A DNA stretch of 64,000 nucleotides from Sulfolobus sp. A20. GTDB taxonomy: Archaea > Thermoproteota > Thermoprotei_A > Sulfolobales > Sulfolobaceae. The stretch lies in the NCBI RefSeq assembly GCF_001719125.1, contig NZ_CP017006.1:1550001-1614000 (forward strand). The letters are read 5' to 3'. This document shows, one piece after another, positions 1 to 64,000 of this stretch. Positions within the stretch are counted from its first letter, which is position 1. Each line of letters starts with the position of its first letter. Below the pieces are notes generated by a model that saw only the letters and a program-made list of their open reading frames with translations, was not told the DNA's origin and searched no databases. Position numbers and translations under genes: made by a program.

Positions 1-113
1 TTGGTTTCAACCCAGAATTTACTTATGGTCTACTAGCAACCATGAAGGAGAAATCCTCCATAGCATTAAAAAGTTCATCAAGTGCTTTTAGGTGGTATTT
101 AACTCTTAATTAA
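1..113 (+). CDS. C-terminal end of an unidentified protein (cut by window start)
   Basis: An open frame enters from the left edge in the frame starting at base 3 and stops at TAA 111-113, giving 36 visible residues that end in RWYLTLN. An in-frame ATG lies at 42, so a very short ORF is also possible. The residues match no family I recognise. It could be the tail of a real gene or a decayed fragment; more sequence to the left would settle this. Confidence 0.4.
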   Translation, partial: GFNPEFTYGLLATMKEKSSIALKSSSSAFRWYLTLN

Positions 114-279
114 CGGATACAAGATACATGCTCTCGAAAAGATTTTATTTATATTAAAATAACAAAGAACTTAGGGATATAATTTATTGAATTAGACTCA
201 TAAAATCGATTTAATTTATTCAGTGACCTTTATGTGTGCTAACAATGAATTTATTATACTCAAGAACATAGATTAAATA

Positions 280-1074
280 ATGAAGTATCAAATAATTATT
301 GCAATAATAGCTGTTGTATTAATTGTAGTTGGCATATTATTTTTGGAAAGGAATCTTTTAATAACTCAGCAAGGAAATATATCAAAGGTTGTCTTTCCAA
401 CTCAAGATCAAATTACCCCTGCTCTGGGAAGTGGTTGGAATGTAACTGGTATTCTAGAAGAGAACTTTAGCAACGCAGTATATAGTCAATATCCTGGTGC
501 TATAACGTTATACCAAGAATACATTCAGAATGGTAATCAAACCATAACTCTCACTGTATTACTCCTTAACTCTACTACTAATATCCAAGGAATTAAGGTA
601 GGGAAGTACTTGATTACAGCAAATATCACTGGTAATTCAACGCCAATAAATCTTAAGAGTATAGAAAATTTGGAACTGAGCTCGCTGAGGAGTGGCAAAG
701 GTTTATCTCCTACGCTTAACCCTCTGCTAATCCCAGTCAAGGAAAACATCACACTATTGGAGTTTGGAAATGCAACAACGAGAAATTATACGCTTTATTT
801 TGAATCAATAGAATATAACAAAACTTTCACATATATTGATTTAGCTGTATCTTCAAATATTAGTAACCTATTTAATCAATTATTATCGTCTGCCGGTAAG
901 AATGTAACCATTTCCACTTTTGACAATGCAAAGTATTTCAATATAAGCTTCACGAGCTTCTATGGTTCAGTTTATTATACTGTGGGAATTAAGGATAATT
1001 ATTTAGTCTTCATACAATCCGAGACTCCTCAATCATTCACGTTCTTTACTTATATAATAAACGAGTTACCTTGA
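280..1074 (+). CDS. Secreted or membrane-anchored hypothetical protein
   Basis: A protein of 264 residues with one hydrophobic helix at about residues 4-24 followed by a polar region rich in Asn, Thr and Ser with many N-x-S/T sequons, as expected of a glycosylated extracellular protein in Sulfolobales. No catalytic motif is visible. The ATG at 280 is preceded by a TATA-like TTATTATA at 251-258, which fits a leaderless transcript. The architecture (anchor plus sequon-rich ectodomain) recurs in this window at 12.8, 53.4 and 57.6 kb, but I see no convincing sequence similarity between them. Function unknown. Confidence 0.8.
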   Translation: MKYQIIIAIIAVVLIVVGILFLERNLLITQQGNISKVVFPTQDQITPALGSGWNVTGILEENFSNAVYSQYPGAITLYQEYIQNGNQTITLTVLLLNSTTNIQGIKVGKYLITANITGNSTPINLKSIENLELSSLRSGKGLSPTLNPLLIPVKENITLLEFGNATTRNYTLYFESIEYNKTFTYIDLAVSSNISNLFNQLLSSAGKNVTISTFDNAKYFNISFTSFYGSVYYTVGIKDNYLVFIQSETPQSFTFFTYIINELP

Positions 1075-1345
1075 GAGATTTAAGCGAATGCAGTATGTTG
1101 TCTAATTTTTACGTTAAAATAGCTTTTAGATATTAAGATTTTTTGCTAACAGATGTTTAATATACATAAATTTTGTCCAACCAATCTAAATAATTTATGT
1201 TATTAACAATCTTAATGAATCCTCGTTTCATGAAAAAAGTACAACACTAACAAGTTATAAAGTACCAGAATCTGGAAAATAGATTAAAAAGTTTTAATGA
1301 TCACCCAATTAATGAATATAAATGAGAAACACTTAAGACGATTGC

Positions 1346-2626
1346 ATGAAAGAAGAGGTAAAAGTTTCAATAGCATCAAGTATAGGGATTGCTTTTGAAT
1401 TTTATGATTTTTTAATATTTGGATTCGTAGCAAGTATATTAGCTCAACTATTCTTTCCATCATCTAATAAGATAGCATCACTCTTAGCTACTTTCGCTGC
1501 ATTTGCTACAGGTTTTGCTGGCAGACCTCTAGGAGCTATAGTTTTTGGACATTTAGGTGATAAGATAGGCAGGAAATATACTCTGATCCTCACAATGAGT
1601 ATAATGGGACTTTCATCTCTTTTCACCGGTCTATTACCAGGCTATGCTATTTTGGGCATTCTTGCCCCAACCCTATTAGTGTTGCTGAGGTTCCTTCAAG
1701 GGTTTTCACTAGGCGGGGAATTCGGAGGAGGGATAACCTTAACTGCTGAGTTCGCTAAACCATCAGAAAGAGCTACTTATGTAGGAATAGCTCAGATGGC
1801 CCAAGGTATAGGTCCGCTCATGGCTACTGGGCTTATATTTATATTCTCGTCATTAATGTCTCCACCATCATTTTCCTCAATAGGTTGGAGAATTCTATTT
1901 GTAATAGGAGCTTTCATAGCAATTATAGGTATCATTATTAGACTAAAGATTAACGAATCACCGGTATTCAAGAGAATACGAGATACTAATGAGGTATCTA
2001 AAATTCCGTTAGCTGAGGCTTTCAAAAAATATTGGAGAAGAATATTATTAGGATTAGGTTTTATAGTAGGTGGAACCACGCTCACTTATGCTACTAGTGT
2101 TTTTGCTACCTCATACTTAGAGGACATTATCGGAGTTCCAGCTAGATTAGTGTCATTAGCATTAGTGATAGGTTACGTCGTAGAAATCATTGCAATATAT
2201 GTCTTTGCAAAAATTGCAGACAAGGTAGGGAGGAAACCCATGATGATTGCTACAGCCCTAGGATTGCTTATTTTCGTCTATCCTTACTTTTTCCTAATCT
2301 CTACTGGTCTATTCTCACTGATTGTATTAGCACAAGTGATCTATTCAATCATAGGCTCAATGGGCACGGGAGCGTATGCTGCTGCATTAGCAGAGATGTT
2401 TCCTACCAAAGTGAGATATACTGCACTATCTTTTGACTATCATGTAGGTGTCGCAATATTTGGAGGAACTACTCCATTTATAGCTACTTATCTAATTCTT
2501 GCCACTGGATATAAGCTGGCTCCAGTGTTTTGGGGAATTGCTGGAATGATAGTTACATTAATAGCTTATAGTTTATATAAGGAAACTAAAGGCATAGTTT
2601 TTGAAGGTCAAGAAAAGGTGAGCTAA
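1346..2626 (+). CDS. MFS transporter, metabolite:H+ symporter (MHS) type
   Basis: A 426-residue, 12-helix major facilitator. The loop between helices 2 and 3 carries GHLGDKIGRKYTL, the MFS signature, and the second half repeats it as AKIADKVGRKPM. The helix 4-5 stretch GFSLGGEFGGG is typical of the metabolite:H+ symporter branch, which imports organic acids such as citrate, shikimate or ketoglutarate. A TATA-like ATATAAAT at 1316-1322 lies about 26 bases before the ATG. The amidohydrolase gene follows after one base, so the transporter probably imports that enzyme's substrate or a related compound. The substrate cannot be read from the sequence. Confidence 0.9.
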   Translation: MKEEVKVSIASSIGIAFEFYDFLIFGFVASILAQLFFPSSNKIASLLATFAAFATGFAGRPLGAIVFGHLGDKIGRKYTLILTMSIMGLSSLFTGLLPGYAILGILAPTLLVLLRFLQGFSLGGEFGGGITLTAEFAKPSERATYVGIAQMAQGIGPLMATGLIFIFSSLMSPPSFSSIGWRILFVIGAFIAIIGIIIRLKINESPVFKRIRDTNEVSKIPLAEAFKKYWRRILLGLGFIVGGTTLTYATSVFATSYLEDIIGVPARLVSLALVIGYVVEIIAIYVFAKIADKVGRKPMMIATALGLLIFVYPYFFLISTGLFSLIVLAQVIYSIIGSMGTGAYAAALAEMFPTKVRYTALSFDYHVGVAIFGGTTPFIATYLILATGYKLAPVFWGIAGMIVTLIAYSLYKETKGIVFEGQEKVS

Positions 2627-2627
2627 A

Positions 2628-3860
2628 TTGGATATAAGTATTAAGGGAGGGGAATTATTTACCGGAAAAGAACTATTAGGTAAGTTTAACATTTATATTA
2701 AAGATAAGAAAATTGTGGAAATTTCTAAAGAAGATAAACAAGCTGAAGTTGAAGTTAATGCCAAGGATATGTTTGTAATGCCAGGCTTAATAGATGCCCA
2801 TATACACTTAAGTGGAGTCAAAGGAGGAAGTCTGCTGAAAACTATGTTTGAGAAACCTGAGTACAGAGTTTTGAGAGCTTCAAAGTGGTTAGAGAGATTA
2901 CTACTAGCAGGTTTCACTACGGTTAGGGATTGTGGAGAGAGTATTTCAATAGCATTAAAAAGGGCTGTAAATGAGAAAATAATCAAAGGACCTAAGATCA
3001 TTGCAGCTGGAAGACCAATTTCACAAACTTTTGGCCACGGTGAATTAAGCCATGACTTACCACTAGAGTTCTCCAAAGCCTTAAGCTTCTCTGAATTTTG
3101 TGACGGTGTAGAGTCGTGTATCCATGCTTCAAGAAAAGTGTTAAGGGAAGGAGCTGATTTCATAAAGATATTCGCTACTGGAGGTGTACTGTCACAGCGG
3201 GACAAACCAGAAAATCCTCAACTAAGTTATGAGGAAATTAAGGCAATAGTTAATGAGGCTGAGAAAGTAAATACGTATGTTGCTGCACATGCTCATGGTG
3301 ATAAAGGGGCGAGAATAGCTATCGAAGCGGGTGTAAAAACTTTAGAACATGGTACTTTACTACGTGATGATACTCTAAAGTTAATGGTAGAAAAGAGAGT
3401 TAGCTTGACACCTACTTTAACTATTCAAGAATTAATATATAAATATGGTAAACAAATAGGCGTTGACGAGTGGGGACTAGAAAAGATAAATTCAGTCAGA
3501 GAAAGTGTAGCTGAAGTTGTTAGAAAGGCTAAAGAGTATGGAGTGTTAATCATTAATGGAACTGATCTAGGGTTTGAGACTGGTTTAGATGAAATTGACA
3601 TGGGTAAGAATTGGATGGAAACTGTATTACTCGTAGAAAGAGGTAATTTATCTAACGTAGAGGCATTAAGGGCTTCAACGTATAATTCAGCAATTGCAAT
3701 AGGAAATGACGCTGGGATTATAGATATTGGAAGACCAGCTGACATTATTGTAATTAACGGTAATCCTTCTGAAAATATTAGGGATATATCCAAGGTTGTT
3801 CACGTCATAAAAGATGGTAGTTTAGTAGTTGAAAATAAACGATTAACTGATTCTCTCTAA
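2628..3860 (+). CDS. Metal-dependent amidohydrolase (imidazolonepropionase/prolidase-like)
   Basis: A 410-residue enzyme of the amidohydrolase superfamily. Metal ligand motifs are visible in order: DAHIHLSG near residue 57, a Lys in DFIKIFATGG, AHAHG, EHGT and GTDLGFE. The C-terminal region (ADIIVINGNP) is the usual composite beta domain. These enzymes hydrolyse cyclic amides, peptides or esters; relatives in Sulfolobus have been described as Xaa-Pro dipeptidases or lactonases, but the substrate here is open. The start is TTG at 2628, supported by the ribosome binding site GGTGA at 2617-2621 inside the end of the transporter gene, so the two are probably co-translated. The 3' end overlaps the convergent methyltransferase by 18 bases. 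Confidence 0.88.
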   Translation: MDISIKGGELFTGKELLGKFNIYIKDKKIVEISKEDKQAEVEVNAKDMFVMPGLIDAHIHLSGVKGGSLLKTMFEKPEYRVLRASKWLERLLLAGFTTVRDCGESISIALKRAVNEKIIKGPKIIAAGRPISQTFGHGELSHDLPLEFSKALSFSEFCDGVESCIHASRKVLREGADFIKIFATGGVLSQRDKPENPQLSYEEIKAIVNEAEKVNTYVAAHAHGDKGARIAIEAGVKTLEHGTLLRDDTLKLMVEKRVSLTPTLTIQELIYKYGKQIGVDEWGLEKINSVRESVAEVVRKAKEYGVLIINGTDLGFETGLDEIDMGKNWMETVLLVERGNLSNVEALRASTYNSAIAIGNDAGIIDIGRPADIIVINGNPSENIRDISKVVHVIKDGSLVVENKRLTDSL

Positions 3861-4364
3861 AACTAGACCATAATGGTAAGGTGTTGGATTGAACCTTTTT
3901 ACGATCTTAAATCCCTTAAACCAATATAGGTATTCTTTCTCGCTCATCCTTATACTGACTGGGGGTCCGAAATTAGTATTTTCTTTTTTCCAATCAATTA
4001 TTATAACTCTTCCATCATCCTTAAGTATTCTATTCACCTCGTTAATTATTTCCTCCTTGTTCTCCATATCGTGAAACGAATTAGCGAACAAGATGTAATC
4101 TACCGATTTATTTTCGATTGTTTTTGAGTCCGTAAGAGTAATGGCATTACTAATTTTCCTCTTAACTTCTTCTAAGGCTATAACGTTAACATCAATACAA
4201 TAAAGCTTAGATGCGTACTGAACTAGATATTTGCAATAAAATCCATTACCACAGCCGTAGTCTACTATTACAACGCCCTTATTCGTAATGACACTAGGTA
4301 AGAACTCTTCTGGTCTCTCATATTTCCTTCTAAACTCTTCTGGGGGATAAAAATGGCCGTGCAT
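3843..4364 (-). CDS. Class I SAM-dependent methyltransferase
   Basis: A 173-residue protein with the class I fold: motif I VDYGCGNGFY, an acidic residue after strand 2 (YCIDVN), NSFHDM at motif IV and a DDGRVIIIDW post-motif strand. It resembles the UbiE/Methyltransf_11 group, whose substrates range from small molecules to proteins. It stands alone, convergent with the amidohydrolase, so the neighbourhood gives no substrate hint. Confidence 0.85.
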   Translation of the reverse strand: MHGHFYPPEEFRRKYERPEEFLPSVITNKGVVIVDYGCGNGFYCKYLVQYASKLYCIDVNVIALEEVKRKISNAITLTDSKTIENKSVDYILFANSFHDMENKEEIINEVNRILKDDGRVIIIDWKKENTNFGPPVSIRMSEKEYLYWFKGFKIVKRFNPTPYHYGLVLERIS

Positions 4365-4539
4365 TAAAAATTATAGACCATGAATAAATATAAAGATTAA
4401 TGGTTTTAAGTTCTGTGTAAGTTTTATCAAAAAGATAAAAGGTTTAAAAATCTTGTACTCCCTATAGATGAAGTAAAATTCTTATCGCAATGTTTTAAAT
4501 CAATGCATCACCTCAATAGTGTAGACAAGAATGTAAGTG

Positions 4540-6054
4540 TTATCTTTTCTCTTCCGTGATCTTCCTTCTCAATAAATATCTCTGTATTTTCCCACTTTCA
4601 GTCTTGGGTAATTTGTCGACGAAGTCCACTTTTTCTAGATGTACGTGCTTAGAGTATTTAGTAGAGACATACTTCATTATCTCATCTTTCAATTTTTCGT
4701 TTGGTTCATAACCTGGTTTCAATACCACGTACGCATGAAGAATATGACCTCTTACAGGATCTTCATCTGCAACTACTGCCGACTCAAGAACTGCTGGAAA
4801 TTCTAATAGTACGCTCTCTACCTCAAACGGACCAACTCTATATCCAGAAATCTTAACTACGTCATCTTTTCTACCTACAAACCAGAAGTATCCATCGGAA
4901 TCCTTGTATGCATTGTCCCCAGTTAGATACCAATCTCCCCTAAATGAGTCTTTAGTCTTCTCAGGGTTATTTATATAACCTAGAAAATGAAAACCTGGAG
5001 AAGTTCTCTTTACTGCGATAATGTCGTCTATCACGTCAACATCATAGCCTGGAGCAGGTAGACCCATACTACCGATCTTTACCTCAGCATCATATCCCCA
5101 ACCGTTGTACACTACCATTCCTACTTCAGTCTGACCGTAATGATCTTTGATCATAACGTTATAGTTATCTTTAAACCACCTTATTACTTCTGGATTTAAA
5201 GGCTCTCCCGCAGAACTAGCTCTCTCTAAGACTAAATCATATTTCTTCTTCACAGTCCCAGCTATCATCCTATATGCTGTAGGAGCAAACGCGAAATTAG
5301 TTATCTTGTTCTCTTCCATAAACTCCATTGTCCTATCTGGCTGAAACGGTTCATCAAGGAAGATTACTGTCTTTCTAAAGAGCAAAGGACCAATAATCCC
5401 ATAATATAGTCCATATGCCCAGCCCGGATCTGCTGGATTCCAAAAAACGTCTCTCTCCCTCAGCCCTATCCCGTACTTCATATAAACATATGTGTTAAGA
5501 AGTAGTCTCTTCGATATTAACGCTCCCTTAGGAAGACCAGTAGTTCCAGATGTGTAGAGGAGAATTATCGGATCGTCCCAAGAGGTCTTATTTGGCTCTT
5601 TTAATTCTCCGTAACTTAACATATCATCTAGTTTAGAGAAAGGAGTACATGATATTTTCTCCTTTTGATCATCTTGACAGAATATAACCTTAGGTTTAAT
5701 ATCATTAATTCGCATTTCTATGGCTTTAGGTCCGAATGCGGTAAATAGTGGCTGATATATAGCTCCTATACTTAACGTTGCTAATAGGACAATAATCTGC
5801 TCTATTTTCTTAGAAGCCAAAACTGATATAACGTCTCCTTTCTTTACTCCTTGAATTTCCTTTAAGTAAAGCCCTAACTTAAATGCCTTAATTTTTAGGT
5901 CATAAAAAGTTATTTTCTCTCTTCCATCTTTAGATATCCTTATTACTGCCTCTCCCTCATGAGAAGTTAAGGAAAATACTGGATTATCTTCCTTTACAAA
6001 ATTTATAGCTTCTCTCAAATTAAATTTCTCCTTCACTTCGCTATAAGATGTCAT
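4540..6054 (-). CDS. AMP-forming acyl-CoA synthetase
   Basis: A 504-residue member of the ANL adenylation superfamily. The P-loop motif LYTSGTTGLPKG, the adenine-binding DHYGQTE, the hinge region GRKDDVVKISGYR and the C-terminal lysine motif LPKTESGKIQR are all present. It activates a carboxylic acid to acyl-AMP and then acyl-CoA. The length and motifs resemble medium-chain or aryl acyl-CoA synthetases rather than full-length acetyl-CoA synthetase (about 650 residues). It is monocistronic; the upstream gap is very short and AT-rich. Two longer paralogs lie at 18.6 and 28.5 kb. Confidence 0.9.
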   Translation of the reverse strand: MTSYSEVKEKFNLREAINFVKEDNPVFSLTSHEGEAVIRISKDGREKITFYDLKIKAFKLGLYLKEIQGVKKGDVISVLASKKIEQIIVLLATLSIGAIYQPLFTAFGPKAIEMRINDIKPKVIFCQDDQKEKISCTPFSKLDDMLSYGELKEPNKTSWDDPIILLYTSGTTGLPKGALISKRLLLNTYVYMKYGIGLRERDVFWNPADPGWAYGLYYGIIGPLLFRKTVIFLDEPFQPDRTMEFMEENKITNFAFAPTAYRMIAGTVKKKYDLVLERASSAGEPLNPEVIRWFKDNYNVMIKDHYGQTEVGMVVYNGWGYDAEVKIGSMGLPAPGYDVDVIDDIIAVKRTSPGFHFLGYINNPEKTKDSFRGDWYLTGDNAYKDSDGYFWFVGRKDDVVKISGYRVGPFEVESVLLEFPAVLESAVVADEDPVRGHILHAYVVLKPGYEPNEKLKDEIMKYVSTKYSKHVHLEKVDFVDKLPKTESGKIQRYLLRRKITEEKR

Positions 6055-6416
6055 ATTATTTTATTGTATACGGAGAAATATAAAGATATAATGAAACATT
6101 TATCTGGCTATGTGTATGAAAATATTATAAATTTTCCATATGCTAGCTGTCTTTCATATTGGTGCTACGTGGTTATGAAAATATTAACCGAATCCAGCTT
6201 ATTAAATCAGTCTATTTCTTATAAGCACGTTACAGTATTTTTTCCATTAATTTTTTATTTTAAAATTTATTGACTGAGAGAATTACCGATGAGCAACTAT
6301 CTTATAAGGATATAACGTCTTCTAAAGACTGTTCATAATTATCTAGGAAATTTATTAATGTTCATGATATTCGTTTCTTTGAGAATGAATATTTAAAATA
6401 CAAGTTAATAATTGAA

Positions 6417-6818
6417 TCAAAAACGAGATACTTTGATTACGAAGTATCCCATGATAATTGCTATCACGTGTGCTGAAGTGCAGTAAATACAAATAGCATG
6501 TATTAGATCAATTTCAGTATAAATTAGATATCCTACGAAGATAATACCTACCACCCATGGGAAAATTGTTAATTCCCTCTTTATCATCCAAAGTGACATC
6601 ATTAGTATAAACCAAGCTAATCCTAAAACAGAAACAGGTATGCCGAAAAATCTTGAGTATGGACTTGATGCTACAGTACTACAACTAACATAGGAGTTGA
6701 CATTACAGTATCCAGTTAGATGAGTTTGAAACAATGTTTCATATGTTAAATAAGAAGAGATTAGTATACCTATTGTTGAAAGTAAAACGAAGACGAGGGT
6801 TAACGATCTTGATGACAT
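6417..6818 (-). CDS. Vitamin K epoxide reductase (VKOR) family disulfide-forming enzyme
   Basis: A 133-residue, four-helix membrane protein. It has the VKOR cysteine set: loop cysteines Cys38 and Cys46, and the quinone-site pair Cys110-x-x-Cys113 (CIYC), with a conserved Ser-containing stretch between them. Prokaryotic VKOR homologs reoxidise a DsbA- or thioredoxin-like partner and pass electrons to quinone, so they drive disulfide formation, which matters in thermoacidophiles. No thioredoxin-fold partner is fused to it or encoded next to it. Confidence 0.9.
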   Translation of the reverse strand: MSSRSLTLVFVLLSTIGILISSYLTYETLFQTHLTGYCNVNSYVSCSTVASSPYSRFFGIPVSVLGLAWFILMMSLWMIKRELTIFPWVVGIIFVGYLIYTEIDLIHAICIYCTSAHVIAIIMGYFVIKVSRF

Positions 6819-6877
6819 TAATGAATCAAATACATCGTGATTTTTAAAGACTCGTATGAATCTTTTTGACAGTTACC

Positions 6878-6920
6878 CTGACTTCCTTCCCGCCAAAGAG
6901 GCTTTCCTCAACTTTGTAAG
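6878..6920 (-). repeat. IS200/IS605-type right-end hairpin relic
   Basis: Read on the minus strand this is AAAGCCTC, TTTGGCGGGAAGGA, AGTCAG. It matches the layout of an IS200/IS605 right end (CCTC, stem GCCCTTTAGGGC, then GGGGAGGATGTCAG) with several losses in the stem. No transposase gene is near. Confidence 0.55.
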
Positions 6921-7464
6921 CTATAGTTAAATTACCCACCAATGATAACTACCATAAGTCTTTTCTAAACCCCTTTTATAATACCAAATAAACAATTTAG
7001 TTGGAATATGTCTTGATCGAGAAATGAGTACAAAATTGTAAAAGCGTAAAAATGACATAAGGAGTATAATAAATAGAAAATTATAATTGAATATAATTGA
7101 ATATATGAGTAGGTTTAAAACTTATTATTATGAGGGCGTAAAATCAACCATTATGAGCTTCTTTTCAATAATATTTCAGATTAGAAGGACATAAATTCAA
7201 TATATAAGTATGAGAATAGTCATGAAAACTTTTTATACTAAATTTTATCCTCTACAGAACGGCGTTAAATCATAGAAATATATGATAAAATGAAAAGTTA
7301 CAGTTAAGATACACATTATACTGAATTATTTATTTTAGAACGCGATGACGAATAAAAAGTTTCTATTACATTTTTGTAGAATAACATTTAATATATCCTT
7401 ACTTTATATCATTTTGACTTCTTCATTATAAGTAATTCTATATACCAAAGATTTTAAAATAAAG
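6921..7464. other. AT-rich intergenic region before gdhA
   Basis: Apart from the hairpin relic just to the left I see no gene. There is a short direct repeat, TTGAATATAA followed by TTGAATATA, at about 7085-7106. A 29-codon ORF starts near 7106 but has no ribosome binding site or recognisable content, so I do not call it. The gdhA promoter is at the right edge. Confidence 0.5.
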
Positions 7465-7501
7465 TTGGAATAAATTTATAATCTACTATTCCAATAAGAT
7501 A
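7465..7501 (+). promoter_or_regulatory. gdhA promoter with inverted repeat around the TATA box
   Basis: A TATA box TTTATA lies at 7475-7480, about 25 bases before the ATG, which fits a leaderless transcript. It is framed by a perfect 8-bp inverted repeat: TTGGAATA at 7465-7472 and TATTCCAA at 7487-7494. A factor bound here would cover the TATA box or the transcription start, as Lrp-type repressors often do in archaea. The repeat is seen directly; the regulator is unknown. Confidence 0.6.
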
Positions 7502-8764
7502 ATGATGGAAGAAGTTCTCAGTTCTAGTTTGTATACTCAACAAGTTAAGAAATTGTATAAGGTAGGGGAAATTTTAGGCTTAGATAATGAAACTTTAGAT
7601 ACCTTGTCTAAGCCAGAAAGAGTTATTCAAGTCAAAATACAAATAAGGGGATCTGATGGAAAAATAAAGACTTTTATGGGTTGGAGGAGCCAGCATAATT
7701 CTGCTTTAGGACCTTATAAGGGTGGAGTTAGATACCATCCTAACGTAACTGAGGACGAAGTAGTAGCACTATCAATGATAATGACCTGGAAGAACTCCCT
7801 CTTACTACTACCTTATGGAGGAGGAAAAGGAGGAATTAGGGTTGATCCTCAAAAATTAACTAAAGACGAAATAGAACAATTATCTAGAAAGTATATACAA
7901 GCTATATATAAATATTTAGGAAGTGACTTAGATATTCCTGCACCCGATGTTAATACTAATCCTCAAACAATGGCGTGGTTTCTAGACGAGTATATCAAAA
8001 TTACTGGAAGAATTGACTTTGCCGTATTTACTGGAAAACCAGTCGAGTTAGGAGGGATTGGAGTTAGATTATACAGTACTGGGCTGGGAGTAGCTACTAT
8101 AGCTAAGGAAGCTAGTAAGAAGTACATTGGAGGAATTGAAGGAGCTAGAGTAATTATACAAGGTTATGGAAATGTAGGATCCTTTGCTGCTAAGTTCCTA
8201 CATGAAATGGGTGCAAAGATCATCGGAATTAGCGATTCAAAAGGAGGAGTTATTAATGAAAATGGGATAGATCCAGAGAAGGCGATGGAGATTAGAGATA
8301 AGACCGGAAGCGTAGTAAACTATCCTGAAGGTAAGAAAGTAACTAATGATGAACTACTGATCTCTAACTGTGACATATTAATACCCGCAGCTATAGAGAA
8401 CGTTATAAATAAGTTTAATGCACCAAAGGTTAAAGCTAAAATCATAGTTGAAGGTGCTAATGGACCTTTAACCGCTGATGCCGACGATATAATGAAACAA
8501 AGAGGAATAGTTGTTATACCAGACATTTTAGCAAATGCGGGAGGAGTCGTAGGGAGTTATGTAGAGTGGGCTAACAATAAAATGGGTGAAATAATAAAGG
8601 ACGAAGAGGCTAAGAAGCTAATCGTAGATAGAATGACTAATGCATTTAGCACACTTTATGAATATCATCAAAGAAAGATGGAAGACCACGACTTAAGAAC
8701 AGCTGCTATGGCTCTAGCTGTTGATAGAGTTGTAAGCGCAATGAAAGCTAGGAGTTTATTGTAG
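7502..8764 (+). CDS. gdhA: Glutamate dehydrogenase
   Basis: A 420-residue enzyme of normal length for archaeal hexameric glutamate dehydrogenase, which interconverts glutamate with 2-oxoglutarate and ammonia. The catalytic lysine lies in [15 protein letters not shown], the substrate-binding aspartate in PAPDVNT, and the Rossmann dinucleotide site in [12 protein letters not shown]. Two ATG codons are adjacent at 7502 and 7505; the distance from the TATA box suits the first. It is transcribed alone. Its product links amino acid breakdown, including the aromatic transamination that feeds IorAB at 26 kb, to 2-oxoglutarate. Confidence 0.97.
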
Positions 8765-8852
8765 TTCTTTAATTTTATATTAAACTTATTTGTTAGAGAC
8801 TTTTTGTTTATAATATCACACTACAAATTATGTTTTTTAAAGCCAATTTTAG

Positions 8853-8960
8853 ATGTAGATGGGAGGGGTTACTTGAGCCTCTTGACTGCCTCTTATGTGA
8901 GAATCGATGAGGGGAAACAATTAGATGCCCTAAGGTAACCTTAAGGGGTTGGAGGAAATC
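8853..8960 (+). repeat. Transposon-end-like remnant, copy 1 of a pair
   Basis: This stretch shares a block with 11608-11692: both read CTTGACT, a TCTTAnnTGAGA- or CCTTAAATGAGA-like run, then TCGATGAGGGGAA. Here it is followed by ATGCCCTAAGGTAACC, the same run seen as GCCCTAAGGTAACC at 59.1 kb. The CCTAAGG-AACC run precedes the right-end hairpin in several IS200/IS605 transposons as I remember them. I read it as the tail of a lost tnpB-type element. The rest of the gap to 9196 holds no gene that I can support. Confidence 0.45.
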
Positions 8961-9196
8961 AACAAGGAGTATATGTGGATAAGAAGTTGTCTAATAATGC
9001 TAAGTATAGAGTAAGTATTTTAGGGATTTGGCGTCATGCTAATGCTAAGCCATTTTGAGGATATAATCTTACTAACTTCTATTTTGATGCCTAGAAAAAA
9101 GGTTTATGGGCATTTTATCATTCCCTTCTTTAAGGAAAAACCTATCATCATCTTGCAATGCAACTTGGAAATTTATAAAAAGATTTTCATTAAAAA

Positions 9197-10624
9197 CTAA
9201 TGTCCAGCAGTTCTAACACTTGTCTTAATAACGTAATTCCTAGTCGCTAGTGAAACTATTAAATTCAAGATCATTAACACCATTCCGGTAATGTATATCC
9301 AATGAAACGCTGTAAATGAAGGTACTGACGCTATTGGAATGAACTGATTATTAACAATATCAACAATCCACGCTGTATAAGTATCCATGAACACTGTTGC
9401 AATAACTGGACCAATAGAACTTCCGATAGTTCTTATTAATGTATTCATACCTATTCCTACTCCTCGTTGCTCCTCAGGGAGAGAGACAGCAACCATGTTG
9501 ACCAGTGGTATCACTATCGAAATTACGCCTACTGATGCCACTACCGTATCCATTAGCACTTGATCGTCTGTGCTATTAAAAGTATTTAGAAGTATGAAGC
9601 CTATTACTCCTATTAAGGAGCCTAAAATTAGTAATGGCTTAGGACCAACATTATTAATTAACCTACCAACAATTGGTCCAACAACCATCATAGTCAATGC
9701 AACAGGAGCCATCAATAGACCAGCTCCAATAATCGATAAACCTAGTCCGTAAGGTGTTGGTAATTGAGCATAATAGGTAAGCCCTATGAACATTAGGAAC
9801 ATTGCTATACCCGAAATTAAACCAGCAACGTTAGCCACCATTATGTTTCTTATCCTAAATAAATCTAATTTCATTAGAGGCTCTATTGCTTTTCTTTCAA
9901 CCCCTATGAAAGCTCCTAACGAAATTATAGAAATTATTAGCAAAACGATTTGGCTAAATGACAGCCAACCAGAATTAGGACCATCGGTCAAATAAACTAA
10001 AAATGATACTACACTTATCATTAGAAATGTAGCTCCCAAATAATCAATCCTTTCTTTGGTCTTTGAAGGTATATCTTCAACAAACTTCATGGAAAGGAAT
10101 AATAGTATTAGTGAGAGTACGAAGGCTGAGTGAAAGGCGTAAGGCCATCCTAAATCTTCGACTATATACGAGCCTATGAGAAGTCCTAATGCCGGTCCTA
10201 ATGCTAAAGTAGCACTTAGAATTCCTTGAGCCCAGGCTACCCTCTCCTTAGGGAAGAGATCAGTTATGATTGCTATAGCTATCGGAAAGACTGCAAATCC
10301 TAAACCTTGTATCGCCCTTGCAAATATTAACATATATATATTAGTTGAAAAGCCAGCTAGTAATACAGCTAAAGAGTAAAAGCCTATTGCCAATAAATAT
10401 ATTCTCTTCTTACCATATCTATCGCCCAACTTACCGAATATAGGAGATGCAACTGCACCTACAATAAGATAAGCGGACGTAATCCATGCAACTGTAGTAG
10501 CTGAAACTGAAAACTGATCCTCTATCTTAGGTAATGCTGGTATAACCATAGTTTCGACGTAGTTTACGACAATTAGCATAAGGGAAAGAGTGGCTAATGT
10601 CCTCATTGCACCCCTATAGCTCAT
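9197..10624 (-). CDS. MFS drug:H+ antiporter, DHA2 (EmrB/QacA-like, 14-helix)
   Basis: A large major facilitator whose number of hydrophobic segments suits the 14-helix DHA2 branch. It carries FGKLGDRYGKKR in loop 2-3 and the antiporter motif C region LGPALGLLIGSYI in helix 5, both marks of proton-driven exporters of drugs or small organic compounds. The open frame extends upstream to 10726, but the ATG at 10624 is preceded by a TATA-like AATTTATTTA about 26 bases upstream and begins at the usual place before helix 1, so I prefer it (475 residues). It lies alone between transposon-end scars. Substrate unknown. Confidence 0.9.
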   Translation of the reverse strand: MSYRGAMRTLATLSLMLIVVNYVETMVIPALPKIEDQFSVSATTVAWITSAYLIVGAVASPIFGKLGDRYGKKRIYLLAIGFYSLAVLLAGFSTNIYMLIFARAIQGLGFAVFPIAIAIITDLFPKERVAWAQGILSATLALGPALGLLIGSYIVEDLGWPYAFHSAFVLSLILLFLSMKFVEDIPSKTKERIDYLGATFLMISVVSFLVYLTDGPNSGWLSFSQIVLLIISIISLGAFIGVERKAIEPLMKLDLFRIRNIMVANVAGLISGIAMFLMFIGLTYYAQLPTPYGLGLSIIGAGLLMAPVALTMMVVGPIVGRLINNVGPKPLLILGSLIGVIGFILLNTFNSTDDQVLMDTVVASVGVISIVIPLVNMVAVSLPEEQRGVGIGMNTLIRTIGSSIGPVIATVFMDTYTAWIVDIVNNQFIPIASVPSFTAFHWIYITGMVLMILNLIVSLATRNYVIKTSVRTAGH

Positions 10625-11092
10625 AAATCTAAGTAGTAAGCTAATGGTAAATAAATTTTTCGATATATCTTTTTGAAAGAGATATATAATCAAAAGTTGA
10701 GTATGAAATCCTAAAATACGTTTCATTTAAACGAAAAGAGAAAAATTCTTATTTTAAAGATTTTTATTAATATTTATGTGGATAGTTATTTACTTGGGCC
10801 CTATCTTCTTTATCGTTGGTTTCATAATTTCAGATAAATTTCTTAACAAAGAAAGGCAAGCCTCGTCCTTTAGGGCAGGAAAAAATCAGCATTAAATTTG
10901 GATAGTTAACAAATAAAACATAACTATAAATATTAGATTTAGTTCCTATTAAAAGTCTGCTTAGCTATTAATTAACGATTTAGGTTATTCTTATATAGAT
11001 TAGCTGATAGAGAATAGCTGGATAACTACTCGAATAGTTGATTATATAGAGTCAAGTTAAATTAATATATTAGTTAAGGTATATCATATATT
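10625..11092. other. Intergenic region with one transposon-end relic
   Basis: This gap holds the MFS promoter at its left edge and a right-end hairpin relic at 10854-10889. The rest is AT-rich with no ORF or RNA signal that I can support. Confidence 0.4.
10854..10889 (+). repeat. IS200/IS605-type right-end hairpin relic
   Basis: Plus-strand order: GCAAGCCTCGTCC, TTTAGGGCAGGA, AAAAATCAG. The GTCCTTTAGGGC stem and terminal TCAG match the IS200/IS605 right-end layout. It is one of the better preserved copies in the window. Confidence 0.65.
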
Positions 11093-11437
11093 GTGAAGAG
11101 ATTAAGTGTAATGGACCTACCATCGTTCGTTGATGAAGATCTATTAACGGAAATGATTAAAGAAGAAATATCATCAGTATACTTGATAAATACAGACCTA
11201 ATTTCCAACTACGAAAAATTCTTCGAAAACTTCCTACCAGACTCCATACAATACACATGCTTCGTCTCATCAGACATACCAATTACTACAATAAAGAACT
11301 CACTAATTAAGGCTAAAGAACCACTAAACGTAAAATGCTTCCTATCATCAAAATTACCTAAAGGAAGAATACTAATAATCTTAAACAGACCAAAGGACAA
11401 CGAAAAAATCCCAATAACACAGACAAATCCCAGCTAA
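11093..11437 (+). CDS. Orphan hypothetical protein between transposon scars
   Basis: A 114-residue frame starting at GTG 11093, with a second possible start at ATG 11111; the run TAAGGT about 15 bases upstream is a weak ribosome binding site. I recognise no domain. Codon choice differs from neighbours: many C-ending codons (TTC, TAC, ATC, CCA, ACA), seen in runs such as GACTCCATACAATACACATGC. Right-end relics flank it on both sides (10854 and 11553). It may be transferred DNA, a viral or plasmid relic, or a fragment of a larger gene. Confidence 0.5.
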   Translation: MKRLSVMDLPSFVDEDLLTEMIKEEISSVYLINTDLISNYEKFFENFLPDSIQYTCFVSSDIPITTIKNSLIKAKEPLNVKCFLSSKLPKGRILIILNRPKDNEKIPITQTNPS

Positions 11438-11552
11438 CTTCTTTCTCATCCTACAATTCTTTCCTCAAATTGTAAAGATAGCCCAAATAGATTATTGAAA
11501 CTCCCAATCCCCATAACGTTTTATTTAAATGAAGCTTAAAGTCCTATAATAG

Positions 11553-11590
11553 ATGAAAGTCTTGCCCTTTAAGACGGGACGATAAAAAGT
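11553..11590 (+). repeat. IS200/IS605-type right-end hairpin relic
   Basis: Plus-strand order: ATGAAAGTCTTGCCC, TTTAAGACGGGACGAT. It keeps the GCCCTTTA half-stem and the G-rich second half of the right-end layout but has lost the terminal GTCAG. Confidence 0.5.
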
Positions 11591-11607
11591 TTTTAAGGTA
11601 AATTCTA

Positions 11608-11692
11608 TATGCAGATTAGAGGGTTCTATAAGCTTCTTGACTTCCCCTTAAATGAGAGTCGATGAGGGGAACACCCCTAAGGGGAGGGAGTA
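11608..11692 (+). repeat. Transposon-end-like remnant, copy 2 of a pair
   Basis: This matches 8853-8960 in order and spacing: ATGCAGATTAGAGGG, CTTCTTGACTTCCCC, ATGAGAGTCGATGAGGGGAA, then CACCCCTAAGGGGAGGGAG. The last part forms a short stem CCCCTAAGGGG. Together the two copies bracket the MFS exporter and the orphan ORF in direct orientation. Confidence 0.45.
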
Positions 11693-11730
11693 CTAAAAAG
11701 TATTTTAGCATATAATATATAAGTTTAAAT

Positions 11731-12519
11731 ATGGAGGCTTTTGGGCTATTCGTATCTCATGGTTCACCTACTATATTAATTGAGGAAAACAACCGTTGGA
11801 AGGACTTGCTAAAGAAAATAGGGAAAGAGGTAAAGGAAAAATATAATCCTGAAACAATAATAGTGTCAAGTCCTCATTTCTATACTTGGTCTGGAATTCA
11901 CTACGTTGAGGTTAGTGAAAAATTAGAATGTATACAAGATTATTATGGATTTCCTGACGAATTATATAAATATTGCTACGATGCTATGAACGATGTTGAA
12001 TTAGCAAAAGAAATAGCTAAACAAAGTAATGGTATAATAAGGGAAGATGATAAATGGGGTCTAGATCATGGAGCATGGATACCACTATATTACATGTTCC
12101 CTGAAGATAAACCAAAGGTAGTTACAATATCCATAACCGATAGATCTCCAAAGGAGCATTATCAATTGGGTGAGATTATAAGGAAAGCTACGGAAAAAAT
12201 GAATAGGAAGGCGGTATTTTTAGCTACGGGTTCACCAACACATAGGTTAGACCTATTCTACTTTAAAATTCCTCCTAAACCAACTAAATTTGACATGATA
12301 TTAATTGACTTGATAAAAAACAATAAATTTGATGAAATATTAAACATTAAACAGCTATATCCTAAGGAGTACGTTGGCGCTATGCCAGAAGGCGATCTAA
12401 ACACGTTATACATGCTCCTAGGTTATGTTCGTCCTAAGAGGGCAGAAGTGTTGGGCTATGATAACCCTTGGACTGGAGTAAGCATGTTAGCTTCAAGTTT
12501 TTACGGAGAGTCTAGCTAA
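11731..12519 (+). CDS. DODA/LigB-type extradiol dioxygenase family protein
   Basis: A 262-residue protein of the LigB superfamily, 4,5-DOPA-extradiol dioxygenase branch. Family motifs are clear: FVSHGSP at the N-terminus, SPHFYTW with a metal-binding histidine, YGFPDELY, and [16 protein letters not shown] with a second metal-binding His. Members use non-haem iron or zinc to cleave catechol rings next to a hydroxyl group. It is transcribed towards the 4-hydroxyphenylacetate cluster and could act on the same or a related catechol, although that cluster has its own unrelated VOC-type dioxygenase. The substrate is inferred only from context. Confidence 0.85.
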
Positions 12520-12711
12520 TGAATTTACTATTTAAGTACCCGGATTTACACAACTTTTACTTATAATGTCTTAAAAATTTTCCAAAAATGGGAAAAAGGA
12601 AGCCTCATCATTGGATGAGAAGTTAAATTCTCAGAGTACTCTATCTTGTTCTACAATAGGATGTTTAGTCAATCCCAATTTATCAATAATATATATTTAA
12701 GTCCAAAAGCC

Positions 12712-12750
12712 GACTTCCTCCACGCTATAAAGGGCTTTCCTTCCTTTGTA
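12712..12750 (-). repeat. IS200/IS605-type right-end hairpin relic
   Basis: Plus-strand text GACTTCCTCCACGC, TATAAAGGGCTTTCC, TTCCTTTGTAA. On the minus strand it reads as a right end finishing in GGAGGAAGTC. It covers part of a spurious plus-strand ORF. Confidence 0.55.
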
Positions 12751-12784
12751 ATAAGGTCAGATTTTTCATGTAGAAGGTGTAAAA

Positions 12785-13258
12785 TTAGTTGCTTCTTTTT
12801 CCCTTATTTCTCCATACTAAGTAAATATAGGCAATTAATGAGACAATAACTGCTAAAAACAAAATCACAAACTTTAATCCAATAATACCTCGTGAGTTAG
12901 ATGAATTACTTGTTGTTAGAGAAGGTATCGTTGGATAAGAAAATGATCTAAAATAAACGTTTATACTTACGTTAGCATAGTTTATACCATCACTTACCGA
13001 AAAAGTTAGATTATTGTACAATAAATAATAGGGAATTATAAGCCACGTAGAATTAATCATGTAATTTTGAAGATATTTAGGGAAGACCGTATCGTTGGAC
13101 GAGTTTAATAGAAAATCGATTCCCGTTGAGGAATTTTGAATATTGACAATTACCTTTGAATTTTGGCTAACTTCTACCATTATAATTGAATTACCCAACA
13201 TAAACGTCTTAGTAATTATGATTCCGAGGAGTATAATCATGATCATGAGGAGTCTCAT
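12785..13258 (-). CDS. Hypothetical surface protein with two terminal membrane helices
   Basis: A 157-residue protein with a hydrophobic N-terminal segment (residues 3-27, signal peptide or anchor), a beta-rich polar middle with several N-x-S/T sequons, a Ser/Asn linker and a C-terminal membrane helix at about 127-150 ending in KGKR. This is a type I membrane protein layout with a small extracellular domain. No family recognised. Confidence 0.7.
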   Translation of the reverse strand: MRLLMIMIILLGIIITKTFMLGNSIIMVEVSQNSKVIVNIQNSSTGIDFLLNSSNDTVFPKYLQNYMINSTWLIIPYYLLYNNLTFSVSDGINYANVSINVYFRSFSYPTIPSLTTSNSSNSRGIIGLKFVILFLAVIVSLIAYIYLVWRNKGKRSN

Positions 13259-13316
13259 AAAATAACACTATCCATTAAAATAAATTAAGAGATTTTTAAA
13301 CTTCTACAAGCTTTTG

Positions 13317-13360
13317 ACTACCTCCTACCATAAAGGGCAAGGCTTTCCCCACTTTGCAAT
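13317..13360 (-). repeat. IS200/IS605-type right-end hairpin relic
   Basis: Plus-strand order GACTACCTCCTACC, ATAAAGGGCAAGGC, TTTCCCCACTTTGCAA. It has the same layout as the other minus-oriented copies and lies between the 12.8 kb gene and the end of the hydroxylase gene. Confidence 0.55.
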
Positions 13361-13429
13361 CTTCCCAGCTGGTTGAAAAATGAATTCCATTTATATAATA
13401 GAAAAATATATAAAAAATTATAAAATTCT

Positions 13430-14905
<1,476 letters not shown>

Positions 14906-15850
14906 TTAAGACCACCCCTTTAATTTACCCGTGGAAACGTCCTCCACGGGAACCCACTCCTTTAACCAAGACTCGGGAATTGGTCTACCCCAATAATCAC
15001 TCCTATATCTAAACTGTTCATAATTCCAAACAACTGGTTTCCATTTATCTGGATCTAACACAACATAGTCGTTTGTGAAAAACTCTATTCTATTCTTATC
15101 ATAATCTCTAAGGTAAATATAATATCCCTCCGTAGCTCCATGTCTCCCTGGACCTCTCTCGATACTGTCCCAAAGACCTACTGATGCTAAAATATCACAA
15201 GCCCTAATAACATCCCTCACATCATGAACGTAGTAAGTTTCATGATGGAAACCCGGTACGTTTTTTGAAGACTTAGCTATTGCAATTTCATGAGAATCTC
15301 CCCTCTTAGTTAACCAAACGACTTGTCTCTGATTATCCTTATCTAAATACCACTCAGTCTCATAGTATCCCATGAATTTCTTCAGAAAATCAACTTCTTC
15401 CTCTAGATCTCTGACCATATAATTCACATGGGCTATCCTAACTGGGGAAACCCCTTTATGCTTATAGAAGGCTAACCTCAGATCTCCAACGTACTCCATA
15501 TCATAATATAGAAAGATAGGAATACCTTGTGGAGTTTCAAATAATAATCCTTCTTCTACACCTTTTTCTTTATGCTTATAGCTCTTGATTCCAAGACTGT
15601 CCAGCTCTTGCCTAGCCTTATCTATCTCACTGGGATTCCTAACCCTAAAACCAATATAAGATAGTCCAGTTGAGTCAGCCTTTTTTAGTATTAAACTATG
15701 ATGTTGACCCTCTTCAATTCCTCTTAAATAAACGTAATCTCCATCTTTTTCGGTTTCAACAAGACCTAATAGTTCTGAGTAAAAATATATAGCCCTTTCC
15801 AGATCGGTAACCCTAACTTGAACGTGAGAAACACGTAATACATCTATCAT
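14906..15850 (-). CDS. VOC-type extradiol ring-cleavage dioxygenase
   Basis: A 314-residue two-domain vicinal oxygen chelate protein of the catechol 2,3-dioxygenase / homoprotocatechuate 2,3-dioxygenase type. Domain 1 (residues 1-120) is the non-catalytic copy. Domain 2 carries the iron ligands His141 (RIAHVNYMV), His202 or His203 ([10 protein letters not shown]) and Glu256 (NRIEFF). It opens the catechol made by the neighbouring hydroxylase. A TATA-like TTTTTTAAAC at 15868-15877 lies about 22 bases upstream of the ATG, so this gene may have its own promoter and carry hpaB with it. Confidence 0.92.
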
Positions 15851-15904
15851 TAGGTAATTGATAGGCGTTTAAAAAATTAAATTATATATTAAACTTGTTA
15901 AATG
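15851..15904 (-). promoter_or_regulatory. Promoter of the dioxygenase-hpaB unit with a possible operator
   Basis: On the minus strand a TATA-like box at 15868-15877 precedes the ATG at 15850. Just upstream of it, at 15887-15904, is TATTAAACTTGTTAAATG, which resembles the 18-bp palindrome TATTAAACTAGTTTAATA at 17935-17952. The promoter is fairly clear; the operator is inference. Confidence 0.45.
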
Positions 15905-16371
15905 ACATCGCATATTTGCCTATAAGCCCTGTTGAAGTGAATTATTGGCTTAAAATCATTCCTCACAATTACTGAATTAATTACCTCACCCGTAATGATG
16001 GCATGATCTCCTATATCAACTACGGAGTATTTTTTAGCCTCTATGTAAGCGTAGCTATCTGCTATTACTGGCATCTTATTACTTGCCTCAAAATACTTAA
16101 CGTAATTAAATCTCTCCTTAACCGGTTTCATAGCGAATATATCCAAAATCTCCTTCTTATCTACAAAATTTACAATAAAACCTTCACTTTCTTTAAAGGG
16201 TAAATCGTTACCTTTAACCTTATCAGCTGAAAACATGACTAATGGTGGGTTAAGTGATAGGGAATTAAATGTATTTACAGTCATTCCCACGAGGGTGTCT
16301 TTCCACCTCGTAGTAACTACTACAACACCCAGTGGAAACAATCTCATTACACTCTTTATCTTCTCGCTCAT
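15898..16371 (-). CDS. Flavin reductase (HpaC-like)
   Basis: A 157-residue flavin-reductase-like domain protein, with VVVTTRW and VGMTVNTFNSLSLNPPLVMF as the FMN-binding stretch typical of HpaC/ActVB reductases. It would supply reduced flavin to the HpaB oxygenase encoded two genes downstream. A TATA-like TTTATTAAAAA lies upstream of the ATG, and a perfect 14-bp palindrome GTTTTATATAAAAC occupies 16404-16417. Confidence 0.88.
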   Translation of the reverse strand: MSEKIKSVMRLFPLGVVVVTTRWKDTLVGMTVNTFNSLSLNPPLVMFSADKVKGNDLPFKESEGFIVNFVDKKEILDIFAMKPVKERFNYVKYFEASNKMPVIADSYAYIEAKKYSVVDIGDHAIITGEVINSVIVRNDFKPIIHFNRAYRQICDVI

Positions 16372-16421
16372 TTGTGTATATTTTTAATAAAGAGAATATA
16401 TAAGTTTTATATAAAACAAAT
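16372..16421 (-). promoter_or_regulatory. Flavin reductase promoter with a 14-bp palindrome
   Basis: The gap between the reductase start and the MFS stop codon holds a TATA-like box near 16385-16395 and the perfect palindrome GTTTTATATAAAAC at 16404-16417, placed where an upstream operator or BRE-overlapping site would be. The palindrome is AT-rich and could be chance. Confidence 0.4.
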
Positions 16422-17900
16422 TTAAGGTGAAATTTCGTCCAATCTCTTATTTGCTGTTTTATGCCCAGCAGAAATAGCTATTATTGTAGATATTAATTGA
16501 AATACTCCAATTATTATAAACACTTCTATGACTAAGCTCGTAGTAACACCTGATGATATTAATGAACTAACGAAAGAGGCTACTGCTATTAATCCTATCC
16601 CTCCACCTATATGCCCTAAACCATCACACATAGCAAACCCAGTGCTCCTAGCCCTAGTGGGAAAGCTTTCAGCCGTCCACGTATACGATATAGGTACCCA
16701 TAAATTAAATCCATAAAACAATATTATTGAGCCTAGGAATGATAAACCAACATTTGTCCCCGCTAATGCTATTAATATACCTCCCAAGAAGGTGAACACA
16801 ACAGATATTATAGTCCAAACCTTTCTCTCTAACCTATCTCCAGTAAAGAATGCTGTTATGGGGACCAATATAAACCCTATCACCCCAACAGATGCTATAA
16901 TCCCTGCTTCGGGAGGAGGGTATCCTAAAGAAGCTAGAACTGATGTTAAACCGGCAGCTAATGTATACACCGTCATATAGCCAAAAAACCACATGGAAAA
17001 TAGAATACCAAACCTCTTGATATACCTTGAATTTCCAAAAATAGTCTTTAGAGCATCAACATAAGAATGTTTTTCTGGAATATAGGGACTAATTATACTA
17101 GGCAGTGGAGGCAATTGCCCAAGCTTCTTACTGGCTTTAGTCTCCATTATTCTCACTATCGTTTCTGCCTCATATATTCTACCTTTAGAGATTAACCATC
17201 TTGGTGATTCGGGCAGACTAAATCTTAATAGTAATCCTACCAAGGAAAGTAAAGCTCCTATCCCATACATAACCCTCCAACCATTTAAAGCAAAGAAGCC
17301 AGAAGCCCCTAAGGCAAAAGGTAATCCTAGGGGAAATGGAGCAGGAGGAGTGGTAAGTAATAATCCTAACCATAAAGCTACTGCAGCACCTAATGTCGAG
17401 AATAAAAATACTAGACTAGTGTACTTAGCCCTACCGTTTATAGGTGCTACCTCACCAATATAAGTGTTAACGATCGCTAAATCAGCGCCAACGCCTATAC
17501 CGGTTATAGTTCTTGCAATAACAAAATTGATGTAATTATTAACAAAGGTGTTGTATAAACTTCCCAATCCGGTAATTATCATTGTGATCATTAGCATCCT
17601 TCTTCTCCCTATCAAATCAGAAACTGGTGATAAAAAGAGGGATCCTATTACGTAACCTACGAGATTAAGTAATACTGCAGGTCCTAGTAATACTGGAATT
17701 ATAGGAGAGGAGGGGCTAGAAACGTGAAATATTGTTAAGGCTGTCTGTATAAAAGAGACGTTTATATCAAAAATATCATAAAAGGTAAATAAGAATCCGA
17801 TACCTAAAATACCTATAAAAATATATGATAATCCCCAAATAGGTATTCTATCCATTCTAGCAATTATCTCTCCAGCTTTCAATTCAGCCTTCTCTGTCAT
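16422..17900 (-). CDS. MFS transporter, sugar-porter/aromatic acid:H+ symporter-like
   Basis: A 12-helix major facilitator of about 492 residues. It carries SPVSDLIGRRRM in loop 2-3, RTITGIGVGADLA in helix 4, LPESPRWL after helix 6, and a matching second half ending GHKTANKRLDE. The PESPRWL motif is typical of sugar and aromatic acid symporters. As the first gene of the aromatic cluster it probably imports the phenolic substrate. The frame extends to a TTG at 17906, but the ATG at 17900 lies about 25 bases after a TATA-like ATTAAAT, so I choose it. It is divergent from the HTH regulator. Confidence 0.9.
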   Translation of the reverse strand: MTEKAELKAGEIIARMDRIPIWGLSYIFIGILGIGFLFTFYDIFDINVSFIQTALTIFHVSSPSSPIIPVLLGPAVLLNLVGYVIGSLFLSPVSDLIGRRRMLMITMIITGLGSLYNTFVNNYINFVIARTITGIGVGADLAIVNTYIGEVAPINGRAKYTSLVFLFSTLGAAVALWLGLLLTTPPAPFPLGLPFALGASGFFALNGWRVMYGIGALLSLVGLLLRFSLPESPRWLISKGRIYEAETIVRIMETKASKKLGQLPPLPSIISPYIPEKHSYVDALKTIFGNSRYIKRFGILFSMWFFGYMTVYTLAAGLTSVLASLGYPPPEAGIIASVGVIGFILVPITAFFTGDRLERKVWTIISVVFTFLGGILIALAGTNVGLSFLGSIILFYGFNLWVPISYTWTAESFPTRARSTGFAMCDGLGHIGGGIGLIAVASFVSSLISSGVTTSLVIEVFIIIGVFQLISTIIAISAGHKTANKRLDEISP

Positions 17901-18015
17901 AAACAAAATTTGGATATTAGAATTTAATATTCATTATTAAACTAGTTTAATATAGCATGTAGATTAGATTAAATTATCAAAAGTTTTATATCGTTTAAAG
18001 ATTATAGTATTAATT
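17901..18015. promoter_or_regulatory. Divergent promoter region with an 18-bp perfect palindrome
   Basis: This gap drives the MFS/aromatic cluster leftwards (TATA-like ATTAAAT near 17921-17928) and the HTH regulator rightwards (TTTTATAT near 17982-17990). Between them at 17935-17952 lies TATTAAACTAGTTTAATA, a perfect 18-bp palindrome, directly upstream of the leftward TATA box. It is the most likely operator in the window; the divergent HTH protein is the obvious candidate to bind it. Confidence 0.65.
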
Positions 18016-18639
18016 ATGTTAAAAAAGGTAGAGGTTCTAGTTGAACATGAGGATTGTTGGACTTTTCATATGCCGTTTAATGCCTATACAATAAATTTAG
18101 AGGTTTATCCTCATAAGAACTATTTGAGGAGTAGGATCTTGGTTGAAAACCTAGATAAGGATATGGTAAATTCTATGAAAAATCATAGGAGTGTTGTTAG
18201 GCTAAATAAAGTAAGTAAGTTTACAAATAATAACAGTTACTATATAGATTTTTTAAATGTATATAAGGGATCGATTGCTGGAATATTATATGATAGAGAG
18301 GTATTAATACTAGGAAATACTATAACCGAAAAGAAAGAGAAGTGGAGCTTCGTAACTTCTAGTAAAAGCATAAGGGAAATACTAGATGATATAAGAAATA
18401 CGAGCAAAGTAGTGGACTATAAGGTAACAGATTATAATCCAATGCTTCATCCGAGCTTAACGGATATAGAGAAAAGAGTAATAATAGCGGCATTTAATCA
18501 AGGATATTTAGATTACCCGAGGAGGGCAAGTGCTGAGGAGTTAGCGGAAAAACTAAAAATGAGTAAGGTAACATTCCTTTATCATCTTAGAAACTCACAG
18601 AAAAAATTAATGAAATACTTTATAGAGAACATGCTATGA
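18016..18639 (+). CDS. Bat-type (HTH_10) transcriptional regulator
   Basis: A 207-residue protein. The C-terminal 55 residues are an HTH_10 domain like that of bacterio-opsin activator: LTDIEKRVIIAAFNQGYLDYPR, then the helix-turn-helix ASAEELAEKLKMSKVTFLYHL. The N-terminal 140 residues form a beta-rich domain, probably a ligand sensor, that I cannot assign. It is divergent from the aromatic transporter and convergent with an acyl-CoA synthetase, overlapping that gene by 6 bases. Position suggests it controls the aromatic cluster, the acyl-CoA module, or both. Several related regulators occur in each Sulfolobus genome, so the ligand is unknown. Confidence 0.88.
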   Translation: MLKKVEVLVEHEDCWTFHMPFNAYTINLEVYPHKNYLRSRILVENLDKDMVNSMKNHRSVVRLNKVSKFTNNNSYYIDFLNVYKGSIAGILYDREVLILGNTITEKKEKWSFVTSSKSIREILDDIRNTSKVVDYKVTDYNPMLHPSLTDIEKRVIIAAFNQGYLDYPRRASAEELAEKLKMSKVTFLYHLRNSQKKLMKYFIENML

Positions 18640-20493
18640 ACTTTTTAAAGCTTCTCTAATCTCCTCCATTGTTTTAATATCATCAAGAGTTGAAATATCT
18701 CCAGGATTCTCGTTGGAAACTAAAGCCTTCAATAACCTCCTCATTATCTTACCGCTCTTTGTCTTAGGTAATCTTTTCACAAATACAACCTTATCAACAA
18801 TATACCCAGCGTTCCTACAGAAATTCTTTATATCATTTTTCAAAATATCGTTAGCTTCAACACCTTGTCTAGGTACTACAAAAGCTATAATACTACCTCC
18901 TTGGCCTATCACAGCTGCCTCAGCCACACTGGGATAAGAAACTATTACACTTTCAACCTCTAAAGTACCTATTCTCTCTCCTTCAGCTCTTATTACATCG
19001 TCTGCTCTTCCTAAGACATACAAGTATCCATCTTCATCCGTAAAACCGTAGTCACCAGTATAGAAGTACCCCGGAAATCTTGACCAATACTGCTTTGTTA
19101 TCCTCTCATAGTTCGGATCGTTCCACATTTTAGCTAACGCAGGAGATAACGGTTTCAACACGATATATCCTTTTTGTTTTGGAGGAAGGGGTTTACCTTC
19201 GTCATCTACTACTAAGAAATAGGAACTGGGAAATTGAATTCCTGCAGAACCTGCCTTAAATGGAATTTCTCCTATTCCGTAAGGAGTGGCCGCTATTGGG
19301 GTCAAATGTTCAGTCATCCAATATGCGTCAGCAATCTTAACGTTAGGTAAGTTATCATTAAGCCAATTCCATGCGCCTACGTTTAGAGGCTCACCAGTAT
19401 TTAATACTATTCTTAAGCTCGAAATATCTCCAGACTTTACTGACTCCTCTCCCAAACTCTTCAAAGTGTATAAGGTAGTTGTTGAACTCCAAACTAAGCT
19501 TACGTTAAATCTTTCAACTATCCTAGAAAACAAGTCTCTCTTATAACCTATATATCCCTCAAATAGTACGCCAGTTAAACCCATGACTGGGATAGTATAT
19601 AAGTTGGCCATAGGCCAAACAGGCCAGCCTAATTCGGAAATAGTCCACCACACATCTTCCTCCTTAGGACCGAATATAGCTTTAAACGCCCAATTTAATC
19701 CTACTACGTAACCACCATTCGTGTGATACAAACCTTTAGGTCTTCCAGTAGTACCAGAAGTATAATAAATGGTTGAAGGCTCATTAGCTTCTACCTCTTC
19801 CGGCTTAACATACACCTTTCCTCTCGGCTTAACGTCATCATATACTACGTCTCTTTGACCCTTAACGTTAAAATCGGAAAAACCCCTACTGACTATTAAT
19901 ACTTTCTCTACTGGTGTTGTATGAGATTCTAGCAACTTATCTACGAAATCCTTTATTCTAATTTCATTGCCGTTCCTAAAGGATTTTGACGCAACTATCA
20001 TGACCTTTGAGTTACAATCATTTAACCTATACGTTAATGTCTCCTCGCTTAGACCTAAGTAATGTATAGCCAAAACTCCACCTAATCTATGCACAGCTAA
20101 GGAGAAGTATACTGCTTCTGGAATGCTAGGCATTAGCATGGATACTACATCTCCCCTCTTAACTCCTAACTGAGTTAACACATAAGAGGCTTTATTGACT
20201 TCTTGATATAGGTCTTGATAAGATACTGTTTTACTTTCTAATTTCTCATTCGTCCAGTAGAATGCTACTTTATCCTTCTTTGAAGGGATATGTCGGTCAA
20301 CTGCATTATATGATATGTTAGTAGTTCCTCCTACGAACCACCTTTCCTTGGGAGGTTCCCCATCAATTATCTTTTCTGGCTTCTTAAACCAGCTTATTAA
20401 GTTTGCCTTATCTTCCCAAAAAGCATTTGGATTTTCTATAGCGAATTTCGATAGTGATCTTATTTGATCTAAAGAGTATATTTTCCAACTCAT
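18634..20493 (-). CDS. Acetyl-CoA synthetase-like acyl-CoA synthetase
   Basis: A 619-residue ANL enzyme near the size of acetyl-CoA synthetase (about 650). It has the N-terminal ACAS domain (SWFKKPEKIIDG), P-loop YYTSGTTGRPKG, AYWMTEH, GRADDVIRAEGERIG at the hinge, and LPKTKSGKIMRRLL with the catalytic lysine. It activates acetate, propionate or another short acid with ATP and CoA. It is divergent from the acyl-CoA dehydrogenase gene with only 80 bases between them, so the two are probably co-regulated. Confidence 0.9.
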   Translation of the reverse strand: MSWKIYSLDQIRSLSKFAIENPNAFWEDKANLISWFKKPEKIIDGEPPKERWFVGGTTNISYNAVDRHIPSKKDKVAFYWTNEKLESKTVSYQDLYQEVNKASYVLTQLGVKRGDVVSMLMPSIPEAVYFSLAVHRLGGVLAIHYLGLSEETLTYRLNDCNSKVMIVASKSFRNGNEIRIKDFVDKLLESHTTPVEKVLIVSRGFSDFNVKGQRDVVYDDVKPRGKVYVKPEEVEANEPSTIYYTSGTTGRPKGLYHTNGGYVVGLNWAFKAIFGPKEEDVWWTISELGWPVWPMANLYTIPVMGLTGVLFEGYIGYKRDLFSRIVERFNVSLVWSSTTTLYTLKSLGEESVKSGDISSLRIVLNTGEPLNVGAWNWLNDNLPNVKIADAYWMTEHLTPIAATPYGIGEIPFKAGSAGIQFPSSYFLVVDDEGKPLPPKQKGYIVLKPLSPALAKMWNDPNYERITKQYWSRFPGYFYTGDYGFTDEDGYLYVLGRADDVIRAEGERIGTLEVESVIVSYPSVAEAAVIGQGGSIIAFVVPRQGVEANDILKNDIKNFCRNAGYIVDKVVFVKRLPKTKSGKIMRRLLKALVSNENPGDISTLDDIKTMEEIREALKSS

Positions 20494-20573
20494 GTTTTCA
20501 TTTAACTTTTGTATTAAGTAGTTTAAATACTTTTAACAAGTGATTTTAAAAATGTGCAAGAATAAATTAGTAT
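20494..20573. promoter_or_regulatory. Divergent promoter of acyl-CoA synthetase and acyl-CoA dehydrogenase
   Basis: Rightwards, TTTTAAA at 20544-20550 lies about 26 bases before the dehydrogenase ATG (leaderless). Leftwards, TTTAAA at 20522-20527 serves the synthetase. The stretch TATTAAGTAGTTTAAATA at 20512-20529 resembles the 18-bp palindrome of the 17.9 kb promoter, sharing TATTAA and TAGTTTAA. Shared control by the HTH regulator is possible but is inference in AT-rich DNA. Confidence 0.5.
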
Positions 20574-21692
20574 ATGAGCGAAAGAGAAATTATAGTTAAC
20601 ACGTTAAGAGAATTCTTAAGAAGAGATGTTGAAAAAATTTCAAGTAAAATAGATGAGGATGATCGTTTCCCCAGAGATCTAGTTAAAAAACTAGGAGAAC
20701 TAGGCTTTCTTTTACCCCTATATAATGGTCTATCGCATTACGACATGTTAATTATATTAGAGGAGATTGCAAAGGTTAGCGGATCTTTAGCGTTAATAGC
20801 GGATGCCCAAGGAGAGCTAGCTGGAGAGATGTTAAGACTCTACAGTAATGAAAGTCAAAAGAAGAATTACTTAGATCCGATAGCAAAGGGGGAAATGATA
20901 GGTAGTTTTGCATTATCAGAGCCTTCCGGTGGAAGCGATGTAGGAAATATGAAAACTAAGGCTGAGAAGGATAACGGTTCGTGGAAGATTAAAGGACATA
21001 AGATGTGGATAACGCAAGGTCTTTACGCAGATGTTTTCGTTACTATAGCTAAAACAGGGGATACTAGGAGAGAATTATCAGTTTTTTTAGTACCTAGGGA
21101 TGGTTGCATTGAGACGAGAAAAATTGAAGTAATGGGTAATAGGGGAACCGGTACTGCTGAGGTGATCTTTCACGATTGCAAAGTATCTAACGATAACGTG
21201 ATAGGGGAGATAAATAATGGCTGGAATATGGTCAACTCTGTCCTAGAAGTAGGTAGGTTAGCTATAACGGGAATAGCTATTGGTTTAGCTGAGGCTTCAT
21301 TGGAAGAGGCTCTAAATTGGGCTAGATCTAGAGAAGCGTTTGGAAATAAGCTTTATGATTTTCAAGGAATTAGGTGGTATTTTGCTAACTCAGTAGCTAA
21401 GATTAATTCGATAAGGGCATTGGCAAAAGAGGTTAGTAAGAAATTCGATGAAAATTCTAAAGATAAGGGAGTGTACGTTTCTATGTTAAAACTACTCTCC
21501 GCTCAAATGGCTAATGAGGTAGTTGATACTTCTCTTCAGATATTAGGCGGTATGGGCTATGCTAAAGGTACAAAAATTGAAAGAATATACAGAGACGTTA
21601 GATTAATGCGAATAGGTGAAGGAAGCGATGAGGTTCAAAGGCATATTATATCTAAATATATTGATCAATTCGGAATTCCATTATTAGACTAA
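20574..21692 (+). CDS. Acyl-CoA dehydrogenase
   Basis: A 372-residue flavoprotein of normal length. FAD and substrate motifs include FALSEPSGGSDVGNMKTKA, KMWITQG, the GNRGTGTAEVIF segment, REAFGNKLYDFQGIRW and the C-terminal ILGGMGYAKGTKIERIYRD followed by IGEGSDEVQR. It introduces a 2,3 double bond into an acyl-CoA. It is the first gene of a five-gene set running to 25.0 kb (dehydrogenase, two thiolase-fold proteins, two DUF35 proteins), with 100 bases before the next gene. No ETF gene is visible in the window. Confidence 0.93.
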   Translation: MSEREIIVNTLREFLRRDVEKISSKIDEDDRFPRDLVKKLGELGFLLPLYNGLSHYDMLIILEEIAKVSGSLALIADAQGELAGEMLRLYSNESQKKNYLDPIAKGEMIGSFALSEPSGGSDVGNMKTKAEKDNGSWKIKGHKMWITQGLYADVFVTIAKTGDTRRELSVFLVPRDGCIETRKIEVMGNRGTGTAEVIFHDCKVSNDNVIGEINNGWNMVNSVLEVGRLAITGIAIGLAEASLEEALNWARSREAFGNKLYDFQGIRWYFANSVAKINSIRALAKEVSKKFDENSKDKGVYVSMLKLLSAQMANEVVDTSLQILGGMGYAKGTKIERIYRDVRLMRIGEGSDEVQRHIISKYIDQFGIPLLD

Positions 21693-21792
21693 ATTTAAAA
21701 ATATATAGATAATTTATAAAAAGTAAATATGACAAAAAGAAGAGGAAAACTTTAATAACAAAAATTATGTATCTTAAAGTGAGTGATCTTTT

Positions 21793-22926
21793 TTGAATCG
21801 GATAGCAGTAATTGGAGTAGGCTGGTATGGTTTTAGACCAACTACGCCGGAAGTATCATTTAGGGAAATGGTATTTGAGGCATCTAGTAGAGCATATGCA
21901 GATGCTGGGAATATTAATCCTAGAAATGATGTAGATTCGTTCATATCATGTCAAGAAGATTTTTGGGAGGGCATAGGGATTGCTGACGAATTTGCTCCAG
22001 ATCAGATAGGTGGAGCAATGAGACCAACAATGACTGTTACCGGGGATTCACTACAAGGTTTAGCGCACGCGCTCATGCACATAAATTCTGGCATTGCCGA
22101 TATAGTATCAGTAGAGGCACACTCTAAGGTAAGTGACATATTAACTTTTAGTGATATTGTAAAACTTTCAATGGATCCAATTTATGTTAGGTCAATAAAT
22201 CCTCAAAACATGCACTTCATAGCTGGTCTTGATGCCGTGAAATTTATGGAAAGAAAAGGAGTTAGTAGAGAAGACTTAGCAATAGTTGTGGAGAAGAATA
22301 AGAAAAACGGACTTTCTTCACCTAGATCGTCATATGCCAGCAACATAAAGGCTAGCGACGTCTTAATGAAGGATTTTGTAGTTTACCCATTAACAGAGTT
22401 GGACATAGCTCCATTTGTAGACGGGGCTATAACGGTAGTGGTAGCTGATGAGGAAACAGCTAAGAAGGTAAAAAAGGATGACTATTTGTTAATAAGTGGT
22501 ATAGGATATGCGACTGACTCGAATAATTTGGAAACAGCTGAATTAGGCAAAGCTGAATATATGAGAATAGCCTCTGAAATGGCATATAAGATGGCAAAAG
22601 TGAACTCCCCAAGAAAGCATTTCGATGCAGTATTTGTAGATGATAGGTACAGTTATAAAGAATTAGAACACTTAGAAGGTCTTAGGATTTCCGAAGAACC
22701 AGTTAAAGACCTAAGAGAGGGAAATTTTTCGCCTCAAGGTGAGATTCCAGTAAATCCATTTGGTGGACATTTAGCTAAGGGTGTTCCACTAGAAGCCTCT
22801 GGTTTCTCTTTACTTCTAGATGCAATAGATTATATTAGACAAGGTAAAGGTGAGAAGGTATTAGTTGCCTCATGGAGGGGAATTCCAACTTTCACTGGTA
22901 GTGTGTTGGTGGTGGAGAAGCCATGA
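21793..22926 (+). CDS. SCP2-type thiolase-fold protein lacking the catalytic cysteine
   Basis: A 377-residue thiolase-superfamily protein, related to archaeal acetyl-CoA acetyltransferase homologs and SCP-x thiolases. Where thiolases have the nucleophile (NCSTG in human SCP-x), this protein reads VTGDSLQG at residues 82-89, so no cysteine is present. The C-terminal GHP histidine motif is replaced by KGVP in NPFGGHLAKGVPLEASG. ELEHLEGL near residue 290 keeps the usual context. It is therefore probably not a normal thiolase; an aldolase or structural role is possible. The start is TTG at 21793 with GTGATCTT just upstream. Its TGA overlaps the next ATG by 4 bases. Confidence 0.88.
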   Translation: MNRIAVIGVGWYGFRPTTPEVSFREMVFEASSRAYADAGNINPRNDVDSFISCQEDFWEGIGIADEFAPDQIGGAMRPTMTVTGDSLQGLAHALMHINSGIADIVSVEAHSKVSDILTFSDIVKLSMDPIYVRSINPQNMHFIAGLDAVKFMERKGVSREDLAIVVEKNKKNGLSSPRSSYASNIKASDVLMKDFVVYPLTELDIAPFVDGAITVVVADEETAKKVKKDDYLLISGIGYATDSNNLETAELGKAEYMRIASEMAYKMAKVNSPRKHFDAVFVDDRYSYKELEHLEGLRISEEPVKDLREGNFSPQGEIPVNPFGGHLAKGVPLEASGFSLLLDAIDYIRQGKGEKVLVASWRGIPTFTGSVLVVEKP

Positions 22927-24101
22927 AGGTAAATATCCACCTTAATAAAAGAGTAGCAATTATTGGAGCTGGAATGACGCTATTTAGAAGAAGATTGCTG
23001 GAAACACCTCAAGAAATTGCGTGGGAAGCCTCTAACAAGGCTTTAGAAGAGGCTGGGTTAGAATTAAAAGATATAGACTGTGTGGTTATTGGTAGTGCTC
23101 CAGATGCATTTGACGGTGTGCATCTTAAAGGAGAGTACTTAGCCCATGGCTCCGGTGGAATAAAAAAACCAGTTAGCAGAGTTTTTGTGGGAGGAGCTAC
23201 TGGAGTAATGACAGCTATTGCAGGCTGGTATCACGTAGCTAGTGGGTTATGCCAAAAAGTCTTAGCAGTAGCTGAAGAAAAAATGAGTCCAGATAGACCT
23301 CATCCCCAAGCAGTTTTTAGATACATTTGGGATCCTATTTTAGAAAAACCGTTAAATCCCAATTTAATATGGATCTTCGCGATGGAAATGCATAGATACA
23401 TGGCTAAATACGGAATAAAGAAAGAGGAGATAGCTTTAGTGTCAGTTAAAAATAAGAGGAATGCTATAAATAATCCTTATGCCCAGTTAGGGGCTAACAT
23501 AACTGTTGAAGATGTTTTAAACAGCGAGGTATTAGTATGGCCAGTACAGCTTCTTGACGTAAGCCCAGTGAGTGATGGAGGAGCCGCAATAGTTATGACT
23601 TCAGAGGACGTGGCTAGGAGATATACAGACACTCCAATATGGGTGGAAGGAGTTGGTTGGACGCTAGATAATACTGAATGGCCTGGTAGAGACTTAGCTT
23701 ATCCTAGATATGTTGAGTTCGCCGCAAGAATGGCGTACAAAATGGCTGGGATTGAAAGACCAGATAAAGAGATTGATGTGGTAGAGCCTTATGATCCATT
23801 TGATTACAAAGAACTTCATCATTTAGAGGGATTATTACTAGCTAAGAAAGGCGAAGCGCCAAAACTGTTAAAGGAAGGAGTATTTGATATTGATGGAGAT
23901 ATACCGAGTAGTCCAAGTGGAGGTTTATTAGGAGTAGGTAACCCAATAGCAGCTGCTGGACTTATGAAAGTAATTAGTATTTATTGGCAACTTAAGGGAA
24001 CAGCCGGAAAAATGCAAGTTAAGAGACCAGTTCATACTGGATTGGCTCAAGCTTGGGGAGATTTAATGCAAGCAGGAACTGTGATAGTTTTACGCAATTG
24101 A
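22923..24101 (+). CDS. Second SCP2-type thiolase-fold protein lacking the catalytic cysteine
   Basis: A 392-residue paralog of the preceding gene, coupled by an ATGA overlap. The nucleophile region reads FVGGATGVMTAI at residues 88-99, with Gly91 where alignment to SCP-x thiolase places the cysteine. The C-terminal motif is SPSGGLLGVGNPIAAAG, where Asn replaces the GHP histidine. The partner-type sequence ELHHLEGLL is kept. Two such subunits beside two DUF35 proteins suggest a hetero-oligomer. Comparable sets in actinobacteria (Ltp2 with a DUF35 partner) carry out retro-aldol cleavage of acyl-CoA side chains; that activity here is inference. Confidence 0.88.
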   Translation: MKVNIHLNKRVAIIGAGMTLFRRRLLETPQEIAWEASNKALEEAGLELKDIDCVVIGSAPDAFDGVHLKGEYLAHGSGGIKKPVSRVFVGGATGVMTAIAGWYHVASGLCQKVLAVAEEKMSPDRPHPQAVFRYIWDPILEKPLNPNLIWIFAMEMHRYMAKYGIKKEEIALVSVKNKRNAINNPYAQLGANITVEDVLNSEVLVWPVQLLDVSPVSDGGAAIVMTSEDVARRYTDTPIWVEGVGWTLDNTEWPGRDLAYPRYVEFAARMAYKMAGIERPDKEIDVVEPYDPFDYKELHHLEGLLLAKKGEAPKLLKEGVFDIDGDIPSSPSGGLLGVGNPIAAAGLMKVISIYWQLKGTAGKMQVKRPVHTGLAQAWGDLMQAGTVIVLRN

Positions 24102-24111
24102 GGTGATAAAG

Positions 24112-24609
24112 ATGGTTACTCCATTAAAAGAAGAAGAATTGAATAAACATATGGTTATCTCATATAAGCCTAATGCTAAATACGCATACACTGCTGGACA
24201 GGCTCAAAGCAAATACTTGTTAGGTCTTAAAGAAGGTAAAATTTATGGTAGGAAATGTAATAATTGCGGTAAAATTTACGTCCCTCCAAAAATGTACTGT
24301 GAAGAATGCTTCAGACCTACGGATGAGTGGGTTGAAGTAAAGGATGAGGGAATAGTAATGACGGCCGTTGCTAGTTTCATAAGTTGGACCAGAGCTAAAC
24401 TTGAAGAGCCTGAAATTGTCGGTGTTATTAGACTATTCCCATCTACGGATAGAGATTTCGTATTTCCAGGGATATTTCATAGAATATGTACATCGTATGA
24501 AGAGGTAAAGAATATGAATATTATTGGGAAGAGAGTTAAGGCAGTTTGGAAACCTAAAGAAGAAAGAAAAGGAAGCATAGAAGATATTCAATGTTTTAAG
24601 GTGATATAA
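24112..24609 (+). CDS. DUF35 zinc-ribbon/OB-fold acyl-CoA-associated protein
   Basis: A DUF35 protein of 165 residues. An N-terminal helix is followed by a rubredoxin-like zinc ribbon CNNCGKIYVPPKMYCEEC and an OB fold (GIVMTAVASFISW onwards). DUF35 proteins bind thiolase-fold enzymes and help to channel or shield CoA esters. An in-frame GTG lies at 24103, but the ribosome binding site GGTGAT at 24102-24107 would then overlap it; that site is well placed for the ATG at 24112, which I choose. The next gene starts directly after the stop. Confidence 0.9.
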   Translation: MVTPLKEEELNKHMVISYKPNAKYAYTAGQAQSKYLLGLKEGKIYGRKCNNCGKIYVPPKMYCEECFRPTDEWVEVKDEGIVMTAVASFISWTRAKLEEPEIVGVIRLFPSTDRDFVFPGIFHRICTSYEEVKNMNIIGKRVKAVWKPKEERKGSIEDIQCFKVI

Positions 24610-25044
24610 ATGTCTTGGGAAAAAGTTGGTAGAGATGGAAAGTTGCTAAGATGGTACGACGTTATGGAAGTTGAAAAGTATGAGTATACAGTGGGACCTG
24701 CAGGAGAGCAATTCTTCAATGGTTTAAAGCAAAACAAGATAATAGGAAGTAAATGTCCTAAGTGTGGAAAAGTATTTGTTCCAGCTAGACTATATTGCGA
24801 GGAATGTTTCATTAAGATAGAGAATTATGTTGAAATAGACGCTAATGAAGTATACGTTGACTCATACACAATCATCTACAAAGACGATGAAGGAAATAAG
24901 CTTCAAAACCCTGTCTATATAGCACTCATAAGGTTTAAGAACGCAAAAGGAGGTTTACTATGTTATGCAGATGGTAATGTTAGACCCGGTGCTAAGGCTA
25001 AGATAGTGAGCTTTGATTGGCCCTTAAAAGTTAAGGTTGATTAA
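24610..25044 (+). CDS. Second DUF35 zinc-ribbon/OB-fold protein
   Basis: A 144-residue DUF35 protein with the zinc ribbon CPKCGKVFVPARLYCEEC at about residues 51-68 and a C-terminal OB fold. The ribosome binding site AAGGTGATAT lies in the end of the preceding gene, and the ATG follows its TAA without a gap. Each of the two thiolase-fold proteins may pair with one DUF35 protein, or the two DUF35 proteins may form a heterodimer. The 3' end overlaps the convergent gene by 14 bases. Confidence 0.9.
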   Translation: MSWEKVGRDGKLLRWYDVMEVEKYEYTVGPAGEQFFNGLKQNKIIGSKCPKCGKVFVPARLYCEECFIKIENYVEIDANEVYVDSYTIIYKDDEGNKLQNPVYIALIRFKNAKGGLLCYADGNVRPGAKAKIVSFDWPLKVKVD

Positions 25045-25939
25045 TTTTTTCAAAAGCGTTCTCCCCCTTATATACATATAAATTGTCTTTTTCTAATTGA
25101 TATTGGCACGAAGACACTGCATATAAATTATCTTTATCATCCTCTGAAACAAAAATACAAATATCGTCAGATTTATTCAATAATCTAACTTTAACTTCAG
25201 GTTTCAAGGGTAATATTGGTTTGGCGTTAGCAAAACTTATCATTACGTTAGTTACAATTCCTTTCTTCATTATTTTTCCAACAGTGAATATTTCTCCTAA
25301 ATATCCAGAGTTTAGTATCTTCTCTTCTTCCTTTAATAGGAGTTCTAATGCTGACTGTAACCTAAGGCTATCTTTAGAATTTCTTTCATCATCACTTAAT
25401 TCCTTTATCTGGAGTTCGTATATTTTATCTCCTAATAATAGATAATATCTCTCATTTTTCCTTATGATAACACTTTGCACATTATCTTTATCAATTTTAC
25501 TTAAGTAGGAAATAAGTAATCTCTTGAAGTCAGAAATTGTGTAAATCGTCAATCCAAACTCTTCGGAACTTTTTTCTTTAGAAGTCTTTATCAAGTAATT
25601 TTCTAAATCCTCCAGTCTTTTCCATATCTCTTTCTCGTCTTGAATAAAGGCTACCTCACTGAGAGTCTCAACGAAATGAAAGTATGCTTCTAATTTGCCT
25701 GATGATTGATAAAGTAATTTGTAATACCTTTCAATACTTTCATTAACTTTCTTGCTCTTGTCTACTCCTATTCTTTTAATCAATATCTTTCTAGCTAAAT
25801 TTGAGGTTAATGTAGAACACGTTCTTCCAAGCTCTTCCACTTCATCATAATCTAATGCGATGCCAAGTATTTCACTAATGATTACTAATTTAATAACATT
25901 TGCCAAAGCTTTTTCTAGTATCTTATAATCTTGAGACAT
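25031..25939 (-). CDS. Hypothetical protein, mostly helical first half
   Basis: A soluble protein of 302 residues from the ATG at 25939; the open frame extends to 25984, but the longer N-terminus is hydrophobic and atypical. The first two thirds are rich in Lys, Glu and Leu and predicted helical; the last third is beta-rich with NAKPILPLKPEVKVRLLNKSDDICIFVSED. No known motif is visible. It lies on the opposite strand between two acyl-CoA operons, which gives no hint of its role. Confidence 0.7.
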   Translation of the reverse strand: MSQDYKILEKALANVIKLVIISEILGIALDYDEVEELGRTCSTLTSNLARKILIKRIGVDKSKKVNESIERYYKLLYQSSGKLEAYFHFVETLSEVAFIQDEKEIWKRLEDLENYLIKTSKEKSSEEFGLTIYTISDFKRLLISYLSKIDKDNVQSVIIRKNERYYLLLGDKIYELQIKELSDDERNSKDSLRLQSALELLLKEEEKILNSGYLGEIFTVGKIMKKGIVTNVMISFANAKPILPLKPEVKVRLLNKSDDICIFVSEDDKDNLYAVSSCQYQLEKDNLYVYKGENAFEKINQP

Positions 25940-26082
25940 AATGTAAATATGATGTTTTAAAGCTAAAAAGTTTAAACAAAACATATAACTAAATAAACTT
26001 TACTTTATGAGCTTGAGAATTTCTTAAAATATTAAATCTTACGAAGGAATGTTTATTAACAAGGTTTAACATAGTTATAATC

Positions 26083-27921
26083 ATGATTGAACTTTCTTCA
26101 ACAAGGAGAATAATTTTGGGAAATGAGGCGATAGCCTTTGCGTCCTTATCTTCTGGCGTGGGGGTTGCCACAGGCTATCCCGGCACCCCTTCAACTGAAA
26201 TAATAGAAACACTAATGAAGTACGGAAATAATATTCACGTTGAGTGGAGTGTCAACGAGAAAGTGGCCTTTGAAACAGCTTATGGTGCGGCAATAAATGG
26301 GGCTTATGCCTTAACAACGATGAAACATGTTGGCCTTAACGTTGCAGCAGATCCATTAATGAGTTCCTCCTATACTGGAGTAGAGGGAGCTTTCGTTATA
26401 GTTTCAGCTGATGATCCATCAATGTGGTCCTCACAAAGCGAGCAGGATAATAGATATTATGGACTTCATGCCCTTATACCGGTTTTAGAACCATATGATC
26501 CTCAATCAGCTTATGACTTAACGATTCAAGGGTTTAGATTGAGTAATAGCGTAAAGCATCCCGTAATACTAAGAACGACTACTCGTATAAGTCATGTCAG
26601 AGGTCAGGTTGAGTTAAAGCCTCCAGCTAAACCAGTTTTAGGTAAGCTAATTAAAGATCCTAAGAAGTACGTTCTAGTTCCGGAGAACGCTAGAAGAAAT
26701 AGGATTGAGCAGCTTAAGAGATGGGAGAAAATACAAGACGAAGTTGAAAGATTAAACGAATTTATCGACAACGGTAGTAAAAATTTAATAATTGCCTCTG
26801 GCATATCTTTCGCATACGTAACAGATGCAATCAACGAATTGAAAGTTAACGCTAATGTTTTAAGAATATCCACTCCGGTTCCAATACCAAGAAGGTTAAT
26901 ACTAAAAGCAGTGAGTAGGGCTGAAAGGTTATTAATTGTTGAAGAGGGTGAACCAATTGTTGAAATGCAAATTAAAGACTTGCTTTATGACCAAGGTATT
27001 AGAGTTGAACTTCACGGAAAGGATCTAATAAGTAGGGTAGGTGAGATGAGTTTAGATAAGGTTTATAGAGCATTTGATGAGTTTTTCAACTTGAACTTAG
27101 TCAGTGATTATTTAGAAACCCCATCTGATATTCCTATGAGACCTCCAGCTTTATGTCCAGGTTGTCCACATAGAAACTCATTCATAGATTTAAGAAAGGC
27201 TATACCTATGGCCTCCTATAATTTAAATGAAACATTCTTCTCCGGAGATATTGGATGTTACACATTGGGTTTACTTCCTCCTTTTGATGCTCAAGACGCG
27301 TCAATAGACATGGGCTCTAGTATTGGTATTGCTAATGGCGTTTATAGAGCTACGGGGAAAATTCCTATTGCGATTATAGGAGACTCTACGTTCTTTCATA
27401 GTGGAATACCAGCATTAGTAAACGCGGTATACAATAAGACTCCGATGCTGGTATTCATTCTAGATAATAGAGCTACGGCAATGACGGGTCAACAGCCTAG
27501 TCCATCTAAAGATATAGATATTGGAGAAGTTTGCAAAGGTATTGGCGTAAAGTATGTAAAATACATAGATCCCTTTGAAACCAATTCATCAGTTAAAGTC
27601 TTAACAGACGCATTGAAGTGGGTTAAAGAAAATGGAGAGCCAGCTGTTGTAATAGCTAAAAGAGCTTGTGCGCTTCTAGTTTTAGATGAAGTTGAGGAAG
27701 AGTTACCAAAAGCTGTTGTGGATTTGAATAAGTGCACTGGTTGTAGTATCTGTTATGATTATTTCACATGTCCCGCAATAATTCCTAGAAACGATAAGAA
27801 GGCTGAGATAGATGTCTATAACTGTATAGGATGTGGGGCATGCGTTCCAATATGCCCATTTAAGGCAATCTCACTTACCGGCAACAAGCCAGAGAAGTGG
27901 GATGAATTATGGCTAGGCTGA
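26083..27921 (+). CDS. iorA: Indolepyruvate ferredoxin oxidoreductase, alpha subunit
   Basis: A 612-residue protein of normal length for IorA. The N-terminal pyruvate-ferredoxin-oxidoreductase-like domain ([17 protein letters not shown]) is followed by a TPP-binding domain with [16 protein letters not shown] and [11 protein letters not shown], and a C-terminal ferredoxin domain with two cysteine clusters ([15 protein letters not shown] near residue 550 and [13 protein letters not shown] near 580). It oxidatively decarboxylates arylpyruvates from Trp, Phe and Tyr to aryl-acetyl-CoA, reducing ferredoxin. The gene overlaps iorB by 13 bases. It probably works with aromatic transamination and the acyl-CoA synthetase downstream. 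Confidence 0.95.
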
Positions 27922-28475
27922 ACATCCTAATTGCAGGAATAGGTGGGCAAGGCATAATTACTATGGGTAAGATAATAGCTGAGGCTGGTAGTTATTCAAA
28001 CACTAAAGTCTTAGTAGCTGAAACTCATGGACTAGCTCAAAGAGGTGGTGGAGTTAATATTCATGTTAGGATTGGAGAGGTAAATTCACCATTAATACCG
28101 CTAGGGAAAGCCGATTACCTAGTAGGATTAGAAGCTACTGAAGTTTTAAGGAATTTAAGTTACGCCTCTAAGTCTACTAATATTATAATTAACTCCTACG
28201 TTGTGAGGCCCGTTTTACCGAAAGTGAGGATATTAAGCTTAAACGAGATCCTTCAAAGATTAAGGGGTTTGAAGGTATATGTCGTTAATGCTAACGAAAT
28301 CGCTATAAAAGCAGGTAATCCTAAGGCCTTAAATGCAGCAATACTGGGTTTCATGTTTGGCTTAGGTGCTTTTGAGGGATTGATTTCTGAAGATTCGTTC
28401 GTAAAAGCGTTAAAATATGAGAGCAATATTAAGGCATTTAAATTAGGTCAATCTATGAAAGTTTTTATTAAATAG
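27909..28475 (+). CDS. iorB: Indolepyruvate ferredoxin oxidoreductase, beta subunit
   Basis: A 188-residue gamma-type 2-oxoacid oxidoreductase subunit, with [20 protein letters not shown] at the N-terminus and [18 protein letters not shown], the signatures of IorB. It completes the enzyme encoded by the overlapping upstream gene. The 19-base gap to the acyl-CoA synthetase suggests one operon. Confidence 0.94.
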
Positions 28476-28494
28476 TTAATAGAATTAAATAATT

Positions 28495-30318
28495 ATGACT
28501 TTCGAACCTGATAAAGAGTGGATAGAAAATAGTAACGTTTACAAATTCATGGTGGACAAGAATTTAGGCTCATTAGATGAATTCATCAAATATAGTTATG
28601 AGAATCCGCAATTTTGGGAAGATTTTGTAAAGGTAATTGGGCTAAGATTTTCAAAACCATATGATAAAATTCTTGATTTATCTAATGGAAAACAGTGGCC
28701 AAAATGGTTTGTTAACGGAGAATTAAACATTGGTGATCAAATCCCAGATAATTCAGAAGTTTTCATAAAGTGGATGGACGAAAATTTTAACACGAGATTG
28801 GTCAGCTATAGTCAGATTTTAAGCGAAAGTAAGGCAATTTCTAGTTGGCTAAAGAGGATAGGATTAAGAAAGGGTGATAGAGTAGCAATTTACATGCCCA
28901 TGATTCCGGAGATAGTTTCAGTAATGTTAGGGGCTATACGAGCTGGTATGATAATAGTTCCTTTATTCTCTGGATTTGGACCAGAACCTATTAAGGTTAG
29001 ACTTGAGGATAGTGAGGCTAAGGTTATTTTTACAGTTGACAAGACAATTAGAAGAGGGAAAGAAGTTGAAATGCTAAAGAATTTAGAGCAAATGAATGTA
29101 CAAAAGGTTGTAATAAGTAGGGAAGGTATTAAGGGTGATTTTTACGAATACAAGGAAGTTATAAAAACTGGGGGAGATGGTCTAGAGAGAACTGGAACTG
29201 AGGATCCTATGATGATAATATATACATCTGGAACCACAGGGAAGCCTAAAGGTTGCGTACATACACATGACGGATTCCCTATCAAAGCTTCTGCAGACAT
29301 TTACTTTCAATTCGATTTAAAAAGAGGAGAAACATTAATGTGGATAACTGATATGGGCTGGATGATGGGACCTTGGATGGTTTTCGGTTCTCTACTTTTA
29401 GGAGGTAAAATTGGAATGATTGAGGGATATACTAATAAAGAGGTCATAGAGAAATTCGCAGAAGATATGAGAGTTGATGTATTAGGCTTGTCAGCCAGTT
29501 TAGTTAGGGCTTTAAGAAGTCAAGGCAATAGTATGAAATTAAACGTAAGACTTACCGGTAATACTGGAGAACCCATAGATGCAGAGAGTTGGTACTGGTT
29601 ATTCTATAATACTGACCGAAAGCCAATTATAAATTACTCCGGGGGTACTGAAATTTCCGGAGGAATCTTAGGAAATTATGTTATCAAGAAAATAAAACCA
29701 TCCTCATTTAATGGTCCTTCCCCCGGAATAAATGCATCAGTTTTTAATGAGGAAGGAAGGGAAGCTGGACCTAATGAAGAAGGGGAGCTAGTGGTTCTAA
29801 GCGTATGGCCAGGTATGACGAGAGGTTTTTGGAGAAACCCTGAGAGATACTTAGAAACCTACTGGTCAACATGGAAAGATGTCTGGGTTCACGGAGATTT
29901 AGCCTTTAGAGATGAAGAAGGTTATTTCTATATAGTTGGTAGAAGCGATGATACTATTAAGGTTGCAGGAAAGAGAGTAGGTCCTGCTGAAATTGAAAGC
30001 GTTCTTAATTCTTATCCGCAAGTAGTTGAGTCAGCTTGCGTTGGAGTTCCCGATCCAATGAAGGGAGAAAAAGTCATATGCCTAGTGGTCACTAAGAATA
30101 ATAACATAGAAAAAGAGATAATGAAATACGCTGAGGATAAACTAGGCAAAGCGTTAGCCCCTTCAGAGATTAAAATAGTAAAGGAATTGCCGAAAACTAG
30201 AAATGCAAAGATAATGAGGAGATTAATTAGGGCAGTGTATTTAAACAAACCTCTTGGAGATATCTCCTCATTAGAAAATCCATCAAGTTTAGAAGAAATA
30301 AGGAAAGTTTTTAGCTAA
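28495..30318 (+). CDS. AMP-forming acyl-CoA synthetase (acetyl-CoA synthetase-like)
   Basis: A 607-residue ANL enzyme. Motifs: [16 protein letters not shown], a tryptophan-rich substrate segment [21 protein letters not shown] at the adenine site, [15 protein letters not shown] at the hinge and [14 protein letters not shown] with the catalytic lysine. The N-terminal ACAS-like extension is present. Located downstream of iorAB, it may activate aryl acetates or branched acids, or reclaim acids released from the IorAB product. The convergent peroxiredoxin overlaps its last 4 bases. Confidence 0.92.
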
Positions 30319-30788
30319 TTCTTTATTGACCCTTGTTCTTCCTCCCTTATCTTCTTCAAGACTTTTAGAGCCTCATTAACATGATTAGCAGGGTTAAATT
30401 GAGAATTGTAAATATGTCTAATTATCCCCTTCTTATCTATTACAAAGGTTACCCTTGACGGTAATATAAAACCTTTAGCACCATACAATTCTCTTATCTT
30501 CTTGTCTGGATCACTAACGAGTATAAATGGTAATTTATACTTTTCTTTGAATTGCTTATGAGAGTTAACGTCGTCAGAACTCACGCCTATCACAACTACA
30601 TCATATTCTTTCAATAAATCCCAATTGTCTCTAAAAGCACACGCTTCTCTCGTGCAACCAGGGGTGTCATCCTTAGGATAAAAGTACAAAACTATGTTAT
30701 ACTTTCCTATGAAATCAGCTAATGATACTCTTTCTCCGGAATCAGCTATAGCTTCAAACATAGGAGCTTTATCTCCAATCTTTACCAT
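30315..30788 (-). CDS. bcp: Peroxiredoxin, BCP/PrxQ type
   Basis: A 157-residue thiol peroxidase. The peroxidatic cysteine is in [15 protein letters not shown] and the BCP-type resolving cysteine lies five residues on, giving the TPGCTxEACxF pattern. The fold motifs [11 protein letters not shown] and VIGVSSDD are typical. It detoxifies peroxides; Sulfolobus has several BCP paralogs. Monocistronic. Confidence 0.95.
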
Positions 30789-30877
30789 AATTTAGATATA
30801 TCTTGTTAAGTTTAAAAAGTTATTTAAAAAATCTTAGTTAGATACCAAACTTTTTGGTTAACTTTACAAAAACGTGT

Positions 30878-30925
30878 CTGACATTCTTCCAGCCCTAAAG
30901 GGTGAGACTTGACCTCATTTTCTAG
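30878..30925 (-). repeat. IS200/IS605-type right-end hairpin relic
   Basis: Plus-strand order CTGACATTCTTCC, AGCCCTAAAGGGTGAGAC, TTGACCTCATTTTCTAG. On the minus strand it ends GGAAGAATGTCAG with an almost intact CACCCTTTAGGGC stem. One of the best preserved copies. Confidence 0.68.
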
Positions 30926-31042
30926 TTTAATATGGTAGAAGTTTCCCCTATCGTTTTTTGGACTTAATAACCTTATTTACTATACCATACTTAATTCTGA
31001 ATTAGAGTAAAAATTTATATGGGTTAATATAAAAAGTATAGC

Positions 31043-32851
31043 ATGGTAAGAAAGTATAAGTTCATTTTATTCAGTATAATATTATTAACAAGTATAGCGG
31101 GATTTGTAACTCTAGCTCAAAGTCAACAAATATATTACATACAAACTACATCTCCGCAATATTCAATAGTACCAGGATCAATATTTATAGAGCCTCTTAA
31201 TACTAGTATGACACTATACATTGCCGTATTGCTCAACTTTACTGATATTTCATCATTGCAAAGTTATCTAAACCAGATCTATTTCTCTCCTAATAACTTT
31301 CATCATTGGCTTACTCCCTCACAGTTCAGAAGCAACTATTATCCTTCACGATCATATGTGAAGTCCCTCGTAGAATATCTAGAATCATATCATCTTCAGT
31401 TTTTAGGACAATATGGATTAGCTTTAGTATTTAATGGTAGTGTAGGTAATATTGAACAAGCATTTAATACATACATTAACGTTTATTACTATCCGTTTAA
31501 GAACTTATATTGGTTTGATTTAGTAGGAATTGAAAATATAGGTCCATTCTACTATTACAGTAATAACGTTACAGCTTCTCTGCCATATAATGTTGGAAAA
31601 TACGTGCTGGGCATAGTTGGAATAGATAGTTTAGATCCTAAAGTGGTAAACGTTATTAGAGAATCATGGCACTTATCGATGGCAAAAGTGAAGGCTCAAA
31701 ATAGTTTAATCTCTAGCGCCGTAATTTCACCAATAACTATTCAACAATATTTTAACTTTACCGAGGCCTACACTAAGGGTTATAATGGTAATTCTAGTGA
31801 TATTGCAATTGAGGGGGTTCCAGAGTCCTATATAAATGTGTCTGATGTTTACGAGTTTTGGCAATTATATGAAATACCAAGGACTGGACATTTACAAGTT
31901 ATAATTTTCGGTAACGATACTTCAGGTGGGCAATCTGGAGAAAATGAGTTAGATGCTGAATGGTCTGGTGCATTTGCCCCTGCTGCGAATATAACTGTAG
32001 TATTTAGCAATGGCTATGTAGGTGGTCCTCCATTAGTTGGTAATCTGCTTAACTATTGGTATGAGTATTACTACATGGTAAATTACTTAGACCCCACAGA
32101 AATTTCTGTCTCAGTTACAGTACCTGAGTCATTTTTAGCTGCTTATTATCCAGCAATGTTGTACATGATACATAACATGATGCTCCAAGCAGCTGCTGAG
32201 GGTATTTCAGTTCTAGCTGCGTCAGGGGATTGGGGGTATGAAAGTGACCATCCTCCTCCAAATTTCCATATAGGGACCTATAATACAATTTGGTATCCAG
32301 AGTCAGATCCTTATGTCACTTCAGTTGGTGGGATATTCTTAAACGCTTCTTCAAACGGTAGTATAGTTGGAATAAGTGGTTGGGATTACAGTACTGGTGG
32401 TAATAGTGTAGTTTTCCCTGCACAGTCTTATGAGGTTACCTCATTAATACCATTTACTCCAGTAATTGCTAGAACATACCCAGATATAGCTTTTGTATCA
32501 GCAGGAGGATACAACATTCCAGAATTCGGATTTGGATTACCACTGGTATTTCAAGGTCAATTATTTTTATGGTACGGTACGAGCGGGGCTGCTCCCATGA
32601 CTGCTGCAATGATAGCTTTAACCGGACAAAGGTTAGGAGCTCTGAATTTCGCATTATATCATATATCATACAGCGGTTTGGTAGTTTCGCCTCTAGGAAT
32701 ATTTATTGGGAAAGAAGCTTGGATACCAATAACGAGCGGAAATAATCCCTTACCAGCCCACTATGGCTGGAATTATGTAACTGGTCCAGGCACTTATAAC
32801 GCTTATGCAATGGTATATGATCTCTTGTTGTACTCTGGTGTGATAAGTTAA
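31043..32851 (+). CDS. Sedolisin-family (S53) acid protease, secreted
   Basis: A 602-residue preproprotein. A signal peptide (residues 6-26) is followed by a pro-kumamolisin activation domain (about 45-190, including FHHWLTPSQF) and an S53 catalytic domain. The catalytic Glu300 and Asp304 are in GENELDAEW, the oxyanion Asp396 in AASGDWG, and the nucleophile Ser514 in GTSGAAPM, where most relatives have GTSAS. The C-terminal GWNYVTGPGTYNAYA resembles the calcium-site end of sedolisins. It degrades protein outside the cell at acid pH. Monocistronic, with a T-rich terminator just downstream. Confidence 0.93.
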   Translation: MVRKYKFILFSIILLTSIAGFVTLAQSQQIYYIQTTSPQYSIVPGSIFIEPLNTSMTLYIAVLLNFTDISSLQSYLNQIYFSPNNFHHWLTPSQFRSNYYPSRSYVKSLVEYLESYHLQFLGQYGLALVFNGSVGNIEQAFNTYINVYYYPFKNLYWFDLVGIENIGPFYYYSNNVTASLPYNVGKYVLGIVGIDSLDPKVVNVIRESWHLSMAKVKAQNSLISSAVISPITIQQYFNFTEAYTKGYNGNSSDIAIEGVPESYINVSDVYEFWQLYEIPRTGHLQVIIFGNDTSGGQSGENELDAEWSGAFAPAANITVVFSNGYVGGPPLVGNLLNYWYEYYYMVNYLDPTEISVSVTVPESFLAAYYPAMLYMIHNMMLQAAAEGISVLAASGDWGYESDHPPPNFHIGTYNTIWYPESDPYVTSVGGIFLNASSNGSIVGISGWDYSTGGNSVVFPAQSYEVTSLIPFTPVIARTYPDIAFVSAGGYNIPEFGFGLPLVFQGQLFLWYGTSGAAPMTAAMIALTGQRLGALNFALYHISYSGLVVSPLGIFIGKEAWIPITSGNNPLPAHYGWNYVTGPGTYNAYAMVYDLLLYSGVIS

Positions 32852-32852
32852 A

Positions 32853-32876
32853 ATTTTTTACTCCTTTTTTTCTTTA
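32853..32876 (+). terminator. T-rich terminator after the sedolisin gene
   Basis: Directly after the stop codon are two T runs, TTTTTTACTCC then TTTTTTTCTTT. Such runs without a strong hairpin are the usual termination signal in Sulfolobus. Confidence 0.6.
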
Positions 32877-32927
32877 CAAAACCTTTAGATAGTTAACTTT
32901 TAATCTGCTTATATTATTAGTTAATAT

Positions 32928-33707
32928 ATGGTGGAAACTAAGGAAATCTTTTATGAGTCAGATGGCGGGAAAGTAAGAGCCTTTATGGCTGGTTCTACAA
33001 GTTCCAAGTTAGGAGTGATAGTAGTACATGAGATTTGGGGTTTGAATGATAATATTAAGGATATAAGTATGAGATTAGCTAATGAAGGTTATTTAGCATT
33101 CGCCCCCCAACTTTATACTAGAAACGAGGACGTACTTAGCCCACAGAATATAGAAAAGGTAATGTACAAGGTATGGAGTTTACCACCAGAGAAGAGGACT
33201 GATCCTAATGCGTATAAAGAAATAATGTCTTCGATGAATGAGGTCGAGAAGAAAGTTGTGGATTTGCTGGTAATAAACAGAGGAGCGTTAGAAGAGCAGA
33301 TGGTTAAGGACCTTATAAAGGCGTACGACTATCTAAATTCTCAAGGAGTGAAGAAAGTGGTAAGTATGGGGTTCTGTATGGGAGGAGGACTAGCTTTCCA
33401 GTTATCTACTGAAGTCCCATTAGATGGTGTAATAGTGTTTTATGGCAGAAATCCACAACCAATAGAGGCTATTGAGAGGATTAAGGGACCAATATTAGGT
33501 CTATATGCTGGAGAGGATCCACCTATAAATGCTGGATTAACAGATCTAATCTCTGCTGTAATTAAATATAAGAAAGATTTAGAATTAAAAATATATCCTG
33601 GGGCTTACCACGCTTTCTTTAACGATAGGGGTCGTTCATATAATAAGACAGCTTCTGAAGATGCTTGGGAAAGAGTAAAGAACTTCTTGAAGAGGCTATC
33701 TAAATGA
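32928..33707 (+). CDS. Dienelactone hydrolase family protein
   Basis: A 259-residue alpha/beta hydrolase. The nucleophile elbow is GFCMGGGLAF, with Cys as in true dienelactone hydrolases, the acid is probably in YAGEDPP, and the histidine in YPGAYHAFFND. VVVHEIWGLNDNIKDI is the family's N-terminal signature. A long helical insertion at about residues 70-130 is unusual. The family hydrolyses dienelactones in catechol degradation, but many members are general carboxylesterases. It is coupled by an ATGA overlap to a 38-residue ORF. Confidence 0.9.
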   Translation: MVETKEIFYESDGGKVRAFMAGSTSSKLGVIVVHEIWGLNDNIKDISMRLANEGYLAFAPQLYTRNEDVLSPQNIEKVMYKVWSLPPEKRTDPNAYKEIMSSMNEVEKKVVDLLVINRGALEEQMVKDLIKAYDYLNSQGVKKVVSMGFCMGGGLAFQLSTEVPLDGVIVFYGRNPQPIEAIERIKGPILGLYAGEDPPINAGLTDLISAVIKYKKDLELKIYPGAYHAFFNDRGRSYNKTASEDAWERVKNFLKRLSK

Positions 33708-33820
33708 GTAGTAAGAGCGAGAAAAAAGTAGATCCATGCTTTCTAGCCTGGGTACATCTGCTAGAGGTATTAGATAAGCAAGATGTTAAAGATAAAGAGG
33801 AGAAGGAAAAGAAAGGGTAG
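33704..33820 (+). CDS. Small charged protein translationally coupled to the dienelactone hydrolase
   Basis: A 38-codon ORF starts at ATG 33704, overlapping the hydrolase TGA by 4 bases, and ends at TAG 33818-33820. The product has a lysine-rich start, a central DPCFLAWVHLLEVL helix with one cysteine, and a highly charged KDKEEKEKKG tail. The coupling and the codon pattern argue that it is translated. I do not recognise it; it could be a partner or stabiliser of the hydrolase. Confidence 0.55.
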   Translation: MSSKSEKKVDPCFLAWVHLLEVLDKQDVKDKEEKEKKG

Positions 33821-33855
33821 ATTTTTAAAATTATAAATCTTTATAATAGAATGGA

Positions 33856-34785
33856 ATGCCTTTTAGGTTTAAGCTTGCATTCTCGACGGATGTTCATGGA
33901 TCAGAATATGCTTTTAGGAGGTCATTAAATATTGTTAGAGCTAGAAAGGTGGATTATTTTATTATAAGTGGAGGGTTAATGAGCAAAGACATAGTTTTCG
34001 TAGAAGAGATAGGAGGTATTTATTTAGTAAATGGGAAAAAGGTTAACCTAAAAAACTTGACTGAGGATTCGCTAAGATCGGGTAAGTATCTTATAGTGAA
34101 TAAGAAAGAGGTTATAGAGGACATAAGTAAAGATAAGAATAAACTACAGAAAATTCTAGTTGAGATAGTAGCTGAACAGATGTCACGATGGGTTAAAATA
34201 GCTGACGAGATTTATGGTTTAGAGAAAATATTTTGGAGCCCAGGTCACGGTGATGTCCCTCAATTAGATGATATATTAAGAGGTTTAGGCACTAGACTAG
34301 TAAATGAAAACGTAGTATCATTAGACGATATTCAACTAATTTCTTTAGGGCTAGGATCGCCTCCATCTAATAACTTCAGAGAAGTTTCTGATTCAGAAAT
34401 ATATTTGAAAGGAAAATCTCTATTTAAAGATGCTGAAGCCGGGATGACTATAATGAACTTTCACATGCCCCCTTATGATACTAAAATCGATATTGTAAAA
34501 CAAGGCTTTAAGAAAATCCATAAAGGATCTAAAGCAGTGTTAGACTTAATAAAAGAATTTAAGCCTATAGTATCTTTACACGGGCACGTTCATGAAGCCG
34601 CAGGGATTGATAAGATAGATAATACTATTATAATTAACCCTGGTAGTTTATATCAACTGGGTGAGCCATCGGTAGTGATATTTGATGTTTATAAAGAGAT
34701 TAAAAGTGTTGGTTCTATTAGTATAGGACAGTACATAGTTAAGAACATTGAATTCGTTTCAACAAATCCTCTAGATTTAACGTAA
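33856..34785 (+). CDS. Calcineurin-like metallophosphoesterase
   Basis: A 309-residue metallophosphoesterase. Motifs: FSTDVHGSE at residues 9-17 (D and H ligands), SGG in place of the usual GD, SPGHGD (GNHD-like), and SLHGHVHE near residue 250. The middle holds a long insertion (about 60-130). The substrate could be a nucleotide, a phosphodiester or a protein and cannot be assigned. An upstream ATG at 33851 is out of frame. It is followed by a membrane protein gene 100 bases on. Confidence 0.82.
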   Translation: MPFRFKLAFSTDVHGSEYAFRRSLNIVRARKVDYFIISGGLMSKDIVFVEEIGGIYLVNGKKVNLKNLTEDSLRSGKYLIVNKKEVIEDISKDKNKLQKILVEIVAEQMSRWVKIADEIYGLEKIFWSPGHGDVPQLDDILRGLGTRLVNENVVSLDDIQLISLGLGSPPSNNFREVSDSEIYLKGKSLFKDAEAGMTIMNFHMPPYDTKIDIVKQGFKKIHKGSKAVLDLIKEFKPIVSLHGHVHEAAGIDKIDNTIIINPGSLYQLGEPSVVIFDVYKEIKSVGSISIGQYIVKNIEFVSTNPLDLT

Positions 34786-34886
34786 TTATTTTGTTCAGGA
34801 TAAAAACTTTTTAATCATTTTACAATCACGAAATACAGTCATCATTTGGAAAAGATTTAATAAGTACAATTTTATTATTATAAGAA

Positions 34887-35384
34887 ATGGCTATAGGTAA
34901 AATTGTTCTAATTGCGGGAGCTGTAATATTGATCATAGGTATTGCTTTGTTCTTCATAGGCGGTTTCACGGCTGCTTCTGGCCTTAAGGGCCTCCAAACG
35001 GATTTATCTGCAGCCTCTCCAATCACGTTGGAGCCTAATTCTTCAATTAGTTTGGGGACTCCAGCTAAGTTAACGCTTTTGCTATACAATACTAGTTTAG
35101 GTAAGGCATTGAAAGTCCTACAAAACGTTAATGGAACCAATACATCAGCTAGCCAAATATCAGAAGTTGGATATGTTGCAGCATTGCTACAACCTAAGTA
35201 TCAGGCTTACATTGTTAACAATTTCACAACTCCAGTTGCGGTAAAATATGCCATGAGTAATGCTGAGATTTCTTCACTGTTAAATGGAGCTATACTTACC
35301 GGGCTTGGTTTCTTTTTTGGAATAATAGGAGTGATAATAATAATTGTAGGAATAATACTATATCTAAGGTCCAGAAAGAAATAA
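34887..35384 (+). CDS. Hypothetical membrane protein with two helices
   Basis: A 165-residue protein with an N-terminal membrane helix (about 5-28), a mostly extracytoplasmic domain of about 100 residues with N-x-S/T sequons, and a C-terminal helix (about 135-158) ending in RSRKK. It lies 26 bases upstream of the ring nuclease gene in the same direction and may be co-transcribed with it. No family recognised; a link to CRISPR signalling would be speculation. Confidence 0.75.
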   Translation: MAIGKIVLIAGAVILIIGIALFFIGGFTAASGLKGLQTDLSAASPITLEPNSSISLGTPAKLTLLLYNTSLGKALKVLQNVNGTNTSASQISEVGYVAALLQPKYQAYIVNNFTTPVAVKYAMSNAEISSLLNGAILTGLGFFFGIIGVIIIIVGIILYLRSRKK

Positions 35385-35410
35385 AAACTTAGTTTTTTAT
35401 TATGTAAAAT

Positions 35411-35947
35411 ATGCCAAAATTAGTTTCTACTTTAGGTACGTCACCTGGAGGAGTTTTAGAAACGTTTGAATATTTAATGAAAAATGGAGTACAGATAACG
35501 GAGATAAGAGTAATAACTACTAAGAATCCAGAGGTCGAAAAGGCTTGGAGAATTTTAAACGTATTATTCTTATGTTGCGTCAAACAGAAATATCCAAAGG
35601 TTGAGATTGCTAAGTATCAGATCGATATAGATGATATTAACAATGAAGACGACTTAAGAAAGTTTAAAGAGTTCATTGAAGGTCATTTACAACCAGATGA
35701 CTACATGGATATAACGGGGGGTAGAAAAGGGATGAGCGTAGCAGCAGCACTAGCTGCTAAAGCTGTTGGGGCTAAGATTATAACTTCTATAATTTCACAA
35801 CAATCGTATAGAAGCATTAATGATAAGATAAGAAATTTAACTAATATACCAGAACTTAAGAGGAGAGAAGAATGCAATGAGCAATTAGAGAAGGATTATT
35901 GTGAGCTGATATCTAAAGATGCAAAAACTATAGTATTTGACATCTAA
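35411..35947 (+). CDS. crn1: CRISPR ring nuclease Crn1 (Sso2081-type), cleaves cyclic tetra-adenylate
   Basis: A 178-residue CARF-domain protein that matches S. solfataricus Sso2081 in length and key positions. Ser11 lies in VSTLGTSPGG and Lys106 in DITGGRKGMSV, the residues known to matter for activity in that enzyme. Crn1 converts cyclic tetra-adenylate, the second messenger made by type III CRISPR complexes, into linear di-adenylate, switching off Csx1-type nucleases. No cas gene or CRISPR array is in this window, so it acts in trans. A short gap follows the membrane protein gene; a right-end hairpin relic begins at its stop codon. Confidence 0.93.
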   Translation: MPKLVSTLGTSPGGVLETFEYLMKNGVQITEIRVITTKNPEVEKAWRILNVLFLCCVKQKYPKVEIAKYQIDIDDINNEDDLRKFKEFIEGHLQPDDYMDITGGRKGMSVAAALAAKAVGAKIITSIISQQSYRSINDKIRNLTNIPELKRREECNEQLEKDYCELISKDAKTIVFDI

Positions 35948-35985
35948 ACTTCCTCCTCGTCTAAAGAGTTACGACTTTATCATGG
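35946..35985 (-). repeat. Weak right-end hairpin relic at the ring nuclease stop codon
   Basis: Plus-strand order AAACTTCCTCCTCG, TCTAAAGAGTTACGAC, TTTATCATGG. It keeps the layout but little of the stem. It lies between two convergent genes, where a terminator is expected. Confidence 0.4.
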
Positions 35986-35999
35986 AACTTAGATATATT

Positions 36000-36629
36000 T
36001 TATCGAAACTCTAACAGAGATTCCCAGAACTCTTTTTCGTAATATTGAATCATGTATGCAATAGTTTTAAGTCTATTCATGTCTTTAACTTCCAAAAGAC
36101 TAATTACCTTATTCTCTAGCTCATCATAAGAGCCCTTAAACGTATCAAAAAATCCTAATTCATTAATACCGTAATTCCTCCTTAAGCCTTCTCCAAACCT
36201 TGTCACAACAGTACCCCATACCGGTAAATTAACTACTGTAGCAAACAAAAACTCTTTTGGTTCCGCATAATTTGCCAACCAAGATAAGTAATGTGTATAG
36301 TTTACAGCCTTAGGAGATATATTATACGTTAATGGATCCTTAATATCAATATTTAACTCCTTCATTAATTTCATGAGTTCTCCTAGAGCATGATAATCCC
36401 CATCAATTAATTCCTTAAATATGCTTAGCTCATCAATAGACCTACTCTTTGATAAACCTAATGCTAGTGACCTTAGATCATGATTCACTATATACCATTG
36501 GTTAATTACAAAATAATTAATAACATCCCTTTTCAGCTTTCCTTCCTCCACCAATTTTAAAATAGGATTATTAAGTATTTGTAAGTTAAGATTTTCTAGT
36601 TCCTTTCTTATGATTTGAAGCGGGTTCAT
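36000..36629 (-). CDS. TenA/PqqC-like (haem-oxygenase fold) protein
   Basis: A 209-residue helical protein of the TENA/THI-4/PQQC family. INQWYIVNHDLRSLALG, FKELIDGDYHALGELMKLM and the C-terminal YYEKEFWESLLEF match the fold, including the conserved C-terminal Glu. The active-site Cys of classical TenA (in LPCPWGY-like segments) is replaced: here the segment reads NLPVWGTVVTRFGEGL. It is therefore unlikely to be a standard thiaminase II; a salvage hydrolase of the TenA_E type or another function is possible. Convergent with the ring nuclease; no thiamine genes nearby. Confidence 0.8.
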   Translation of the reverse strand: MNPLQIIRKELENLNLQILNNPILKLVEEGKLKRDVINYFVINQWYIVNHDLRSLALGLSKSRSIDELSIFKELIDGDYHALGELMKLMKELNIDIKDPLTYNISPKAVNYTHYLSWLANYAEPKEFLFATVVNLPVWGTVVTRFGEGLRRNYGINELGFFDTFKGSYDELENKVISLLEVKDMNRLKTIAYMIQYYEKEFWESLLEFR

Positions 36630-36941
36630 TATTAAATATTAAATATAAGTTACTTATAAACTATCTTAATGGTAAACCTACTTTCTCCTTGCCCTTAAGG
36701 ATGAGGCTTTCCTCATTTTGTAAATCTCATATCCCCTATGTAAGTTTATTTGAAGTATATAATAAGAATAACTACACTATATATTCAATACGTGGAAAAA
36801 TAAGGCACTTACCACAAAGTATAATTAATATATCATGATAGTATATTCTTTATTCTCATTATCTTTGATTTAGCAATATACTCATCAGCTGAGTCTGATA
36901 TCGTAGAAAATTTTATTTGTGAACTAACCAATCTAATTCTT
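36630..36941. other. Intergenic region upstream of the molybdenum hydroxylase
   Basis: It holds the promoter of the TenA-like gene at the left, a right-end hairpin relic at 36680-36725 and AT-rich sequence. A TATA-like TTTTATTT at 36911-36918 lies about 26 bases before the ATG at 36942. Confidence 0.45.
36680..36725 (-). repeat. IS200/IS605-type right-end hairpin relic
   Basis: Plus-strand order ACTTTCTCCTTGCCC, TTAAGGATGAGGC, TTTCCTCATTTTGTAAAT. It matches the outer parts of the copies at 56.2 and 59.3 kb closely, including CTCATTTTGTAA. Confidence 0.55.
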
Positions 36942-39044
36942 ATGAAAAGGATCGACGTTTATAACGCATTATTAGGCAAAGGAGAGTTCATTGACGATTT
37001 CAAATTTAGGGGGAAATACGCATATTTTCTCAGAAGTCCCTATCCACATGCTAGGATAAGTAAAATTGACTCTAGTGAAGCAGAGAGGAGAGGAGCCTTA
37101 GTGTTAACCGGAAAAGACATGCTTTCTAGGACAGTTCAACAAGCAGGAGAAAGAGAAGGTGCTGGATTAACAAGTCCATTACTAGCAATAAATAAAGCGT
37201 TGTATGTTGGTCAACCTGTTGCATTAATCCTAGCTGATGATCCATATGAGGCTGTAGATTTAGCTGAGTACGTACAAGTAGACTATGAGCCTTTGGAAGC
37301 TGTGCCTAACATCGATAGGGCTCTCCAGAATAAAGTAATATTGTTTGATGACTTAAAGAGTAACGTTGTAAAAGAGCAAACTTTCGAATTCGGAAAAAAC
37401 AATAGTAGAGGTAGGGAATTGGAGTTAGAACTGTATTGGTCAAGAAGTTCCGGTAATCCGATTGAACCTTATGGAGCTCAAGTTATTCCAATGGACGATT
37501 ACTTGCTTATAATATCTAATCAACAAGCGGGTAATTTAGTATCTGATGAAATACAAAAAGCATTGGGAATAAAGGTAATTCATAAAAACGCTAGGCAAGG
37601 TGGTAGTTTTGGAGCTAAGTTCTCTTTAGTCAGATATCTAGCAGTATTAAGCTATGCTTCTTTAAAGTTTAGAGTACCTATAAAGTGGATTGAAACTAGA
37701 ACAGAGCATTTAATGGCTTCTAATAGTAGTGGACCAGAGAGGAAATTTAAGATTCGCGCGAATTATACTTCAGACGGTAAAGTTAACGCCTTAGATATTC
37801 ACATTTGGGAAGACGTTGGGGCTTCAAGAGATGCTGGACAACCATTTAAACCATTAGGACACTTAACTGGGCCTTATAAAATACCTTATGTAAAATATAC
37901 CGGAACGTTAGTTGCGACGAATAAGAATCCTCCGGGTGCTTTTAGAGGAGCTGGAACTCCTCCGCATACGTGGGCTCTGGAGAGAGTGATGGATGCGATA
38001 GCTGACGAGTTAGGTATTGATAGAGCAGAAGTGAGAAAAACTAATGCTATTGATAGCTTCCCATATGATTCGGGATTTGCATATTATGATTCGGGTAATC
38101 CCAAAGGTTTGTTAGAGTTAGCGTTATCGAGGAAGGATATCTTTTCTATGAGAGATAAGAATACTGGGATAGGTCTTGCTTTGTCTACAGATCCAAGTAC
38201 ACCTTCAGGAAGTGAGAGAGTTAAAATTAAGATAAAGGACGGGAAGATTGTAATTGGATTAGGTTTTGGTCCAGAAGGACAAGGAAATGAACACACTGCT
38301 GTCTTGCTAGCTTCAAAGCTATTGGGAATACCACAAGAGGATGTTAAATATGAAATACTAGATAACACAGAATTACCTTCATCATTTGGTCCCGGTGGGA
38401 GTAGAATGGCTGTATACTCTTATGGTGCTGTTGCCGGTGGAGTTGAAGAATTAAAAGCTAAGCTTAGAAAGAGGGCTGAAGCAGTACTAAACGATAAGAT
38501 AATAGATTATAAAGAGGGTTATTTCATCGGCGAGAATGGAGGAAAAGTTAGGATTACTCAGTTTGAAGGAGAAGAAGTAAGCTTCACGTACACTCTTCAA
38601 GGAAAATATAGGTTCAACGCTTATCCATTTGCTTGCGATTTAGCTGTTGTTAGGATAGAAGATGGTAAGATAAAGCCTATCAAACACGTAGTATACATTG
38701 ATCCTGGTAATCCTATAGACGAGGATTTAGTACGAGAACAAGTTATTGGAGGAACTGCAATAGGCATATCTATAGCATTATATGAGAGATATTTATATGA
38801 TGATAGTGGAAACCTATTAACAACTAGTTTAGCAGATTATGGATTACCCACAGCTGCGGATTTGCCTGATATCGAAGTGAATATAGTACCAACGCCTTCT
38901 CCAGTAACACCTTTCGGAGCCAAAGGTATAGGAGAAATTCCAGTAGGCGTGGCTGCTGCAGCAGTAACTAGTGCGATTGAGGACGTAATAAAGAAAAGGA
39001 TAACTAAAGTCCCAATTACATTGGAAGACGTTTTAAATGAATGA
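36942..39044 (+). CDS. Molybdopterin-binding large subunit of an aldehyde/xanthine/CO dehydrogenase-type hydroxylase
   Basis: A 700-residue protein of the xanthine oxidase family. The N-terminal fold (residues 1-110) ends in VDYEPLEAV. The Mo-cofactor domains include RQGGSFGAKF, PPGAFRGAGTPPHTWALE, GPGGSRMAVYSYG and FGAKGIGEIP, which holds the catalytic glutamate. It would oxidise an aldehyde or N-heterocycle at a Mo centre. FAD (medium) and 2Fe-2S (small) subunits are not adjacent, so it must pair with subunits encoded elsewhere. Convergent with treY, only 2 bases apart. Confidence 0.92.
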   Translation: MKRIDVYNALLGKGEFIDDFKFRGKYAYFLRSPYPHARISKIDSSEAERRGALVLTGKDMLSRTVQQAGEREGAGLTSPLLAINKALYVGQPVALILADDPYEAVDLAEYVQVDYEPLEAVPNIDRALQNKVILFDDLKSNVVKEQTFEFGKNNSRGRELELELYWSRSSGNPIEPYGAQVIPMDDYLLIISNQQAGNLVSDEIQKALGIKVIHKNARQGGSFGAKFSLVRYLAVLSYASLKFRVPIKWIETRTEHLMASNSSGPERKFKIRANYTSDGKVNALDIHIWEDVGASRDAGQPFKPLGHLTGPYKIPYVKYTGTLVATNKNPPGAFRGAGTPPHTWALERVMDAIADELGIDRAEVRKTNAIDSFPYDSGFAYYDSGNPKGLLELALSRKDIFSMRDKNTGIGLALSTDPSTPSGSERVKIKIKDGKIVIGLGFGPEGQGNEHTAVLLASKLLGIPQEDVKYEILDNTELPSSFGPGGSRMAVYSYGAVAGGVEELKAKLRKRAEAVLNDKIIDYKEGYFIGENGGKVRITQFEGEEVSFTYTLQGKYRFNAYPFACDLAVVRIEDGKIKPIKHVVYIDPGNPIDEDLVREQVIGGTAIGISIALYERYLYDDSGNLLTTSLADYGLPTAADLPDIEVNIVPTPSPVTPFGAKGIGEIPVGVAAAAVTSAIEDVIKKRITKVPITLEDVLNE

Positions 39045-39046
39045 AA

Positions 39047-41239
39047 TCAATCATTTTTTATTTGCAGTACAGCTATTTTATGCTCTCCTATTATATCACT
39101 TAGTTTATATTTTCCTTGTGATATTTCAACATTTCTTAGAACATCGAAACTTTTAGGCAAGTCAACTTCATCATTTATTTCTTTTGTTACGACGGGGGAG
39201 AATAATACCATTATTTTACCTCTCCTAAATCCGTATTGTAACTTCTGATAGCCTTGTAAATCTCTTCTAATCGAAAGCAACTTTTTTATTACTAACATTT
39301 TAGTCCTCTCGTCAGAAATTGTTATTTTTTCTATACTATCGGGCAACTTTTTCATGGTTTCTCTCAGATAATTAAAGTTGACAGGTAATCTGTTATCTGG
39401 ATCGGTCAATAAATATCTCCACACCTCAGTCCCTTGGTAAATGTCAGGAATTCCGGGAGAAGTACACTTTAAAGTAATTGTAATTAAAGATTTCATATAA
39501 CCATAATATGTGACTTTCTTCAGAAAATTAATCAGATCACTTCTAAAAGTATCATTAGATAATGTATCATCTATGAACGCTAACACTCTTTTCTCATATT
39601 CTACATTGGGGTTTTCCCAAGTAGTATTTACCTTAGCCTCTCTTATAGCCTTAATCATATGGTTTTTAATCCTGTTTACGTATTCCTCGTTGTAAGACTC
39701 AAAACTACCCACAATTGTTTGATAAAACCTATACTCATCATTTCTATCTATTTTTGGCTTCAATAAATCATGCCAATAAATAACCCTTTCCTTCCACTCT
39801 TTAGGAATCTCAGACAATACGGAAATCCTTGCTCTGACGTCTTCGCTAAACTTAGTGTCATGAGTTGAAGTAGCATTGAGGCTTATTGAATTCACTCTAC
39901 TTGAATTAAAATCATGAAACTCGTCTAAAGTGATGGAAAACATTCTCAGATTACTACCAACTTCATTTAAGGATATAAGCCTATTATAAATGAATAGTGC
40001 AGTGTCTTCATAACCTTTAGCAAATATTGCTGGCATGTATTGTTGTAACCTAATTAATGCTTTTTCATCCCTTAGCTTCTTCTCTTTATCACACTCATCT
40101 ATCACGTTCATATCCTCATAAGGTAAATACGTCCTATATCGTTTAAGGCATGATAAGAAATCAATTAAATAGTCTTCATTGACTCCAAACAATTTAGCTA
40201 GTCTTTGAATATCTCCACGGAACAGAGTTTTTGCTACTAACTTCTTACTTTCAGTTATTATACTCTCTATATCAAGCTTCCTACCTACAAATTCTTCATA
40301 AAATTTTGTCAGTTCCTCCTCTCCACTCTTATCTACCAGTAATAGGTTTACGTAATTTAAGAAATCATATCCCGTAGTTCCATCAACGTTCCAGTTTTCT
40401 GGTAGTTTCTCACCGAGGGATAGTATCTTCTCTACGTATATTATTTTATTTGGGAAAATTTTTCTTAGTCTGTCTATGTATTGCTTCGGATCATAAAGCC
40501 CATCTATGTGATCTACTCTTAATCCGTCTATAGGTAACCTTGAAATAACACTATGTGACTCGTTAAATACCTCTTCTAACTCCACTTTAATAGCTATAAG
40601 ATCATTTACAGCGAAGAATCTACGATAGTTAGGATATTCTTTCCAGAACTTCAATTCGTAATACTGCATCCCAAGTAACTTCTTTATATCATCTTTGCTT
40701 AAACACGAGGTTTGAAAACAATTTAATTTCTTTAAGTATTCAATACCTTCTTTATTTATAGGAAAGAGGAAGTCTCTGTACTTTACGTAACTATCCTTTA
40801 CTTCAATAAGGTTATTTCTTATAACGTTATCCGGAACGTCTTCTAAAATTGGTAATATTATTATATCTTCATCATAAATATCAAAATAATTATAATACTT
40901 GCTATTTTTCCAATTCTCGAGAACATCCATTAGTCTCCAATTGTTACTATGAACTGCCATATGGTTAGGGACTATATCTTGAATTATACCTAAACCTCTT
41001 TTCTTAGCCTCATTAACTAATTTAAAGTATCCCTCTTCTCCCCCTAATTCATCATTTATCTTACTATGGTCTACCACATCATAACCGTGACTACTTGAGG
41101 GTCTAGCTTGAAGTACAGGGGACAAATATAAATGAGAAATGCCCAACTCCTTAAAATAATCTAAGTACTCTATTACTCTCTCGAAATCGAAATCCTTGTT
41201 TAACTGTAATCTGTATGTAGAATTTATATTCTCGTTCAT
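39047..41239 (-). CDS. treY: Maltooligosyltrehalose synthase
   Basis: A 730-residue GH13 enzyme that isomerises the terminal alpha-1,4 bond of maltooligosaccharides to an alpha-1,1 trehalosyl end. The start STYRLQLNKDFDF and YLSPVLQARPSSSHGYDVVDH are diagnostic. Catalytic residues sit in GLRVDHIDGL (nucleophile Asp) and YVEKIL (Glu), followed by THDTKFSEDVRARI. The ATG overlaps the treX stop by 4 bases, so the two are translationally coupled. The product is normally processed by TreZ, for which no gene is present in this window. Confidence 0.96.
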   Translation of the reverse strand: MNENINSTYRLQLNKDFDFERVIEYLDYFKELGISHLYLSPVLQARPSSSHGYDVVDHSKINDELGGEEGYFKLVNEAKKRGLGIIQDIVPNHMAVHSNNWRLMDVLENWKNSKYYNYFDIYDEDIIILPILEDVPDNVIRNNLIEVKDSYVKYRDFLFPINKEGIEYLKKLNCFQTSCLSKDDIKKLLGMQYYELKFWKEYPNYRRFFAVNDLIAIKVELEEVFNESHSVISRLPIDGLRVDHIDGLYDPKQYIDRLRKIFPNKIIYVEKILSLGEKLPENWNVDGTTGYDFLNYVNLLLVDKSGEEELTKFYEEFVGRKLDIESIITESKKLVAKTLFRGDIQRLAKLFGVNEDYLIDFLSCLKRYRTYLPYEDMNVIDECDKEKKLRDEKALIRLQQYMPAIFAKGYEDTALFIYNRLISLNEVGSNLRMFSITLDEFHDFNSSRVNSISLNATSTHDTKFSEDVRARISVLSEIPKEWKERVIYWHDLLKPKIDRNDEYRFYQTIVGSFESYNEEYVNRIKNHMIKAIREAKVNTTWENPNVEYEKRVLAFIDDTLSNDTFRSDLINFLKKVTYYGYMKSLITITLKCTSPGIPDIYQGTEVWRYLLTDPDNRLPVNFNYLRETMKKLPDSIEKITISDERTKMLVIKKLLSIRRDLQGYQKLQYGFRRGKIMVLFSPVVTKEINDEVDLPKSFDVLRNVEISQGKYKLSDIIGEHKIAVLQIKND

Positions 41240-43392
41240 AGCTCAACCCTTCTATATACTAACGCTGTTCTACTTTCTATTTCCAGTTCCCTTTCAGAGT
41301 CTACAATCCTCTCCTCCTGCCTTATATCCCTTAAGTGAGAGCTAACTACCAATTCCCATTTCCCTTTAGGAAACTTAAACTTAATATTGTTAGGATTAGC
41401 ATTAAGTATTATTAGGAAGGTATCATCAGCTATTCTCTCTCCATACTCGTTTATTTCGTCCATTACACTTCCTTCTAAAATGAATGCAACAGTCTGAGTT
41501 GGTGAATTCCAAATTTTCTCATCGACTTCTCTTCCATCAATGTTCAAAAACGTAACGTCCTTTAGAGGCATGCCAAAAAGCTTCTTTCCTTGAAAATATT
41601 TAGCTCTTCTAAAGATTGGATGAGCTCTATAAAAGTGAATTAATCCTCTTACAAATTCTAAAAACTTAACTCTCCTCTCATCTAAATTCCAGTCATACCA
41701 ACTTATTTCATTATCTTGGCAAAAAGCGTTATTATTTCCTCTTTGCGTCCTACTTAATTCATCTCCTCCTAAAATCATTGGTACTCCTTGGCTAACAAAT
41801 AAAGTTATCATAAAGTTCCTTTTCTGTTTTTCTCTACATAAAATCACATTATTATCATTGGTAGGACCTTCGGCACCACAGTTCCAACTATAGTTCTCGT
41901 TCATCCCATCCTTATTATCAAAGCCATTCGCCTCGTTATGCTTCTGATTATAGCTTACTAAATCCTCTAGCGTGAAACCGTCATGAGAAGTGATGTAATT
42001 TATACTGGCAAAAGGCGTTTTATTATTTCCTAAATAAATATCTGGTGATCCCAAAAGCCTATTAGCTATCTCGTTATAAGGCAACGCTTCTCCTCTCCAA
42101 AACCTTCTAATAGTATCCCTATATCTCCCGTTCCACTCAGCCCAAGTATATGGAAAGTTGCCTACTTGATATCCTCCCGGTCCGACATCCCATGGCTCAG
42201 CTATGAGCTTAACTTGAGATAATATTGGATCTTGTTGGATAGCTATAAAGAATGTATTTAACATATTTACGTTGTATAATTCCCTTGCTAACGCAGCTGC
42301 TAAGTCAAACCTGAACCCGTCAACATGCATTTCAGTAACCCAATATCTTAAGCTGTCTAGAACCAGCTGAATTACTCTAGGGTGACTCAAATTAAGCGTA
42401 TTTCCGGTTCCGGTGAAATCTAAATAGTATCTCTTATTATCAGGTTGTAGCATATAATAGGCTAGATTATCAATACCTCGGAAACTTAATGTAGGTCCTA
42501 GATGATTTCCCTCAGCTGTGTGATTATAAACTACGTCTATTATCACCTCAATTCCAGCATTATGTAATTCGTTTACCATCTTCTTAAATTCTAAAACTTG
42601 ATCTCCTAAACATCCCAAACTTGAATATCTGCATTCCGGAGAAAAGAAGTTAATAGGGTCGTAACCCCAATAATTTACTAATCCCTTCTCTACTAGAAAC
42701 CTCTGATCAATAAAATGAAATACTGGCATTATTTCTACTGTGGTAACGCCTAAATCTTTCAAATAATCTATCATTTGAGTAGAGGCTAAGCCAGAATAGG
42801 TTCCTCTTATATTTTCCGGTAAATCAAGTCTTTGCTTAGTAAATCCCTTAACATGAACCTCATAAATTACCGTATCCTTTAATGGAATTCTTTTCTCCCT
42901 ATTATAAAAACTTTCATCATCCCAGTCAAAATGTGGGTCGATTACTACACTCTTCGGCATGAATTCACTGGAGTCTCTCTCATCAAACGACAAGTCTTGG
43001 CTCTGATCACCTATCTTATATCCAAATAATGCATCGTTCCATATTACGTTGCCATTTATAGCTTTAGCATAAGGATCAATGAGCACTTTATGAGGATTGA
43101 ATCTCAATCCCATTTCTGGCTTATACGGCCCATAAACACGGTAAGCGTATAGTTGTTTTGGTCCTAAGCCTGGCACAAATGTATGCCATATATCCCCAGT
43201 TCTATTCTTTAACTCTATTACCTCCTTAGGATACTTTTGATTAGAAGGAGTATATAATAATAGTTCAATTTTTTCCGCATTCTCAGAGAATATTGAAAAG
43301 TTTACTCCATCTTCACTTTCAATCCAATTAGCACCTAAAGGAAAGGGCTCGCCAGGTCTTAATGGTCTGTCTCTACTTCTATAAAAGGACAT
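41236..43392 (-). CDS. treX: Glycogen debranching enzyme (isoamylase type)
   Basis: A GH13 debranching enzyme of 718 residues, the length I recall for Sulfolobus TreX. An N-terminal CBM48 domain (PLGANWIESEDGVNFSIFSENA) precedes the barrel, with DVVYNHTAEG, DGFRFDLAAALA (nucleophile Asp), LIAEPWDVG (acid/base Glu) and YITSHDGFTLEDL. It removes alpha-1,6 branches from glycogen and supplies linear chains to TreY. The open frame extends to a TTG at 43419 overlapping the upstream stop, but the extra nine residues are hydrophobic and absent from relatives, so the ATG at 43392 is preferred. Confidence 0.95.
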   Translation of the reverse strand: MSFYRSRDRPLRPGEPFPLGANWIESEDGVNFSIFSENAEKIELLLYTPSNQKYPKEVIELKNRTGDIWHTFVPGLGPKQLYAYRVYGPYKPEMGLRFNPHKVLIDPYAKAINGNVIWNDALFGYKIGDQSQDLSFDERDSSEFMPKSVVIDPHFDWDDESFYNREKRIPLKDTVIYEVHVKGFTKQRLDLPENIRGTYSGLASTQMIDYLKDLGVTTVEIMPVFHFIDQRFLVEKGLVNYWGYDPINFFSPECRYSSLGCLGDQVLEFKKMVNELHNAGIEVIIDVVYNHTAEGNHLGPTLSFRGIDNLAYYMLQPDNKRYYLDFTGTGNTLNLSHPRVIQLVLDSLRYWVTEMHVDGFRFDLAAALARELYNVNMLNTFFIAIQQDPILSQVKLIAEPWDVGPGGYQVGNFPYTWAEWNGRYRDTIRRFWRGEALPYNEIANRLLGSPDIYLGNNKTPFASINYITSHDGFTLEDLVSYNQKHNEANGFDNKDGMNENYSWNCGAEGPTNDNNVILCREKQKRNFMITLFVSQGVPMILGGDELSRTQRGNNNAFCQDNEISWYDWNLDERRVKFLEFVRGLIHFYRAHPIFRRAKYFQGKKLFGMPLKDVTFLNIDGREVDEKIWNSPTQTVAFILEGSVMDEINEYGERIADDTFLIILNANPNNIKFKFPKGKWELVVSSHLRDIRQEERIVDSERELEIESRTALVYRRVEL

Positions 43393-43415
43393 AATAAGAA
43401 TTATTCCTATTACAA

Positions 43416-44228
43416 TCAAATGTTTTTCTCCTTCTTACCTAAGACGTTTGCATAATATTTTTCTTTGTCTAGAAATGAGACGGAAAAGCCGTTATTTTTA
43501 AGGATAGTAATAACTTTTTCGTCTGTTATACCAGGCTTTACCTCAACGATAACATTTCTAGTTTTCTCTAGTGTATTAACTGATCCCTCCAGAACCTCAA
43601 CCTCTGATCCCTCAGCGTCTATCAATATCAAATCAATCCTATCATAATTTACTAGCACATTATCGAGAGTATCAGCTTCTACTTCAAAGTAATCCCTATA
43701 TTCGTATTCCTTCATTCTATAAGGAGTGAGCGAAGATACTAGATTGTTATCATCTATACTTTTATATAACTTAACCTTATCCTTACTTTTCCATATTGCC
43801 AAATTCAATACTTCTATGTTAAAAAATCTATTAAGTTCAACGTTTTTTCTCAGTTCTTCAGCAATATGAGGATTTGCCTCAATAGCTATGACTTTAGAAT
43901 ATTTTTTACCCGCCCTTAAAGAATATCCTCCTAGGTTAGCACCAACGTTTACGAACAAATTGCCTCGCGTATTGTTAAAATAATTATACGTATTCGGTTC
44001 TAATACTCCTATGAATACCTCATGAGCCCAATCAATTATGTAAGGAGAAGGACTAAACTTTACTCCATCAATTTCCACAAGTATATTCTCGTTATATAAT
44101 TTTTTAAACAGATTTATTACCTTAGTATATTCATTATCCTTGTTAAAGAGTAAGACCTTAAATAATAGGTAATAGTACCTAAGCCTCTTATTTACAGGCT
44201 TTATCCTAAATAAGTAATTTATGCTCAC
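43416..44228 (-). CDS. FkbM-family methyltransferase upstream of treX
   Basis: A 270-residue protein with a C-terminal FkbM-type methyltransferase domain: VNVGANLGGYSLRAG as motif I, VIAIEANPH as motif II, LNLAIWKS, and LILIDAEGSEVEVLEGS. The family O-methylates sugars and polyketides. The GTG start is at 44228. It is followed directly by treX in the same direction, so it forms the first gene of the trehalose operon, in the place where treZ is expected in related genomes. A role in methylating a saccharide or glycan is inference. Confidence 0.85.
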   Translation of the reverse strand: MSINYLFRIKPVNKRLRYYYLLFKVLLFNKDNEYTKVINLFKKLYNENILVEIDGVKFSPSPYIIDWAHEVFIGVLEPNTYNYFNNTRGNLFVNVGANLGGYSLRAGKKYSKVIAIEANPHIAEELRKNVELNRFFNIEVLNLAIWKSKDKVKLYKSIDDNNLVSSLTPYRMKEYEYRDYFEVEADTLDNVLVNYDRIDLILIDAEGSEVEVLEGSVNTLEKTRNVIVEVKPGITDEKVITILKNNGFSVSFLDKEKYYANVLGKKEKNI

Positions 44229-44438
44229 TTCCTTAAACTCATTGTAGGAGATAAAATCTTTTGCGTCATATACGTGAGAAATAAGAGACCCGTATCAGTC
44301 TTCTTCCACGTCTAAATTATTTATGCCTAACTTCATTAGAATAAAGTGTCTACTAAACTCGAAAATTCTATCTTTCAGAAGTCATTAAAAGCATAAAACA
44401 TTTATTTTATTTAAATACCCAGGCACTAAATATTAATT

Positions 44439-44621
44439 ATGCAATTTACGCTAGCGCTTCTTCTGCTTTCAACATTTCTAATCTTTATAGCAGGATTAAT
44501 GATTTATAGTATCTATCCCTATTCTTATCAAGCTTTATTTTACTTTTCACTGCTTTATTTTATGTCCCTATTACTTACCATTTTTCTAGGAGGCAAGAGT
44601 AATGAAAGTAAGAAAAAGTGA
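44439..44621 (+). CDS. Small two-helix membrane protein
   Basis: A 60-residue hydrophobic protein with two membrane helices (about 3-24 and 31-51) and a KSNESKKK tail. A TATA-like TTTATTTAAATA at about 44402-44415 precedes the ATG. Its end overlaps the next gene by 20 bases and carries that gene's ribosome binding site AGGAGG, so the pair is coupled. No family recognised. Confidence 0.65.
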   Translation: MQFTLALLLLSTFLIFIAGLMIYSIYPYSYQALFYFSLLYFMSLLLTIFLGGKSNESKKK

Positions 44622-46200
44622 TATAATAATTTTATCCTTATATTTAGCAATTTTTATCATAGCACTAAAGAACTATCTGATATCACCTCCCTACATAATG
44701 GGTGACACAGCTGTATTCCCAATATATAATAGCCCACAAATCTCACCACAATACACTATCATCAACTTACTTTATTTTATACTAGGAGAGAATAATACTA
44801 TTAAAGTGTTAAATTTTTTAGCCTTCTTACTAGGACCATTTTCTATCTATTTTATTTTAAGAGATGATGAAAATATAATTAAAAGAACAGTTTTACCAAT
44901 AATATATACACTCAATCCTCTATCCGTCTCGATATTCTTCAGTGGAAATGGCGAGGATATATTGTTCATTTACTCACTTCAACCCATAGTGTTTTACCTC
45001 ACTTACAAATTGCTTGAAAACAAATCATTGAAGTATTTCGCCCTTTTATCCATAGTTGAGGTAATAGGGCAAATAGCATTCTTTCAAATGTTTCTATTCT
45101 CCTTTTTCTTTCAACTGCCAGTGATTTTGATCGGATTACGGAATAAGAAGTATTCTTTTGTGATTTATCCTATACTGGCTGATATGCTCGGTTTCTTATC
45201 CGAACTCTCTCAAGAGATTTACATATATCTGAACATAGTACCTAATGTTTTAGTATCCCCGTCTAATACTTTAGCCAATCTAGGCTTATTTTATTACTCA
45301 ACGATAATATCCCTCCTTTTAATAGCGTTAAGTGTTACTACATTTTCCGTCTATAAAAATATAAAATCACTAACGATTATTTCATCAATTGCCTTCTTAT
45401 TACTAATATATTCCTATACACAACTCTTTCACTTCTATATTCCTATAGTTGGTGCGTTATTGGCTGCCATAACTACTTTTCAGACTAAGGTCTTTCTACT
45501 AAGTTTTGGCTTACTAACTTTAAGCTTAGTATATGTTAAGAAAAATAGAGAGTTAATCCCTCCTCTTATATTCTTGATCCTCATCGTTTTACTTCCTAAC
45601 ACTGGGGGATTAAGTGTAAATACTTATAGCTTGTTCTTCGTTAAACCAGCTACAATACCTTCGTGGTATTTTTCACTATATGACTATTTGTCTCATACCG
45701 ATCCGTACAACCTTTATTCAGTTACGACCTCATATTCCAGATGCATTTCCTCCTTACCAGGTTTTATGGGATTCCTTTCAAACTATACCTCATTTAGTCC
45801 ACTTTATGGGATTAAGTATATAGTATCCAGTAAATCTCTAAACCTCTCTTCATTAAGATTAGTTAATAAGTACGGTCCGATATACCTTTATTACAATACT
45901 AATTATACCGGATTAGTTCACTATCTGAACGGAACGCCCATAAATAACTACATGATAAGTTATATTTTGATAAAAATATTTGATAATATTAATAATCCTG
46001 TAGTAATCTCAATACCATATAGTAAATACTGGACTAATTCATTAAACTACAGCAACTTGTTGGAACTGTCTACAAATACTAGTTATAACACTCTAATGTT
46101 ACTAGTAAATAGGTTATACTACATTAGTTTAGTCTTCTTCATTCTACCCTTCGCGTTATTGCTACTTTCTTTCGAAGGCAAATCTCTCATAAAGCGATAA
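44602..46200 (+). CDS. Multi-spanning membrane protein, possibly GT-C/YfhO-like
   Basis: A 532-residue integral membrane protein with about ten helices over residues 7-330, an extracytoplasmic segment at about 340-500 and one C-terminal helix. The stretch GIKYIVSSKSLNLSS followed by LVNKYGPIYLYYN resembles the soluble part of YfhO-type membrane glycosyltransferases. This suggests cell-surface glycan work but is weak evidence. AGGAGG at 44588-44593 is well placed for the ATG. The 3' end overlaps the convergent AAA+ gene by 39 bases. Confidence 0.75.
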   Translation: MKVRKSDIIILSLYLAIFIIALKNYLISPPYIMGDTAVFPIYNSPQISPQYTIINLLYFILGENNTIKVLNFLAFLLGPFSIYFILRDDENIIKRTVLPIIYTLNPLSVSIFFSGNGEDILFIYSLQPIVFYLTYKLLENKSLKYFALLSIVEVIGQIAFFQMFLFSFFFQLPVILIGLRNKKYSFVIYPILADMLGFLSELSQEIYIYLNIVPNVLVSPSNTLANLGLFYYSTIISLLLIALSVTTFSVYKNIKSLTIISSIAFLLLIYSYTQLFHFYIPIVGALLAAITTFQTKVFLLSFGLLTLSLVYVKKNRELIPPLIFLILIVLLPNTGGLSVNTYSLFFVKPATIPSWYFSLYDYLSHTDPYNLYSVTTSYSRCISSLPGFMGFLSNYTSFSPLYGIKYIVSSKSLNLSSLRLVNKYGPIYLYYNTNYTGLVHYLNGTPINNYMISYILIKIFDNINNPVVISIPYSKYWTNSLNYSNLLELSTNTSYNTLMLLVNRLYYISLVFFILPFALLLLSFEGKSLIKR

Positions 46201-47901
46201 CGTTTGCTTATCTACGCTAGGCTTCACTTTATTCAAAACTTCCAGAAAATCTTGTAACGTTACTTCTATTCTTAATTTTCCGGATATAGAAGCCTCCTTT
46301 AGCAAATTCCTCTTGATCTCTTCTATCACTAGCTTTATGTCAGCGGGAGTGTAGTTTTCTGTAATCTCAGCTATCTTAACTATAACATCCTTACTGATCT
46401 GCAATCCTCTGGATAATACTTCTATGATTTTTTCTCTTCCTTCCTTACTCGGAGGGGGAACGTAAATTACTTTATCAAACCTACCTGGTCTTAAGATTGC
46501 TGGATCTAAATCCCAAGGTCTGTTTGTGGCTCCTATAACGATTACGTTATGTATTTCTCTTAAACCGTCCATTTGTCTTAGTAACTCAGTTAAAGCATTT
46601 CTCCATTCGTTAGTCATCCTATTTCTAGCTATCATATCTATTTCATCAATGAAAATAATTGCAGGAGTATTATCTAATGCCGTGTAAAACTTCTCTGCTA
46701 TAACCTTAGGAGCTTCTAAAGGTCCTATTGAACTAATTTCCTCTCCCGAAATTTCAATAAAAGTGAACTTTAAGTCATTAGCTATGGCTTTTGCTATACT
46801 AGTCTTTCCAGTTCCAGGCGGTCCATAGAGTAGGATACCTTTAACTGGTGATATTCCTAATTTTTCAGCGAACTCTTTATTTATGAGTGGTAATTCTATG
46901 GACTCTTTTATTATCCTCTTAACTTCCTCTAAATCTCCTAAGTCATTCCAAGTTATTTCTGGAATACCATAGCTCTTAATAATCAATTTACTCCTTTCAT
47001 ACTTTCTAGCAATATTTTCAAATTTTATTATAGTAGATAATTGTACTGATGGTTTATAGCTCTCTATTTCCTTAATAAAATCTTCAGTAGTTGGATCTAT
47101 TTTTTTAGACATAACCTTATCAACTACATTTTTAATATCTGCAGGGGAAAATCTCTCACTCTTCTTGGCTAATAAATCATAATCAATTCCCTCCCTCCTT
47201 ATATATCCTTTAAATATTTCCTTTCTACCATTTTCATCTGGCAGGGAAACGTAAATGATCTCGTCAAATCTACCTGGTCTTAAGAAAGCTTCATCGATCT
47301 CTTGTGGGACGTTTGTAGCTCCTATTATTAACACTCTTAAACCTTTATCATGAAGATCCTGAAGTCTCATTAATAAAATATTAACTAGCCTATGCGTAAC
47401 CTCATGAAGATCGTTTTGCCTGCTCATAGCTAGACTATCCAACTCGTCAATAAAGACGACAGCTGGTGTAGATACTTCAACTTGATCAAAAAATGAGTCT
47501 AAAAGGAACTCGCTCTCTCCGTACCATTTACTCATTATCTTACTAGGTCTGAGTTCAAAGTAAGCCCAGCCTAATTTATTTGCTAAAGCCTTTGCCATTG
47601 TCGTTTTACCAGTACCAGGTGGTCCAAAGAGAATAACACCATAAGTTCTACCCTCTTGAACAATTTTCACTATTTCTTCTAATCTCATTTTAACGTTCCT
47701 TAAATCATAAACTTCGTCCCATCTAACGTTAGGAATATAAACTCTGGTCCTTTCTTTGTGAAAAGATCTGTTTCCTACAAATATTCGCCTTGAAAAGTAA
47801 GCCCAAAAGATTATTGGCAACGCAAAGAACAATATTAAAAGTATTATTTGACCTAAGAGTGACAACAAGTTACTATTTATTATGCCAATACTGATACTCA
47901 T
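46162..47901 (-). CDS. Membrane-anchored tandem AAA+ ATPase (Cdc48/VAT-like, no N domain)
   Basis: A 579-residue protein with one N-terminal membrane helix (about 11-37), then two AAA+ modules. Module 1 has Walker A GPPGTGKT at 93-100, Walker B VVFIDE at 148-153 and arginine finger RPGRFD near 208; module 2 has Walker A at 360-367, Walker B IIFIDE at 415-420 and RPGRFD near 471. Instead of the double-psi-barrel N domain of Cdc48/VAT it has the helix, so it probably works at the membrane, in extraction or remodelling of membrane proteins. No protease domain is present. Monocistronic. Confidence 0.9.
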   Translation of the reverse strand: MSISIGIINSNLLSLLGQIILLILFFALPIIFWAYFSRRIFVGNRSFHKERTRVYIPNVRWDEVYDLRNVKMRLEEIVKIVQEGRTYGVILFGPPGTGKTTMAKALANKLGWAYFELRPSKIMSKWYGESEFLLDSFFDQVEVSTPAVVFIDELDSLAMSRQNDLHEVTHRLVNILLMRLQDLHDKGLRVLIIGATNVPQEIDEAFLRPGRFDEIIYVSLPDENGRKEIFKGYIRREGIDYDLLAKKSERFSPADIKNVVDKVMSKKIDPTTEDFIKEIESYKPSVQLSTIIKFENIARKYERSKLIIKSYGIPEITWNDLGDLEEVKRIIKESIELPLINKEFAEKLGISPVKGILLYGPPGTGKTSIAKAIANDLKFTFIEISGEEISSIGPLEAPKVIAEKFYTALDNTPAIIFIDEIDMIARNRMTNEWRNALTELLRQMDGLREIHNVIVIGATNRPWDLDPAILRPGRFDKVIYVPPPSKEGREKIIEVLSRGLQISKDVIVKIAEITENYTPADIKLVIEEIKRNLLKEASISGKLRIEVTLQDFLEVLNKVKPSVDKQTLSLYERFAFERK

Positions 47902-47998
47902 TAAATAATACTTATATTTAGGATTTTTTATTCTTTCTTAAACAGAAGCATCTTATAAAGGAGAATCGAAGACACTAAAGAGTATAAAGGAAAGAATG

Positions 47999-49129
47999 TC
48001 ATTTAGGTTTACAAATAGCGTAAGCTTCTTCTACTTCTCCTTTTACTTTAAACCTATATAAACCTGGAGTACGCAACTTGTATTTATTATTGTTAAACGT
48101 ATCGAAGAGGAACCAATCGTTAATCGTACCATAAAATACATAGCTCATTTTCTTTGCCTCAACAATCGCTTCAACATTAGAATTTGCAATTAAAATTATA
48201 TCGCATTCATGGAAAACGGGCAAAGGTGTGAAGGAATTATAATCGTTAAGTTTAAGATAATCATCCTTAGCTCTGTCACTTAATTTAACTAGATATGGTT
48301 TAAATTTTGGTAAAGGTGCTTTTACTTCAAACGCTCCTAAATACCATTGAAAAAGATACTTATCAAGATTTACTGAGTCAGCCCTATTTGATGGCAATGT
48401 TGAATAATCATGAAGATATCCAGACCATCCATTATCTGGTCTTAAATGTGTAGCTCCCAAGATCACAGTGAGTTGAACGTGTTTATCTACCTTACCGCTG
48501 GAAATTATTAATCTCTCATCCGGAGTATACCTTACTCCACCGGGAAAAGGAAAGTAAATCCTGCTCATTATTTCTCCCCACTCTGCAAAAACTAGTATTT
48601 GGTGATCCTTATGGGATACAACGGCACAGTTTTGACCAAAGGGAGACCTTTGACAGTCTATACTTAAACCTTGATTAACCTTTAATAGCAACTCAGTGCT
48701 ACCGTCATCTCTAATCCTATAGACTCCGTTATCTCCCACATAGACTACATTCCCTCTACTATCATATGAAGCTGATGCGACAGTATTTACGTTTTCAATC
48801 TTTATTTTTCTCTTCAACTCTAAACTACTTAATTTTCTAACTTCAATGATAGGTGTTTGATAATATGCTATTAATAATTCGTCTTCTTCAGGGTAAACAT
48901 TCATATCGTTAGCTGATTTCCAAGGGTAGTCAACGAAAACCTTCTCTACGATTTTTCCCTTGTAGAGTTTGACGAGAGCTTTCTTAGCAGGCGTTTCTCT
49001 AGCATGAACATCGGCTATGATCTCATTCTCATCAACCGGATTATATAGCGCATTAGATAAATCATAATCAAATAGCATTTTATACGTGTGATTCCCTGGA
49101 AAAATAGTCCGCATGAGAAAATTAAGCAA
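47999..49129 (-). CDS. Hypothetical protein, likely beta-propeller
   Basis: A 376-residue soluble protein without signal peptide. Short repeated strands such as ASASYDSRGNVVYVGDNGVYRIRDDG, split here as ASASYDSRGNVVYVG and VYRIRDDG, suggest propeller blades. No catalytic motif is seen. The open frame begins at ATG 49129; a later Met at residue 6 or 18 is also possible. Function unknown. Confidence 0.75.
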   Translation of the reverse strand: MLNFLMRTIFPGNHTYKMLFDYDLSNALYNPVDENEIIADVHARETPAKKALVKLYKGKIVEKVFVDYPWKSANDMNVYPEEDELLIAYYQTPIIEVRKLSSLELKRKIKIENVNTVASASYDSRGNVVYVGDNGVYRIRDDGSTELLLKVNQGLSIDCQRSPFGQNCAVVSHKDHQILVFAEWGEIMSRIYFPFPGGVRYTPDERLIISSGKVDKHVQLTVILGATHLRPDNGWSGYLHDYSTLPSNRADSVNLDKYLFQWYLGAFEVKAPLPKFKPYLVKLSDRAKDDYLKLNDYNSFTPLPVFHECDIILIANSNVEAIVEAKKMSYVFYGTINDWFLFDTFNNNKYKLRTPGLYRFKVKGEVEEAYAICKPK

Positions 49130-49256
49130 ATTTAATATTAAAAATATATCGCTTATGAGTTTAATAGTGTGTTGAAATTATGTATTTATAATATCATGAT
49201 TTTTATAGGTTAATTAATGCTGATTACAACATAAATTGATATTATACACGAAAAAG

Positions 49257-49283
49257 AAAGCCCTTTGTCAGGGAGGATGTCAG
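49257..49283 (+). repeat. Short IS200/IS605-type right-end relic
   Basis: Plus-strand AAAGCCCTTTGTCA then GGGAGGATGTCAG. The terminal GGGAGGATGTCAG matches the IS200/IS605 right end exactly as I know it, while the stem has been shortened by a deletion. Confidence 0.65.
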
Positions 49284-49380
49284 AGTGCTATAGGATACAA
49301 CTTTTCGTTTTGATCTTAAGATTGATGAGAAACTTAGCAGTATTCTAAGTTAAATATTGTTAAATACACATATTCAATAT

Positions 49381-50094
49381 ATGAAAGTCGGAACTTGCGG
49401 TTTTACAACGAGACACTTTAAATATTTCGATGTACTTGAAGTTCAGCAGACATTTTACGATGTGGTCAAAGAAGAGACACTAAATAAATGGAGAAGGTTG
49501 GCAGAAGAATACCACGTTGAACTGACCTTGAAGGCACTTCAAGTTATAACCCATAATTACAATAAAATGACTTATAAGAGGATGAAGAATTTTACAGAAG
49601 GAAATGTAGAAAATTATGGGTCATTCAAAAACACTAAAGAGGTTGAGAGGGCAACAGAAATAACGTTATCGGAAGCTAAGACACTTGGATCAAGGATAAT
49701 TATATTTCAATCACCCACATCATTCTCCCATACTGATGAAAATATTAGAAGAGTAATTGATTACTTTTCCACTTTGGATAAAAGTTTCATTTATGGTTGG
49801 GAACCCAGAGGTTCTTGGAGTGAGCATGCAATTATGAGAATTATTCAAGAGACAAACATAGTTCACGTCGTAGACCCATTTAAACATAAATCTTTAACTA
49901 AATTTAAGTACTACAGACTTCACGGAATAGGTAAAGGTGAGGTCAATTATTCTTACAAGTATACTGATGAGGATTTAAGTAGATTAAAGGAAATGGTAAT
50001 AAACGAGAGAGGTGAAGTTTACGTACTCTTTAATAATGTTCACTCATTTGATGATGCATTAAAATTTAAAACACTCTTTTTATCTAAACAGTGA
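49381..50094 (+). CDS. DUF72 (YecE-like) protein
   Basis: A protein of 237 residues of the DUF72 family, a TIM-barrel-like fold of unknown activity. The start VGTCGFTTRHFKYFDVLEVQQTFYD is split here as VGTCGF and VLEVQQTFYD, and is typical; the C-terminal YYRLHGIG and VYVLFNN segments also match. The frame extends upstream to TTG 49357, but the ATG at 49381 has the family N-terminus right after it and TATA-like TAAATATTG about 27 bases before, so it is preferred. Confidence 0.85.
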   Translation: MKVGTCGFTTRHFKYFDVLEVQQTFYDVVKEETLNKWRRLAEEYHVELTLKALQVITHNYNKMTYKRMKNFTEGNVENYGSFKNTKEVERATEITLSEAKTLGSRIIIFQSPTSFSHTDENIRRVIDYFSTLDKSFIYGWEPRGSWSEHAIMRIIQETNIVHVVDPFKHKSLTKFKYYRLHGIGKGEVNYSYKYTDEDLSRLKEMVINERGEVYVLFNNVHSFDDALKFKTLFLSKQ

Positions 50095-50190
50095 TGTGGA
50101 CGTAACTTAGTATCTTTTTATCTGCGTCAAGAGTATTATCTAAATCGGCAGTCTCAACATGTTTATATATTAATATGGGACAAAGGTTAC

Positions 50191-50265
50191 AATGTGATGA
50201 AAGCCTTGCCCTTTAGGGTGGAGAAAAGGTCAGAAAATGAAGAAAAACTTTAGGGTGGAGGTCAG
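50191..50265 (+). repeat. Tandem IS200/IS605-type right-end hairpins
   Basis: Copy one at 50191-50233: AATGTGATGAAAGCC, TTGCCCTTTAGGGTGGA, GAAAAGGTCAG. A shorter copy at 50248-50265 reads CTTTAGGGTGGAGGTCAG. The two share CTTTAGGGTGGA and GGTCAG, which suggests a local duplication or two adjacent insertions. Confidence 0.68.
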
Positions 50266-50344
50266 TAATCGTACTATTCTTAGCAAGTTTCAATTTTATT
50301 AGAAATAGTTCAAATAAATAAGTTACGGGAAATAAGAATTAAAT

Positions 50345-51607
50345 ATGCGTTATCCCAGATATATTAGTATGGACAAAAGATGCGAGTACTTAATTATAGG
50401 AAGTGGAATAGCGGGATATAATGCACTTAAAGAGTTGACTAAGATTAAACCCACTTCAAAGGTGATTATAGTATCAAGCGACAGATATTATCCATACGAT
50501 AGACCACCATTGTCTAAACACTATTTAAGAGGAAAGTTTCCTAGAGAAAAACTATTTTTCGAGAAAGAGGAGTTTTATCGTAGAGAAAACTTAGAGGTAA
50601 TATTACAAAGAAGCGTTACTAAAATAGACAAGAACGAGAAGGTTGCCGTATTAGATAACGGCGATAATATATATTTTGAAAAGGCATTGATTTCGACTGG
50701 GGGGAGTCCTAGAAAATTAAACCTACCGGGAGAGAACTTGAGAGGAGTGCACTACTTAAGGACGTTAGACGATGCTGACTCAATAAGAGATGATGTAAGT
50801 AAAAGTAAAACTGCTTTAATTGTCGGAGGTGGATTCATAGGAATGGAGGTAGCGTCTAGTTTAACAATGTTAGGAGTGAAAGTTACTGTGATTGAGGTTA
50901 AAAGTTATATTTGGAATACCTTTGTGGATGAAAAAATTTCAAGATTCATACAGCAGTATTTTGAAAGTAAGGGAGTAAATTTCATTCTAAATGAAAGTGT
51001 GAAAGAATTCCAAGGGGATAAAATGGTAAAGGCTGGTGTAACTAGTGGTGGGAAAAGAATAGATGCAGATTTAGTATTATTAGCTGTAGGAATTTCACCT
51101 AATCTAGATATAGCTCAGAAAAGCGGAATTGATACGGGCAATGGAATTATAGCTAATGAGTATTTAGAGACAAGTGCTAAGGATATTTATACTGCGGGAG
51201 ATGTCGCAAACATCTATGACCCTATTGAGAAGAGGAGAAAGAGAATAGAACACTGGAATAACGCTGAATATACGGGGAAATTAGCTGCTAGAAATATGGC
51301 TGGTTCTCATGAACAATATAATTTCGTATCATCAATATGGTCAGATATATTTGACTTACACATAGAATCAGCGGGAGAGACTACCAATTATGACGAATAC
51401 ATTATAAGAGGCAAGTTTGAGATAACAAAGCCTAACTTTAATGTAATTTACTTAAAGGATGGTCTGGTCAAAGGTTATCTAGCAATTAATAGAGAATATG
51501 ATGAGTTAGACGTACTAAACAAATTAATAGAAAAGGGAATAGATATATCGAACAAGAAATCGTCATTAGCTGATGAAAACTTTGACTTGAAGAGTCTGTT
51601 ACAATAA
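50345..51607 (+). CDS. FAD-dependent NAD(P)H oxidoreductase (ferredoxin reductase-like)
   Basis: A 420-residue pyridine-nucleotide-disulfide-type flavoprotein without a redox CxxC. FAD motif [26 protein letters not shown] near residue 55 typical of Rieske dioxygenase or rubredoxin reductases, NAD motif [14 protein letters not shown] and the FAD motif [10 protein letters not shown]. It transfers electrons from NAD(P)H to a ferredoxin or similar carrier. ATG codons at 50345 and 50369 are both possible starts. No partner gene is adjacent. Confidence 0.9.
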
Positions 51608-51612
51608 ACTTT

Positions 51613-52446
51613 TCAACTTACCTTTTTCGGAATATCTCTATTTAAGAAACTGAAATAGGCTAATATTAGGGGAATTAATGAGTAAAGTAAAATGGAAACA
51701 ATGGCTAAAAATAAGTTATTATTAATTGGTGGAAATATGTTTAAACCCTTGACTATTGTAGAAAACGGCGAGGATTGAAGCAGAATGAATGGTAATTCTG
51801 TTGCCCCCCACGTTGGTAAGTATATTGATATATTCTCGTAAGCTGGATTGTGAGTAAATTGTGAGACGAAGAATAGCACGTTAGTGATTATTATACTTGC
51901 TATTAGTACGAAACCGCTAATAGTAAAGGATAGGTTACTTCTCCTTAATACTTCTCCTATTACGAAAGCCATGTTCAAGAAAACTAAAGTAGAAAATATC
52001 ACAGACCCTATTACCTCTGGTAATAAGAAAAGGTACTTTTGATACCCAAATAAAACAAAAGACATAACTACGGCTACTACGATCATCAACACATATATAA
52101 GCGTTAATAAAATAAGAGATCCTAGGAACTTTTCGGTTATGAATCTATACCTAGATATAGGTTTAGATATGAAATAATCTACGGTACCTTGTTCATATTC
52201 CTCTGCCATTGAGCCAGACGATATAGAAATTGCGAGAAAGTGAATTAGAATAACTTGAGGTAATAGTGCTCCTAATGCCCACAAGTATGGGGATAATGGA
52301 ATTATTAAAGTTTTTAAGGATTTTGACGGAGCTAAGTATATTGCCAGGTAGATGCCGAGTTCAAATATGAATGAGATAATAGTTAGCACTATGACTTTTC
52401 TCCTCGCTATTGCCCTTCTCATCTCATATAATGTTATCTCAAACAC
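51613..52446 (-). CDS. ABC transporter permease (ABC-2 type)
   Basis: A 277-residue membrane protein with six helices. EYEQGTVDYFISKPISRYRFITEK is the ABC-2 family signature region, shown here as EYEQGTVDYFISKPISR. Its ATG lies 8 bases inside the end of the ATPase gene, so the two form one exporter. Substrate unknown; such pairs export lipids, drugs or peptides. Confidence 0.9.
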   Translation of the reverse strand: MFEITLYEMRRAIARRKVIVLTIISFIFELGIYLAIYLAPSKSLKTLIIPLSPYLWALGALLPQVILIHFLAISISSGSMAEEYEQGTVDYFISKPISRYRFITEKFLGSLILLTLIYVLMIVVAVVMSFVLFGYQKYLFLLPEVIGSVIFSTLVFLNMAFVIGEVLRRSNLSFTISGFVLIASIIITNVLFFVSQFTHNPAYENISIYLPTWGATELPFILLQSSPFSTIVKGLNIFPPINNNLFLAIVSILLYSLIPLILAYFSFLNRDIPKKVS

Positions 52447-53332
52447 TCTTCAACGCCCTCTTATACGCTTCCTCTATATCTAAATCTAGATAATAGCCTT
52501 TTACTCTTATCCCGTTAAGTATCATTGACTTCAGTAACTCCTCTCTTCTATCCTCAAGCATCTTTATAACTAGTTTGTTTTCACCTTCTTCATAAACGTT
52601 AGTGACGTAATTTATATCTTGTAGAAGTCTCTTAGCCTCATTAACGTCACTGGTTTCTACTATCACTTGGATACCTAAGAACTTCTTTACCATGTCTTCA
52701 ACACTTCCTTGAAATATGATTTCTCCTCTATATATCATGTAGATGTAATCAGAAAGCTTTTTCACTTCTTCCATTTCGTGAGATGTCATTAATATAGAAA
52801 TACCTTCTTTCTTAAGATTTGTAAGAATATCCCTAAATTTTAGTGAAAATATTGGGTCTACCCCCATATAAGGCTCGTCGAGGATTAGGACACTTGGATC
52901 CCCTAATAACGCCTCAGCTATTGCTATTCTCTGAACCATACCTTTACTGTATTTTATAATTGGTGTATTTGAAGAGTTTTCCATTTCAACTAACTCTAGA
53001 ACCCTCTTAACCTGATCTTTATTAATCCCCTTTATCTTAGCCGAAAGTTCAAGTAATTGCTTAGCCGTTAGAAATGGAGGATAGTTCGGTATTTCTTGTA
53101 CGTAACCTACTTCTCTAAAAACCCCCTTATATTTAAAAGGGTTTTTCCCTAATATTTCAACCTCTCCTCCATCCGGCTTAATTAGTGTTAGTAAAATTCT
53201 AATTAAAGTAGTCTTTCCTGCACCATTTGGTCCTATAAGGGAGACGATTTTCCCTTTATTTACCTCCAATGAGACTTTATTCAATGCTACTTTGCTTCCA
53301 TATCTCTTCACAACGTTTCTCACTGATATCAT
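52439..53332 (-). CDS. ABC transporter ATP-binding protein
   Basis: A 297-residue ATPase of the CcmA/NatA type. Walker A GPNGAGKTT near residue 34, Q-loop VQEIPN, signature YSKGMVQRIAIAEAL, Walker B VLILDEP and the switch His in MTSHEMEE. The C-terminal 80 residues are an extra domain common in ABC-2 exporters. It pairs with the overlapping permease. Confidence 0.93.
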   Translation of the reverse strand: MISVRNVVKRYGSKVALNKVSLEVNKGKIVSLIGPNGAGKTTLIRILLTLIKPDGGEVEILGKNPFKYKGVFREVGYVQEIPNYPPFLTAKQLLELSAKIKGINKDQVKRVLELVEMENSSNTPIIKYSKGMVQRIAIAEALLGDPSVLILDEPYMGVDPIFSLKFRDILTNLKKEGISILMTSHEMEEVKKLSDYIYMIYRGEIIFQGSVEDMVKKFLGIQVIVETSDVNEAKRLLQDINYVTNVYEEGENKLVIKMLEDRREELLKSMILNGIRVKGYYLDLDIEEAYKRALKSV

Positions 53333-53392
53333 ATCCTAATGTTAAAGAACAAAGGAAAAAATATTTATTAATAGATGAGATAAAGGGTGAAT

Positions 53393-54238
53393 ATGAACTA
53401 CAAAATACCTATTATTTTAGCAATTATTATAATGATAGCTGTGGTCGCTGGCGTTTTAGCCTACGCTAATTCTCACAATACCAATAACGGTAGTGATAAT
53501 AATTTCCATTATGTCAGTCTCGGCGTTATTCATTTATATAATACGTCGCCCTTAATTGCTTTCATACAAAACTATTATAACAATAGTAACATATCATTAT
53601 TACCTCAAATTATAGGCAATGGCACTTTTAACATCATTTCATTTAATAATACTCAAGCCTTAATAGGATATGTTAAGGCTGTTGGTCCACTTTCCTCATT
53701 AGCGTTTTATGCCATTAATGAGACCTTGGTAAAACATGGATTTACTTACGCTCAATATAAGTCTTTGTTGTATGATTATAAGAATAATACTGCTATAGGA
53801 TTTGACGGATATTACTTCTATTTAGTGAAAGACAACTCTTCCACTAATACAACTATTTATCTACTAAAGTACTTATACGTCTCACCAAAAATCTTTGCGT
53901 CACAACCCTCTAAAGATATAATAATTTATGGTACATACAATAACACTAACTTCAAATTAATAGCTAATTCTTCTATCGTATTAATGAAATCAAATTACAC
54001 AATAGGAAACATGTTTAGCAATTTAACTAAAATATTCAAATTCTTTAATATAACCATAGGAAACTTTTCCGCTACTGGGAAAGTAGTCTATAAGAATTCT
54101 AGTGTAATAGTTTACTCTGTAAATTCAACGTATGATGGTAAAGAACTTTACGTAATGTTAGGAATAAGTAATAATCAAGAAGTAACTATTTTATCCACTA
54201 GCCCAATAAGTGTTAATGAAGTACTAAATGAGTTATGA
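53393..54238 (+). CDS. Secreted/membrane-anchored hypothetical protein
   Basis: A 281-residue protein with an N-terminal hydrophobic helix (about 6-24) followed by a sequon-rich domain (many N-x-S/T). The open frame begins at GTG 53387, but the ATG at 53393 fits the TATA-like TTTATTA near 53363-53369 about 26 bases upstream. It is divergent from the ABC exporter and could be part of its surface machinery, but no sequence evidence links them. Function unknown. Confidence 0.75.
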   Translation: MNYKIPIILAIIIMIAVVAGVLAYANSHNTNNGSDNNFHYVSLGVIHLYNTSPLIAFIQNYYNNSNISLLPQIIGNGTFNIISFNNTQALIGYVKAVGPLSSLAFYAINETLVKHGFTYAQYKSLLYDYKNNTAIGFDGYYFYLVKDNSSTNTTIYLLKYLYVSPKIFASQPSKDIIIYGTYNNTNFKLIANSSIVLMKSNYTIGNMFSNLTKIFKFFNITIGNFSATGKVVYKNSSVIVYSVNSTYDGKELYVMLGISNNQEVTILSTSPISVNEVLNEL

Positions 54239-54247
54239 TAATTCTAG

Positions 54248-54270
54248 AACTTTTTTTGGTTTTTCTTCCT
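54248..54270 (+). terminator. T-rich terminator
   Basis: Ten bases after the stop codon of the secreted protein lies AACTTTTTTTGG then TTTTTCTTCC, a double T run of the kind that ends transcription in Sulfolobus. Confidence 0.5.
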
Positions 54271-54345
54271 TAGCATAATTATTCAATGAACTATTACTCG
54301 ATTTTGAATGATTCTTCATTTTCAATAACTTTAGACCACTTTATA

Positions 54346-54390
54346 CTGACTTCCTACATGCCCTAAAAGGTCGAGTATCCTCCTCATTAA
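54346..54390 (-). repeat. IS200/IS605-type right-end hairpin relic
   Basis: Plus-strand order CTGACTTCCTACATG, CCCTAAAAGGTCGAG, TATCCTCCTCATTAA. The outer CTGAC end and the CCCTAAAAGG core are kept. Confidence 0.6.
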
Positions 54391-54499
54391 CTAGGGGATA
54401 CGTTTAAAGATGAGGCTTTTCTTTAAATGAAAATATCTGTTTATTTTTATCTGTTTATCAAGAATAAATTTAAATACTAATTTATTTATCTTTTCTATT

Positions 54500-55309
54500 A
54501 TGATTAAAGTAGTTGACGCTCACGTACATTATCATATTTACGCTGGGAAAATACCTAAACATTGTGAGGAGTTCCTAGAGAACGTTAAGGAAACGAGGAT
54601 GAGTCTCCGTAACGATGAGGTGGAGATTGAGAAAATCTTATTAGTCCCATCCCATCCATGTTACTCCGAAGAGTGTTATGACGGCTTCTATATAGACTAC
54701 GAGGAGAGAAAAAGAAATCCAGAAATCTATTTGCAATGGGGAGAGGTTAATCCATTAACGTGTGATGTTAGACATGAGCTAGAAAGGCAATACTCTTTGG
54801 GAATCATTGGCATAAAATTACATCCTCCTCATCACGGTTTCAAACCTAATGCGTATAGGGAGGAAGAGGGTGGTTTAAAGGAATTACTTTATGTTTATGA
54901 ATTCGCGGAAGATCACGATTTACCGGTAATGATACATACTGGCACTAGCATAGGTGTGAGAAGTAGGAACAAATATGCTGATCCCATTTACGTTGACGAT
55001 GTAGCAAAGGATTTTCCGAGGCTTAAAATAATCCTAGCACATGCTGGGAGACCAATTTGGTACTCTTCCGCATTTTACATGGCTAAGCATATCAGTAACG
55101 TTTATCTAGAGATATCTTCGATACCTCCAAAAAACATTCTTAACGTATTACCAAATTTAGAAGAAATATCTAGTAAGGTTATCTATGGGAGTGATTTTCC
55201 TGCATTCAAAGGTCAAGACTTAGCTGATTATGCCTCACAAGTGTATAAGGTCATTAGAGACGATAGAATAATGAGTTCGAATATAAAGAGGTTAATAAAG
55301 ATTAAATAA
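54500..55309 (+). CDS. Amidohydrolase family 2 metal-dependent hydrolase
   Basis: A 269-residue TIM-barrel hydrolase of the Amidohydro_2 type. Metal-site motifs in order: VDAHVHYH, IKLHPPHHG, VMIHTGTS, ILAHAGRP and IYGSDFP. The family includes decarboxylases and hydrolases of aromatic ring-cleavage products (ACMSD, LigI-like). The fumarylacetoacetase-like gene follows 51 bases on, which supports a role in breaking down such a product, possibly that of the 13-18 kb aromatic cluster. Confidence 0.88.
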   Translation: MIKVVDAHVHYHIYAGKIPKHCEEFLENVKETRMSLRNDEVEIEKILLVPSHPCYSEECYDGFYIDYEERKRNPEIYLQWGEVNPLTCDVRHELERQYSLGIIGIKLHPPHHGFKPNAYREEEGGLKELLYVYEFAEDHDLPVMIHTGTSIGVRSRNKYADPIYVDDVAKDFPRLKIILAHAGRPIWYSSAFYMAKHISNVYLEISSIPPKNILNVLPNLEEISSKVIYGSDFPAFKGQDLADYASQVYKVIRDDRIMSSNIKRLIKIK

Positions 55310-55360
55310 AACTGGTTATATGTTTAACTTTTTTCTTGAAACTCCATTCTTTCTAAATAA

Positions 55361-56224
55361 ATGACAAAATATTTGGCCTTTCAACTAGAGGGGGAGAGGA
55401 AGTTAGGTGTAGTGGAAGGGAATTATGTGCATGAGATAGATGACTTTGATAAGGAGGCGAAGGGAAGAGCGTATAGGTTAGATGAGGTCATTTTTGATGT
55501 ACCGGTAATACCATCTGCCATAATTTGCACGTTGGTAAATACACCTCGGATGTTAGGCGTTGAGAGAAAGGATGAGGCTAAGGAGATGGTGAAAAGCCCC
55601 AAATTCTTCTTAAAACTACCTAATATTATAACTGCCCATAAGAAAGCAATTATATCACCTAAGGATGCAATAAGACCAGAAGTAGAAATAGCAGTAATTA
55701 TAAAGAAGAAAATGAAAGAGGTAAAAAATAAAGATGAGTTGTACGATTATATTCTGGGATTCTCTGTCTTCAATGATATCACATATCCGCCTGGTTTAAA
55801 AGAAGATTCTTATTACGCTTATAGGAGAGATCCTGCAGATGGAAAGGTTAAAAAGATGTTAATGAGAGGAACTCACTTCAGAAATAAGGTTAGAGACACA
55901 TTCGCTCCTCTAGGCCCTTATATTGTAACTAAAGATGAAGTAGGTGACATTAACTCATTAGGTATGAGAAGTTACTACGATGGTAAATTAATACAAGATG
56001 GCAATTCAGAGGATTTCATATTTAGTATTGAAGAAATATTATTAGAATTATCGAAGATCGTAACAATACCACCTATGAGTGTAGTGACAAGCGGTAGTGT
56101 AGGATACGTTAATGTGGAGGATCAATCTGAATTCCATTTAAAACCAATAAGTAACGCATTAATGGTAGCTGAGATAGAGAATATAGGCAGACTAGAAAAT
56201 CCTACTATTGTTGATTACCAGTGA
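55361..56224 (+). CDS. Fumarylacetoacetate hydrolase (FAH) family protein
   Basis: A 287-residue FAH-fold protein. The metal-binding pattern [26 protein letters not shown], and the C-terminal [17 protein letters not shown] correspond to the PE-E-A, NDVT and GTP-G-G regions of the family, with the last altered. Members include HHDD isomerase/OPET decarboxylase of homoprotocatechuate degradation, acylpyruvases and sugar-acid dehydratases. Its pairing with an amidohydrolase fits aromatic or sugar-acid breakdown. A right-end hairpin relic begins at its stop codon. Confidence 0.88.
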
Positions 56225-56265
56225 CTTCCTCATCGCCCTAAAGAGTGAGGTTTGTCATTCTTTCA
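56221..56265 (-). repeat. IS200/IS605-type right-end hairpin overlapping a stop codon
   Basis: Plus-strand order GTGACTTCCTCATC, GCCCTAAAGAGTGAGG, TTTGTCATTCTTTCATG. The GTGAC end includes the TGA stop of the FAH gene, so the transposon scar lies exactly at the gene's end. Confidence 0.62.
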
Positions 56266-56352
56266 TGATTAAAGTTTTTAAAAAGCGTTTTTTATGGGAA
56301 AGACTTATTATATGTTGTAAGATAAATCATACTTGTTTTATGGGTGAATTTT

Positions 56353-57645
56353 TTGAAAAAATATGATGTAATCATAATCGGTGGAGGGCATAATGGTTTA
56401 ATAGCGTCAATTTATCTGGCTATGAACGGCTTGAAAACAATTGTTTTAGAAAGAAGGGAAAAATTGGGAGGTATGGCAGATACAGATGAGTACAAAGGAG
56501 TTAAGTTCTCTAAAGCAGCTTATGTATTGGGACTTTTACCGGATAAAATAAAAACTGAAATCTCAGTAGACTTTCCTACTATTAATTCAGATTATATAGA
56601 AATTTTTGTTACTGAAAGAAAAAATATAATAAAGGTTTGGAGAGAAAAGGAAAAGAGGATAAAGGAATTTGAGAAGATTGGAGAGAAAAACTATAGAAAA
56701 TTAGATGATTTCATATTAGATTCTAAAAGGTTACTAGAGGAAAGATTTACGTATGTTACGAGACCACCTACTATTGAGGAAGTTAAGGAAAGTAATAGTA
56801 TGTTATTGGAGGAGACTGAGAAAGTTTTAAGAGAGTATTTAGATAATTTCGAGGAATTGTATCCAATATTCTCTTATGATTTCATACTTAATATGCCAGC
56901 ATATCTATTCATTTACTTTTTCTCAACACAATGGAAAATCGTGAAAGGAGGTATGGGAACTGTAGGTAGAGTATTAGCTAATAGGGCAAGGGAATTAGGA
57001 GTAGACATTTTCACAAATTCCGAAGTCTCAGAGATATTAATAAAGGACAATTCTGTAAAAGGGGTAAAGCTCAGTAACGGGAAGATAATAGAGAGTAATA
57101 ACATAATATTTACTGGAAATCCAGTATTATTAGAAAAATTGACCAACAATGAAATCAAGATGGAACTACCATTGTATCGCGCAGGTTACGGTAGATATAA
57201 CATCATACTTAGGGATAACTTAAAAGTCAATGAACCATTAAAACCAGACTATTTTGACAGCCTAATAGTCTTACCTCAAGGAGAAATAACTCTTCCCTCA
57301 GCTGTAGATAATTCGTTGGGTGGTGACGTGATGACTTTAATGGGAAGTATTGAAGGATTAGAAGATTTCTTTCCGGATATAAAAGAAAAGACATTACATA
57401 TTGATAAGGTAAATTGGAAAGTCGTAGAAAGTTTGTACAATAATCCTGGAGGGAACCCTAACCATTTGCCTCTTTCCCTTATTTTTAACGATAGACCTAA
57501 GAAAGGATGGGGATATAGAACGCCAATAAAAGGATTGTATATTGGTGGATCTGGAGCTTATCCAGGTGGACAAGTCACTGGAGTTCCAGGTAGGAATGCA
57601 GCTTTTGCCGTTTTGGAAGATGTGAGGAAAAATATTAAATATTAA
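56353..57645 (+). CDS. FAD-dependent oxidoreductase, phytoene desaturase-like
   Basis: A flavoprotein of 430 residues with the dinucleotide fold YDVIIIGGGHNGLIASIYLA at the N-terminus and the ARREKLGGMADTD-like segment ERREKLGGMADTD, then GGMGTVGRVLANRARELG and the C-terminal GLYIGGSGAYPGGQVTGVPG of the phytoene dehydrogenase/ carotenoid oxidoreductase group. The substrate may be an isoprenoid or another hydrophobic compound. The frame extends to GTG 56344, but GGGTGA at 56342-56347 is a ribosome binding site well spaced for TTG 56353, which I choose. Confidence 0.85.
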   Translation: MKKYDVIIIGGGHNGLIASIYLAMNGLKTIVLERREKLGGMADTDEYKGVKFSKAAYVLGLLPDKIKTEISVDFPTINSDYIEIFVTERKNIIKVWREKEKRIKEFEKIGEKNYRKLDDFILDSKRLLEERFTYVTRPPTIEEVKESNSMLLEETEKVLREYLDNFEELYPIFSYDFILNMPAYLFIYFFSTQWKIVKGGMGTVGRVLANRARELGVDIFTNSEVSEILIKDNSVKGVKLSNGKIIESNNIIFTGNPVLLEKLTNNEIKMELPLYRAGYGRYNIILRDNLKVNEPLKPDYFDSLIVLPQGEITLPSAVDNSLGGDVMTLMGSIEGLEDFFPDIKEKTLHIDKVNWKVVESLYNNPGGNPNHLPLSLIFNDRPKKGWGYRTPIKGLYIGGSGAYPGGQVTGVPGRNAAFAVLEDVRKNIKY

Positions 57646-57649
57646 TAAG

Positions 57650-58756
57650 ATGAAACTGGAAAGGATGAAGAAAGGCATTAGGTCGAAAAGAAAAAGTTTA
57701 TTATTAGTTAGTTTATTGGCAACGTTAGTTCTAACGTCCTCATTTGCCTTACTATCTTACTCCTTACCTACTAATATTTTAGGGTTTTTACCCTTAGGCA
57801 CTACGATAAATTATAACATCTATGAAACTACTTCACGTATAGGTACTTACGTTACATTTAATATCAGTCTTAACTTGAAATGGAACGGAACAGCTTTTCA
57901 AGTAAGTGGAAAATCAGTAGTTCACACTATACCTCAAATAAATTCGAACACTACAATAGAAAACGTAAGTGGAGCTTATCCCTATCCATTAAGTATGTGG
58001 AGCTATATTGTTTCTGCGGGAACTCCTAACGGTTTCTTAGCGCCAAATCAAGTCTTCACCTCATATAACGGGATACCTGCAATAGAATTCACTGATTATA
58101 ATAATTACACGTATTTCTCATTACAATATATGATACCTTTAAAAAGCTACTACTACGTTAACCTAAATCCCCAATTAAACGTAACGTTCAGCTCACTAAT
58201 TGAGATGAAAAACGCAGATTTATCCTTTTACGTTGGCTCTTATAAGGTTTACAGTGTTTCATTCAATTATGCTTATGATAACTATCCCGTTACCTTGAAT
58301 TTTCTAGTAGCATCCCCTGATGCCGAGATTCACATAGTGAACTACTCTAATCTTTTAGGCTTTAACATAATAGGCAAAGATTTTGTAGCATTACTTGTTC
58401 CTATAACGACGTTCAATGACATGTTCGGTATCGGAAAATTCATCTATAATAATTCTGCTTATTTCGTAGCCTTCACTTATAACGCCACTTCAACATATTT
58501 TAATACGTCAAATCCCTTGGTAGGATCTTACATCCCTGGAACTAATTATTACATGATATCAGTACCAAGCTCAGCTAATCTCACCATAGTTTTCAACAAC
58601 TACTACACGCCAAAGATAAACGGAACTGTTATAAATCCTACTGCTACCGTGAGTACTGAAGACATTGGAAATACATTTTCTCCTCTCTATATAATCTCAG
58701 TAGTGATTATAGTAGCTATTGTATCATTTATAACGTATAAACTTAGAAGGAAATAA
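57650..58756 (+). CDS. Hypothetical surface protein with N- and C-terminal membrane helices
   Basis: A 368-residue protein with a basic N-terminus (KKGIRSKRK), a signal or anchor helix at about 16-36, a long beta-rich sequon-bearing domain and a C-terminal helix (about 343-363) ending in KLRRK. This is a type I surface protein layout. It begins 4 bases after the flavoprotein stop, so co-transcription is likely. Function unknown. Confidence 0.75.
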   Translation: MKLERMKKGIRSKRKSLLLVSLLATLVLTSSFALLSYSLPTNILGFLPLGTTINYNIYETTSRIGTYVTFNISLNLKWNGTAFQVSGKSVVHTIPQINSNTTIENVSGAYPYPLSMWSYIVSAGTPNGFLAPNQVFTSYNGIPAIEFTDYNNYTYFSLQYMIPLKSYYYVNLNPQLNVTFSSLIEMKNADLSFYVGSYKVYSVSFNYAYDNYPVTLNFLVASPDAEIHIVNYSNLLGFNIIGKDFVALLVPITTFNDMFGIGKFIYNNSAYFVAFTYNATSTYFNTSNPLVGSYIPGTNYYMISVPSSANLTIVFNNYYTPKINGTVINPTATVSTEDIGNTFSPLYIISVVIIVAIVSFITYKLRRK

Positions 58757-58782
58757 AGTGTAGTTTTACGATAAAAAATCTA

Positions 58783-58862
58783 AACTTCCTCTCCAAATAT
58801 AGTGAAGCTTTGCTTACTTTCCGACAATAAAATGTTGACCCTCGCCCTTCAATGCTGGGTAA
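58783..58862. repeat. Two decayed right-end hairpins facing each other
   Basis: At 58783-58822 the minus-oriented layout is weakly kept (AACTTCCTCTCC, AAATATAGTGAAGC, TTTGCTTACTTTCC). At 58834-58862 a plus-oriented copy reads GACCCTCGCCC, TTCAATGCTGGG, TAAAAG. The second is clearer. Confidence 0.45.
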
Positions 58863-58869
58863 AAGTTCT

Positions 58870-59145
58870 TATTTTCGGTAAAGGAATGTTATTGAGGGGA
58901 GGAAGATCCAAAAGGGGCTAAACTTGTGTATATCTCCTCCTTTAACACATATCTCCCAAGTCCCAAGGAGGGCTTCTTCACCCAAGGCATAGGGTCAATT
59001 TGGCTGAAGATGCAGCCAATGGTCTACTGCTGGACGAATGGGGTGAGTGCTAAGAGCCCATTAGCTATGAAGTGTTGAAGGTGGGAAACCTGTGAACCGC
59101 CCTAAGGTAACCTTCTGCATTTATAGCTGAGAGGGGTCAGTTCTC
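58870..59145 (+). mobile_element. Remnant of an IS200/IS605-type tnpB 3' end with right end (omega-RNA-like)
   Basis: A GC-richer stretch with no intact ORF. Its right part reads GAAGTGTTGAAGGTGGG, AAACCTGTGAACCGCC, CTAAGGTAACC, then a degraded hairpin ending AGAGGGGTCAG. This order is what I recall of the tail of Sulfolobus tnpB transposons, where the end of tnpB and the right end form the guide RNA scaffold. A decayed zinc-ribbon-like frame (SPKSQG for CPKCG, then AEDAANG) runs to a stop at about 59054. No tnpA or rest of tnpB is present. The remaining gap to 59385 holds one hairpin relic and no gene. Confidence 0.5.
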
Positions 59146-59260
59146 ACCTAGCCATCTCTCTCTTTATAAATTTCTGCCTTCATTTAATAAATAAAACCAT
59201 AAAATTTGTGTTATCTCAAGAGATTTCGAATCTTTTCATTATGCTTTAAGACAATAAACA

Positions 59261-59305
59261 CTCTGCCTTCTCGTCCTAAAGGGCGAGATTTTACTCATTT
59301 TGTAA
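59261..59305 (-). repeat. IS200/IS605-type right-end hairpin relic
   Basis: Plus-strand order CTCTGCCTTCTC, GTCCTAAAGGGCGAGA, TTTTACTCATTTTGTAA. The stem is nearly complete. It sits about 80 bases beyond the sucD stop codon. Confidence 0.63.
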
Positions 59306-59385
59306 AAACGTGAACATGAAGATAAAACCCAGAAAATTAAATGGAAAATGTTATGATGAGTATATAGGAGTTAATAAAAAAATTG

Positions 59386-60237
59386 TTATGATGATATTAA
59401 TTTAACTATATCGTATGGCGTGTTAGCTACTGGTATGCCAGCTTCTTTGAACGCCTTTATTTTACTTTCGAAAGTGCCCATTCCCATATAAACTACAGCT
59501 CCTGCATGTCCCATTCTTTTCTCCCTAGGAGCAGTCATTCCAGCTATGTAAGCAACTACCTTTTTCTTTATTTCTCCCTTCTTGTAAGCTTCAGCCAATC
59601 TCTCTTCCATAGTTCCTCCTATTTCACCTATTACAATTATCTTCTCAGTCTCAGGATCTTGATCAAATAATCTTACTACATCAAGTATAGAAGTGCCTAT
59701 TATAGGATCCCCTCCTATTCCTATAACAGTTGATTGTCCCATGCCATGATTCTTAATTAATTCTGAAACTTCATAGGTTAGTGTTCCAGACCTAGATACT
59801 ATCCCTATCTTACCTTTCTTGAATGATCTAGCCGGTAATATTCCTATCAACGTCTCTTCTGGCACTATGATTCCGGGGCAGTTTGGTCCAATTATCCTTG
59901 TACCTCTATTCTTACCATACTTAACTAACCTAGCCATATCTAACACTGGTATATGCTCAGTTATTATTACTAATACCTTAACACCAGCGTCTATTGCTTC
60001 ATACGCAGCATCTACTGCATATCTAGCTGGAACAAATATTATTGAAGCCTCAGCGTCATGTTCCTTCATTGCCTCTTTCATAGTATCGTAAACTGGAACT
60101 CCTTGAACTTCAGTACCACCTTTTCCGGGCGTAACTCCAGCTACTATCTTAGTACCATACCTCAGCATTTGTTGGGTATGGAATGAGCCTTCTTTTCCCG
60201 TTATACCTTGAACTATTACCTTAGTATTCTTGTTCAC
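59386..60237 (-). CDS. sucD: Succinyl-CoA synthetase, alpha subunit
   Basis: A 283-residue subunit of normal length. The CoA-binding Rossmann domain starts [20 protein letters not shown], shown here as [26 protein letters not shown] and [10 protein letters not shown] follow; the phosphorylated His is His244 in RMGHAGA. It forms succinate and NTP from succinyl-CoA in the citric acid cycle. The start is GTG at 60237, whose GTGA overlaps the sucC stop by 4 bases. Confidence 0.96.
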
Positions 60238-61247
60238 GAGCGTACCGCATCACCTATCATTTTTAATACATCATCATATACGTTTATTCCATTTTTCCTT
60301 AATATCTCCTTTCCTTGTTCTTCATTCGTACCTAAAAGTCTTACGAATATAGGTTTTTTAACGATTTTTAGTGCATCAACTATTCCTAACGCTACCTCAT
60401 CACATCTAGTAATTCCACCGTAAATATTAATAACTATCTTCTTCACCCTGGGATTACTTCCAACCCTTACAACACTATCTTTAACGTGCTCCCTATTAGC
60501 TCCACCTCCTACATCTAAGAAGTCAGCTGGATTACCTCCGCTCAACTTCACTAAATCCATAGTAGCCATTGTTAAACCAGCGCCATTACCTATTATACCT
60601 ATATCTCCCTCTAATTCTACATACGTATCACGTGGTTCTTGTCTACCTAACTCTTTCAATAAATCCTCATGCCTATATAATGCATTATCCTCGAGAATTA
60701 CTTTAGAGTCTAAAGCTAATAATCTTCCATCATTCGTTAACGCTAACGGATTGATCTCGACTAATTCAGCGTCGTATTCCACGAACAGCTTATATAGCCC
60801 ATTAATAATTGGGGAGAGTCCCTTAACACCTAGATATTTTTCCGCCTCTACTATATCATAACTTCTTACACCCCTCTCTAAAGGTATAATTATTTTCTTC
60901 ACATCCTTAGCCTGTTCAACATCAATTCCACCTTCTCTCGACAACACTAGCATCGGTTCTCCGCTTTCTCTGTCTAGTAAAACTGAAGCGTAAAATTCTT
61001 TCTCATGTGGAACAAATTCTTCTATAAGGAATTTTTCAACTCCAAGTTTCTTTAACTCTAATATAGTATTATATACATCTTCAGTAACCCTTACTAACCC
61101 TCTCTTTCCCCTTGCACCCTCTAACAATTGCGATTTCACTACTGCTTTACCTTCCCACTTAATAGGTTCAGAAGTTACTACACCATTGGGTATAGGTATT
61201 CCAACCCTCTTAAAAAGAGCCTTACCCTCATATTCGTACAACTTCAT
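60234..61247 (-). CDS. sucC: Succinyl-CoA synthetase, beta subunit
   Basis: A 337-residue ATP-grasp subunit, somewhat shorter than bacterial SucC (about 388). It begins [36 protein letters not shown] is the nucleotide-binding loop and [10 protein letters not shown] the metal-binding region; [10 protein letters not shown] closes the domain. It is the first gene of the sucCD operon. A TATA box TTTAAA at 61272-61277 lies about 26 bases before the ATG, giving a leaderless mRNA. Confidence 0.96.
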
Positions 61248-61290
61248 AAGAGAATAGTCTATTCAGTGGAATTTAAACATTCCTATAATA
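61248..61290 (-). promoter_or_regulatory. sucCD promoter
   Basis: TTTAAA at 61272-61277, read on the minus strand, is placed so that transcription should start at or next to the sucC ATG. No ribosome binding site precedes the start, as expected of a leaderless gene. Confidence 0.55.
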
Positions 61291-61322
61291 TACTTAAATT
61301 TTGTAAAAGTACTTAAACATAC

Positions 61323-61991
61323 TTATTTCATCGCATAATTACATATATCCTTTAGGATACAATTATCACACTTTGGCTCCTTAAAACAAAACGCTCTTCC
61401 AACCGTTACTATACCCGCATGAAAAAGTTTATACTCAAAAATGCCTTTCCTTAGGTTATTTTCAACCATTGTTTTAACTTCTCTTTTATTATTCAATTCT
61501 CTACCAAATAATCTGGACAAAACTCTTTTCCCGTATTCTGAGGGAGGAAAATGCAATTTATGCCCAGCAAATAATAAAATAGAATCTGCTGTTTCCTCGC
61601 CTACACCATCTATACTTAGTAGAATATCCCTATCATACAACTTCTCTAGACTACCTAAGTCTATTGTTATCTTCGCTAAGTACTTTAATCTTTTAACCTT
61701 TGTTCTATAGAAATTAATACTTTTAAAGAGAGAATATAATTCTTCATCACTTGTCATATATAATTTTTCAAAATTAGTTAGTCCAACCTCTCTCATCGAT
61801 TGTATCACTCTCTTAACGTTTTCCCATCTAGACATTTGAACCAAAATAGCAGATATTATTATTTCTTCCGCACTCTTCAAACCGTCCCACCATTCATAAG
61901 AGTAAGGTGAAGAAACTATCCAGCCCTTCTTCCTTAATAATTCCTTCTCCTTAAGAAAAATGTCTAGCATTAGCTCAAAACTTTCTCTCAT
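61323..61991 (-). CDS. Endonuclease III-like HhH-GPD protein with 4Fe-4S cluster and altered active site
   Basis: A 222-residue helix-hairpin-helix protein of the endonuclease III superfamily. The hairpin LLSIDGVGEETADSIL spans residues 124-139, and four cysteines (202, 208, 211, 217) form the Fe-S site. The catalytic lysine of Nth (GVGxKTA) is replaced by Glu133. Where the catalytic Asp is expected (VDTH in Nth, VDKY in MagIII) the protein reads FPPSEY at 148-153, without Asp. It resembles the MagIII side of the family; it may be a monofunctional glycosylase using another acid, or a DNA-binding relative. Confidence 0.85.
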   Translation of the reverse strand: MRESFELMLDIFLKEKELLRKKGWIVSSPYSYEWWDGLKSAEEIIISAILVQMSRWENVKRVIQSMREVGLTNFEKLYMTSDEELYSLFKSINFYRTKVKRLKYLAKITIDLGSLEKLYDRDILLSIDGVGEETADSILLFAGHKLHFPPSEYGKRVLSRLFGRELNNKREVKTMVENNLRKGIFEYKLFHAGIVTVGRAFCFKEPKCDNCILKDICNYAMK

Positions 61992-62344
61992 ATTAATACA
62001 AACATTTCAACCAGTTTTAAGTTGATCTTTAAAGAGTATCTGAATACATCACAATGTCGGACAACAGTTTCATTCACTTCCATAAAATTTTATTCTAACT
62101 TATGTTTATGGATCTCGAGTAAATTATATTGATAACTGCACTGTATTCATACCGTCTTGAGTTTGATATGAGGTTATATTTATTTTACTCAATATTACCA
62201 TTTTAATATCAAATATACATATATTTGTAAGAAAGTTTTCTAAACAAGTTATTAAAGATCCTTAGATAGAATTTTTAAAATATTAAACTAAATATTTTGT
62301 TTTGGGAAAAAGTTTAAAGACGAGATTATACGCGATACTCTTTA
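61992..62344. other. Intergenic region with sulfocyanin promoter
   Basis: An AT-rich gap without a gene. At its right end TTTAAA at 62313-62318 lies about 27 bases before the sulfocyanin ATG, the expected spacing for a leaderless transcript. I see no further structure. Confidence 0.5.
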
Positions 62345-63049
62345 ATGAACACTACAGCATTAATCGCAATAGTAGTTGTAGTAGTAGTAATAGTAGCTGC
62401 AGTTGGAGCTTATCTAGCGTTATTCCATAAATCCTCTTCAACTATGATGATGACGACAACAAGTACTATGCTTCCTACAACAACCACTAGTACAACGTCA
62501 TCTACGACTACTACCACTACGACAACTAGTTCAGTAAAATTACCTCCAGGAGCTAGTGAATTGCCTTATAATCCTAATAATAAGACCGTATTTATCTATC
62601 TAGTAGTTTCCGTAACTGGACCTCAATTCAACTATAATGGAACCTCGTATGGACAAATGAAAATCTATGTTCCAGCCGGATGGAATGTAATGGTAATATT
62701 GACTAATGATCAACCCATACCTCATAACGCTAATATAGTGCTAAACGATACACTGACTCCTAATAGTCCTAACATAACTCAAGACGGTAAGATATTATTA
62801 TATGTTGGAGATAATCCCTCAGATTATTACTCTAATGGAGTACCTTCACAAGGTACAGCATCTGCAATGTTAACAAATATACAGCCTGGCTATTACTGGA
62901 TAGCTTGTGGAGTTTACTCTCATGCAGAAAGCGGAATGTGGGTAGACTTAATAGTTTCCAATTCCGTCTCGGTACCTTATTCCATTATAAGCAGTTCAGC
63001 GTCGACAACGACTTCTACCTCTACATCATCTCCACCTTCATGGGGATAA
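62345..63049 (+). CDS. soxE: Sulfocyanin-like blue copper protein
   Basis: A 234-residue membrane-anchored cupredoxin. A membrane helix (5-26) is followed by a Thr/Ser-rich linker (31-62) and a cupredoxin domain. Copper ligands appear as His126 (PIPHNANIVLND), Cys187, His192 and Met197 in IACGVYSHAESGMWVDLIV, the sulfocyanin pattern; a second Ser/Thr-rich tail ends the protein. Sulfocyanin carries electrons in the SoxM terminal oxidase of Sulfolobus. No sox oxidase genes are visible here, so this may be a paralog rather than the SoxM subunit. A membrane protein gene follows 8 bases on. Confidence 0.88.
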   Translation: MNTTALIAIVVVVVVIVAAVGAYLALFHKSSSTMMMTTTSTMLPTTTTSTTSSTTTTTTTTSSVKLPPGASELPYNPNNKTVFIYLVVSVTGPQFNYNGTSYGQMKIYVPAGWNVMVILTNDQPIPHNANIVLNDTLTPNSPNITQDGKILLYVGDNPSDYYSNGVPSQGTASAMLTNIQPGYYWIACGVYSHAESGMWVDLIVSNSVSVPYSIISSSASTTTSTSTSSPPSWG

Positions 63050-63057
63050 TCTAAGTT

Positions 63058-63879
63058 ATGAGAAAATTTTTATTTTTTACTTCATATCTTAAATATATGA
63101 TTAGATATGTGCTTGCTACTATTCTTATATTTTTATCGCTAGTAGCTTATTTCTCTAGTCATTCTGATACGTTACTATGGTCTACAATATCAACTATCTC
63201 ATTCTGGACGTCCATACTACTTTTACTGCCAAAATCATTTTACAGCTTTCTCCACAGGAGAATTGTGGCTTTTAAAACTCATAAAACATTGTGGGCAGTG
63301 ATTGGAGCTTACATGACATATCACGTAATTCTTTACTCCTTCTTCTTTTACCTATTATTGCCAGGATCAATAAAGGCATTAAGCTTTCAATTTACGTTTA
63401 ATGCTGGGATAGGTTATTCAATTCCTCCCTCTTTACCTTATTTCTTGCAATGGGTCTCGACAAGCCCAGCAATCTGGTTCTTCATAGGACCTTATGAGGG
63501 TGATATCATACCTTTTTCCACTATTATTGGAATTTTTTTAGCAATATTAATAGGATTAAACGTGATTGAAATAAAGGAACTTTGGGGATTATCAAGATAT
63601 AAGGCTAGTAAAGCTGTAGTCTTAGTTCCTTCTATTGGGGTGATTTCAGGTTCATCTTGTTGCGTATTTCTACCCAGTATTATTATGTACTCGATTGCGT
63701 TATCAATAACCGCTTTAACTTCAACTATATTGTCAATATTATCAAACTACGTTTATTTCGTCTTAGCGTATTACATGTTACCAGTAATCTCAGCAATAAT
63801 CTTATTTCATAACTTGGTAGTTACGGATAAATTATTAGGTAAGATTGCCAGAAAAGGAATAACTGGGAGAAGAGAATAA
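63058..63879 (+). CDS. Membrane protein encoded with sulfocyanin
   Basis: A 273-residue integral membrane protein with about seven helices. The segment GVISGSSCCVFLPSIIMYS near residue 200 has adjacent cysteines in a helix entry, which could bind metal or form a disulfide. It follows sulfocyanin after 8 bases and is probably co-transcribed. I do not recognise the family; a role in copper-protein maturation or electron transfer is inference only. Confidence 0.78.
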   Translation: MRKFLFFTSYLKYMIRYVLATILIFLSLVAYFSSHSDTLLWSTISTISFWTSILLLLPKSFYSFLHRRIVAFKTHKTLWAVIGAYMTYHVILYSFFFYLLLPGSIKALSFQFTFNAGIGYSIPPSLPYFLQWVSTSPAIWFFIGPYEGDIIPFSTIIGIFLAILIGLNVIEIKELWGLSRYKASKAVVLVPSIGVISGSSCCVFLPSIIMYSIALSITALTSTILSILSNYVYFVLAYYMLPVISAIILFHNLVVTDKLLGKIARKGITGRRE

Positions 63880-63924
63880 TCTTAAATGAAAAGGCTTTTA
63901 TTGATATACATGAAAGAATAGATT

Positions 63925-64000
63925 GTGGAATGTGAAGAAGTAGCAAGAATGTTATTATCTTCCACTCATGCTATAGTGTTTACGGGGGCGGGAATAAGCA
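63925..64000 (+). CDS. Sir2-family NAD-dependent deacetylase, N-terminus (cut by window end)
   Basis: The frame starts at GTG 63925, just after an in-frame TAG at 63919, and runs off the window. The 25 visible residues end in HAIVFTGAGIS, the NAD-binding signature of Sir2 deacylases. In Sulfolobus the enzyme deacetylates the chromatin protein Alba. Only the start of the gene is visible. Confidence 0.85.
   Translation, partial: MECEEVARMLLSSTHAIVFTGAGIS

Follow-up and report, generated by a model that had tools for sequence, protein, structure and literature searches.

A perfect 18-bp palindrome at positions 17935-17952 (TATTAAACTAGTTTAATA), located between the leftward gene of an MFS transporter (ATG at 17900) and the rightward gene of an HTH_10 regulator (ATG at 18016), is likely to be the operator of the leftward genes for aromatic uptake and catabolism, and the product of the adjacent HTH_10 gene is its predicted binder and activator. 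In the window, i.e. the whole 64-kb stretch of Sulfolobus sp. A20 DNA that was analyzed, two partner operators precede the flavin reductase and dioxygenase genes (Table 1). Both were missed in the original prediction, which gave the position and sequence of the palindrome between the two divergent starts exactly, and the site is part of a wider operator family.

The transporter finds its best NCBIfam match in the aromatic acid/H+ symport family, below cut-off, and the dioxygenase reaches 383.7 bits against TIGR02295 (cut-off 321.4), a score consistent with 4-hydroxyphenylacetate or a similar compound as the substrate. Among the relatives, genome G014 has a transporter gene with an interruption of about 1.1 kb (L068:7673-8761), and in G016 the gene is apparently frame-broken (L064:8343-8356); in both the upstream operator is intact.

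Table 1. Genes, promoter elements and operators of the aromatic catabolism locus (window coordinates)
Feature	Position	Strand	Remarks
HpaB-type hydroxylase	13430..14905	-	Pfam HpaB_N/HpaB; adjoins dioxygenase gene; without own operator
Extradiol dioxygenase, HpaD type (3,4-dihydroxyphenylacetate 2,3-dioxygenase)	14906..15850	-	TIGR02295
Third operator ATTTAACAAGTTTAAT	15888..15903	-	37 bp before dioxygenase start
Flavin reductase, HpaC-like	15898..16371	-	Pfam Flavin_Reduct; HpaC-type models below cut-off
Second operator CTTAAATTTGTTTTAT	16411..16426	-	39 bp before flavin reductase start
MFS transporter, aromatic-acid/sugar porter type	16422..17900	-	Pfam Sugar_tr/MFS_1; probable start ATG 17900
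Putative TATA box TATTAAAT	17922..17929	-	-29 to -22 from MFS ATG; leaderless transcript assumed
Putative BRE of MFS promoter	~17930-17935	-	abuts operator
Palindrome TATTAAACTAGTTTAATA	17935..17952	.	16-bp operator core 17936-17951; core end 35 bp from MFS start codon
Putative TATA box of HTH_10 gene TTTTATAT	17984..17991	+	predicted from sequence; palindrome ~30 bp further upstream
HTH_10 regulator, 207 residues	18016..18639	+	Pfam HTH_10; candidate binder

Rarity and conservation of the palindrome

TATTAAACTAGTTTAATA is the longest perfect palindrome of the window, and its copy at 17935-17952 is the only exact one in the 2,688,317-bp genome. The original prediction held that perfect 18-bp symmetry is uncommon by chance, which is an overstatement: in Markov simulations 0.45-0.65 perfect 18-bp palindromes were expected per 64 kb, and the chance of finding one in a 109-bp gap of equal composition was approximately 1%. 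Since such palindromes are expected at these rates, symmetry by itself is insufficient to establish a function of TATTAAACTAGTTTAATA, and the decisive evidence is its conservation and fixed position.

The gene order around the palindrome is the same in all six congeners, five of which carry TATTAAACTAGTTTAATA unchanged; in the sixth (G012) both centre bases are changed, giving a CCGG centre with the symmetry kept (TATTAAACCGGTTTAATA). In the gap alignment of four divergent genomes, 16 of the 18 palindrome columns are invariant, as compared to 19 of 149 columns elsewhere (Fisher p 6e-11). In most genomes of Metallosphaera, including those of M. yellowstonensis and M. javensis, the palindrome is present in the same divergent gap with 0-1 mismatches in the core; in G006 it is more degenerate. 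Loss of the palindrome in close relatives with the same gene order had been named as evidence against a function; all seven genomes of the genus have retained it, as has Metallosphaera. As it is conserved across the genus, 17935-17952 is almost certainly a functional site. A chance palindrome of AT-rich DNA is plausible on composition, with about 0.5 expected per 64 kb; however, the conservation, the symmetric change of the centre and the position before three genes that is fixed across the family rule out this origin and leave it practically no probability. The sequence TTTAAACTAGTTTAAA is also contained in G023, G025 and G026 (L040, L041 and L042), all of which except G023 are devoid of the aromatic cluster and of a close regulator homologue.

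Genome-wide pattern searches with the exact palindrome revealed no regulon, and matches with one mismatch elsewhere were about as frequent as in the reversed-pattern control. The combination of GTTTAAT and ATG spacing alone gave little excess genome-wide (85 vs 75). One site with two mismatches (G000:1497513) was rejected, being inside a coding region.

Three operators before the catabolic genes

A scan upstream of the homologous genes yielded a 16-bp site with the consensus nTnwAAyNNGTTTnAT, the more constant half of which is the promoter-proximal GTTTnAT, and TATTAAACTAGTTTAATA is the best of its three members in the window. The three sites end 35 bp ahead of the transporter start codon (17900), 39 bp ahead of that of the flavin reductase (16371) and 37 bp ahead of that of the dioxygenase (15850), and beyond these operators the relaxed site pattern has 3 matches in 64 kb. 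The flavin reductase site of Sulfolobus sp. A20 is weak (4 mismatches, at 39 bp), and better-matching versions are present at 36 bp in the flavin reductase promoters of relatives. The position of the third operator, compared by eye, is retained in nearly all of 30 homologous dioxygenase promoters (35-44 bp). A separate 14-bp palindrome (GTTTTATATAAAAC, window positions 16404-16417) overlaps the flavin reductase promoter and adjoins the second operator.

For counting, a site was required to have at most 4 mismatches in 16 positions and to lie 33-40 bp from the start codon, with start codons assigned by rule and transcription starts inferred. By this measure, sites precede 19 of 27 transporter genes (Fisher p 1e-24), 14 of 30 dioxygenase genes (p 7e-16) and 9 of 18 reductase genes (p 9e-12), as compared to 5 of 520 other, control ORFs; kinship was ignored in these p values, which are thus indicative. 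No site was found at 33-40 bp in any of the 27 promoters of HpaB-type hydroxylase genes. The operator spacing is retained in those Sulfolobaceae that have these genes, even where the transporter is unlinked.

The promoters served by the site

The gene of the transporter is unlinked from that of the regulator in G022, G023, G028-30 and G004, and in each case the site stays with the transporter; in G022 no regulator was detected by Pfam among the genes around the unlinked transporter. In Metallosphaera, the reductase gene follows closely behind the transporter gene and has no site of its own. The distance from the palindrome to the HTH_10 start varies between 53 and 111 bp, none of 29 regulator promoters has a site at the operator position (33-40 bp), and the site is missing before the regulator gene wherever its gap is not shared with the transporter. 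Since the site moves with the transporter and is found at the regulator only in a shared gap, the operator belongs to the catabolic promoters, just upstream of their BRE/TATA elements. Conservation and the fixed spacing to the transporter thereby bear out the original prediction that a regulatory site lies immediately before the leftward TATA box of the aromatic cluster.

The same spacing and distribution lend no support to the accompanying proposal that the HTH_10 gene regulates itself, and on these grounds autoregulation was rejected as the main role of the palindrome. A bidirectional operator, which would serve the catabolic genes and in addition autoregulate the HTH_10 gene, would fit the location of the site, which in the genus as well as in Metallosphaera is the gap between the two divergent genes, but given the varying distance, the absence from regulator promoters at the operator position and the absence before non-divergent regulator genes it is improbable, and control of the HTH_10 gene through the palindrome is unlikely.

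The candidate binder

The 207-residue protein matches PF04967 (HTH_10) with 69.5 bits (cut-off 23.1, E 2.2e-19), and a match to this domain was obtained for all 17 of its relatives. In the predicted structure a ferredoxin-like N-terminal domain is followed by the HTH at residues 148-200; the AlphaFold model reached a pLDDT of 87.6 with a 7-sequence alignment and of 39.8 with the single sequence. Its closest folds are Ta1207, ACT, PII and NikR, with Z 8-10 over about 70-130 residues, a likeness of the model that would indicate only a common regulatory fold, and no solved structure was convincingly related to the regulator by sequence. In 147 genomes of the order, relatives at this level are confined to Sulfolobaceae. 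Residues of the recognition helix are near-invariant (SKVTFL[YH]H[LW]RNA), while the overall identity drops to 40%.

Because of its neighbourhood and its co-occurrence with the cluster, the adjacent HTH_10 protein is the most likely candidate for the protein that binds the palindrome. The genome of Sulfolobus sp. A20 encodes 16 HTH_10 genes, and it is conceivable that an unlinked regulator, either another HTH_10 paralogue or a member of another family, binds the operators, in which case the adjacency of the HTH_10 gene would be fortuitous or its product would act at other sites. In G004, the dioxygenase and the closest homologue (39% identity, long branch) are unlinked. However, with few exceptions, genomes that have the cluster have a homologue of the adjacent regulator beside it, no regulator adjoins the unlinked transporter of G022, and none of the 15 further HTH_10 genes of Sulfolobus sp. 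A20 has a similar palindrome next to it, so that an unlinked binder is unlikely. Other palindromes are located near two of those HTH_10 genes, namely CTTAATAAGCTTATTAAG and CTTAAACGTGTTTAAG (L116 ~147-164 and L125 ~2818-2835).

The cluster is present twice in Metallosphaera genomes, and each copy is accompanied by a separate HTH_10 regulator (L069/L133, L129/L130, L131/L132, L076/L075, L082/L081 and L128/L077). In the second cluster type the distal half-site contains TGAAA and the recognition helix SKVTFLHHLRNAYRK, a pairing that provides a natural test of co-divergence between regulator and operator.

Mode of action

The TATA-like boxes of the three catabolic promoters look weak, and as they lie at about -32 to -22 from the start codon, the transcripts are probably leaderless. 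If so, the three operators occupy approximately -36 to -55 from the start codon and abut the BRE. The arrangement characteristic of an activator site, a semi-palindrome directly upstream of the BRE/TATA at a fixed distance, is present at the three genes (35-39 bp) and likewise in relatives. In archaea, the binding sites of activators are usually upstream of the core promoter and those of repressors overlap it or lie downstream, and several activator boxes of Sulfolobus occupy such an upstream position beside weak BREs (PMC5817253). Since the site is upstream of the BRE/TATA and not over it, activation is likelier than repression, and is the probable mode of the operator.

In the proposed mechanism, the adjacent HTH_10 protein would bind as a dimer to the operators before the transporter, flavin reductase and dioxygenase-hydroxylase genes, would sense an aromatic compound via its ferredoxin-like N-terminal domain, and, when bound to the operator, would help TBP/TFB to bind the weak core promoters. 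The same protein might instead occupy the same site as a repressor to be released by an aromatic inducer. A protein bound at an operator that abuts the BRE could hinder TFB, and the induction of the phenol cluster on its substrate (PMC7820114) is also expected of release from repression, but the location upstream of the BRE/TATA at all three promoters and the weak look of their TATA boxes make a repressor doubtful.

A wider operator family and the phenol cluster

In seven genomes, the composite pattern AAACNNGTTTNAT-N34-38-ATG has 32 matches, as compared to 13 for the reversed control. In G013-G016, two or three of the matches per genome are next to a paralogous HTH_10 gene, 34-37 bp from starts (L174, L175, L177 and L176), in a phenol cluster of genes for aldehyde/alcohol dehydrogenases, two acetoacetate-decarboxylase-like proteins, an extradiol dioxygenase, an HbpS-like protein, a reductase and a phenol hydroxylase. 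Weaker operators precede further genes of these four clusters. Their gene order matches that of S. solfataricus Sso1218-Sso1233, a cluster whose expression rises up to 384-fold on phenol, the decarboxylase-like Sso1221/1222 being up 77- and 82-fold (PMC7820114). In comparison to the cluster studied here, the Saccharolobus phenol cluster (toluene-4-monooxygenase/catechol 2,3-dioxygenase) has its own, paralogous HTH_10 gene (27-29% identity) and, at an equal distance before several of its genes, operators of the same type. It differs in its substrate pathway, in the site centre, which is usually AA, AT or TT and not TA, and in being experimentally phenol-induced.

The hpa-type cluster may respond to another compound. 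A second dioxygenase homologue of S. solfataricus, Sso2054, shows hardly any expression during growth on either phenol or glucose (PMC7820114), and its separate location suggests that it is the counterpart of the dioxygenase of the hpa-type cluster; if so, the inducer of this cluster is probably not phenol.

Unlinked FAA-hydrolase genes in four genomes, one of them assigned by Pfam, have an operator 35-38 bp before the start (L180:4998-5013, L181:4130-4145, L182:5316-5331 and L183:4027-4042); the gene is divergent from a molybdopterin dehydrogenase gene, and no HTH_10 gene was seen near it. Such an unlinked gene is possibly a member of the phenol regulon. Sso2941, a gene of the FAA-hydrolase family that may be a counterpart of these operator-bearing genes, is reported to be up 88-fold (PMC7820114). 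In G017, the same operator type precedes an acetoacetate-decarboxylase-like gene (L136:6240-6255) and a Rieske ring-hydroxylating dioxygenase gene (L136:13120-13135).

In Sulfolobaceae, several HTH_10 regulators of aromatic breakdown probably share this operator type. On balance, we lean slightly towards AAAC-N2-GTTT at about -36 being the common operator of ligand-sensing HTH_10 activators of hpa-type, phenol-type, ring-hydroxylating and FAA-hydrolase genes, in which small differences of the centre and flanks would confer paralogue specificity.

Comparison with known regulatory systems and significance

The ARA box, ArnR box 1 and the Ss-LrpB site of Sulfolobus are likewise short, semi-palindromic and directly upstream of the BRE (PMC5817253), whereas the site described here is AAAC-N2-GTTT, is associated with aromatic catabolism genes and has an HTH_10 protein as the candidate regulator. 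The haloarchaeal regulator Bat shares an HTH_10-type C-terminal domain with the 207-residue protein, and its activator sequence, present upstream of bop, brp and crtB1, is likewise one site at several promoters of one pathway (PMC1447603). Bat carries GAF and PAS domains, in contrast to the ferredoxin-like N-terminal domain of the model; neither domain was matched in the 17 regulator relatives, in which HTH_10 was the sole domain to reach the cut-off. Thus the protein was rejected as Bat proper, lacking both GAF and PAS/PAC. The upstream activator sequence of bop contains ACTAGTT, to which no weight was given in this analysis. In bacteria, the analogous 4-hydroxyphenylacetate genes (hpa-meta) are controlled by HpaR, a MarR-family repressor. 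In contrast to HpaR, no MarR domain was found here by Pfam, with HTH_10 alone above cut-off, and an HpaR-type repressor was rejected as the regulator class.

No regulator named for the aromatic catabolism genes of Sulfolobaceae was found in the literature searched, and a defined operator, its promoter position and a candidate regulator are offered here for these genes. As the same operator type fronts a cluster that is strongly induced by phenol, the regulator, the inducer and the activation mechanism are directly testable, and these promoters are candidate inducible expression tools for thermoacidophiles.
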